From positions 1 to 35,361 of the forward strand of contig CAITIS010000009.1 of the NCBI GenBank assembly GCA_903892515.1: a stretch of 35,361 nt of DNA, in the 5' to 3' direction. The DNA is from an uncultured Planctomycetota bacterium (GTDB lineage Bacteria > Planctomycetota > Phycisphaerae > SM23-33). The translations under genes and the position numbers were made by a program. The notes beneath the pieces were generated by a model, which worked only from the letters and a program-made list of their open reading frames with translations, was not told the DNA's origin and ran no database searches. This document shows positions 1 through 35,361 of the stretch, piece after piece (the first letter of the stretch is position 1; every line of letters starts with the position of its first letter).

Positions 1-11
1 GCAGGCCTTAT

Positions 12-38
12 CATGGTCACGCGAACAGCGTGACCATG
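12..38. repeat. Dispersed hairpin repeat, copy 1
   Basis: Perfect inverted repeat with 11-bp stem CATGGTCACGC and loop GAACA, followed by CCACCC. An identical copy with the same flank lies at 23331-23357. It belongs to the group of hairpins bounded by CATGG and CCATG that recur across this window. Confidence 0.85.
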
Positions 39-90
39 CCACCCAGATAAAGACAAGGTGACCGTGCCACCCGAGCAGTATCCCAGTCGC

Positions 91-111
91 GCTTCCCGCT
101 TCCCGCTTCCC
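91..111. repeat. Three tandem 7-mers GCTTCCC
   Basis: Three perfect head-to-tail copies of GCTTCCC. On the other strand this reads GGGAAGC, the same G-rich 7-mer family found after rsmG, around 10158-10268 and after the STAS gene. Confidence 0.8.
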
Positions 112-143
112 AACTTTTTCTTAGATTCTTTCCATTTCCAAGC

Positions 144-172
144 TTGATGAAATCGCAATTCGTGGCTAACAT
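144..172 (+). promoter_or_regulatory. Promoter of the sigma factor gene
   Basis: TTGATG (144-149), a 17-nt spacer and TAACAT (167-172) give a good sigma-70-type promoter with a start near 179. A palindrome with stem GCTAAC and loop ATGTT (165-181) overlaps the -10 box and could be an operator. The predicted leader of about 43 nt supports the ATG at 222 and argues against earlier in-frame starts at 144/147. Confidence 0.5.
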
Positions 173-221
173 GTTGTTAGCTAGAGTAGTTCCCGCCATA
201 CAAACTCTAAGGGAGTCTCGC

Positions 222-1883
222 ATGGGTGATTACCTCAATCAACCCATGGCGGAGCTGGCCAAAGAATTAGCCGCTGGTTTGCTTCGCCTGCGAAAAGGGT
301 ACGTGGACGCCGCCGAGGCATTCCTTCGAATCCTCGAGCCATCCTTGGAATATCCCTACGAACTGGTGGTTTACCGCCTCACCGGTTACCGTCCGCGCTG
401 CCTGCCGGTGAATCTCTCGGGCCAGTCGCTGCGCCACGACTTGGCGCAGCTCATCCTCCACCTGTGCGACAGCTTTGACCTGCCGGCCGATGCCTACGGC
501 GAACCTGCCTACGAGTTGCCGGCGCTGGCAGAGCAGTTCAAGGTCTCGACCAAGACCGTGCAGCGCTGGCGCAGCCGGGGGCTCGTCGCCCGCAAACTCG
601 TCTTCGAGCCGGGCAAGAAGCGCCTGGCCTTTCTCAAGAGTTCGCTCGACGCCTTCGCCGAAAAGGAGCAGCTCAATCTCAGCCGGGCCACCCAATTCAG
701 CCAGCTCAGCGAGCAGGAGCGGCAGGAGATCATCGACCGCGCCCGCCGAATTGTGCAGCGCACCGATTGCTGCCTGAACGAGGTCAGCAAGCACCTGGCC
801 AAGCGGACCGGCAGGGCGGTCGAGACGATCCGCTACAGCATCCGCAACCACGATCGCGACAATCCGCGGCAGGCAGTGCTGCCGGCCCCGCCCCCGCCCA
901 TCGACGAAGTCGCCCGCGAAGCCATCTATCGCTGCTTCCTCCAGGGCGTCAGCGTGCCGACGCTGGCCCTGCGCTACGCCCGCACGCGCGGCAGCATGTA
1001 CCGCGTCATCAACGAGGAGCGGGCCAGGCAACTCCAGCTGCGAAGCATCGAGTACGTGTACAACCCGCTCTTCGACCTGCCTGGCTGCGAGGACACGATC
1101 CTGGGCGAGATCCCTGCTTCGCCAGCCGACGCCGTGGCCCAGCCGCGGGCGCCGGAAGACCTGCCGCCCTACTTAAAGAGCCTGTACGGCCATCCGCTGC
1201 TCTCGCCGGCCCAGGAGCAGGCGCTGTTTCGCCGGCTGAATTATCTGAAGTTCAAGGCCGATCAGCTGCGCAAAAGGCTCGACCCGGCGCGGGTGCAGGC
1301 CGGGGTGTTGCGGCAGATCGAGCGGATGCTCATCCAGGCTGATGCCGTGAAGAACCAGATCGTCCGGGCGAATCTCCGGCTGGTGGTTTCCATCGCCAAG
1401 CGGCACGTGGCCCGGGCGACGCAGGACCTGTTCGAGTTAATCAGCGACGGCAACGTCACGCTCCTAAAGGCCGTGGAGAAGTTCGACTACTCGCGCGGCT
1501 TTAAGTTCTCGACGTACGCGTCTTGGGCGACCATCAAAAACTTCGCCCGCACGGTGCCCAGGGAGCGTTACCTGCTGGACAAGTTCGTCACCGGCCACGA
1601 GCAGATCATCGACTTGGTCGGCGTGTCGGAGAAGTACGACCCCAAGGCCGCTCCGCCCTCAGACCTGCGCGACTCGCTGCAAGTGGTGCTGGCGCAGCTC
1701 TCACCACGCGAACGCGGCATCATCGTCGGCCACTTCGGACTCAACGACGAACAGCGGCCAGCGACGCTGGAGGACCTTAGCCATTCGATGGGCATCTCCA
1801 AGGAACGCGTCCGCCAGATCGAACATCGCGCCATGGAAAAGCTTCGCGAGATGCTCGGGCCGGTGCAGGCTGATTTGTGGTAG
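222..1883 (+). CDS. Sigma-70 family RNA polymerase sigma factor with N-terminal helix-turn-helix extension
   Basis: A 553-aa sigma-70 factor that would direct RNA polymerase to a promoter class. The C-terminal half carries a region 1.2-like segment (about 314-351), region 2 (about 377-450, with NLRLVVSIAKRH, DLFELISDGN and KFSTYASW) and region 4 (about 491-545, LSPRERGII to SKERVRQIEHRAMEKLR). Region 3 is very short and region 2.4 departs from RpoD. The first 310 residues are not sigma-like: they hold a clear MerR-like helix-turn-helix (about 99-126, STKTVQRWRSRGLV) and two further probable helix-turn-helix units (about 185-210 and 241-272). The ATG at 222 was chosen because AAGGGAG lies 6 nt upstream and a promoter sits at 144-172. 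The gene converges on the small membrane protein gene. Sigma identity is certain; its regulon is unknown. It is probably not the primary sigma factor, given the altered region 2.4. Confidence 0.9.
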   Translation: MGDYLNQPMAELAKELAAGLLRLRKGYVDAAEAFLRILEPSLEYPYELVVYRLTGYRPRCLPVNLSGQSLRHDLAQLILHLCDSFDLPADAYGEPAYELPALAEQFKVSTKTVQRWRSRGLVARKLVFEPGKKRLAFLKSSLDAFAEKEQLNLSRATQFSQLSEQERQEIIDRARRIVQRTDCCLNEVSKHLAKRTGRAVETIRYSIRNHDRDNPRQAVLPAPPPPIDEVAREAIYRCFLQGVSVPTLALRYARTRGSMYRVINEERARQLQLRSIEYVYNPLFDLPGCEDTILGEIPASPADAVAQPRAPEDLPPYLKSLYGHPLLSPAQEQALFRRLNYLKFKADQLRKRLDPARVQAGVLRQIERMLIQADAVKNQIVRANLRLVVSIAKRHVARATQDLFELISDGNVTLLKAVEKFDYSRGFKFSTYASWATIKNFARTVPRERYLLDKFVTGHEQIIDLVGVSEKYDPKAAPPSDLRDSLQVVLAQLSPRERGIIVGHFGLNDEQRPATLEDLSHSMGISKERVRQIEHRAMEKLREMLGPVQADLW

Positions 1884-1914
1884 CGGGCCGAGTTGGATTG
1901 CGGCGTGGCTGTGC

Positions 1915-1993
1915 CATGGCCGTCTCGGCCATGTGTGTCATGGGCGTCTCGCCCATGCGAACTTAAGAACAATCCACGGGCGAGACGCCCGTG
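1915..1993. repeat. Three hairpins with TCT/AGA loop between convergent genes
   Basis: Stem CATGGCCG, loop TCT (1915-1933); stem CATGGGCG, loop TCT (1939-1957); stem CACGGGCG, loop AGA (1975-1993, opposite orientation). All three stems pair perfectly and the last is followed by CCACG. They lie between two convergent genes and may act as a bidirectional terminator, but no T tract follows them. Confidence 0.75.
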
Positions 1994-2003
1994 CCACGCT
2001 ACA

Positions 2004-2507
2004 TTACTTCCGCGGCGGGCCGAAGAGCAGCATTCCGCAGGCCAGCAATCCCAGCGACAGCCCCAGCAGGCACAGCCGCGTCGAGCCGTCGTCTAGCCAC
2101 TTGCCGCAGTAGTACACCGGGTCCTGCGGAATCTTCGGTGGCTCCTTGGCCGTATCGAGCAGCTTCTTGGGCACGTACGAGAGTGGACGATTGGGGTCGC
2201 CCACGTCCAGCTCAGTTCCGCCGGTGAGGCGGTAGTTGGCCTGCCGCATCAGCAGTCGCGACGCCAGCACGGGGTCGGATTGAATCGAGGTAATCAGCCG
2301 CTCGTTGTAGGTCGAGAGCTTCTGGTCGCAATCGAGTTGCCGGGCCAGCGTCTGCTTCTGGATCTGCAGCTCCGTCAGGTCGACGTACTCAGGCAGCAGC
2401 ACGATCACGCCCAGCGTGCTCAAGCCGGCCACCACGAACAGAAGAAAGCCCGCCGCCCGCGTGAAGGGCGACATGCACCTGCCGGAATCACTGTTCGACT
2501 CTGCCAT
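2004..2507 (-). CDS. Small membrane protein with two transmembrane segments
   Basis: A 167-aa protein of unknown function. A hydrophobic helix near residues 17-39 (AAGFLLFVVAGLSTLGVIVL) is followed by a probable coiled-coil stretch (LTELQIQKQTLARQLDCDQKL), a soluble part, and a second hydrophobic helix (LCLLGLSLGLLACGMLLF) just before the basic C-terminus. The first helix plus coiled coil recalls the divisome proteins FtsB/DivIC, but those have one transmembrane helix, so this resemblance is weak. The ATG at 2507 is preferred over an upstream GTG at 2531 because AAGGACGG precedes it by about 5 nt. It lies 90 bp downstream of the S41 peptidase gene on the same strand and has a plausible promoter of its own. 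Confidence 0.7.
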   Translation of the reverse strand: MAESNSDSGRCMSPFTRAAGFLLFVVAGLSTLGVIVLLPEYVDLTELQIQKQTLARQLDCDQKLSTYNERLITSIQSDPVLASRLLMRQANYRLTGGTELDVGDPNRPLSYVPKKLLDTAKEPPKIPQDPVYYCGKWLDDGSTRLCLLGLSLGLLACGMLLFGPPRK

Positions 2508-2567
2508 AACCGTCCTTGGTTCTGAGGCCACAACTGGCGCTTATCTTCTTATCGGCTCGCTGGCGGA

Positions 2568-2595
2568 ATTGTATCCAGCCGCTCCGCCATTGCCA
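2568..2595 (-). promoter_or_regulatory. Promoter of the small membrane protein gene
   Basis: On the minus strand TGGCAA, a 16-nt spacer and TACAAT. It lies in the 90-bp gap between the S41 peptidase stop and the next gene and would start transcription near 2561. Confidence 0.35.
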
Positions 2596-2596
2596 G

Positions 2597-5221
2597 CTAG
2601 TTCTGTCCGAGCAACTGCAACCGCAGCAGCAGCAGGCTGGTCTGGAGCTGCAGGTCGTTGTCCAGCTGCTGGGCCAGGAGGTCGCTCTGCTGCTCTTGCT
2701 CGATCGACTTGACTAGGTCGGTCTTGTTGCGAATCTTGGCCCAGCGGTTCGTCTGGCGCGAGGTCACTTCCACGTCCACGTCGGGATCGACGCCCCAGAC
2801 GGTCGAGCCGTTGGTGCGGTGCAGGCATCGGCCATGAGGCAGGTAGTAGTACGCCGTGGTCAGCTTCAGCCTGGCTCGCTTGAGCTTGAGAGGGATCAGC
2901 CGCTGCACGCTGCCCTTGCCGTAGCTGCGCTGGCCGACGATCGTGCCGCGCCCCAGGTCCTTGAACGCGCCGCTGAGAATCTCCGCGGCCGAGGCGCTGG
3001 ACTTGTTCACCATCACCACCACGTTCTCGTCCTGGAACTCGCCGGCGCTGGTGGCCGACTTCTCTTCTTCGGCGACGTTGCGGCCCTTGGTGCGGACGAT
3101 CAGCCCTTGCTTGATGAAGTCGTCGGCGATCTCGACGGCCGTGGTCAGCAGCCCGCCGGGATTGAAGCGCAGGTCCAGGATCAAGCCCTTGGCGCCCTGC
3201 TGGCGCAGCGTGCGTAATGCCTGCTTCATTTCGTCGGTGGAGTCCTGCGTGAACTGCGACAGGTCGATGTACCCGATCTTGTGCTCGGGGTCGATCATGT
3301 AGTCCCACTTGCCATCGCTCAGACGGCGCCAGCCCTTGACGGTCTCCATGTGGATCTCGTCGCGTTCGACGGTCACGTCGAAGGGCTTGACCATGCCGGC
3401 CCGCTGAATGAGCAGCGTGACCTTGGTGTGACGCGGGCCGGTGATCATCTTGACGACCTTGTCGACGGGCAGCATTTTCGTATCGGTGCCGTCGACCGTC
3501 AGGATGAAGTCGCCCGCCAGCATTCCGGCGCGGAAGGCCGGTGTGTCGGGCAGGGGCGTGACGACCTCGACGGCCTTGCCCAGCTCCTTGGTGATCTGCA
3601 CGCCGATGCCGTAGAAGGAGCCCATCGTCCGCTTCTGGAAGTCGTCTTCCTCGTACGGCCAGACCATCGAACTGAACAGGTCCAGCTCGCTGCACATGCC
3701 CTCGGCGAATTCCATGTCGATCACTTCGGGCGGCAGGCGGAGGCTTTGGTAATTCAGGTCCAGCATGCGATTGAGCGACTGGGCCAGGTCGAGCTGGTCC
3801 ACCGCCTCTTTCTCGTTGATCTGGTCGATCTGCTTCTGCACGCCGTCGATGAAGGCCTGGCGCTTCGTGTCGTCCTTGAGGCTGGGGAAGGAATAACCGG
3901 CCTCGGGCGTCTCGGCCAGCACCTTCAAGGCCTTCAGCGCCGTCAGCGTCATCTTGCGATAGTTGGGGTTCTCGACGTAGGCATTGTTGATCTGGCTGAT
4001 GGCGCTCAAAATCATCTTGGCGTCAACGCCGGTGATCATCTCTCGCCAGCGCGGCATGTCGGCGTTGCCGTCTTCTTCCTCGACGCCTTCCTCGCCGGTC
4101 ACCGGGGCGGGCTTGCTAGTGGCGGCGGGGGCCGAGGCCGGGCCCGAAGCCGGGCCGCTGGCAGGCTTGGGCGGCTCGCCATACAGGCTGATCACGCGGA
4201 CGTGCTGGTTGATCTTCTTGAGGATTTCCTGGTAGTCGGTGTTGTCGTGGTCGAGGTCGGTCAGGCCCGCATGCCCATAGATGAACATCGCGTCCATCCA
4301 CTTGCCCTGCTTGAGCAATTCCTGGCCGCGTTTCTCGGCCTGGGCGATGACATCCTTTACCCACGGCTGCTGCAAGAAGGCAGGCGTGTTGTTGAATACT
4401 TCCTTGGCCTGGCGGGCGTGCGTCAAGGCCAGGGCGGTGGGGTCCTTGCTCACCAGCACGCTCAGGTCGATCAGGCCGTCCTGTACCTTCTCCGAAGCCC
4501 GCATCACCCGGCTCCAGTCGCGCGGCAATTCCGCGTGCTCCCAGGCTTGACGATAGGCCGCCATGCTCTGCTGCAAGTCCTTGCAGGTGTCCTTGAAGGC
4601 CTCGCTCCAATCGCCCAGGTTTTCGGCCCCGGCGGCCTGGAGGTCCTTCAGCTTTTCGCCGGCCTTGTCGACGTGGCTCAAGGCCGACTCGCGGATCTCG
4701 GCCGGTTGAGAGGTCGAGTTGTTGCTCAGCAACCGATCGGCCGCGACGAAATCATCGGCCAGCAATTCAACCGAGTGGAACAGCTTGTCGCTCAGACCGT
4801 CCTTGGTCAACTGCTCCTGGTAGCTCTGCACCAGCCCGGCCAGGCGCACGCGTCGCTCCGCCGCCTGAAGATCGCTGTCGCGTTCCTCATCGGCCTGGTC
4901 GCGCGCGGACAGGTACTTTTCGGTCAGGGCCTTGGCCTGCGCGACGGCATCGTCGGGTTGTTCGACCTGGCCGAGCAGATCCAGCCCGGCCTTGAAGTCG
5001 CCCTTGAGCAGCGCGGCGAAGGCAGCCTTCTTCGTGGCCTCGGCGTCGGAGGTCACTTGGCTTGTCGGTTCCGTAGCAGCGGCGGAAGCGGGCTCCTGCG
5101 GCATGGTGGCAACCGGCATGGTGTCGGGGGCCGAAGCAGGGAGGGTGGTCGTTTGGGCCGGCGCAGCCACAGCCAGCCAGGCCCACAAGGTCCAGAGCGT
5201 CAAAACGCGAGTCAACTTCAC
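2597..5221 (-). CDS. Secreted carboxyl-terminal processing peptidase (S41, PDZ)
   Basis: An 874-aa serine protease of the CtpA/Prc family, which cut exported proteins near their C-termini using a Ser-Lys dyad. The N-terminus is a signal peptide (LTLWTLWAWLAVAAPAQ). A long, mostly helical, Ala/Gln-rich region (about 40-340) and an acidic Pro/Ala linker (about 350-385) precede the protease. A PDZ domain lies at about 530-625 (GIGVQI loop) and the S41 core at about 640-790 with LDLRFNPGGLL. The dyad is probably Ser744 (in SSASAAE) and Lys769 (in SYGKGSVQ), the usual 25 residues apart. The GTG at 5221 is chosen because AGGAG sits 6 nt upstream and the signal peptide then begins the protein; the earlier in-frame ATG would add 18 residues. 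It is longer than most CtpA proteins because of the N-terminal region. The substrate is unknown. Confidence 0.93.
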   Translation of the reverse strand: MKLTRVLTLWTLWAWLAVAAPAQTTTLPASAPDTMPVATMPQEPASAAATEPTSQVTSDAEATKKAAFAALLKGDFKAGLDLLGQVEQPDDAVAQAKALTEKYLSARDQADEERDSDLQAAERRVRLAGLVQSYQEQLTKDGLSDKLFHSVELLADDFVAADRLLSNNSTSQPAEIRESALSHVDKAGEKLKDLQAAGAENLGDWSEAFKDTCKDLQQSMAAYRQAWEHAELPRDWSRVMRASEKVQDGLIDLSVLVSKDPTALALTHARQAKEVFNNTPAFLQQPWVKDVIAQAEKRGQELLKQGKWMDAMFIYGHAGLTDLDHDNTDYQEILKKINQHVRVISLYGEPPKPASGPASGPASAPAATSKPAPVTGEEGVEEEDGNADMPRWREMITGVDAKMILSAISQINNAYVENPNYRKMTLTALKALKVLAETPEAGYSFPSLKDDTKRQAFIDGVQKQIDQINEKEAVDQLDLAQSLNRMLDLNYQSLRLPPEVIDMEFAEGMCSELDLFSSMVWPYEEDDFQKRTMGSFYGIGVQITKELGKAVEVVTPLPDTPAFRAGMLAGDFILTVDGTDTKMLPVDKVVKMITGPRHTKVTLLIQRAGMVKPFDVTVERDEIHMETVKGWRRLSDGKWDYMIDPEHKIGYIDLSQFTQDSTDEMKQALRTLRQQGAKGLILDLRFNPGGLLTTAVEIADDFIKQGLIVRTKGRNVAEEEKSATSAGEFQDENVVVMVNKSSASAAEILSGAFKDLGRGTIVGQRSYGKGSVQRLIPLKLKRARLKLTTAYYYLPHGRCLHRTNGSTVWGVDPDVDVEVTSRQTNRWAKIRNKTDLVKSIEQEQQSDLLAQQLDNDLQLQTSLLLLRLQLLGQN

Positions 5222-5280
5222 TTGGCTCTCCTGAGGAAGAGGAACACTCAGCCGGTTTGTGCCCCGGCAAGGCAATGCTC

Positions 5281-5310
5281 ATTCTACTGTCCACACCGGC
5301 CCTATGGCAA
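5281..5310 (-). promoter_or_regulatory. Promoter of the S41 peptidase gene
   Basis: On the minus strand TTGCCA, an 18-nt spacer and TAGAAT, giving a start near 5274 and a leader of about 53 nt. It lies in the divergent intergenic region shared with the gene at 5392. Confidence 0.45.
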
Positions 5311-5391
5311 ATACGCGGGCGCGGAGCACGCTATAGTTTATCGGTACTTTTGGCCCGTGCGGCCACAAACCTGACATGGTACAATACGCTC

Positions 5392-5703
5392 ATGAACGAG
5401 CCATCGGCCAATGGATTACAGCCCTGTTTGGGTTGCGAATTCTTTCAGCGCGACGAGGCAGGGCGGATCAGCTTCCTCTGCGATCCTTTCACCAACGTGA
5501 AAGATACCTCGTGCCTGATGAAGTGGCAGCTTATCAAGATCAACCAAATGGTCGATGCCTACCAGACCACGCTTCGCTACTACGAAAAGCTCGCCCCCAT
5601 GCAGGACCGCCTGTTCAAGGCGATGGAACGCGAACTGGAAGACATGGACGAGACCGAGCGCTGGAAACAGCCTGAGGATGATGACGACGACGAGAAGCCA
5701 TAG
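5392..5703 (+). CDS. Small four-cysteine protein, function unknown
   Basis: A 103-aa protein that I do not recognise. Four cysteines (12, 15, 30, 41; C-X2-C, X14, C, X10, C) suggest a zinc or iron-sulfur site. The middle is helical (KINQMVDAYQTTLRYYEKLAPMQ and on) and the C-terminus is very acidic, ending in a run of Asp and Glu. The ATG at 5392 lacks a Shine-Dalgarno sequence but has TACAAT six nt upstream, so the mRNA may be leaderless. Its 3' end overlaps the likely rsmG start by about 23 nt, which suggests translational coupling with that 16S rRNA methyltransferase gene. Confidence 0.75.
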   Translation: MNEPSANGLQPCLGCEFFQRDEAGRISFLCDPFTNVKDTSCLMKWQLIKINQMVDAYQTTLRYYEKLAPMQDRLFKAMERELEDMDETERWKQPEDDDDDEKP

Positions 5704-6646
5704 CGGCGACTCCGACGCGCCCTCGGCCCATTTCCCCAGCGCCAGAACGTTCTGGTCTTGCTGTGGCCTGCCCGCCGACCGGCTCGACCAATTCATCACC
5801 CTCATCGAGCGATATCGCCAACTCATCAGCGACGGCAACCGCATCACCAGCCTGGTGGCCGAAGATTCCCTCGGGGACTTTGACACCAAGCACGTGTGCG
5901 ACAGTCTGGCCGTGCTGCGGGCGTTTCCGGGTTTGCTGGGGGCGCCATGGTCAGCCCGTGGTGTGGGCTGGCCATGCGACCAACGCTCAGGCATGGCCAG
6001 GCTAAACGACAGCCTGACCATGGCACCCGACCCAGAGCGTGCCGCGGCCAGCAGGGGTGCCGTGGCCGCGGTGTCCAGCGGCCAGGCGGACACGACCACA
6101 GCCGAGGGCGGCTGTGCCACGAAAGAAAAAAGCGAAACGCCGGCTCGTGAGACGCCGATGCGCGTGGCGGATCTGGGCAGTGGGGCGGGGCTGCCGGGGA
6201 TCGTGCTGGCGCTGGCCCTGCCGCAGCTTTCGCTGACGGCCATCGAGCCCAACCACAAGAAGGCCGAGTTTCTGGCCAGGGCGATGCGGGAATTGGGGCT
6301 GGCTGGCCGGGCTAGTGTGGTGACGAAACCGGGTCGGGAACTGGGGCGAGATTTGGCCTTTGCCGGCGAGTACGACGTGGTGCTGGCCCGGGCGGTGAGT
6401 TCAGCCGACAAACTCATCACCGAGTGCCGCCGCCTGGTCTCGCCGGGTGGGTGCATGATCTTCTACAAGACGCCCGCCGCCGTGCAGGCAGAACTTCCCC
6501 TCGCCCAGCGTGAGGCCAGGAAGCACAAACTGGAACTGACCGTAAGCGAGATCGTGGAACTGCCCGCCGATGCGGGGGCCAGGCAATTCATCTTGTTACG
6601 GAAGCCGGAATCGGGAAACGGAAATCGGGAATCGGGAAGCTGGTAG
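5681..6646 (+). CDS. rsmG: 16S rRNA (guanine-N7) methyltransferase RsmG with a repeat-derived insert
   Basis: RsmG methylates G527 of 16S rRNA (E. coli numbering) using S-adenosylmethionine. The N-terminal part (ERYRQLISDGNRITSLV, then HVCDSLAVLRAFPGLL) and the SAM motif (RVADLGSGAGLPGI, about 161-175), followed by AIEPNHKKAEFLARA and VVLARAVSSADKL, are typical. The family is usually 205-250 aa; this one is 321 aa. About 73 extra residues (87-159, nt 5939-6157) sit between the N-terminal helices and the SAM motif, exactly where most homologues run on directly. That insert is made of four dispersed hairpin repeats in an open frame. The last 13 residues are encoded by G-rich 7-mers that also supply the stop. 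The start is uncertain (ATG at 5678 or 5681, overlapping the previous gene). No frameshift is visible, but activity cannot be judged from sequence. Confidence 0.88.
   Translation: MTTTRSHSGDSDAPSAHFPSARTFWSCCGLPADRLDQFITLIERYRQLISDGNRITSLVAEDSLGDFDTKHVCDSLAVLRAFPGLLGAPWSARGVGWPCDQRSGMARLNDSLTMAPDPERAAASRGAVAAVSSGQADTTTAEGGCATKEKSETPARETPMRVADLGSGAGLPGIVLALALPQLSLTAIEPNHKKAEFLARAMRELGLAGRASVVTKPGRELGRDLAFAGEYDVVLARAVSSADKLITECRRLVSPGGCMIFYKTPAAVQAELPLAQREARKHKLELTVSEIVELPADAGARQFILLRKPESGNGNRESGSW
5939..6157. repeat. Hairpin-repeat cluster inserted in frame in rsmG
   Basis: About 219 bp, a multiple of three. It holds four hairpins: stem CATGGTCAGCCC with one wobble, loop GTGGTGT (5946-5976); stem CATGGCCAGGCT with one wobble, loop AAACGAC (5992-6022, followed by GCACCC); stem TGGCCGC, loop GGTGTCCA (6063-6084); stem CACAGCCG, loop AGGG (6097-6116). 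The third is found inverted at 30970-30993 and the fourth recurs at 19025, 19063, 19102, 23253 and 23379. Confidence 0.85.
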
Positions 6647-6803
6647 GGTCCGCAGGTTCGCGAGCGATGTTGCGAGCGGTTCTGTGGACGGGAGGAGATT
6701 CGGTGGGGCTCATCGCTTCGCTCTTCGGCCCACCCTACTGAAGCCGGAAGCCGTAATCGGGAATCGGGAAGCGGGAGTAGGGAATCGGTATTTGGGAATC
6801 GGG
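6609..6803. repeat. Degenerate GGGAATC-type 7-mers and a hairpin after rsmG
   Basis: GGGAATC/GGGAAGC units run through the end of rsmG (6609-6640) and again at 6756-6803. Between them, 6648-6689 is an imperfect inverted repeat beginning GTCCGCAGGTTC and ending GGTTCTGTGGAC, related to the hairpin at 31028-31071. No gene is seen between rsmG and argS. Confidence 0.7.
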
Positions 6804-6806
6804 TGC

Positions 6807-6861
6807 CACGGCTGCGGTGCTTGCAGCCGTGCGGACACACCTGCAAGACGCCGCAGGTGTG
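6807..6861. repeat. Two adjacent hairpins downstream of argS
   Basis: Stem CACGGCTGC, loop GGTGCTT (6807-6831) and stem CACACCTGC, loop AAGACGCC (6836-6861), both perfect. The pair is preceded by GGTGC and followed by GCACCCC, the flank shared with other hairpins in the window. Confidence 0.8.
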
Positions 6862-6870
6862 GCACCCCTT

Positions 6871-6896
6871 CTCCGACCTCTGGCCTCTGACCTCGG
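6871..6896. repeat. 7-bp tandem repeat at the argS 3' end
   Basis: Read on the argS strand, degenerate GAGGTCA/GAGGCCA 7-mers begin about 11 nt after the argS stop codon. The same units open the array at 35111-35174. Confidence 0.6.
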
Positions 6897-6906
6897 CCCT
6901 GCTTCT

Positions 6907-8637
6907 CTACATCTGCTCAATGGTCCGAATGCCCAGCAGCGACAGGCCCTTCTGCATGGTCCGGGCCGTCAGGGCGCACAGGGCCAGCCGGTTCGTCCGC
7001 GTGGGTTCGTCGGCCTGGATCACCGGGCAATTCTCATAGAAGCCCGTGAACGCCCCGGCAAGGTCGTACAGGTACGCGCACAGCAGATTGGGCAGGCATT
7101 CGCTGGCGACCGCCTGGATCGTCTCGGCGAATTGCAGCAGCTTTAAGCCCAGGGCCCGTTCCTCTGGTTGGGCCAGTTCGACGGCGCGACCGAAGAAGCT
7201 TTCCCGCGCCACGCCGGCCTTGCGGAAGATGCTGCTGATGCGGGCGTAGGCGTACTGCATGTACGGGGCCGTGTTGCCCTCCATCGCCAGCATCTTTTCA
7301 AAGCTAAAGACATAGTCGCTGTTGCGATTCTGCGACAAGTCAGCGTACTTCACCGCCCCGATGCCGACGATCTGCGCCACCTCATCGGCCTCGGCGGTCA
7401 GTTCGGGGTTCTTTGCCAGCACGATGGCCCGGGCCCGCTTCTGCGCTTCATCCAGCAGGTCGATCAGCTTGACCGTGCCGCCGGTGCGCGTGCGGAACTT
7501 GCCGCCGCCCTCTGCCAGCATTACGCCGAAAGGAACATGCTCCAGACGCACGTCCTCTGGCACCATGCCGGCCTGTCGCGCCGCGGCAAAGACCATGCGG
7601 AAATGCAGCGCCTGCCCGCCATCTGTCAGGTATAGCACGCGCTGGGCCTTCAAGGTGCCCACGCGGTAGCGTATGGCCGCCAGGTCGGTCGTGGCGTACA
7701 AGTAGCCGCCATCGGATTTCTGCACGATGACCGGCGTGATGTCGCCATCCTTGTCGGCGAATTCCGGCAGGAAGACGCACTTCGCGCCCTGCGATTCCTT
7801 CAGCAGCCCGGCCTTGTCCAGGTCGGCGACCACGTTGGCCAGATCGTCGTTGTAGGCTGACTCGCCGTGGACATCACTGTCCGCGAGCAGCACGCCCAGG
7901 GTCTTGTATACGGCCCGGCAATGTTCCATCGATTCATCCAGAAACATTTCCCAGGCCCGACGACTGTCAGGATTGCCGCCCTGCAGGGCGACTACTTCGG
8001 CCCGTGCCGCATCGGCAAAGGCCGGATCCGCATCAAAGAGCTGCTTGGCCTGGCGGTAAAAATCCTCCAGGTCGGCGATGTGGATGCCGCCCGACTGCCA
8101 GTCGGGGCGCTGCAGCTTAAGGTATGCCAGCAGCATGCCGAACTGCGTGCCCCAGTCGCCCACATGGTTTTGCCGGATGACCTTGTGGCCGACGAATCCC
8201 AGCGTTCGCGCCAAAGCATCGCCGATGATTGTCGAACGCAGGTGCCCGACGTGCATTTCCTTGGCCAGATTGGGGGCGCTGTAATCGACAACGACTGTCT
8301 GCGGCTGCACCGGCCGGTCCACGCCCAGGTGCTCGTCGGCCGCCATGGCTGAAAGCTGCTGCTGGAGCCAGGCGCGGTCCAGGCGAATGTTGATGAAGCC
8401 CGGGCCGGCGATGTCGAGCTTTTCGGCGACACCGGCCAGGTTGGCGGTGGCCAGAAGTTGCTCAGCCAATTTTCGCGGACTGGTGCCGGCGGACTTGGCG
8501 GCGGGCATGACGCCGTTGGCCTGGTAGTCGCCGAAGCCGGCTCTGGCGGAAGGCGCAACAATGGCCGGGACGCTTCGGCCGGCGAGCTTGGACAACGGCT
8601 CGGCCAGCCGCTCTTCGATATAGCGACGGATGTTCAT
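6907..8637 (-). CDS. argS: Arginyl-tRNA synthetase
   Basis: A 576-aa class I aminoacyl-tRNA synthetase that charges tRNA-Arg, in the cytoplasm. The N-terminal additional domain (about 1-100) is followed by the HIGH-type motif HVGHLRS (129-135). QNHVGDWGTQFGMLLAYL and the segment KFRTRTGGTVKLIDLLDEA are hallmarks of bacterial ArgRS, which often lacks a canonical KMSKS. The C-terminal anticodon-binding helical domain ends in LSLLGIRTIEQM. Length is normal. Its ATG overlaps the TGA of the upstream Lys/Ala-rich protein gene (ATGA), so the two are probably translationally coupled in the rsfS-argS operon. Confidence 0.98.
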   Translation of the reverse strand: MNIRRYIEERLAEPLSKLAGRSVPAIVAPSARAGFGDYQANGVMPAAKSAGTSPRKLAEQLLATANLAGVAEKLDIAGPGFINIRLDRAWLQQQLSAMAADEHLGVDRPVQPQTVVVDYSAPNLAKEMHVGHLRSTIIGDALARTLGFVGHKVIRQNHVGDWGTQFGMLLAYLKLQRPDWQSGGIHIADLEDFYRQAKQLFDADPAFADAARAEVVALQGGNPDSRRAWEMFLDESMEHCRAVYKTLGVLLADSDVHGESAYNDDLANVVADLDKAGLLKESQGAKCVFLPEFADKDGDITPVIVQKSDGGYLYATTDLAAIRYRVGTLKAQRVLYLTDGGQALHFRMVFAAARQAGMVPEDVRLEHVPFGVMLAEGGGKFRTRTGGTVKLIDLLDEAQKRARAIVLAKNPELTAEADEVAQIVGIGAVKYADLSQNRNSDYVFSFEKMLAMEGNTAPYMQYAYARISSIFRKAGVARESFFGRAVELAQPEERALGLKLLQFAETIQAVASECLPNLLCAYLYDLAGAFTGFYENCPVIQADEPTRTNRLALCALTARTMQKGLSLLGIRTIEQM

Positions 8638-9287
8638 GACTCTTTCTTGGCAGCCCGTTTGCGGGGCTTGCTGGCCTTGGCGGCCGGCTCATCGGCCGAC
8701 TTCTCGGCCGGTTTCTTGACGGTCTTGCGGGCGGCTTTCTTCTTGGGGGCGGCCTTGGCGGGTTCAGCGGGCTCTGCCGCCGTTTCCGACGGCGCGGCAG
8801 CCTCAGTCGGGCCAGCGCCGATCAGCTCACGCGCCAGGGCTTCGATGTCTGTCGACAGCGGCGGGGCCTGGGGCGGCTTGGCGACTTCGGCCGTGCTGGC
8901 GGGAATCGCCTGAGCAGGGGCTTGGGCTGCCGGCACAGGGGCAGCAGCCACTGGCGCGGGGGCTTGATCGCCGGGGGCCGGCGCATCGGGCGTGGCGGCG
9001 GGAGCCTTGTCCTTGGCGTTGATGTTCAGCACGCCCGTCTCGTCCACGGTGACGGTGACGCCGAGCGTTTCCAGGCGGGCATGCTGGAGGATCTTATCCC
9101 GCACGCGTTGGAGGCTTTTGCCGCTGGCCTTGGTGACCTTGACGATGCCGAGGTACTGGAAGTCCGCGGGCCGGCCGTTGGGGTAGGCCTTGAGCCACTG
9201 AGGTCCGATCAGGATGGGCGGCTTAAAGAGCGTCCTGACGGCGTCATCAAGCCTCGAACGAATCTGATCTTCCAGTGTCTTGCTCAT
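8634..9287 (-). CDS. Protein with histone H1-like Lys/Ala tail, in the rsfS-argS operon
   Basis: A 217-aa protein that I do not recognise as a named family. Residues 1-95 look like a small folded domain (LFKPPILIGPQWLKAYPNG, DFQYLGIVKVTKASGKSLQR, VTVTVDETGVLNI). Residues 96-165 are low-complexity Ala/Pro/Gln. The last 45 residues are Lys/Ala-rich (AAPKKKAARKTVKKPAEK and KASKPRKRAAKKES), like histone H1 tails and bacterial H1-like proteins, and would bind nucleic acid. The ATG at 9287 has GGAG 7 nt upstream; an earlier in-frame start would lengthen an already large overlap. It overlaps the end of rsfS by 41 nt and the start of argS by 4 nt. The position between two translation genes suggests an RNA- or ribosome-related role, which is inference. 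Confidence 0.8.
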   Translation of the reverse strand: MSKTLEDQIRSRLDDAVRTLFKPPILIGPQWLKAYPNGRPADFQYLGIVKVTKASGKSLQRVRDKILQHARLETLGVTVTVDETGVLNINAKDKAPAATPDAPAPGDQAPAPVAAAPVPAAQAPAQAIPASTAEVAKPPQAPPLSTDIEALARELIGAGPTEAAAPSETAAEPAEPAKAAPKKKAARKTVKKPAEKSADEPAAKASKPRKRAAKKES

Positions 9288-9678
9288 CGGACTTCTCCGT
9301 GGCCTTCTTTCGCCGCTGCCAGCGGACGTGCGGGGCATCGCCCCAGATCAATTCCAGGTCGTACACGCCGCGGTGACTTTCGCTGAAGAGGTGGACAACC
9401 ACGTCCACAAAGTCCAGCAGAACCCAGTACGGCGAGTTCAGGCCCGCGACGTTCAGAGCTTTTTGCCCATTGGCCCGGCCCATCTGCATCATTTCCTGGG
9501 CCACCGCGGTCATCTGTCGGTCCGACGTGCCGGTGGCGATGACGAAGTAGTCCGTCACGGGGCTGATGCCCCGGACGTCGAGAATGACGATATCGGTGCT
9601 GTGCCGGTCGTGGGCGATGCGGGCGGCCTCAACAGCCAGAGCGCGTCCGGTAGAGATTTTTCGCTTAGTCTTGGCCAT
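9247..9678 (-). CDS. rsfS: Ribosomal silencing factor RsfS (Iojap family)
   Basis: A 143-aa RsfS homologue. The family binds ribosomal protein uL14 and blocks joining of the 30S and 50S subunits when nutrients are scarce. DIVILDVRGISPVTDYFVIA, TGTSDRQ, WVLLDFVDVVVHLFSE and YDLELIWGDAP are family signatures. The ATG at 9678 has no clear Shine-Dalgarno sequence, and a TACAAT -10 hexamer lies about 20 nt upstream, so the leader is short. The 3' end overlaps the next gene by 41 nt, making it the first gene of an operon with the Lys/Ala-rich protein and argS. The C-terminal tail after WGDAP is longer than in many homologues. Confidence 0.96.
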   Translation of the reverse strand: MAKTKRKISTGRALAVEAARIAHDRHSTDIVILDVRGISPVTDYFVIATGTSDRQMTAVAQEMMQMGRANGQKALNVAGLNSPYWVLLDFVDVVVHLFSESHRGVYDLELIWGDAPHVRWQRRKKATEKSDEQDTGRSDSFEA

Positions 9679-9698
9679 TATCGGTTGATCGTAAACCT

Positions 9699-9728
9699 AT
9701 TGTACAGCAGGGGCGGTGCTACTCACAA
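9699..9728 (-). promoter_or_regulatory. Promoter of the rsfS-argS operon
   Basis: On the minus strand TTGTGA, an 18-nt spacer and TACAAT (9704 to 9699), with a predicted start near 9692, about 14 nt before the rsfS ATG. Confidence 0.5.
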
Positions 9729-9842
9729 GCGCTTCAAATGCATCAAAACATACCGCCCGTCGGCCAGGGGGTCGGCGGCGCCGAGGCGATTTGTCTCGGC
9801 GCACAGACATCCTGACTGCGGGCGATAGGGGATTTACTCACG

Positions 9843-9878
9843 AGTCGAACCGGGCGAAGAACTCCACCCGGCGCGGCA
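9843..9878 (-). other. Stem-loop just after rpsU
   Basis: Directly after the rpsU stop codon the minus strand can fold into a 7-bp stem CCGGGTG with loop GAGTTCTT (one wobble pair). No T tract follows, so it may stabilise or end the mRNA but is not a textbook terminator. The nearby GGTTCGACTC resembles a tRNA T arm, but no tRNA fold could be built around it. Confidence 0.4.
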
Positions 9879-10061
9879 CTATCGGTCAAAACCCACGCGC
9901 TTGACGCTCTTGCGAGCGCGGCGACGCTTGCGTTCCGAAGGCTTCTCGTAATACGCGTTGCGCTTAATATCCTTGGTCAAGCCTTCTTTTTCGCACATCT
10001 TCTTGAAGCGGCGGAGCATCTGATCCACCGACTCATTGCCTCGTGCCTTCACTTTGATCAT
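9879..10061 (-). CDS. rpsU: Small ribosomal subunit protein bS21
   Basis: A 60-aa protein of the 30S subunit, near the 16S 3' end and important for initiation. MIKVKARGNESVDQMLRRFK, KMCEKEGLTKDIKRNAYYEKPSERKRRR and the basic C-terminus are typical of bS21. The ATG at 10061 has AGGA 5 nt upstream, and a strong promoter lies about 50 nt before it. An in-frame upstream extension to 10100 was rejected because it begins before the Shine-Dalgarno sequence. It is transcribed alone, upstream of the rsfS operon. Confidence 0.95.
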   Translation of the reverse strand: MIKVKARGNESVDQMLRRFKKMCEKEGLTKDIKRNAYYEKPSERKRRRARKSVKRVGFDR

Positions 10062-10108
10062 GCTTTTCCTGGTGATCCTTTCTGAGTCGCTCGACTCCAA
10101 GACGAAGA

Positions 10109-10136
10109 ATTATATCCGCCCCGAAAGGCCCTGCAA
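10109..10136 (-). promoter_or_regulatory. Promoter of rpsU
   Basis: On the minus strand TTGCAG, a 16-nt spacer and a perfect TATAAT (10114 to 10109), giving a start near 10102 and a leader of about 40 nt. It is one of the best promoters in the window, as expected for a ribosomal protein gene. Confidence 0.65.
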
Positions 10137-10157
10137 GAGAATAATGCCAGCGGAGGG

Positions 10158-10268
10158 GGGAAGACGGGAATCGGGAAGACGGGAATCGGGAAGACGGGAA
10201 TCGGGAAGACGGGAATCGGGAAGACGGGAATCGGGAAGACGGGAATCGGGAAGACGGGAATCGGGAAG
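10158..10268. repeat. Seven perfect 15-bp tandem repeats (GGGAAGACGGGAATC)
   Basis: Seven perfect head-to-tail copies (10158-10262) plus a partial one. Each unit carries two GGG runs, so the array can form G-quadruplexes on the plus strand. It lies about 20 bp upstream of the rpsU promoter. Being a multiple of three, it gives an open frame repeating RRESG, but there is no sign this is translated. Confidence 0.9.
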
Positions 10269-10318
10269 CGGGGACGCGCGGAAGAACCGGGACGCAGATC
10301 GGTGAGTCAGGGTGTCCG

Positions 10319-10350
10319 GATTCCCGCTTCCCGCTTCCGGATTCCCCGTC
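10319..10350. repeat. GGGAAGC/GGGAATC 7-mers after the STAS gene
   Basis: On the minus strand, degenerate G-rich 7-mers begin within about 15 nt of the STAS gene stop codon, the same arrangement as at the end of rsmG. Confidence 0.65.
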
Positions 10351-10353
10351 TTT

Positions 10354-10695
10354 TCAGGCCACGATATTGCCCAACTGCATCTTGGCCAAGGCCGTCGAGA
10401 TGTCCTTGGTGAACTCGAAGATCTTGTCCAGGCCCGTCACCATGAGCACGCCCCAGACCTGATTGTTGGCCCCGCAGATGATCATGCGTCGGTCACCTGA
10501 GAGCATCTGCTTGCGCAGCCGGAGCAACTTGGCGATGCAGGAGGAGTTCATGTACCCGACGGCCTGCAGGTTCAGCACGACGTTGCAGGGGCGGCGAGCG
10601 ATCTGCTCAGCCAAGGCCGCCATCTCGTCCGAAAACTGCGGATCGTCCGACAACTCAGCCACGATGATAGAATCAGACCAGTTTTGAATCGCCAT
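10354..10695 (-). CDS. STAS-domain protein, anti-anti-sigma factor type
   Basis: A 113-aa single STAS domain, the fold of SpoIIAA/RsbV proteins that release a sigma factor by binding its anti-sigma factor and are switched off by Ser phosphorylation. PCNVVLNLQAVGYMNSSCIAKLLRLRKQM fits the family; the phosphosite would be Ser51, but the usual Asp before it is Asn. GANNQVWGVLMVTGLDKIFEF matches the conserved C-terminal half. AGGAAG precedes the ATG by a few nt. No kinase or anti-sigma gene is adjacent, so the partner is unknown; such orphan STAS proteins are common where partners are encoded elsewhere. Confidence 0.88.
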   Translation of the reverse strand: MAIQNWSDSIIVAELSDDPQFSDEMAALAEQIARRPCNVVLNLQAVGYMNSSCIAKLLRLRKQMLSGDRRMIICGANNQVWGVLMVTGLDKIFEFTKDISTALAKMQLGNIVA

Positions 10696-10766
10696 TGCTC
10701 TTCCTCAGAATAATGCGCTGTCCGTTCAAACTATATCATCGGCCAGAAGGGGCGGCGACGTGCTCC

Positions 10767-10793
10767 AAAAAAAATGGCGGCCTAAAGACCGCC
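10767..10793 (-). terminator. Intrinsic terminator (minus strand)
   Basis: On the minus strand a 7-bp stem GGCGGTC with loop TTTA (one wobble pair), then A and eight T. It lies between gltD and the STAS gene. Confidence 0.7.
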
Positions 10794-11036
10794 GCGGTTC
10801 CTGGTTCAGAATGGGGAGTCCCTGGTGATGGTTCCATCCAGTGTAGTGCGCCAATTAGATTGAACATTATCGTGCCATTGCGAAGCGATAGGCCCCCGCC
10901 TTTAGCGGGGGCACGAAATGCGGCTTGCAGACTTGCTGAGCCCGTTTACGGGCTTCGTTGCATTCGGGGAAGCCCGTAAACAGGCTCAGATGCAATCACC
11001 GGCTGTTCACCGCCGCTCAAGCGGCGGCCTAATAGG
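10794..11036. repeat. Hairpin-rich stretch between two terminators
   Basis: No gene seen. Hairpins: stem CCCCCGC, loop CTTTA (10893-10911); a 21-bp inverted pair with one mismatch (10936-10956 and 10969-10989), each arm itself a hairpin AGCCCG with loop TTTA/TAAA; stem CCGCCGC, loop TCAA (11010-11027). The repeated TTTA/TAAA loop with differing GC stems links these to both flanking terminators. The stretch may be a dispersed repeat cluster or a structured RNA. Confidence 0.55.
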
Positions 11037-11058
11037 AAAAAGCCCCGTAAACGGGGCT
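11037..11058 (-). terminator. Intrinsic terminator of gltBD
   Basis: On the minus strand stem AGCCCCG, loop TTTA, partner CGGGGCT, running into a T tract. It lies about 95 nt past the gltD stop codon and probably ends the gltBD transcript. Confidence 0.7.
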
Positions 11059-11153
11059 CAAAGCCCGGGTACTTGCCTCGCTTCTCATTGACAACATAAC
11101 GGTGAGCAATGGTGACGCACTACACTAAGAACTCGCCACCAGGAACTAACAAC

Positions 11154-12554
11154 TCACTTCAGGTAGTTGTCAATCGCCGCCGCGGCGTCGCGGCCGGCCG
11201 CTATGCCCCGCACCACCAGCGAGGCGCCCATGCTGGCATCGCCGGCAGAGAAGATGCCCTTGACGCTGGTCTGGCAGTCGTTGACCAGGATGTTGCCGCG
11301 CTGGTCGATCTTCAGGCCGAACTGCTCGATCAGCCCATTGTGCACCACATGCACAAAGCCCATGGCCAGCAGCACCAGGTCGACCTTCTGCGTGAACTCG
11401 GTGTTGGGAACTTCCTGCATCTTCATGCCTTCCCACTCGACCTGGCAGGCCAGCACTTCGCTGACCTTTTCGCCTTTGCCGGTGAGCTTCTTGGTCAGCA
11501 CGCTCCAGCGGCGCTGGCAGCCCTCCTCGTGGCTGGTTGAGGTCCGCAGGATGCGCGGATAGCTTGGCCAGGGGGTGTCGGGGTTGGCGTTCTCGGGCGG
11601 CTTGGGCAGCACTTCGTACTGGTGCACTGCCTTGGCGCCTTGCCGGATGGCGGTGCCCACGCAGTCGCTGCCGGTGTCGCCGCCGCCGATGACCAGCACG
11701 ATCTTGCCCTTGGCGTTGATGATCGGGCCGCCGGGCTCCTCGCCGCCATTGATGCGGTTTTGCTGCGTGAGGTATTCCAGCGCGAAGTGCACGTTGGCCA
11801 GTTCCCGGCCAGGGGCTTTCAGGTCGCGCGGCTCGCCGGCGCCCATGGTGATGCAGATGGCGTCGAACATGTTCTGGAGATAGCGGGCCGAGAGATCCTC
11901 GCCCACGGTCACGCCGGTCTGGAACTCCACGCCCTCGGCCTTGAGTTGCTCGATCCGCCGATCCAGGATGTGCTTGTCCAGCTTGAAGTCGGGAATGCCG
12001 TACCGCAGCAGGCCGCCAGGCTTTTGGTCCTTCTCGAAGACCACGACGGTATGGCCAGCGCGGGCCAACTGCTGAGCGGCCGCCAGGCCCGAGGGGCCCG
12101 AACCGATGATGGCGACCTTCTTGCCGGTCTTCCTGGCCGGCGGCAGGGGCTTGATCCAGCCTTCCTGCCAGCCGCGTTCGGCGATCTGGCATTCGATGTG
12201 CCGGATGAGCACGGGCTGGCTATTGACCGACAGCGAGCAGGAGGCCTCGCACAGGGCGGGGCAAATCCTGCCGGTGATTTCCGGGAAGTTGTTGGTCGAG
12301 TGCAGGTTGTCGCACGCTTCCTTCCACCGCCCGCGATAGATCAGGTCGTTGAATTCCGGGATGCGGTTGTGCAGCGGGCAGCCCGAGCCGTGGCAGAAGG
12401 GGATGCCGCAGTCCATGCATCGGGCCGCCTGTTGCAGCAGCGCCGGCTCGGGCAGCGGCACATCGACCTCGAAGAAGTCCTTGGTCCGCTGCTCAATGGC
12501 GCGGTGCGGCACATTCTGCCGCTCGTGTTCGAGGAACCCGGTTGGCTTACCCAC
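11154..12554 (-). CDS. gltD: Glutamate synthase (NADPH) small subunit
   Basis: A 466-aa FAD/NADPH subunit that passes electrons from NADPH to the large subunit for making glutamate from glutamine and 2-oxoglutarate. N-terminal cysteines 46, 49, 54 and 59 (CMDCGIPFCHGSGC) and 98, 102 and 106 would carry [4Fe-4S] clusters. The FAD site is IIGSGPSGLAAA (about 149-160) and the NADPH site is VIGGGDTGSDCVG. The C-terminal GIFSAGDASMGASLVVRGIAAGRDAA is typical. The start is a GTG overlapping the gltB stop by 8 nt, with AGGAGG 7 nt upstream inside gltB, so the two subunits are coupled. Length is normal for the family. Confidence 0.97.
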   Translation of the reverse strand: MGKPTGFLEHERQNVPHRAIEQRTKDFFEVDVPLPEPALLQQAARCMDCGIPFCHGSGCPLHNRIPEFNDLIYRGRWKEACDNLHSTNNFPEITGRICPALCEASCSLSVNSQPVLIRHIECQIAERGWQEGWIKPLPPARKTGKKVAIIGSGPSGLAAAQQLARAGHTVVVFEKDQKPGGLLRYGIPDFKLDKHILDRRIEQLKAEGVEFQTGVTVGEDLSARYLQNMFDAICITMGAGEPRDLKAPGRELANVHFALEYLTQQNRINGGEEPGGPIINAKGKIVLVIGGGDTGSDCVGTAIRQGAKAVHQYEVLPKPPENANPDTPWPSYPRILRTSTSHEEGCQRRWSVLTKKLTGKGEKVSEVLACQVEWEGMKMQEVPNTEFTQKVDLVLLAMGFVHVVHNGLIEQFGLKIDQRGNILVNDCQTSVKGIFSAGDASMGASLVVRGIAAGRDAAAAIDNYLK

Positions 12555-15500
12555 GGAACACCTCCTCCGTCGCCGGCGAAAACTCCGCCTGGCGTTGCTC
12601 GCGTTCCCGCAGCCGTTCCATGGCCTTGCGGTAATCGATCGGCATGACCTTCACAAACTTGCCCACGATCTCACGCCAGTTATCCAGCAGCCGCTTGGCC
12701 TGCACGCTGCCCGTCCAATTCAGGTGACGCGTGATCATGTCCTTGAGGAAGTCGCGATCCTCTTGCAGCCGGATCGATTCCAAGTCCACCATGTCCAGGT
12801 TGCACAGCGTGTCGAAAAGCTGCTGCTCATCCAGCACGTAGGCGATGCCGCCGCTCATGCCCGCGGCGAAGTTGCGCCCGGTCTGGCCGATCACGACGAC
12901 TCGCCCGCCGGTCATGTACTCGCAGCCATGATCGCCCACGCCTTCAACCACCGCGCTAGCGCCGCTGTTGCGGACGGCGAAGCGCTCGCCCGCCAGGCCG
13001 TTGATGAAGATCTCGCCGGTCGTGGCCCCGTACAGCAGCGTGTTGCCGACGATGATGTTTTCGCGGGCTTCAAAGGGCGAACCCGGCGGCGTGACGACCA
13101 CGATCCTGCCGCCCGACAAGCCCTTGCCCAGGTAGTCATTCGTGTCGCCGATCAGCTTGAGCGTAACGCCCGGGGCCAGGAACGCGCCGAAGCTCTGGCC
13201 GGCCGAACCGGTGAGCGTTACCTCGATCGTGCCGTCGGGCAGGCCCTTGGCGCCGTACTTGCGCACCAGCCGGTTGGACAGGATCGCCCCGATCGTCCGA
13301 TGCACGTTGCGCACAGGTAGCGCGATCTGCACCTTCTGGCCTTGCTCCATCGCCGGCTTGGCCAGATCCAGGATCTGCCAGTCCAGGTGCGTCTTGAGCG
13401 TGTCGGCCTGGTGCTTGCTGCAATACAGCGTCTGGCCCTTGGGGTCAGGCCGGGTGAACAGGGCTGAGAAGTCCAGCCCGCGGTGCTTCCAATGCTCCAG
13501 GGCCTTGGCCGTCGAAATGCGGTCCACGTGGCCGATCATCTCATTGACGGTGCGGAAGCCAAGTTCGGCCATGATCTGCCGGGCCTCTTCGGCCACCAGC
13601 AGCATGAACCGCTCCAGTTGCTCGGGCTTGCCGGCAAAGCGGGCTCGCAATTCAGGCTCCTGCGTGGCGATGCCCGCCGGGCAGGTGCCGTGATGGCAAT
13701 GTCGCATCATAATGCAACCCATGCTCACCAGGGCGGCCGTGCCGAAGCCGAAGCGGTCGGCCCCCAGCAGCGCGCCCACCACCACGTCGCGACCGGTCTT
13801 CATCTGGCCGTCCACCTGCACCAGGATGCGGTCGCGCAGGCCGTTGAGCAGCAGGGTCTGTTGCGTCTCGGCGATGCCCAGTTCCCACGGGATGCCCGCG
13901 TGCTTGATGGAGGATAGCGGGCTGGCGCCCGTGCCGCCGTCAAAGCCGCTGACCAGCACCTCGTCGGCATTGCCCTTGGCCACGCCCGCGGCGATGGTGC
14001 CCACGCCCACCTCCGACACCAGCTTGACCGACACTTGCACGCCGGGGTTGCTGCACTTGAGGTCGTAGATGAGTTGCGCCAGGTCCTCGATAGAGTAGAT
14101 GTCATGGTGCGGCGGCGGCGAGATCAGCGTCACGCCGGGCGTCGAATGCCGCAGCCGGGCGATCTCGTCGGTGACCTTGTGGCCGGGCAATTGGCCGCCC
14201 TCGCCGGGCTTGGCGCCCTGGGCCATCTTGATCTGCAGCATCTTGGCGTTGGCCAGGTACTCGATCGTCACGCCGAATCGTCCGCTGGCCACCTGCTTGA
14301 CGCCGCAACTCAGGTTGATGCCGTCGTCGCGCGGGCGATACCGCTGCGGATCCTCGCCGCCCTCGCCGGTGTTGCTCATGCCGCCCAGGTGATTCATCGC
14401 CACGGCCATGCATTCGTGGGCCTCGCGACTGATGGACCCGTGCGACATGGCGCCGGTGTAGAAACGCTTGACGATCTCGCTGGCGGGCTCGACCTCCTCG
14501 ATGGGGACGGCCTGGCCGGGCGTAAAGTCAAAGAGCCCTCGCAGCGTGCACAGCCGCTTGGCCTGATTGTTAATGTGCTTGGCGTATTCGCCGTATGCCT
14601 TGGTGTCGCTCTTGCGGACGGCCAGTTGCAGATTGGCGATGGTGGAGGGGTTCCACAGGTGATTCTCGCCGTCGTGGCGGTAGTGATACTCGCCGCCGAA
14701 GTCCAATTCCAGCGCGGCAGCCGGTCGCTCAGCAAAGGCCGCCTTGTGCCGCTGTGAGGCCTCTTTGGCCAGCACGCCCAGGCCCACGCCCTCGATCCGG
14801 CTGGGGGTGCCGGTGAAGTAGCTGTCGATGACCTTCTTGTTCAGCCCGATGGCCTCGAAGAGCTGGGCGGCGAAGTAGCTGCGCAGCGTCGAGATGCCCA
14901 TCTTGGAGATAACCTTCAGGATGCCCTTCTTGATGGCCGCGATGTAGTGATCGACCAGTTCGTCGGTGTCATGCTTGCCGGCGATCTCGCCGCGGAGGCT
15001 CATCTCGTTGACGGCCTCTAAGGCCAGGTACGGGTTGACCGCGTTGGCGCCGTAGCCGCACAGCAGGCAAAAGTGCATGACCTCGCGTGGCTCGCCGCTC
15101 TCGACCACGATGCCCGCCTGGCCGCGCAGCTTGCGGGCCAGCAGGCCGTGATGCAGCGCCGCCGTCGCCAGCAGCGATGGGATCGGGGCCTTGTCGGGCG
15201 ACAGGCCGCGGTCGCTGAGGATCAGCAGGGCGGCGCCGTCGGCAATGGCCGTTTCCGCCGCAGCCAGCATCTCATCGAGTCCGCGCCGCAGGCTCTGCTC
15301 GGGTTCGCCCGCAGCGTCAAAGAGCATCGGAATGGTCGCGACTTTGAGGTCGGGCCGCTGGGCCGCTCGCAGCCGGTCCATGTCGTCGCTGGTCAGAATC
15401 GGGTGGGGCAGCTTGAGCTGGCGGCAATGCTCGGGCGTCTCGTCCAGCAGGTTGCGCTGCTTGCCGGTGAAGCTCATCAGGCTCATCACCAGGCCTTCAC

Positions 15501-17097
15501 GCAGCGGGTCGATCGGCGGATTGGTCACCTGGGCGAAGAGCTGCTTGAAGTAATTGAACAGCAGCTTGGGCTGGTCCGACAGCACGGCCAGCGGCGTGTC
15601 CGAGCCCATCGAGCCCACCGGCTCCTGGCCATTGGTGGCCATGGGGGCCAGGATCATCTGAAGGTCTTCGGTCGTGTAGCCGAAGGCACGCAGCTTCTGG
15701 TAGTACACAGCCGGGTCGGCCGTGGGGGCCTGGGGGGCGCTGAACAGCCCGCGCAGCTCAATGCGGTTTTGCTCCAGCCAGCGGCGATACGGCTTCTGCC
15801 GCGAAATCTTGCTCTTGATCTCGTTGTCCACGACCACGCGGCCTTCTTCGGTGTCCACCAGGAACATTCTTCCGGGCTGAAGCCGGCCCTTGGTCTGAAT
15901 CTGCTCGGGCGGGAATTCGATCACGCCGACTTCACTGGCCAGGACCAGCAGGCCGTCGGTGGTGATGACGTACCTAGCCGGGCGCAGGCCGTTGCGGTCG
16001 AGCGTGCCGCCGACCATTCGTCCATCGGAGAAGACCATGGCGGCCGGGCCGTCCCAGGGCTCCATGATGGCGGAGTGATATTCGTAGAAGCTGCGCTTGT
16101 CGGTGCTGATGTGATACATCTGCCCGAAGGCCTCGGGGATCATCATCATCATGGCGTGCGGCATGCTTCTGCCGGCGCGGACGAGCAATTCCAGCGCGTT
16201 GTCGAACATGGCTGAGTCGCTGCCGCCGGGCACCAGCACGGGAAACAGGTCCGTTAAGTCCTCACCCAGCGGGGCGCAGGCCATCTGCTGCTCGCGGGCC
16301 CGCATGCGGTTGATATTGCCCGAGAGCGTGTTGATCTCGCCGTTGTGGGCGACCATGCGGAAGGGTTGGGCCAGCCGCCAGTTCGGAAACGTGTTGGTGC
16401 TGTACCGCTGATGCACCAGCGCCAGGGCGCTGACCATGCGCTTGTCCGACAGGTCGGGATAGTACCCTTCCAGGTGCGGGGCCAGGAACATGCCCTTGTA
16501 CACGATCGTCCGGGATGACATCGAGCAGATGTAGAAGTCGCTGGCCGGGCCGCCCAGCGCGTTGCGGACGCGATTCTCCGCCCGCTTGCGGGCCATGAAC
16601 AGCCGGCGTTCCAGCGCTTCGCCCGTCAGTTGCTCTGCCTGAAGAAACACCTGGAAAATCGCAGGCTCTGCCGCTCTGGCCAGTTCGCCCAGGCACTCGT
16701 TGTGGCCGGGAACCTTGCGCCAGCCCAGGATCTTCAGGCCATAATGTGCCACTGCCTCCTCAAAGAACGCGAAGCAGCGCTGCCGGACCTTTTCATCCTG
16801 CGGGGCAAAGAGCATGCCCACGCCGTAGCGGCCCTCGTCGGGCAGTGAAAAGCCCAGCTTCTCGGCCTCGGCGGCGAAGAAGGCGTGGGGGATCTGGAAC
16901 AGGATGCCCGCGCCGTCGCCGGTGGAGTTGTCGCTGCCAGCGGCCCCGCGGTGCATCAGGTTCATCAGGATCTGCTTGCCCTTTTCGATGATGCCATGAT
17001 CCTTCTGCCCCGAGATGTTGACCACGGCGCCGATGCCGCAGGCGTCGTGCTCGTTGCGAGGATCGTAGAGTCCTTGTGCTACCGGTGGAACGTACAT
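12547..17097 (-). CDS. gltB: Glutamate synthase large subunit
   Basis: A 1516-aa GOGAT large subunit. The N-terminal glutaminase domain releases ammonia from glutamine; the nucleophile is Cys20 (DACGIGAVV), exposed after removal of a short propeptide (19 residues here, 42 in E. coli). The central and FMN-binding synthase domains follow, with the [3Fe-4S] cysteines in CIMMRHCHHGTCPAG around residue 1127. The C-terminal GXGXG-rich beta-helix (GLAGERFAVRNSGASAVVEG) is complete. Only a weak ribosome binding site is seen before the ATG at 17097. It forms an operon with gltD, ended by the terminator at 11037-11058. The long region upstream has hairpins and may be a regulatory leader. Confidence 0.98.
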   Translation of the reverse strand: MYVPPVAQGLYDPRNEHDACGIGAVVNISGQKDHGIIEKGKQILMNLMHRGAAGSDNSTGDGAGILFQIPHAFFAAEAEKLGFSLPDEGRYGVGMLFAPQDEKVRQRCFAFFEEAVAHYGLKILGWRKVPGHNECLGELARAAEPAIFQVFLQAEQLTGEALERRLFMARKRAENRVRNALGGPASDFYICSMSSRTIVYKGMFLAPHLEGYYPDLSDKRMVSALALVHQRYSTNTFPNWRLAQPFRMVAHNGEINTLSGNINRMRAREQQMACAPLGEDLTDLFPVLVPGGSDSAMFDNALELLVRAGRSMPHAMMMMIPEAFGQMYHISTDKRSFYEYHSAIMEPWDGPAAMVFSDGRMVGGTLDRNGLRPARYVITTDGLLVLASEVGVIEFPPEQIQTKGRLQPGRMFLVDTEEGRVVVDNEIKSKISRQKPYRRWLEQNRIELRGLFSAPQAPTADPAVYYQKLRAFGYTTEDLQMILAPMATNGQEPVGSMGSDTPLAVLSDQPKLLFNYFKQLFAQVTNPPIDPLREGLVMSLMSFTGKQRNLLDETPEHCRQLKLPHPILTSDDMDRLRAAQRPDLKVATIPMLFDAAGEPEQSLRRGLDEMLAAAETAIADGAALLILSDRGLSPDKAPIPSLLATAALHHGLLARKLRGQAGIVVESGEPREVMHFCLLCGYGANAVNPYLALEAVNEMSLRGEIAGKHDTDELVDHYIAAIKKGILKVISKMGISTLRSYFAAQLFEAIGLNKKVIDSYFTGTPSRIEGVGLGVLAKEASQRHKAAFAERPAAALELDFGGEYHYRHDGENHLWNPSTIANLQLAVRKSDTKAYGEYAKHINNQAKRLCTLRGLFDFTPGQAVPIEEVEPASEIVKRFYTGAMSHGSISREAHECMAVAMNHLGGMSNTGEGGEDPQRYRPRDDGINLSCGVKQVASGRFGVTIEYLANAKMLQIKMAQGAKPGEGGQLPGHKVTDEIARLRHSTPGVTLISPPPHHDIYSIEDLAQLIYDLKCSNPGVQVSVKLVSEVGVGTIAAGVAKGNADEVLVSGFDGGTGASPLSSIKHAGIPWELGIAETQQTLLLNGLRDRILVQVDGQMKTGRDVVVGALLGADRFGFGTAALVSMGCIMMRHCHHGTCPAGIATQEPELRARFAGKPEQLERFMLLVAEEARQIMAELGFRTVNEMIGHVDRISTAKALEHWKHRGLDFSALFTRPDPKGQTLYCSKHQADTLKTHLDWQILDLAKPAMEQGQKVQIALPVRNVHRTIGAILSNRLVRKYGAKGLPDGTIEVTLTGSAGQSFGAFLAPGVTLKLIGDTNDYLGKGLSGGRIVVVTPPGSPFEARENIIVGNTLLYGATTGEIFINGLAGERFAVRNSGASAVVEGVGDHGCEYMTGGRVVVIGQTGRNFAAGMSGGIAYVLDEQQLFDTLCNLDMVDLESIRLQEDRDFLKDMITRHLNWTGSVQAKRLLDNWREIVGKFVKVMPIDYRKAMERLREREQRQAEFSPATEEVFRG

Positions 17098-17491
17098 TCT
17101 ATCTTGTCGCTTTCAGATTGGCGGGCCGACGAGCGTTGAGCCCAGGCCAACACTCAGTTCTTAGCGGAGACAACTCAACCTAGAGCGTGTACCGCAAGTC
17201 TTTCGGAGCCTTATTCCGAGCATTCACGCTGCAAATAACCCCTGTCGAGGAGCGTCCTCGAAACCAAGCCAGAGGCTGCACTGATGCAGCGATCCCTCAG
17301 GGCCATGCCGACCATAAGGGACCGTATTGCGACTATCTTACCTTTCGGCGCCAACACGTTTGTCTTATACGTCTTATACGTCCAATAAGGGCAACTGAAC
17401 GACTACTTTGCCCTTTCACAACGTTACTACGGCGGAAGTTGAGGTCCAGACTTCGCGAAAGGGGACGTCTCCGCTGGGTGGGGCGACCCCG
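17098..17491 (-). other. Gene-less region upstream of gltB, probable structured leader
   Basis: No coding gene seen. On the minus strand, three short hairpins precede gltB: stem GCTGCA with loop of 4 (17275-17290), stem CGAGGA with loop of 3 (17246-17260), stem TCGGA with loop of 7 (17203-17219). Further up, a 9-bp direct repeat GTCTTATAC (17362-17379, plus strand) creates two TATAAG hexamers on the minus strand, which could be -10 boxes with TTGCCC as -35 (19-nt spacer to the second). No riboswitch family was recognised. Confidence 0.35.
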
Positions 17492-18937
17492 CTACGCTAC
17501 TTCGACCGGTTCGGCGTACACGATCTCCTGGCCGGTCACGTGGGCGAATGGCGTCAGCTTGTGGAGTTTGGCCGTCGTGGTGCTGTGAATGTGCAGAACT
17601 TCGGCGCCGCGGACGGCCAGGGCGTCGGCGATCAGAGAACGGTGGCAGCGCCACGGCACGGCCTCGGCGCACAGGATCGCCGTCGGCAGGGGTTTCGCGA
17701 CCTCAATGAGCTTCTCCACAGCCGCAGCGAACTCGCTCGTCTGCATGTAGTCGGCGAAGCCACGGAACGAAGCATTCGTCCAGCCGGTGTTGGGCGAGTC
17801 CTTCTTGGCGTGCCTCAGGCCGCCGAGCGATTTCATCCACACGTACGCAAAGCCGGCCTTGGTCAGGCTCGCGCGAAGGGCTTCCTGGTCGAACTGCGGG
17901 TTGTGCCGCGAACGCGGAACCGTCCGCACATCCACCACCTGCCGGACGCCGTGCGCCCGCAGCATGCCGATGAACTCCTCGATGCTCCTGGTCGAGTGGC
18001 CGATGGTATAGATCGTCGCAGGTTGGGCGGCGGGCGTTTCTTGCAGCAGGCCCTTGCGGTCCAGGCCCTCCAGCAGCAGGTGGAAATAGGTCAGCCCCTC
18101 GTATGGCCGCCAGCGGTGCAGCAGTTCGTTGGTCGATTCGTAGTCGAGCGATTCGAGCTTGAACCACTGTTCCAGCCGCTTTCTGCCGCCGACGTCATCG
18201 GCTGGGAAAACATCCATCCGCCGCAGCCCGCGCAGCAGGACGTACTCGGCCGTCCAGCGCCCGACGCCGCGCAGCTTGCGCAATTCCGCCTCGGCCTGGT
18301 CGCTGGGCATGGCCTCCAGCGTGGAAAGGTCCAGCTCGCCGTTGCGCAGTTGACTGGCCGTATCGAGGATGTACTGGGCCTTGTGTGTGCTGTAGGTCAT
18401 TTCGCGAAGCTGGCTGAGTTTGGCCTCGGCCAGGTGCTCGGGTTGCGGCGCGGCGTGCTGATCGCCCAGGCCTTTGGGGCCAAAGCTCGTGGCCAGACGG
18501 TTGAGCAGCGTCAGGCCGAAGCTTAGCGAAAGCTGCTGGCAGGAGAAGGCGTTGAGCAGGGCTTCAAATGGCGTGGGGAACCGCGTCGGCTTGGCCCCCC
18601 GAAACTTTTCCACGATCGGGCCGAGATGCTTATCGTTCTTGGCGATGCGGTAGTAGGGCGACAGGTCCACGTCAACGCCCAGCATCTGCCGCAGTATCGG
18701 CTCGACGCGGGCCTGCATGTCCTGCGACCGCCCGCGCCAGTGGCAGATCACGCTGACTCGGTCGCCCTCCTGCCGGGCCAGCATGGTGACGGGCCGGCCA
18801 TCGATGAGCAGTACGCGGCGGTACTGGCCATGGGCGTAGATGTCGATGAGGTTAGCCTCGTGCCGGCGGAGCACCCAGGCGGTGTAATCCAGCCGGAAGG
18901 GCGGGGGCGGCTTAAAACTGAAACTCTGCTCAGGCAC
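17492..18937 (-). CDS. AlkA-like DNA-3-methyladenine glycosylase fused to a DUF488 domain
   Basis: About 481 aa. Residues 1-300 are an AlkA-type glycosylase that removes alkylated bases: the N-terminal beta domain (FRLDYTAWVLRRHEAN), the helix-hairpin-helix LRKLRGVGRWTAEYVLLRG (about 220-237) and the probable catalytic Asp248 (FPADDVG). Residues 308-476 are a DUF488 domain with its signature parts YTIGHSTRSIEEFI, VVDVRTVPRSRHNPQFD and a CAE...CHR motif (C423, C431-H432-R433). DUF488 normally occurs as a separate protein of unknown function. The start is uncertain: the open frame allows TTG at 18979, but the GTG at 18937 lies five nt after a TACAAT hexamer, suggesting a leaderless mRNA. No ribosome binding site is seen for either. 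The reading frame is continuous through the linker, so this is a real fusion in the sequence given. Confidence 0.88.
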   Translation of the reverse strand: MPEQSFSFKPPPPFRLDYTAWVLRRHEANLIDIYAHGQYRRVLLIDGRPVTMLARQEGDRVSVICHWRGRSQDMQARVEPILRQMLGVDVDLSPYYRIAKNDKHLGPIVEKFRGAKPTRFPTPFEALLNAFSCQQLSLSFGLTLLNRLATSFGPKGLGDQHAAPQPEHLAEAKLSQLREMTYSTHKAQYILDTASQLRNGELDLSTLEAMPSDQAEAELRKLRGVGRWTAEYVLLRGLRRMDVFPADDVGGRKRLEQWFKLESLDYESTNELLHRWRPYEGLTYFHLLLEGLDRKGLLQETPAAQPATIYTIGHSTRSIEEFIGMLRAHGVRQVVDVRTVPRSRHNPQFDQEALRASLTKAGFAYVWMKSLGGLRHAKKDSPNTGWTNASFRGFADYMQTSEFAAAVEKLIEVAKPLPTAILCAEAVPWRCHRSLIADALAVRGAEVLHIHSTTTAKLHKLTPFAHVTGQEIVYAEPVEVA

Positions 18938-18984
18938 AGTCAATTGTAGGGGCGAAACAGGCGGCGGAATTGGCGTCAAGACGC

Positions 18985-19148
18985 TTTCCCGGGCGAAAGG
19001 GCGTCTCTACGGGGACGGAAAGACCACAGCCGAGGGCGGCTGTGCTACGGGGACGGAACGACCACAGCCGAGGGCGGCTGTGCCACGGAGACGGTAGACA
19101 CCACAGCCGAGGGTGGCTGTGCCACGCGATTCTCGTCGCCCAGTGCGC
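18985..19148. repeat. Three copies of the CACAGCCG hairpin
   Basis: Stem CACAGCCG, loop AGGG, at 19025-19044, 19063-19082 and 19102-19121 (the last with one wobble pair), each within a similar context ending in GACGG or GCCACG. They are all in the same orientation, spaced 38-39 bp apart. No gene is seen between the glycosylase and der. Confidence 0.85.
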
Positions 19149-19237
19149 AAAAAATCAGCGGATTGGGGAAAGGAGGAGAAACCCAATCCGCTGGAGGGGT
19201 CAGTTGGAGGAAGGAACCCCTCGTCTCGCTCGCTCTG
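19149..19237 (-). ncRNA. Candidate small RNA with two anti-Shine-Dalgarno hairpin loops
   Basis: On the minus strand: a 7-bp stem GAGGGGT with a 15-nt loop containing TCCTTCCTCC (19194-19222), then at once an 11-bp perfect stem AGCGGATTGGG with a 14-nt loop containing CTCCTCCTTTC (19157-19192), then GA and six T (19154-19149). The second hairpin plus T tract is a textbook intrinsic terminator, yet no minus-strand gene lies upstream of it. Both loops are complementary to Shine-Dalgarno sequences, and CCTCCTTTC equals the usual 16S rRNA tail. The 5' end near 19237 is a guess from a weak TAGTAT -10-like hexamer. The layout resembles the alphaproteobacterial cuckoo (alpha-r14) RNAs, by architecture only. 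Confidence 0.5.
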
Positions 19238-19397
19238 TGAATACTACTAACGAGGTGGCCGCTTGGTTCATTTCGGATGGGCAGTCTTGGGAAAGTTTTG
19301 GAGCGTGAGCGGAATCTGGAGAGTTCCACAAAGCGAACGGAGTCTGGAGAGCGTCACAATGCGAACGGCATCTCTCGCTTGGATTGCCGCCGGGGTC

Positions 19398-19588
19398 ATG
19401 CAGCCCGAAGGGCTGAGAGACTACAGCCTGGGGCAACGCCCCAGGTAAAGGCGCGCCACATGGCCAAGCCCTGCAAGGGCGTGAGAGGCAAGGCTATCCT
19501 GCCCTTGCAGGGCTAACACCGTCGTATCCGTCCAGGGCGACGCTTCGCTCTGTCATGGGCTAGACTGTTCAAGCCCTTTGGGCTTAAG
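19398..19588 (-). repeat. Composite dispersed repeat, copy A
   Basis: About 190 bp, reverse orientation relative to copies at 22949-23150 and 28861-28982. Modules in order (minus strand): hairpin around AAGCCCAAAGGGCTT, a degenerate middle, a 13-bp inverted repeat GCCCTGCAAGGGC with a 27-nt loop, stem CCTGGGGC with loop GTT, and AGCCCTTCGGGCT. One frame reads QPEGLRDYSLGQRPR in all copies, but there is no evidence that it is translated. It lies upstream of der. Confidence 0.85.
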
Positions 19589-19732
19589 AGAATATGGGCT
19601 GAATCGGCTCACGAAAGAAGCCTTCTGGCCCGGTGCCGCAGTGGCCCATTTCCGGGCATCGCGCCAGAACATTTCCCGGATTCCCGCTTGGGGCTACCGG
19701 ATCGCGGGCATTTCGGGCATAATCTGTACATT

Positions 19733-21076
19733 ATGGGTTTACCAGTTGTAGCTATTGTGGGCCGGCCCAACGTGGGCAAGAGCAGCTTGTTGAATTGTCT
19801 GGCTGGCCGGCGTATTTCAATCGTGGATCCGACCGCGGGCGTAACCCGCGACCGCGTCAGCACGCCCGTGGAGATTCGCGGCGGCTGGCTGGAGTTGCTG
19901 GACACCGGCGGCATCGGCATTGTCGATGCGGACAATCTTTCCGACCAGATCAGTCAGCAGATCGAAGTGGGAATCGCCTCAGCCGACCTGATCCTGTTCA
20001 TTGTGGACGTGCGCGACGGCATCACGACGCTGGACAAGCTCGTGGCCGAGAAGCTTCGTCGCCAGGGCACGCCGGTCATCCTGGTGGCCAATAAGGCTGA
20101 CACCCCCGAAGGCAACCCCAACGCGGGCGAACTGGAGCGGCTGGGCTTCGGGCCGGCGATGGAGGTCTCTGCCTTGCACCGCCTGGGTGTTCCTGAACTC
20201 ATCGACACCATCCTGGAGAAGGTGGCTTCCTCACGCGAGGGTCCGACGCCGCCAGCGATGAAGATCGCTCTGGTCGGCAAGCGCAACGTCGGCAAGAGCA
20301 GCTTCACCAACGCCCTGGCCGGCGGACAGCGCGTGATCGTTTCCGAGACGCCCGGCACCACGCGTGACAGCGTGGACGTGACCTTCGAGATGGGCGGGGT
20401 GATGATGATCGCCATCGACACCGCCGGCATCCGCAAACGCAGCAAGCAGGTCAGCGACGTGGAGTGGTATAGCGAACACCGGGCGCTGCGCAGCATTCGC
20501 CGCGCCGACGTGGTGCTGTTCCTGATCGACTCGACGGCCTCCATCGGCACCGTGGACAAGCACCTGGCCGCCTACATCAGCGAGGAATTCAAACCCGTCG
20601 TGGTGGTCATCAACAAGTGGGACCTGGCCAAGGCCAACTCCGACCAGGACGACTATGGCGACTACATCACGCGGGAATTGCCCGAGATCGCCTACGCGCC
20701 GATCGTGTTCTCATCGGCATTGGACGGCACGGGCGTGACGCAGTCCATCCAGATCGCCCAGGAACTCTACCGCCAGTCGCAGATTCGCATTTCCACGGCC
20801 GAGTTGAACAAGGTCATGGGCGAGATGATCGCCCATGCCACGCCGCACACGCCGACGGGCAAGCCCGGCAGGTTGTACTACGCCTCGCAGGTCGCCACCA
20901 ACCCGCCGACGATCACCTGCTTCGTCAACGAGATTTCCGCCTTCGAGACGAACTTCCAGCGTTTCCTGCTCAACCAGATTCACGAAAAGCTGCCCTACAG
21001 CGAAATCCCTATACGCCTGATCTTCCGAGCCAGGAGCCGCACCGAACGGCCGCCAAGGGCGCCGGACCGAGACTAG
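19733..21076 (+). CDS. der: Ribosome biogenesis GTPase Der (EngA)
   Basis: A 447-aa protein with two tandem GTPase domains and a C-terminal KH-like domain, needed for 50S assembly. The first domain has GRPNVGKS (10-17), LDTGG and NKAD; the second has GKRNVGKSS (about 182-190), DTAG and NKWD. The KH part includes GRLYYASQVATNPPTITCFVNE and IPIRLIFRAR. The ATG at 19733 is chosen because the P-loop then starts at residue 10, as in homologues; an in-frame upstream start adds 15 unrelated residues. No Shine-Dalgarno sequence is seen, but CATAAT lies about 9 nt upstream, so the mRNA may be leaderless. It converges on a metallophosphatase gene. Confidence 0.97.
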   Translation: MGLPVVAIVGRPNVGKSSLLNCLAGRRISIVDPTAGVTRDRVSTPVEIRGGWLELLDTGGIGIVDADNLSDQISQQIEVGIASADLILFIVDVRDGITTLDKLVAEKLRRQGTPVILVANKADTPEGNPNAGELERLGFGPAMEVSALHRLGVPELIDTILEKVASSREGPTPPAMKIALVGKRNVGKSSFTNALAGGQRVIVSETPGTTRDSVDVTFEMGGVMMIAIDTAGIRKRSKQVSDVEWYSEHRALRSIRRADVVLFLIDSTASIGTVDKHLAAYISEEFKPVVVVINKWDLAKANSDQDDYGDYITRELPEIAYAPIVFSSALDGTGVTQSIQIAQELYRQSQIRISTAELNKVMGEMIAHATPHTPTGKPGRLYYASQVATNPPTITCFVNEISAFETNFQRFLLNQIHEKLPYSEIPIRLIFRARSRTERPPRAPDRD

Positions 21077-21246
21077 CAGGGATCGTTGCCGCAAACGGCG
21101 ATATTAGATATCTGATATTCGATATTGGGAACAACGGGTCGCTCCCGACAGGAGCAGACGCGTCCTGATATCTAATATCAAATACCCAATATGCAACGTC
21201 GCAAATACAACCCGTCTTATCCCCTGTATCCCATGCATCCCTGCTA
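21077..21246. repeat. GATAT-rich palindromic 3'-end element between der and the phosphatase gene
   Basis: Three GATATT/GATATC units (21100-21126), a GC-rich centre, then CCTGATATCTAATATC (21166 on) in the inverse sense. Next to it, the minus strand reads GCAGGGATGCATGGGATACA (21246 down) just after the phosphatase gene. The der stop codon itself begins the motif TAGCAGGGAT. Related elements lie at 23424, 25853 and 31793. Confidence 0.75.
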
Positions 21247-21260
21247 ATTACGCGTCTGTG

Positions 21261-22775
21261 CTATTCCCTGGCCTTGCCGCCACATTCGTCGATGACCTTG
21301 CCTTCGGGCGTGATGGCCTTCATGGTCCAGGTGTCGCCGTCGAGGTCAAACAGGCAGTAGTGGAGCTTGCTGGAATAGGCCTTGCTGTAGGGGTTGACGC
21401 TCAGGTCGGATGACAGGAACGGCACGGTGGGGGCCCCGGCCCCGCCGGTGGTGATCTCGATCAGCCCGCCCGGCAGTTCCGACCGCTCGTAGTCGTGGTC
21501 GTGCCCGACGATGAAGGCGGTGACCTTGTACTTCTGCATCAAAGGCTCGATGGTTTCACGCGCCCATTTGGCGGTGTCGGACAGGCCGTCCTTGGCTTCG
21601 CGCTGGCCATGGCCGCCGCTGGACCAGGCCGGGTAATGCGAAAACACAAAGATGAACTTGGCCTTGCCGGCGCTCTGGAACTGCGCCTCGAGCCACTTGG
21701 CGTTGTCGGAATCCTTGGAGAAGTTCCGCTCGCCGTTGATGCCGACGAAGAAGCCCGGGCCGATCTGCTGGGACCAGTTCTCGTCCTGGCCGCTGTCGCT
21801 GGGCGTGTAGAACAACTGGTGCACGATCTCCGAGCCGTGCTCGTGATTGCCCATGACGGCGTAGATGGGCATGTGCGAAACCGCCGGCTGGATGGGGCCG
21901 AAGAACTCCGGATCCCATGTCCAGTCCTGCAGGCCGTCCTCGACGAAGTCGCCGTTGAAGAAGAGCACCTGCGCGGTGACCTTGCCCAGGGCGGCCGCCA
22001 CAAGCTTCCAGTCGCGCAGCACGGAACGGCAATCGCCGGCGGCCACGAAGGTCAGCTTGTCCGCCGCCACGGGCGGTTGAGGCGTGAGCTTGATCCGCAC
22101 GCTCTTGCTCTGGCACTGTGCAAGGAGTTCGTACTCGCCCTCGCCGGCGGGGCGCTTGACGCGCAGCCGGTGGTACATGCCCGTTGATTCCGGCGTGACG
22201 GGCTTGCCGACGCAGACCACGCTCACCTTGGCCGGCATGTTCGTCCGGCACGTGACCGTGAAATAGTCGTTGCCGAAGGCGCCCAGAATCGGGCCGGTCT
22301 GGATCTTCAGATCGTCGGGCGACAGGCCGACCAGGTCGCACTTCGCCTCGACCTGGCGTTCGGCCGCCTTGGCCTTGGCGGGAATCTCCAGCGTCAGGGT
22401 CAGTTCGTTGGCGCCCTTTTTGGCAAAGCTGGCCGGGATGCCGGCGTAGCTCTTGTACCGCATGCCCTTCAAGGCCGGGGCGATTTCCTGGCCGTTGAGT
22501 TGGATCTGAAGATGCGCGCCCGGCGCCAGCGCGTGCGTCAGCGTAAAGCTGGCAAAGGCGGCCGGGTCGTCGATGCTAAAGGTGGTCTTGGCCCGCAGCG
22601 TGGCTGTTCCTGCCTCGGGCACGTTGGCCGAGTTGGCCCAGGTCTTGCCCTCATCGACACTGTACTGCCAGACCGCCCCGGCCAGCAGGTTCTTGCTGGC
22701 GGCCAAGCTCACCGAACAGGACAGCAGCAGACTCAACGCCGCGGTTACGAACAGACGCATCGGTTGTTTACGCAT
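21261..22775 (-). CDS. Secreted calcineurin-like metallophosphatase, paralogue 1
   Basis: A 504-aa exported protein. It has a signal peptide (MRLFVTAALSLLLSCSVSLAA, probable cut near 25-26; the LLSC could also be a lipobox), two beta-rich parts (about 27-150 and 160-235) and a metallophosphatase domain from about 240. Metal ligands are visible: GDCRS (247-251), NGDFVEDG (274-281), GNHEH (309-313), SHYPAW (379-384) and GHDHDYERS (424-432). The last block and the fibronectin-like part before the catalytic domain recall purple acid phosphatases. AAGGAAA precedes the ATG. A neighbour at 23507 is a close paralogue in tandem. The substrate is unknown; an extracytoplasmic phosphomonoesterase is the simplest idea. 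Confidence 0.9.
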   Translation of the reverse strand: MRKQPMRLFVTAALSLLLSCSVSLAASKNLLAGAVWQYSVDEGKTWANSANVPEAGTATLRAKTTFSIDDPAAFASFTLTHALAPGAHLQIQLNGQEIAPALKGMRYKSYAGIPASFAKKGANELTLTLEIPAKAKAAERQVEAKCDLVGLSPDDLKIQTGPILGAFGNDYFTVTCRTNMPAKVSVVCVGKPVTPESTGMYHRLRVKRPAGEGEYELLAQCQSKSVRIKLTPQPPVAADKLTFVAAGDCRSVLRDWKLVAAALGKVTAQVLFFNGDFVEDGLQDWTWDPEFFGPIQPAVSHMPIYAVMGNHEHGSEIVHQLFYTPSDSGQDENWSQQIGPGFFVGINGERNFSKDSDNAKWLEAQFQSAGKAKFIFVFSHYPAWSSGGHGQREAKDGLSDTAKWARETIEPLMQKYKVTAFIVGHDHDYERSELPGGLIEITTGGAGAPTVPFLSSDLSVNPYSKAYSSKLHYCLFDLDGDTWTMKAITPEGKVIDECGGKARE

Positions 22776-22804
22776 GGGCTTTCCTTGTGAAGAACAAGTA
22801 AGCC

Positions 22805-22833
22805 ATTATGCGAAACATCGCGGCGATTACGAA
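22805..22833 (-). promoter_or_regulatory. Promoter of metallophosphatase 1
   Basis: On the minus strand TTCGTA, a 17-nt spacer and CATAAT. The same layout with the same spacing is kept upstream of paralogue 2 (25046-25074) inside otherwise diverging flanks, which supports it as functional. The predicted leader is about 23 nt and holds the AAGGAA ribosome binding site. Confidence 0.5.
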
Positions 22834-22948
22834 GTGAATCCCGTTGGTCTGCGGTCCAGCCGCCATCTGCACGAGATACCCGTGGCAGAACGTCGAGGGG
22901 CGTCTGCGTCACTCAGAATTTTGCATAAAGCGATTCAGCTCGCATTGC
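22834..22948. other. Spacer between phosphatase promoter and composite repeat
   Basis: Part of the 730-bp gene-less gap 22776-23506. This portion shows no gene and no repeat that I recognise. Confidence 0.4.
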
Positions 22949-23150
22949 CTTAAGCCCGAAGGGCTTGAATGGTCAAGCTCAGGGCAGAGCGAAACGCCGC
23001 TCTGGGTTAGCAGGGGTACGACGGTGTTAGCCCTGCAAGGGCGGGATAGGCCTTGCCTCTCGCGCCCTTGCAGGGCTTGGCTGCCTGGTGCAGCGTCACC
23101 TGGGGCGTTGCCCCAGGCTGTAGTCTCTCAACCCTTCGGGCTGCGTAGCC
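22949..23150 (+). repeat. Composite dispersed repeat, copy B
   Basis: About 200 bp, the most complete copy. In order: hairpin AAGCCCGAAGGGCTT, a CAGAGCG/CGCTCTG hairpin, the 13-bp inverted repeat GCCCTGCAAGGGC, stem CCTGGGGC with loop GTT, and a final TTCG hairpin. It aligns along its length with copy A (inverted, 19398-19588) and over its second half with copy C (28861-28982). Confidence 0.85.
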
Positions 23151-23252
23151 ACACCGTCCAAAGAGTTGTTACTGGAACCGGTTTCTTGTCCGTGGTACGC
23201 CCGCCCTCGGGCGTGAAACCACGTGAGAAGGCATCGATATGGCCGCAAAACC

Positions 23253-23398
23253 CACAGCCGAGGGCGGCTGTGCCACGAAGACAGGAAGACGCAACGCCGC
23301 GTGTATGGGCCTCCGCGTGGAAGGTTCTTACATGGTCACGCGAACAGCGTGACCATGCCACCCATCGCGACCAAAGGCCACAGCCGAGGGCGGCTGTG
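23253..23398. repeat. Hairpin cluster between the two phosphatase genes
   Basis: Stem CACAGCCG with loop AGGG at 23253-23272 and 23379-23398, flanking at 23331-23357 a copy of the hairpin from 12-38 (stem CATGGTCACGC, loop GAACA), identical including the CCACCC flank. Confidence 0.85.
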
Positions 23399-23423
23399 CC
23401 ACGGGGTAAACCGGTTATGACGC

Positions 23424-23503
23424 CGGTGTAATATCTAATATACAATACACAACGTCGCGAAGACAAAGCGTCTTATCCCCTGTATCCCATGCATCCCTGC
23501 TAA
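23424..23503. repeat. 3'-end element after metallophosphatase 2, partial
   Basis: On the minus strand GCAGGGATGCATGGGATACA starts about 6 nt after the stop codon, followed by TTAGATATTA. It matches the element after paralogue 1 but has lost most of the GATAT cluster. Confidence 0.7.
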
Positions 23504-23506
23504 CTG

Positions 23507-25015
23507 CTACTCCCTGGCCTTGCCCCCGCACTCGTCGATGACCTTGCCTTCGGGCGTGATGGCCTGCATCGTCCAGGTGTCGCCTTGGATGTCGAAGAGG
23601 CAGTAGTGGAGTTTGCTGGAGTAGATCTTGCTGTACGGGTTGACGTTCAGGTCGGAGGACAGGAACGGCACGGTGGGGGCGCCCGCTCCGGCGCTGGTGA
23701 TCTGGAGCAGGTCCGGCAGCTCCGATCGCTCGTAGTCGTGGTCGTGCCCGACGATGAAGGCCGAGGCCTTGTACTTCTGCAGCAGCGGAATTACGACTTC
23801 GCGGGACCACTTGGCTTCATCGGACAGGCCCTCCTGGGTCCAGCGCTGCCCATGGCCGCCGCTGGACCAGCCCGGGAAGTGCGACCACACGAATAGGAAC
23901 TTGGACTTCTGCGCCTTTTGCAGATCCTCTTCGAGCCACTTGGCGTTGGCGGAATTCGGGGAAAAGTCCTGCTCCCCGTCGATGCCGATCAGGTACGCGG
24001 GCCCGGCCTGCTGGCTCCAGTTGGCATTGATGCCATCCTCGCTGGGCGTGTAGAAGAGCGCCTGCATGAGCCCGGCCTTGTGCTCGTGGTTGCCCATGAT
24101 GGGGTAGATGGGCAGGTGGGAAAGGGCCGGCTGGACGATGGAGAAGAACTCCGCGTCCCACAGGCAATCCTGCTGGCCGTCGGTGACGAAGTCGCCGTTG
24201 AAGACCATGAACTGGGCATCGGCCTTGGCCAGGGCGGTCGCCACGATCTTCCAGTCCCGAACCACGCTGCGCGAGTCGCCGGTGGCGATGAACCTGAGCT
24301 TGTCGGGCGCCATGGGCCCTGGCGGGGTAAGCTTGATTCGCAGCGTCTTGGCCTGGCATTGGAGAAGCAGTTCGTACTCGCCCTCGCCCGCTGGTCTCTG
24401 GACGCGCAGGCGATGGTACAGGCCCGTTGATTCCGGGGCGGCGGGCTTGCCGGCGCAGAGGATGGTGGCCTTGGCGGGAACGTTGGTGCGCAGGGCTAGT
24501 GTGAAATACTCGGCATCGAAGGCGCCGTAAATTGGCCCGGTCTGAATCTTCAGATCCTCCGGCGTCAGGCCGATGAGGTCGCACTTGGCTTCGAACTGGC
24601 GATCGATGGGCTTGGCCTTTGCGGGGATGTCCAGCGTCAGGACCAGCTCATTGGCGCCCTTCCTGGCGAAGGTGGCGGGGACGCCGGCGTAGCTCTTAAA
24701 GACCATGTTCTTAAGGGGCGGCTGAATCGCCTGACCGTTGAGGGATGCCTGCAGAGACTTGTTGGGCGTCTGTGCAGGGATCAGCGTCAGGCTGGCGAAG
24801 CCGGCTGGGTCGTCGAGGTTGAAACTGGTCTTGACTTGCAGCTTGGCGGCGCCCTCCGTGGGCACGTTGGCGGAGTTGCCCCAGGTCTGGCCGTCGTCCA
24901 CGCTGTATTGCCAGATCGCCCCGGCCAGCAGGTTCTTGCTGGCGGCCCGCGCCTGCGGGCAGGTCAGCAGCAGGATCAGCGCGGCGGCGATCAAACGCAT
25001 CGAGTGTTTACGCAT
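23507..25015 (-). CDS. Secreted calcineurin-like metallophosphatase, paralogue 2
   Basis: A 502-aa protein, alignable end to end with the product of 21261-22775, with by eye about two thirds of residues the same. Signal peptide MRLIAAALILLLTCPQARAA. Metal ligand blocks are kept: GDSRS, NGDFVTDG, GNHEH, SHFPGW and GHDHDYERS. Differences include GDSR for GDCR and several changed residues around the active-site loops (LLQALFYTP-like region, SHFPGWSSGGHG), so the two could differ in substrate. AAGGAA lies upstream of the ATG. It is divergent from pdxJ, with overlapping -35 boxes. The tandem copies share flanks as well as coding sequence. Confidence 0.9.
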   Translation of the reverse strand: MRKHSMRLIAAALILLLTCPQARAASKNLLAGAIWQYSVDDGQTWGNSANVPTEGAAKLQVKTSFNLDDPAGFASLTLIPAQTPNKSLQASLNGQAIQPPLKNMVFKSYAGVPATFARKGANELVLTLDIPAKAKPIDRQFEAKCDLIGLTPEDLKIQTGPIYGAFDAEYFTLALRTNVPAKATILCAGKPAAPESTGLYHRLRVQRPAGEGEYELLLQCQAKTLRIKLTPPGPMAPDKLRFIATGDSRSVVRDWKIVATALAKADAQFMVFNGDFVTDGQQDCLWDAEFFSIVQPALSHLPIYPIMGNHEHKAGLMQALFYTPSEDGINANWSQQAGPAYLIGIDGEQDFSPNSANAKWLEEDLQKAQKSKFLFVWSHFPGWSSGGHGQRWTQEGLSDEAKWSREVVIPLLQKYKASAFIVGHDHDYERSELPDLLQITSAGAGAPTVPFLSSDLNVNPYSKIYSSKLHYCLFDIQGDTWTMQAITPEGKVIDECGGKARE

Positions 25016-25045
25016 GATTTCGGTTCCTTATGGAAGTAGCCGACC

Positions 25046-25074
25046 ATTATGCGAAACATCGCCACGATTGCGAA
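25046..25074 (-). promoter_or_regulatory. Promoter of metallophosphatase 2
   Basis: On the minus strand TTCGCA, a 17-nt spacer and CATAAT, matching the promoter of paralogue 1. The -35 box overlaps the proposed -35 box of pdxJ on the other strand. Confidence 0.5.
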
Positions 25075-25096
25075 GCGAATCACATTGGTTTACTGT
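25068..25096 (+). promoter_or_regulatory. Possible promoter of pdxJ
   Basis: TTGCGA (25068-25073), a 17-nt spacer and TACTGT (25091-25096). It is weak at the -10 box but well placed, 28 nt before the pdxJ ATG, and shares its -35 position with the divergent phosphatase promoter. Confidence 0.35.
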
Positions 25097-25123
25097 TAGG
25101 CCCGCTACCTAGAGGAGATAGCC

Positions 25124-25852
25124 ATGGCAGGACTGGGCGTCAACATCGATCACGTGGCCACGGTGCGGCAGGCGCGGCGGACCGTCGAACCCGATCCGGC
25201 GTGGGCGGCGGCTGAGGCGCAACTGGCCGGGGCCGACTGCATCACCTTTCATCTGCGGCAGGATCGCCGGCACATCATTGACCGCGACGTGCCGCTCTTG
25301 CGCGCCGTCACGCAGGTCAAGCTGAACATGGAGATGTCGCTGACGGAGGAGATCGTCCGCATCGCCCTGGAGGTCAAGCCCGACCAGGCCACGCTGGTGC
25401 CCGAGAACCGCCAGGAGATCACCACCGAGGGCGGCTTGGACGTGGTGGGGCAGGCCCAGCGGATGGCCGAAGTCGCCAAGCGCCTGACGGACGCCGGCAT
25501 TATTGTCAGCGCGTTCATCGATCCTGATGAGCGGCAGGTCGAGGCGGCCGTGCGGGCGGGTTGTCCTGCCATCGAGTTGCACACCGGCCGGTACGCCAAT
25601 GCCGAGACGGCCTCGCAGGCGTCCGAGGCGCTGGAAGATCTGGCCGGGGCGGTCAAGGCCGGGCTGGATCAGGGCCTGGTCGTGCACGGCGGCCACGGGT
25701 TGACGTACTTCAACGTCGGGCCGGTGGCGGGCATGTCGGGGTTCACGGAATTCAACATCGGCCATTCGATCATCAGCCGCTCGATCTTCGTGGGCCTGCG
25801 CCAGGCCGTGCGCGAGATGAAGGAGCTGATCGAAAAGGCGGAAAAGGCGTGA
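25124..25852 (+). CDS. pdxJ: Pyridoxine 5'-phosphate synthase
   Basis: A 242-aa TIM-barrel enzyme that joins 1-deoxy-D-xylulose 5-phosphate and 3-amino-2-oxopropyl phosphate to pyridoxine 5'-phosphate, the last step of the DXP-dependent vitamin B6 route. Family motifs are all present: VNIDHVATVRQARR (6-19), GADCITFHLRQDRRHI, VKLNMEMSLTEEIV, LVPENRQEITTEGGLDV, AIELHTGRYAN, VHGGHGLTYFNV and EFNIGHSIISRSIFVGL. GAGGAG precedes the ATG by about 6 nt. Length is normal. It stands alone between the divergent phosphatase gene and a lipoprotein gene. Confidence 0.98.
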   Translation: MAGLGVNIDHVATVRQARRTVEPDPAWAAAEAQLAGADCITFHLRQDRRHIIDRDVPLLRAVTQVKLNMEMSLTEEIVRIALEVKPDQATLVPENRQEITTEGGLDVVGQAQRMAEVAKRLTDAGIIVSAFIDPDERQVEAAVRAGCPAIELHTGRYANAETASQASEALEDLAGAVKAGLDQGLVVHGGHGLTYFNVGPVAGMSGFTEFNIGHSIISRSIFVGLRQAVREMKELIEKAEKA

Positions 25853-25992
25853 GCAGGGATGCAGGAGATGCAGGGGATACGGGATTTGTTGTGGATGGAT
25901 ATTAGATATTAGATATCAGGAGAACGGGCTCTTCTGAACCGAACCTGCTGTTCCTGATATCGAGTATCTGATATCTGATATCGAATATCGCG
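25853..25992. repeat. GATAT-rich palindromic element after pdxJ
   Basis: Directly after the pdxJ TGA comes GCAGGGATGCAGGAGATG and GGGGATACGGG, then three GATATT/GATATC units (25903-25919), a 45-bp centre, and CCTGATATC followed by three more units in the inverse sense (25955-25989). It is the clearest full copy of the element. Confidence 0.8.
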
Positions 25993-26062
25993 GTTACGAT
26001 CAGCAATACCTGCTCTCGCCTCTTGCCTGTGGCGGGGTTTTGGCGTCTGATAGAGCACGATC

Positions 26063-26983
26063 ATGAATACTATCAAGATCATTCTCTTTGCCGCGGCAGT
26101 GTGTCTGGCGACGGTGCTGGGCTGTCACAAGACTCCCGGCCGGCAGCGCGCCGATCGCGAAGCTACCAGCCCCAGTTCGCGGCCGCTGAAGGATCTCTCC
26201 AAGGGCAACCCGGCCGACTACAAGTGGCTGGCTGAACTCGACCAGTACAACCTGCTGGTCAACCGCGTCCGGCCGCCGGAGGGCTTCGAGCGTGCCCCGG
26301 CCAATCGCGGCAGCTTCGGCAACTGGCTGCGGCACCTGCCGCTCAAGGAAGGCAAGGGCGAACTGCACCTGACCAATGGCAAGCCCCAGGCCGACCAGGC
26401 GGGGCATGTCGCCATCGTGAATATTGATCCGGGCCGGGGCGACTTCCAGCGCGACGCCAACGCCGTGTTGCGCCTGCGGGCCGAGTACCTCTTCGGCACG
26501 GATCGGCAGGGCTCGTTGCGGTTCAAGACCAACGCCGGCCAGTGGCTGCCGTGGAAAAACTGGGCGGCGGGCGAGCGATACACGATCCGCTCGGGCCAGG
26601 TCCGCTGGGACAAGCGATTCTCGGCCGACAGTTCCCACGGGAATTTCCGCCGCTACCTCGATGAGGTGATGCGGCACAGCGGTTGTGCGGGGCTGCTGCT
26701 GGACACCGAGGCTGTGCCGGACACCGGCGCCATCGAAATCGGCATGATGTTCATCAAGCAGGGCAACCCGCCGCAAGCCGCCATCGTGGTGGATGTGGCC
26801 GGGCAACCTTTCGGCAATAAGAAGGTGTTCATGCTGGCCGGCGCGGCCACCCCGGCCGACGAGATTCACATCCTGACCAACCCCGACGACGCCAAGCTCA
26901 GCCCGTGGTTCCCGGCCGACTTTGGCCAAAGTCTCAAGACGCCGCTGGGGACGTTCACCCGCGCGGACTTGCGGCGGTTCTAA
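26063..26983 (+). CDS. DUF4846 family lipoprotein
   Basis: A 306-aa predicted lipoprotein: signal peptide with lipobox VLGC (Cys21). The mature part matches DUF4846 as I know it: GSFGNWLRHLPLKEG (about 87-101), VAIVNIDPGRGDFQRDANAVLRLRAEYL, WLPWKNW, FRRYLDEVMRHSGCAGLL, IEIGMMFIKQGNPPQAAIVVDVA, KVFMLAGAATPADEIHIL and LSPWF. The family is found in Bacteroidetes, planctomycetes and others; its function is not established. One departure is that usual GH before the A-I-V block reads PPQAAIVVD here. The ribosome binding site is weak. A 7-bp tandem repeat array begins three nt after the stop codon. Confidence 0.85.
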   Translation: MNTIKIILFAAAVCLATVLGCHKTPGRQRADREATSPSSRPLKDLSKGNPADYKWLAELDQYNLLVNRVRPPEGFERAPANRGSFGNWLRHLPLKEGKGELHLTNGKPQADQAGHVAIVNIDPGRGDFQRDANAVLRLRAEYLFGTDRQGSLRFKTNAGQWLPWKNWAAGERYTIRSGQVRWDKRFSADSSHGNFRRYLDEVMRHSGCAGLLLDTEAVPDTGAIEIGMMFIKQGNPPQAAIVVDVAGQPFGNKKVFMLAGAATPADEIHILTNPDDAKLSPWFPADFGQSLKTPLGTFTRADLRRF

Positions 26984-26986
26984 AGA

Positions 26987-27035
26987 GAGGTCGTAGGTCA
27001 TAGGTCGTAGGTCATAGGTCGTAGGGCGTAGGGCG
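26987..27035. repeat. 7-bp tandem repeat array after the DUF4846 gene
   Basis: About seven head-to-tail copies of a 7-mer, GTAGGTC/ATAGGTC/GTAGGGC, starting right after the stop codon. Related arrays follow at 28191, 29072, 31110 and 35111. Confidence 0.85.
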
Positions 27036-27097
27036 GGCAGGCTTGCCCGCGTCGTTGGCGGCCGTCTTCACGAGTCATGTGTTTTGGAGAACTTAGC

Positions 27098-28195
27098 ATG
27101 CAGGGTCCGACGAAGTGGAAGCCGGATTGGGAAGCCACCAAACGCCACCTCAGTAGCTGGTGGGACCGCAAAGGCCTGGTCGTGAACATCGCATCGCCGG
27201 CACGCAAGCCGCGCGAGAACTTCCCGCCGATGCCCAAACCGGCCGATCCGCAGGCGTTCCACATGGACCCGCATTACCAGGTTGGCGACGCGCTGCATCA
27301 GCTTAGCCGCGAGGCACTCCTGGGCGATAACTTCCCGATGTTCCTGCCCTTCTGCGGCCCGGGCAGCCTGGGAACGTTCCTGGGCGCCACGCCGCACTTC
27401 TCCTTCGAGACGGTGTGGTACGAGCCGTGCATCGGCGATCCCGAAAGCTACGGGCCCATCCGCCGGTTCGACCCGCGCAACAATCCCTGGTGGGACGCCC
27501 ACCTGGCCAAGATCGACGAGGCGAAAAAATACGCCGCCGGCCGGTTCATTATCGGCATGCCCGACCTCATCGAGAACCTGGATGTCCTGGCGGCCTTACG
27601 CGGCAGCGAGCATGTGCTGATGGACCTGATCGAACGGCCGGCGTGGGTGCACAAGAGCTTGGAAGAGATCAACGAGGCGTTCTTCGCGGCCTTTGATGCC
27701 CTCGATGACCTCATCGGCGTCGATGGCGGAAACGGTTTTTGCTTCGGGCTCTGGGGCCCTGGCCGGACCGCCAAGGTGCAATGCGACCTGTGCTGCATGC
27801 TCTCGCCGGGCATGTTCCGTGAATTCGTCATGCCCAGCCTGTCGGCGCAGTGCCAGTGGCTGGACTATTCGATGTACCACCTCGACGGCGAGACGGCATT
27901 GCAGCATCTGGACGCCCTGCTGGAAATTGAGGCCCTCGACGCAATTGAGTGGACGCCGATGGGCGCCTCCGTTCGCGACCCGTCCCGGCCACGAGGCGGC
28001 TCGCCGCACTGGTACGACATGTACCGGCGGATCAAGCGGGCCGGCAAGAGTGTGCAGGTCATCGGCGTGGAAGAAGCTGAGGTGATCCCGCTGATCGAGG
28101 CCGTGGGGCCCGAAGGGCTGTACATCTTCACCTCCCTCGACGCCCCGGCCGCCGAAAAGCTGGCGGAGAAGCTCAAGCAGTACCAGACGGCGTAG
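27098..28195 (+). CDS. URO-D/methyltransferase-fold protein
   Basis: A 365-aa protein of the uroporphyrinogen decarboxylase-like superfamily, which also includes corrinoid-dependent methyltransferases. It is not HemE: the N-terminal Arg-rich substrate motif of HemE is missing and the start reads KWKPDWEATKRHLSSWWDRKGL. The barrel signatures SYGPIRRFDPRNNPWW, FIIGMPDLIENLDVLAALRG, SPGMFREFVMPSLSAQC, YSMYHLDGETALQHLDALL and AIEWTPMGA fit proteins common in planctomycetes and anaerobes. No H-X-C zinc motif of MtaA/MtbA is seen; HLDG stands in that place. GGAGA precedes the ATG at 27098 by 8 nt. The stop codon TAG is itself part of a 7-bp repeat array. Function is unknown. Confidence 0.8.
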   Translation: MQGPTKWKPDWEATKRHLSSWWDRKGLVVNIASPARKPRENFPPMPKPADPQAFHMDPHYQVGDALHQLSREALLGDNFPMFLPFCGPGSLGTFLGATPHFSFETVWYEPCIGDPESYGPIRRFDPRNNPWWDAHLAKIDEAKKYAAGRFIIGMPDLIENLDVLAALRGSEHVLMDLIERPAWVHKSLEEINEAFFAAFDALDDLIGVDGGNGFCFGLWGPGRTAKVQCDLCCMLSPGMFREFVMPSLSAQCQWLDYSMYHLDGETALQHLDALLEIEALDAIEWTPMGASVRDPSRPRGGSPHWYDMYRRIKRAGKSVQVIGVEEAEVIPLIEAVGPEGLYIFTSLDAPAAEKLAEKLKQYQTA

Positions 28196-28218
28196 GGCGT
28201 AGGGCGTAGGTCGTAGGG
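28191..28218. repeat. 7-bp tandem repeat array overlapping a stop codon
   Basis: Four copies of CGTAGGG/CGTAGGT; the stop codon of the URO-D-like gene is the TAG inside the first unit, so the array extends into the coding end. Confidence 0.8.
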
Positions 28219-28268
28219 AACCACGCAGGGCGTGAAACTGGTTGCACGCGTGCCGGCGGCTTGGAGTC

Positions 28269-28820
28269 GTGGAACACTTGGTGGACAAGTTACCTGAACC
28301 GCTGCTCGACACGAAGCGACTGGTGCTCGAGCCGCTGGAAGAGGCACATGCGCCGCTGTTGTTCGACGGTTTTCAGGACCCCACGCTGTACACGTATATT
28401 CCCGGCGGCCCGCCTGCCGATGTGGAGGGGCTGGCAGCCAGGTATCGGCATCTAGCCCAGGGACGTTCGGACGATGACACGAGCGTCTGGCTCAACTGGG
28501 CGATGCGGCCGCGAGATACCGCCACGTACATCGGCACGCTGCAAGCCACACTGGACGCGGATGGCAAGGCTCTCATCGCCTACATGGTTTTCAAAAGCTT
28601 TCGCCGCCGGGGCTATGCCAAGGAAGGCTGTCACCGGATGATCCAGTTCTTACGCGGTGAGCGGCAGGTCAAGACGATTGCTGCTGAGATCGACACACGC
28701 AACGGGCCGTCCATCGCATTGGTCCGGTCGCTCGGGATGCAGGTGGTGGCCGAACACAAGGACGCTGACTTTTTCAAAGGCTCGGGCAGCGACGAGTACG
28801 AGTTCGTGCTCGTGATGTGA
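28269..28820 (+). CDS. GNAT family N-acetyltransferase
   Basis: About 183 aa. LLDTKRLVLEPLEEAHAPLLFDGFQDP is the usual start of RimJ/RimL-type acetyltransferases, and ALIAYMVFKSFRRRGYAKEGCHRMIQFL carries the acetyl-CoA pyrophosphate-binding motif (RRRGYAKEG). AAEIDTRNGPSIALVRSLGM is the conserved motif B region. The substrate cannot be told. The start is uncertain: no ATG is available; the GTG at 28269 has GGAG just upstream and was chosen, but GTG at 28281 is also possible. The gene follows the repeat array after the URO-D-like gene. Confidence 0.82.
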   Translation: MEHLVDKLPEPLLDTKRLVLEPLEEAHAPLLFDGFQDPTLYTYIPGGPPADVEGLAARYRHLAQGRSDDDTSVWLNWAMRPRDTATYIGTLQATLDADGKALIAYMVFKSFRRRGYAKEGCHRMIQFLRGERQVKTIAAEIDTRNGPSIALVRSLGMQVVAEHKDADFFKGSGSDEYEFVLVM

Positions 28821-28860
28821 AATTCCACTTCCTCTGAGTTCAGAGGCCTTTGCATCGATT

Positions 28861-28982
28861 TAGCTCTGCAAGGGCGGGATAGCTTTGCCTCTCGCGCCCT
28901 TGCAGGGCTTGGACGTGTCAGGCATCTTAACCTGGGGCGTTGCCCCAGGCTGTAGTCTCTCAGCCCTTCGGGCTGCATGGCC
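28861..28982 (+). repeat. Composite dispersed repeat, copy C (partial)
   Basis: Contains the GCAAGGGC/GCCCTTGC inverted repeat, stem CCTGGGGC with loop GTT and the AGCCCTTCGGGCT hairpin, matching the second half of copy B; the first two modules are absent. It begins about 40 nt after the acetyltransferase gene, in a 302-bp gap without genes. Confidence 0.8.
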
Positions 28983-29071
28983 AAGCTGTACAGTGGGCTC
29001 TCATCGAGGTTGAATCATGCAAGAGCCGGAGTCCTCCGCGGCTCTGCGGCCCGTCTTTGTCTCTGTGTTTT

Positions 29072-29117
29072 CCCTACGCCCTACGCCCTACGCCCTACGC
29101 CCTATGACCTATGACCT
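29072..29117. repeat. 7-bp tandem repeat array at the flavoprotein gene 3' end
   Basis: Six to seven copies of CCTACGC/CCTATGA (GTAGGGC/ATAGGTC on the minus strand), starting about 6 nt past the stop codon of the minus-strand gene. Confidence 0.8.
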
Positions 29118-29122
29118 TCTGT

Positions 29123-29704
29123 TCACGCCTTGGCGTAGAGCTTCTGCATTGTCCAGGCCATGTTTTCGCCTAGCACGTCCATGGTGCGCATGCCTTCCTC
29201 GTCGCGTTCGACGTCGCCGACTTCACGCCCGATGGCCGTGTTCCAGTAGCACGAGCCGGGCACGACCATCTCGTTGATGAGGAAGAAGTGGTTCATCGTG
29301 TCGAAGGTATGAATGGCTCCGACCCGACGCACCGCCACCAGCGCGGCGCCGACCTTGCGGGCCAGCAGGGAATCGTTGGCCTTGGACACCAGGCCCGCCC
29401 GGTCGATCAGTGCCTTCATCTCGGCTGACACGTCGGTGAAGTACGTCGGGCAGGCCAGGATGATGCCCTGGGCGGATCGCATCTTGTCGAGATGCCCGTT
29501 GAGTTCGTCATCGTCGAATGCGCATCGGCCATCATGACGGCTGAAGCACGCCATGCAGCTCCGGCAGCCGTGCAGGTTCTTGCCGGCCAGTTGCACCATC
29601 TCCGTCTCGATGCCGTGCTTCTCGAGCACCGCAAACACCCGCCGCACCATGATGGCCGTGTTCCCGTCCTTGCGCCCGCTGCCGTTAAACGCGATTACTT
29701 TCAT
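29123..29704 (-). CDS. NADPH-dependent FMN reductase-like iron-sulfur flavoprotein
   Basis: A 193-aa flavodoxin-fold protein. IAFNGSGRKDGNTAIMV (4-20) is the FMN phosphate loop, and CPTYFTDVSAEMKALIDR is the second FMN motif. A compact cysteine motif, C47-X2-C50-X2-C53-X7-C61 (GCRSCMACFSRHDGRC), resembles the [4Fe-4S] site of archaeal iron-sulfur flavoprotein (Isf). Such proteins move electrons to oxygen, peroxide or other small acceptors in anaerobes. GGAG precedes the ATG by 7 nt. It appears to stand alone. The FMN fold is sure; the cluster is likely; the physiological acceptor is unknown. Confidence 0.88.
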   Translation of the reverse strand: MKVIAFNGSGRKDGNTAIMVRRVFAVLEKHGIETEMVQLAGKNLHGCRSCMACFSRHDGRCAFDDDELNGHLDKMRSAQGIILACPTYFTDVSAEMKALIDRAGLVSKANDSLLARKVGAALVAVRRVGAIHTFDTMNHFFLINEMVVPGSCYWNTAIGREVGDVERDEEGMRTMDVLGENMAWTMQKLYAKA

Positions 29705-29761
29705 TGTGTTTCTCCGTTATCAAGTTCGATACAAATCGTGCTGCATCTTCTATTCTCAGGT

Positions 29762-29878
29762 GCCATGCTTCCACGTTTCTCTTGGGTGCCATGCTTCCAC
29801 GTCTTCTTGTGGAAGCATGTGTGGTTACGTCCCGGCGACGTTCACATGCTTCCGCAAGAAGACGCGGGAAGCATGGCA
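29762..29878. repeat. Hairpins with GTCTTCTT/AAGAAGAC loop
   Basis: Stem CATGCTTCCAC, loop GTCTTCTT (29790-29819), and stem CATGCTTCCGC with one bulge, loop AAGAAGAC (29845-29875, followed by GCACCC). The second loop is the reverse complement of the first, so the two are inverted copies with altered stems. GGTGCCATGCTTCCACG also occurs as an extra half-copy at 29760-29776. No gene is seen here. Confidence 0.85.
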
Positions 29879-29959
29879 CCCGGCAATACTGCCGCCCTCA
29901 ATCAAGTTCACAGGCTCCTCGATGCAGTTGTTGAAAGCATCGTACTTGTACCCGATGGC

Positions 29960-30835
29960 TTAGTGACGGCCTGGGTCTGGCTGTTGGTCGCGCGGACACG
30001 ACGACGCCAGGCCTTTTCGCGATGTGCTACCGTTCAGTTCCGCCAAACGTGCTCTGACTTTCGCTAAAAGCACAGCATCGGAAACATCGTCGAACCCGGA
30101 AAGTGACGATTCCAACGCCTTCAGCATAACCGCAGCGTCTTGCTCGTATCCCCGATGTTGAGCAACTGAAGCACACAGAAACACAATGTAGTACTTCATC
30201 GGATACACAGCCTGAGTATCCGCAACAGTTAGGCCGTGAACTGCGGCGTCTGTGTCATCCCAACGTCCAAGTTCGCTCAGGCAAGAAAACGCGGCCAGAG
30301 CCCGCCAACGAAACTGCTCGGTACCGCGACGTATCGACGCTCGCGTCTTCAGAAGCGTTGCGGCGGCGGCTTGACGGCCATGCGCCCATTCCTCACAAGC
30401 GGCCATGTATTCCCGGTCCGGCACTTCCACCTTTTCGTCACGCAGCCGGTCCATCAAGCCTGGCTCCTTCGCCAAGCCGGCCAAGAACATCAGAAACCAA
30501 GCGTCATCCGGTTGGGGCGCCAGCCGCCTGCCCCGATCCCAAGCATCAAATGCGCCAGCGTAATCCCCTTCGCAAAAGAACTTGTCGCCTAGACGGCGAT
30601 AGGCCTTCGAGAGCCGCTCCACAGGTGCTGTTTTGATCAGTTTCGTCTGTTCCACGGTGTTCTCGAACATGGCCAGCGCCTGCTTCGCGCGGAAGCTGCC
30701 GCTATATAACTCCCACGTCCATAAGGCATCTGCCTTCGGATGACGCCAAGCACATATAGCCACTGCCGCGATATAGCCCAGAAGCACGATTCCTACACAC
30801 CCAGCTATCCATTTGGCGATGCGTGGAATTCTCAT
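29960..30835 (-). CDS. Membrane-anchored TPR-like protein, function unknown
   Basis: A 291-aa protein. A hydrophobic helix at about 8-30 (WIAGCVGIVLLGYIAAVAICAW) anchors it, and the remainder is helical with TPR-like repeats, such as LSKAYRRLGDKFFCEGDYAGAFDAWDRGRRLAP, ALAAFSCLSELGRWDDTDAAV and the segment around YEQDAAVMLKALE. It would present a protein-binding scaffold on the outside of the inner membrane. The ATG at 30835 has only a weak GGAAA upstream. Its base composition is less GC-rich than its neighbours, and both flanks are repeat clusters, so acquisition by transfer is possible. I cannot name a family. Confidence 0.75.
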   Translation of the reverse strand: MRIPRIAKWIAGCVGIVLLGYIAAVAICAWRHPKADALWTWELYSGSFRAKQALAMFENTVEQTKLIKTAPVERLSKAYRRLGDKFFCEGDYAGAFDAWDRGRRLAPQPDDAWFLMFLAGLAKEPGLMDRLRDEKVEVPDREYMAACEEWAHGRQAAAATLLKTRASIRRGTEQFRWRALAAFSCLSELGRWDDTDAAVHGLTVADTQAVYPMKYYIVFLCASVAQHRGYEQDAAVMLKALESSLSGFDDVSDAVLLAKVRARLAELNGSTSRKGLASSCPRDQQPDPGRH

Positions 30836-31142
30836 TTTCCGTACCCATTTCCGTTGTCTAACGCGGATTGCCTATCCATGAATTTATCGTTCCGCTCCCT
30901 GTACCGTCTTCACTGCACCGAGCCAGGTAAGGCGGGCAGGCTTGCCCGCTCTTCTGGCGAGGTTCTCACGTGGCCGCTGGACTCCGCGGCCACGGCACCC
31001 GGGAGATGGTCTTGTCCGGGCGATCCCGTCCGCAGAACCCTTCGCAAGAAGACGCGAAGGAACCTGCGGACCCTACTGTCTTCGCGGCCGAGGGCGGCTG
31101 TGCCACGCGCCCTACGCCCTACGACCTACGACCTCGCCTCTC
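30836..31142. repeat. Repeat-filled gap without genes
   Basis: Holds stem GTGGCCGC with loop TGGACTCC, followed by GGCACCC (30970-30993, the inverse of the third hairpin in rsmG); a two-part hairpin with outer stem GTCCGCAG, inner stem CCTTCGC and loop AAGAAGAC (31028-31071); a half CACAGCCG element (about 31086-31104); and a GTAGGKC 7-mer array (31110-31134) next to the 3' end of the minus-strand lipoprotein gene. Confidence 0.8.
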
Positions 31143-31727
31143 TCATCTCCACGGGAAGCACAGCTTGTGGCCGGCCACCGTCATGACCGTCTTGCAGCCG
31201 TGGCCGTCGTTGGGCAGGGCCGACCAGGCGAGCCAGAACTCGCTTTGGCATTGGCCGGCCTGGCCCAGCCAGCCGCGATCGACGTAGCGGAACAAGGCCG
31301 GCGGCAGGTGCTTGTGCGGGGCGTCGGCGTCACTGGCGCGGAGGATGCCCAGGCTTTGCCGGTGCTCGGGCGGGGGCACCTGGTCGGCGTCGATGATGAG
31401 CTTGCGGCCCTGGCCGTCCTTGGCGGTGCAGGTGATTTCGATGGCGGGGCAGGCCAGCCCGTAGACCAGGCCGTAGATGCCCGTGTCGTCCCAGACGATG
31501 GCGGCATACTCCTGGCCGGCTTTGTCAGCATCCGGCGAAAGCGGGATCGGCTGATAGCTCACTGCCGGCCAGTCCGGCCAGGTCTGGCCGTTGGGGCCAC
31601 GCTGAGCGGCCTGGTGATCCCAGCGATGGGCAGGCGTGCCCATCTGGGCCACATCGGCGCAGCCAACGAAGATCAACAGGCCCAGCACCGGTGCGACGCG
31701 CGACGAGATTCGCTGAATATGCCCCAT
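31143..31727 (-). CDS. Predicted lipoprotein, function unknown
   Basis: A 194-aa protein with a signal peptide ending in a lipobox (LGLLIFVGC, Cys23), so probably anchored to a membrane facing the periplasm. The mature part has WPAVSYQPIPLSPD, EYAAIVWDDTGIYGLVYG, KLIIDADQVPPPEH and WLAWSALPNDGHGCKTVMT; I do not recognise a family. The ATG at 31727 was chosen because it puts the signal peptide at the start; a GTG at 31745 is possible, and neither has a clear ribosome binding site. It lies downstream of bamA-skp on the same strand, separated by a GATAT element. Confidence 0.72.
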   Translation of the reverse strand: MGHIQRISSRVAPVLGLLIFVGCADVAQMGTPAHRWDHQAAQRGPNGQTWPDWPAVSYQPIPLSPDADKAGQEYAAIVWDDTGIYGLVYGLACPAIEITCTAKDGQGRKLIIDADQVPPPEHRQSLGILRASDADAPHKHLPPALFRYVDRGWLGQAGQCQSEFWLAWSALPNDGHGCKTVMTVAGHKLCFPWR

Positions 31728-31792
31728 GAGGCGAAATGATAGCACCGGCGTCGGGCGGCGGCAACGGGCTTCCGAGCGGGGGCAACGGCGGG

Positions 31793-31895
31793 ATTAGATA
31801 TCAGGAAGAAGATATCAGATATTCGATATCAGGGAATACCAGCACGGGGCTTGGCGACGTCTTTCCTAATATCGAATATCCAATATCTAATCCCG
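31793..31895. repeat. GATAT-rich palindromic element after skp
   Basis: Read on the minus strand from the skp stop codon: CGGGATTAGATATTGG, two more GATATT units, AGG, a centre of about 40 bp, then CCTGATATC and three inverse units. It has the same plan as the elements after pdxJ and der. Confidence 0.8.
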
Positions 31896-31907
31896 CTGTT
31901 TCGGGGC

Positions 31908-32519
31908 CTATTTCTTGGCCGCGCCCTTGCCGTACGTGGCGTTGACGCGTTCGATGACGGCATCGGTGATATCCACGGCCGGGTCGTTGTACAGAACCTT
32001 GCGCAGGGCGATCTTGCCCAGCAGCTCGGTGGGGGACTCGCTATTGAGTTCGACGCTGTCTCGGTACAGCACGATGTCGTAGCCCTGGTCCTTGGCGGTG
32101 GCCATGACGGCCTCGCAGATTTCGGTGTACATCTTCTCGGTGGCCAGGCGGTAGTCGCGCATGACGGAGGCTTCCTGCATCTTCCGCCAGACCTGCCGCT
32201 CGACGTCCATCTTCTGGAGCTTCTCGGTCTCCTCGTCGTGCTTTTTCGAGCCCACGGCCAGTTCCTTCACCAGGGCCATCTGGGCGTCGATCTGCTTGGC
32301 CTTTTCGTCGTCGTCGGCCTTGACACGGTCGCGCCGGCCTTGGAACTCGTTCGTCAGGTCGGTGGCGTGCGTGAACTTGTTGAAGACGTTGGCCACATCG
32401 CACACGGCCAGCCGCGTATACGACGGGGCGGTCTTGGCGGCCTGGCCTCTGCCGATGCCGGTCCAAACGCCCACCGCGGCCAGGGCCAGAGCGGCCAGGA
32501 GAATGACATTGCGTTTCAT
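31908..32519 (-). CDS. skp: OmpH/Skp family periplasmic chaperone
   Basis: A 203-aa exported protein of the OmpH/Skp family, which holds unfolded outer-membrane proteins in the periplasm. Signal peptide at 1-26 (LLAALALAAVGVWTGIGRGQA). The body has the usual start (RLAVCDVANVFNKF), a long charged coiled-coil (about 60-130, RRDRVKADDDEKAKQIDAQ and on) and a C-terminal strand region (GYDIVLYRDSVELN). AGGAGG lies 7-8 nt before the ATG. It lies 75 bp downstream of bamA, the common order reversed only in reading direction, and probably shares its transcript. Family assignment is firm; chaperone role is by homology. Confidence 0.92.
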   Translation of the reverse strand: MKRNVILLAALALAAVGVWTGIGRGQAAKTAPSYTRLAVCDVANVFNKFTHATDLTNEFQGRRDRVKADDDEKAKQIDAQMALVKELAVGSKKHDEETEKLQKMDVERQVWRKMQEASVMRDYRLATEKMYTEICEAVMATAKDQGYDIVLYRDSVELNSESPTELLGKIALRKVLYNDPAVDITDAVIERVNATYGKGAAKK

Positions 32520-32594
32520 GAAGGTGCCTCCTCAGATTGTATTAGCTTGGTTGCCAGAGGTTTCGGGGATCAACAAACGCACAGCATAGCATGG

Positions 32595-35054
32595 CTAGAA
32601 GGTCCAGCCGACATTGAAATTGAAGATCTGCGTCCTGTCGTGCGGGCCCTTGAGCACGGGGATGCCGAAGTCCAGCGACATCGGCACGGGGCCAAAGAAG
32701 GGCAGTTGAATGCGGACGCCCGTGCCCACCGACATGCGGTAGTTGCCGAAGCCTACGTCCTGGTCCACCGTGCCGGAGTCGACGAACACCACGCCGCGGA
32801 GGAATTCCGCGATCAGCGGGAAGCTGTACTCGCTGCCGGCGAAGAACGTCCAGTCGCCGCCGATGGGCTCGTTGTACTTGCCCTGCTTGGGGCTGACCGT
32901 GCGATACTCAAAGCCGCGCAGCGAGCCGATGCCGCCGCCGTAGAATCGCTCGAACACCGGCGAGTCGCCAGCGAAGATGTCGCCAGCCATCACGCGCCCG
33001 GCCAGGATGTGCTTGCGGCCCTGCGAGTCCACAAAGAGCGTCTTGTAGATGTGATAATCGGCGATGGCCTTGGTGAAGAGGTACGTGCCGAAGACCTCCT
33101 CGACCGACAGCGAGATCTTGTCGCCCTTGGAGGGCAGCCAGATGCTGTCGGTGCGGTCGCGCACCAGCGTGGCCTTTACGCCATCCACGTTGCTCCAGCC
33201 GGAGTCTTCGCGAACGTCGTGCGGGGCCTTCTTGCTGAGGTTATTGACGTCCACCTCTTCGGCCCGCATGGCCACTTCGGCGTACCAGCGGTTCTTGAAC
33301 ATGTGCCCAAAGCTGACCTGACCGCCGACGTGCGTTTCCTGGTACGTCTCGCGGGCGGCAGTGAAGACATACAACCGGCCACCCAGCGTGTAGGGCTTGT
33401 CGTGCAGGTACGGCTCGCGCCAATCGATGCTGAACCGGCTCATGACCGTGCCCGGTTCGAGATTGACCGTCAAGACCTGGCCGGCGCCCTTGAGGGCCTC
33501 GCCGAAGCCCTTGGTGCCGCCGCCGGTGATGTCGAAGTTCTTCTCGGTGTACGTGATGTTGCCTATCAGGCCGGCATTGGAGGATACGCCCACGCCCACC
33601 ATGAACGAGCCGCTCTTGCCCTCTTGCACTTCCACCAGGGCGTTGCGGACGTCGTCCTGCTCGCCAAAGGGCGTGACGTTAATCTTGTCGAACAGCCCCG
33701 TTTCCTTCAGGCGGTTCTTGGTGTCGTCGATGGCCACCGTGTCCCACAGCTGCTCGGGCCGGAACTGGAGCATGCGGCGGATGACGTTCTCACGCGTGAT
33801 CTTGTTGCCGCGAATCTCGATCCGGCCGATGCGGACCTGCTTGGACTCCGAGATCGTGTACTCCAGGTCCACCAGCGCCGGCAGCGATGACAGCGCCGGC
33901 TGCGATTCGGCCGATCCGGGCGGATTGGGGAACAGCCGCTTCACGCTCACCTGGGTGTCGGCATAACCGACCTCGCCGTACAGCGAGCGAAGCTTTTCCA
34001 GGTCGCGGCGCTGGGCATCGCCATCGAAGTAGTGACCTTCGGTGAGCGTCATGAAACGCCGCACTTCCGCTTCGGTGTAGATCGTGTTGCCTTCAAAGGT
34101 CGTCTTGCCGACGCGATATCGCGGGCCTTCCACAATGGTAAAGGTCAGCGTGGCCTTCTTGCGGTCCGGGCTGAACACAACGTCGCGCGTGATGCGGACG
34201 TCGAGGTAGCCCTTGTCGCGGTAGTAGCTGCTCAAGTCCTCCACGTCGCGGTTCATCTGCTCTTCGTCGATGGCCCCGCTGATGAAGGGCCAGAGCTTGC
34301 TCTTGGTCTTGATCTTGAACAGCAGCACCAGGCGGTTAAAAGCCTTGTTGCCCTTAAAGACGATACTGGTGATGGCCGCCTTGGGGCCTTCCTCGATGTT
34401 GTAGATGACGGTCTGGTCGTCCGCCAAAGCCTTCTCGTCCAGCGTGACGGTCGAGAAGGCGTAGCCTTCGGTGTGGTACTTGCTTTCGAGGGCGCGTTTG
34501 CCCGCGTCGATGGCGTAGCGGTCGATGGCGTCGCCGGCGCCGAAGTTCAGCAGCGGCGTGAGATCCTTGAGTTTGACGGCCTTGGAGCCGCGAATCTGCA
34601 CGTCCTTGATCAGTGGCCGCTCGGCCACGCGGAAGGTCAGGATGACGCCCTTATCGGTGGGGGTCTTGATGGCCTGGACGCTGTCGAAGCGGTGAGTATC
34701 GAGCAGGCGTTGCGTGTCCTGGCGGACGACTTCGTCGTTGAAGGGCTGGCCGGCGCGGGTTTTGACGTGGATCAGGACGGCCGAGGTGGTCAGGGCCTGG
34801 TTGCCCTCGACGCGGACTTCCAGCACGCGTGAAGGGGCGGGCCGGGCCGGCTGGGTCGCGGCGGTTGGCTGCCCCGGCCGGGATTGCTGTGCGGGCGCGG
34901 GCTGACCGCTGACCAGCAGCAGGGCAACAAACGCCGCCATTGCGGCCAGTCGCAGGGGTTCGACGCGGCGACGCCGGGGGTGCGGCTCTTCACGGCGATG
35001 CCGTCGTAATGGCTCGGCCAATCGGAATCTCCCGATCCTTGGGCTTGCATCCAT
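32595..35054 (-). CDS. bamA: Outer membrane assembly factor BamA (Omp85)
   Basis: An 819-aa Omp85 protein that inserts beta-barrels into the outer membrane. An unusually long, Arg-rich start (about 35 residues) precedes the hydrophobic signal (LAAMAAFVALLLVSGQPAPAQ) and a Pro/Gln linker. Five POTRA domains follow (roughly 75-147, 148-225, 226-312, 313-406, 407-482), then the barrel (483-819) with the loop-6 motif RGF at about 713-715 and a C-terminal Phe as beta signal. The ATG at 35054 has no Shine-Dalgarno sequence, but a strong promoter places transcription start only about 6 nt upstream, so the mRNA is nearly leaderless and this start is likely. A shorter form from Met39 is the alternative. 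Operon with skp. Confidence 0.97.
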   Translation of the reverse strand: MDASPRIGRFRLAEPLRRHRREEPHPRRRRVEPLRLAAMAAFVALLLVSGQPAPAQQSRPGQPTAATQPARPAPSRVLEVRVEGNQALTTSAVLIHVKTRAGQPFNDEVVRQDTQRLLDTHRFDSVQAIKTPTDKGVILTFRVAERPLIKDVQIRGSKAVKLKDLTPLLNFGAGDAIDRYAIDAGKRALESKYHTEGYAFSTVTLDEKALADDQTVIYNIEEGPKAAITSIVFKGNKAFNRLVLLFKIKTKSKLWPFISGAIDEEQMNRDVEDLSSYYRDKGYLDVRITRDVVFSPDRKKATLTFTIVEGPRYRVGKTTFEGNTIYTEAEVRRFMTLTEGHYFDGDAQRRDLEKLRSLYGEVGYADTQVSVKRLFPNPPGSAESQPALSSLPALVDLEYTISESKQVRIGRIEIRGNKITRENVIRRMLQFRPEQLWDTVAIDDTKNRLKETGLFDKINVTPFGEQDDVRNALVEVQEGKSGSFMVGVGVSSNAGLIGNITYTEKNFDITGGGTKGFGEALKGAGQVLTVNLEPGTVMSRFSIDWREPYLHDKPYTLGGRLYVFTAARETYQETHVGGQVSFGHMFKNRWYAEVAMRAEEVDVNNLSKKAPHDVREDSGWSNVDGVKATLVRDRTDSIWLPSKGDKISLSVEEVFGTYLFTKAIADYHIYKTLFVDSQGRKHILAGRVMAGDIFAGDSPVFERFYGGGIGSLRGFEYRTVSPKQGKYNEPIGGDWTFFAGSEYSFPLIAEFLRGVVFVDSGTVDQDVGFGNYRMSVGTGVRIQLPFFGPVPMSLDFGIPVLKGPHDRTQIFNFNVGWTF

Positions 35055-35066
35055 AGCTGGAGGGAG

Positions 35067-35094
35067 ATGATACCCTAGCGGACAATCATGTCAA
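35067..35094 (-). promoter_or_regulatory. Promoter of bamA-skp
   Basis: On the minus strand a perfect TTGACA, a 16-nt spacer and TATCAT (35072 to 35067). The predicted start near 35060 leaves a leader of about 6 nt before the bamA ATG. Confidence 0.65.
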
Positions 35095-35110
35095 ACCTCA
35101 AAAAGATAGG

Positions 35111-35174
35111 GGAGGTCAGAGGGCATAGGTCGTAGGGCATAGGTCGTAGGTCGTAGGTCGTAGGTCGTAGGGCG
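35111..35174. repeat. 7-bp tandem repeat array upstream of bamA
   Basis: About nine units of GTAGGTC/ATAGGTC/GTAGGGC, preceded by GAGGTCAGAGG of the argS type. No stop codon of a neighbouring gene is in view on this side. Confidence 0.85.
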
Positions 35175-35186
35175 CGTGGCACAGCA

Positions 35187-35236
35187 GGGTGCCGTAGGCT
35201 GAGCCGCAAGACAGCGCGGCTAAACCTATGGCACCC
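35187..35236. repeat. Long hairpin with AAGACA loop
   Basis: Arms GGTGCCGTAGGCTGAGCCGC and GCGCGGCTAAACCTATGGCA(CC) pair imperfectly around AAGACA. The GGTGCC/GGCACC ends and the AAGA-containing loop tie it to the hairpins at 6836, 29845 and 31028. Confidence 0.7.
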
Positions 35237-35361
35237 CGAAGATGGCATGAGTAGAAAGGCGGTCTCCCGTCGGGTCGAGTAAACTCGCCCGAATGAAAGC
35301 TAATAGGGGCTTTCAAGGGTGGCCACAAGGCCGAGGAGACGGCCGTGAGTGAAGGCAAGGA
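35237..35361. other. Unassigned end of window
   Basis: No gene recognised. It contains inverted repeats such as CGAGT/ACTCG around TAA (near 35277) and GGCCG...CGGCC around AGGAGA (near 35331-35345). It may be the edge of a structured RNA or of another repeat, cut by the window end. Confidence 0.25.

Follow-up and report, generated by a model that had tools for sequence, protein, structure and literature searches.

The rsmG gene discussed here raises the question of how a run of hairpins came to lie inside the reading frame of a conserved RNA-modifying enzyme and what becomes of the protein that it interrupts. We addressed this question in a 35,361-nucleotide stretch of DNA (the window) and in the genome to which it belongs, a draft assembly of 159 contigs and 4.89 Mb that is 91% complete. 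Our answer, which we hold with considerable confidence, is that the insert consists of three stacked families of REP hairpins that were likely placed by RAYT-type transposases and that its predicted translation product is a disordered loop of 70 residues that leaves the enzyme fold intact.

RsmG carries 70 residues that the aligned homologues lack

The interrupted gene belongs to the RsmG family by both profile and fold. Its product matches the GidB profile PF02527 with 100.4 bits (E = 1e-28, Pfam), and the top Foldseek matches to its predicted structure are RsmG structures, the best PDB entry being 3g8b (TM score of 0.82 by target length). Its TIGR00138 score of 94.7 bits falls slightly below the curated cutoff of 99.5 (NCBIfam). 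In a protein search, the window protein (P0001, 322 amino acids [aa]) was recorded as one identical sequence on 7 contigs; the next match among those listed was P0002 (240 aa), which is 69% identical to P0001 in a 17-row alignment. This alignment comprised P0001 and 16 homologues, that is, 17 of the 356 matched proteins, 120 of which were listed. The closest named RsmG records come from Planctomycetales MAGs.

In P0002, the residues FPGLL are joined directly to ELPQRVADLG, whereas 70 residues separate FPGLL from ETPMRVADLG in P0001 (Table 1). The methyltransferase part of P0001 aligns to P0002 without gaps of its own. An earlier note on this DNA had placed a 219-bp insertion between positions 5939 and 6157; its start agrees with the alignment of homologues, whereas its length and end do not, the insert being 210 nt long and ending nine nucleotides sooner. 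Translation bore out that the insert length is divisible by three and that the frame stays open through rsmG, as the same note had stated, and translation and alignment confirmed that the SAM motif behind the insert is intact.

The note had further proposed an alignment with RsmG from close relatives, reasoning that relatives that shared a conserved insert and lacked the repeats elsewhere would make it an ordinary domain. We looked for such relatives and found none. The insert is missing from all 16 aligned homologues, and in five genomes of the same family (G008, G022, G028, G032, and G034), the two halves of RsmG are adjacent with no insert between them. These same five genomes contain no copies of family C, one of the repeats described below. 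The comparison of RsmG halves covered 80 genomes, including the source genome, of which 36 matched and 44 had no match at an E value of ≤1e-5.

An open frame is weak evidence by itself, since none of the six frames of the B and C consensus contains a stop codon, and four of the six frames are open across the whole insert. The length, a multiple of three, is stronger evidence, as is the reuse of a single frame in other genes.

Table 1. Coordinates and properties of rsmG, its insert, and related repeats and genes
Feature	Position in window	Strand	Description
rsmG (16S rRNA G527 methyltransferase)	5678-6646	+	322 codons plus stop, with in-frame interruption
In-frame insert	5939-6148	+	210 nt, 70 codons, residues 88-157; bounds from alignment with homologues
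REP family a, inverted pair	5940-6028		Arms 5940-5977 and 5991-6028, 82% complementary, 13 nt apart
Stretch between a pair and B	6029-6054	+	Outside families a, B, and C
REP family B	6055-6086	+	32-nt consensus; C-GTGG opens its minus strand
REP family C	6094-6121	-	GTGG, then 8-bp hairpin on minus strand
Insert tail	6122-6148	+	9 codons, reads KEKSETPAR; outside families a, B, and C
Predicted peptide with tryptic ends			LNDSLTMAPDPER; inside insert residues 88-157
C-terminal tail of RsmG	6599-6643	+	Coded by GGGAATC/GGGAAGC-type repeat (family D7); absent from P0002
Three C copies outside rsmG	19025-19121	-	19025 and 19063 exact; 19102 with one mismatch
Two C copies outside rsmG	23253-23398	-	23253-23272 and 23379-23398, both exact
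B copy outside rsmG	30971-31000	-	97% identity over 30 nt
C copy outside rsmG	31083-31102	-	Two mismatches
Y1 transposase gene, C109			Two B copies before, two inverted B copies after
Y1 transposase gene, C21			Three C copies before, one inverted C copy after
Y1 transposase gene, C159			Single a unit before, inverted a unit after

The insert is a stack of three dispersed hairpin families

The insert is built from an inverted pair of family a, one unit of family B, and one unit of family C, all of them dispersed REP hairpins. Unit a is a hairpin of ~38 nt that occurs in rsmG as an inverted pair. The B consensus is GGGTGCCGTGGCCGCGGCGTCCAGCGGCCACG, and on the minus strand, C reads C-GTGG-CACAGCCG-CCCT-CGGCTGTG. 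With respect to the GT[AG]G tag, GTGG lies directly 5' of the C hairpin and forms the base of the stem in B, and unit a has ATGG at this position. The RNA strand of the insert folds 4.2 standard deviations below the mean of 200 shuffles (z = -4.16). The four hairpins that had been described earlier are thus real, except that two of them are the arms of a single inverted pair.

All three families recur in the genome. The insert DNA gave 82 genome matches at an E value of ≤0.001, a figure in which the insert itself is included and most a pairs count once per strand (40 of 475 candidates were scored); from the same table, the a pair occupies 27 further genomic places. There are 44 copies of B within the genome stretches examined, including the one in rsmG. 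Allowing for at most two mismatches, the 20-nt core of C gave 353 strand matches in the whole genome (187 + 166), where a copy midway between two orientations could count twice; its reversed control gave none. These are therefore short imperfect palindromes with many dispersed copies, as is typical of REPs. The recurrence of two insert units elsewhere in the window, which the earlier note had pointed out, was confirmed by six further C copies and one further B copy. B and C lie side by side at several sites: the rsmG block aligns with blocks in an Hsp70 gene, HemD (two), a further site on C1, and a radical-SAM gene, the Hsp70 block being included twice in the alignment.

The window holds other repeats as well. 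Heptamer arrays of the GGTCGTA/GGTCATA/GGGCGTA type occur in both orientations (26988-27035, 28187-28234, 29077-29117, 31108-31134, and 35113-35185), and AT-rich heptamer-like arrays (GATATTA/GATATCT/GATATTC) lie at 21102-21192, 25893-25989, and 31792-31900, in places as inverted pairs. Long inverted and direct repeats of up to 123 nt, 84 to 94% alike and containing AGCCCTGCAAGGGC palindromes, were found at 19394-19516, 23014-23160, and 28860-28992. Two neighboring open reading frames (ORFs), at 21261-22775 and 23507-25015, are phosphoesterase-like by eye and similar to each other, their DNA being 76% and 88% identical in two aligned parts.

Beyond the source genome, the C core was detected in a minority of relatives (34 of the 198 genomes surveyed, source genome included). 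Genomes of the same class carry 121 (G119), 163 (G127), 103 (G157), and 61 (G056) copies, and one of the same order carries 49 (G035). Within the family, the core is scarce, with 18 copies in G006, 5 in G007, and 1 in each of three others. This distribution, with many copies in relatives at the class and order level and few within the family, could reflect horizontal spread or repeated loss.

Each family has a Y1/HUH gene flanked by inverted copies

The Y1_Tnp profile has 15 matches in the genome, 13 of them above the cutoff. One gene flanked by inverted copies was found for each of the three families: C109 for B, C21 for C, and C159 for a (Table 1). All three proteins contain an HUH-type [DE]HVH motif and a Y..NP-type motif. 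Their family match to Y1_Tnp is weak, since the hmmscan scores of 24.3 (C109), 22.3 (C21), and 21.3 (C159) bits lie around the cutoff of 23; the genome profile scan gave 25.2, 23.4, and 21.6 bits, respectively, such that the C159 protein is below the cutoff in both scans and the C21 protein in one of the two. The occurrence of a Y1/HUH gene between inverted copies for each family indicates that these are REP/RAYT-type elements, the proteins having the motifs and inverted REP flanks of RAYTs along with this weak profile match. Given the flanking arrangement and published REP/RAYT work, the C109, C21, and C159 proteins probably move the repeats. Two further Y1 transposase genes, L125 (on C10) and L129 (on C102), have GTAG-tagged hairpins on both sides (GTAGGGCGGGCACTGCCCGCC and GTAGAGCCGCTGGACGGCGCGGCT); with these, at least five REP/RAYT pairs may be present in the genome.

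Five other conserved genes carry units in frame

Profile and PDB comparisons identified five further conserved genes with in-frame units of the B and C families. The Hsp70 protein has 54 residues between parts that are 5 residues apart in DnaK. An NfnB/GltD-like reductase has 32 residues, versus 9 in the PDB chain, in the segment linking its Fe-S and FAD domains. CobA-HemD contains two B+C blocks, and its second HemD stretch begins after the units at profile position 115; the radical-SAM protein has two C units where the zinc-ribbon profile is reported as two stretches. For these two proteins, we deduced where the first profile stretch lies from the fact that two are reported. A copper-type P-type ATPase has two C units, at which 93 residues replace 7 and 87 replace 39 in the PDB protein; the piece between its two lengthened stretches is a weak match. 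Palindromic inserts thus occur in frame within RsmG and five other conserved proteins.

RsmG, Hsp70, the reductase, CobA-HemD, and the radical-SAM protein all use the frame TTAEGGCAT, with one changed letter in one unit of the radical-SAM protein (ATAEGGCAT) and of the reductase (STAEGGCAT), and the units of the P-type ATPase read PQPRAAVP, a second frame.

Several other candidates were left out of the five. A U32 peptidase and L262 have Pfam matches on only one side of the units, L224 and L234 have no Pfam match, and in a DsbD-like ORF, C lies behind the domain. An M56 peptidase (L102) is a weaker case with the minus-strand frame VAQPPSAV, and L265 scores weakly and is likely beside two minus-strand genes. 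In a histidinol dehydrogenase (L078) and a GH2 protein (L077), C is near the N-terminal end, upstream of the domains, and was not counted as intragenic. Among the a-pair loci inspected, none was placed inside a conserved gene other than rsmG: at L005, L012, L019, and L026, a long ORF over the repeat has no Pfam match, and in RsgA (L006) and IMP dehydrogenase (L025), the repeat lies upstream of the conserved part.

One reading frame recurs among genic copies

To place family C with respect to genes, a codon model trained on 16 genes of the window (8,270 codons) was applied to exact C copies in the loci examined. The survey covered 111 distinct copies, comprising 100 exact places (C1 to part of C57) and 11 chosen by other criteria. 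Most copies lie outside genes: 11 of the first 100 are intragenic, in 8 ORFs, and 15 of all 111 lie in ORFs with a coding signal on both sides, 4 of these 15 coming from the 11 chosen by other criteria. The 16 training genes by themselves account for 24,850 of the 35,361 nt of the window (70%). Since genes thus make up at least 70% of the window and C is intragenic in only 11 of 100 cases, most genic insertions appear to have been lost, unless insertion avoids genes.

Six of the eight ORFs read the repeat in the frame TAEGGCAT, one reads PQPRAAVP, and one weak case (L265) uses a third frame. The binomial bound for six of eight ORFs falling in any one of six frames is 0.0026. Of these six, two lack any Pfam match and a third has one on a single side. 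The preference is not absolute, as the P-type ATPase and the weak L265 case show. The favored frame is the nearest to neutral in hydropathy (-0.16).

Twelve further sites have coding sequence close by on both sides and a stop or frame change between, and at every one of them the left ORF stops short of the repeat. Ten of these pairs were scanned against Pfam, with L233 and L246 (the C21 transposase locus) set aside. In nine pairs, the two members matched different families, which implies that the repeats there are intergenic; in the tenth (L265), one member matched a family and the other matched none. No clear frame-breaking C copy within a gene was therefore found among the ten candidates scanned. 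When ten relatives were searched with the favored-frame peptide, 8 genomes yielded 23 weak matches in total (E = 0.14 to 1), and none of the ORFs at eight of these loci was recognized by eye as a conserved gene.

RsmG is predicted to accommodate the insert as a disordered loop

An AlphaFold2 model built on the 17-row alignment has a mean pLDDT of 78.6, with 183 of 322 residues at ≥90, and residues 90 to 139 and 141 to 145 are below 50. In the model, the insert lies between a helix (residues 68 to 82) and the first core strand (residues 161 to 166). RsmG is thus predicted to fold with the insert as a floppy, disordered 70-residue loop and with the enzyme fold intact. The codon score per codon is -0.125 in the insert, versus 0.304 and 0.278 in the flanks. 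Such non-coding-like codons fit a recent arrival and would also be expected of untranslated DNA.

A second repeat type extends RsmG at its C terminus, since P0002 ends before the GGGAATC/GGGAAGC-type repeat that codes for the final residues of P0001 (ESGNGNRESGSW). The repeat is found again at 6745-6802, and 15-nt units of it form an array at 10158-10274.

Origin and fate of the insert

We propose that RAYT-type transposases of the genome itself would seed REP hairpins across it, including in rsmG. Insertions into genes would mostly be purged, and copies in a tolerated frame and in a linker or loop would survive, as the low share of C copies inside ORFs and the recurring frame suggest. The rsmG mRNA would then be translated straight through the insert. 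The earlier note, pointing to Rickettsia palindromic elements as comparable, had suggested that repeats enter genes as they spread and that loops tolerate them; this is supported by the genome-wide REPs with their transposase partners, the 16 insert-free homologues, the predicted disorder between the helical part and the first core strand, and the five other genes.

The strongest rival, which we consider unlikely while taking it seriously, is that the insert disables RsmG, the allele being a non-functional one in which a recent REP stack kept the frame by chance. A TIGR00138 score just below the cutoff would fit this explanation, as would a C-terminal tail that is also repeat derived, and three repeat families at one site could mean relaxed constraint; shortly after the insertion, a functionless gene would look no different. 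However, the frame is preserved across 210 nt, coding bias is retained in both flanks, and the methyltransferase part shows no gaps of its own relative to P0002. Hsp70 and other conserved genes also contain these units in frame. The stable fold and the long inverted pair might instead suggest that the insert is removed after transcription, either by RNase III-type cutting at the hairpins or by ribosome bypass, as the earlier note had offered as alternatives. Neither process is needed, and we judge both very unlikely, since they leave both the multiple of three and the recurring frame unexplained: bypass requires neither of the two features that the insert has, an open frame and a length divisible by three, and cutting without ligation would break the message. 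Moreover, no clear case of a frame-breaking C copy within a gene appeared among the ten candidates scanned, and an Rfam scan of positions 5400 to 7200 gave no intron family, its two matches being sub-threshold and non-intron.

That the assembly joined an intergenic repeat array into rsmG is slightly less credible still, even though the assembly is a draft and high-copy repeats could mislead an assembler. Both junctions are in frame, other genes offer parallel in-frame cases, and the presence of the same protein on 7 contigs argues against a one-off error, though shared reads are possible. Least plausible of all is an ordinary lineage-specific domain that converged on palindromic sequence. The insert does lie at a domain boundary, where insertions are common, but this reading is contradicted by the dozens to hundreds of further copies of its DNA, most of them intergenic and together occupying both strands, and none of the 16 aligned homologues shares the insert.

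Tolerance of three stacked REP families as a translated loop therefore remains our preferred reading. A bolder version of it, which we regard as improbable, is that the REPs serve as a portable peptide linker: three RAYT systems would seed near-neutral, flexible GAVAAASSGHA..TTAEGGCAT modules, and the repeats would have been selected to be harmless when translated. If so, transposition would keep adding disordered loops to proteins such as RsmG, Hsp70, and CobA-HemD. In either form, the locus would offer a precise case in which mobile hairpins lengthen a conserved RNA-modifying enzyme, and the genome that carries it also contains the presumed transposases and hundreds of related copies. It also makes a long-standing question testable, namely, whether in-frame palindromic inserts are merely tolerated or whether selection acts on the repeat's own frames.

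Comparison with known palindromic elements

Insertions of this kind are already known, as the genic REPs in PMC3733652 and the Rickettsia elements in PMC10969869 indicate. According to the former paper, GTAG-type REPs of Opitutus terrae, Thauera, and others are mostly intergenic and also occur within ORFs as singles, dimers, and clusters; genic clusters can code for 43 to 82 residues, with flexible linkers or loops suggested to be tolerant, and REP families exist in Planctomycetes. The units described here resemble these short, tagged palindromes, mostly intergenic with some in ORFs. They differ from what that paper describes in that three families are stacked in one gene, each with a Y1 transposase partner, in a planctomycete-like host and with one frame dominant among the copies surveyed.

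PMC10969869 and PMC3733652 describe Rickettsia palindromic elements as dispersed palindromes in frame within unrelated conserved genes, a description that the present units share. However, the nearest named RsmG records are from Planctomycetales MAGs and not from Rickettsia, and the units here are ~30 to 40 nt long and have RAYT partners, whereas the rickettsial repeats classed in PMC3733652 are of the CGTC type, for which Table 1 of that paper lists no transposase association. The units also resemble REP/RAYT (TnpA-REP) systems as presented in PMC6006769: GT[AG]G stands at the foot of the hairpin in C and arguably in B, the proteins combine Y1 HUH and Y..NP-type motifs, and the transposase genes are flanked by inverted REPs. 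Unlike the largely intergenic REPs of that account, those examined here also lie in genes, and family a has ATGG for the tag. This case was not recognized in the literature that we searched on genic palindromic elements and planctomycete REPs, a search mostly outside subscription journals. As far as that search extends, what is new are the families themselves, their planctomycete-like host, the stacking of three families in one gene, the transposase partner of each, and the measured frame preference.
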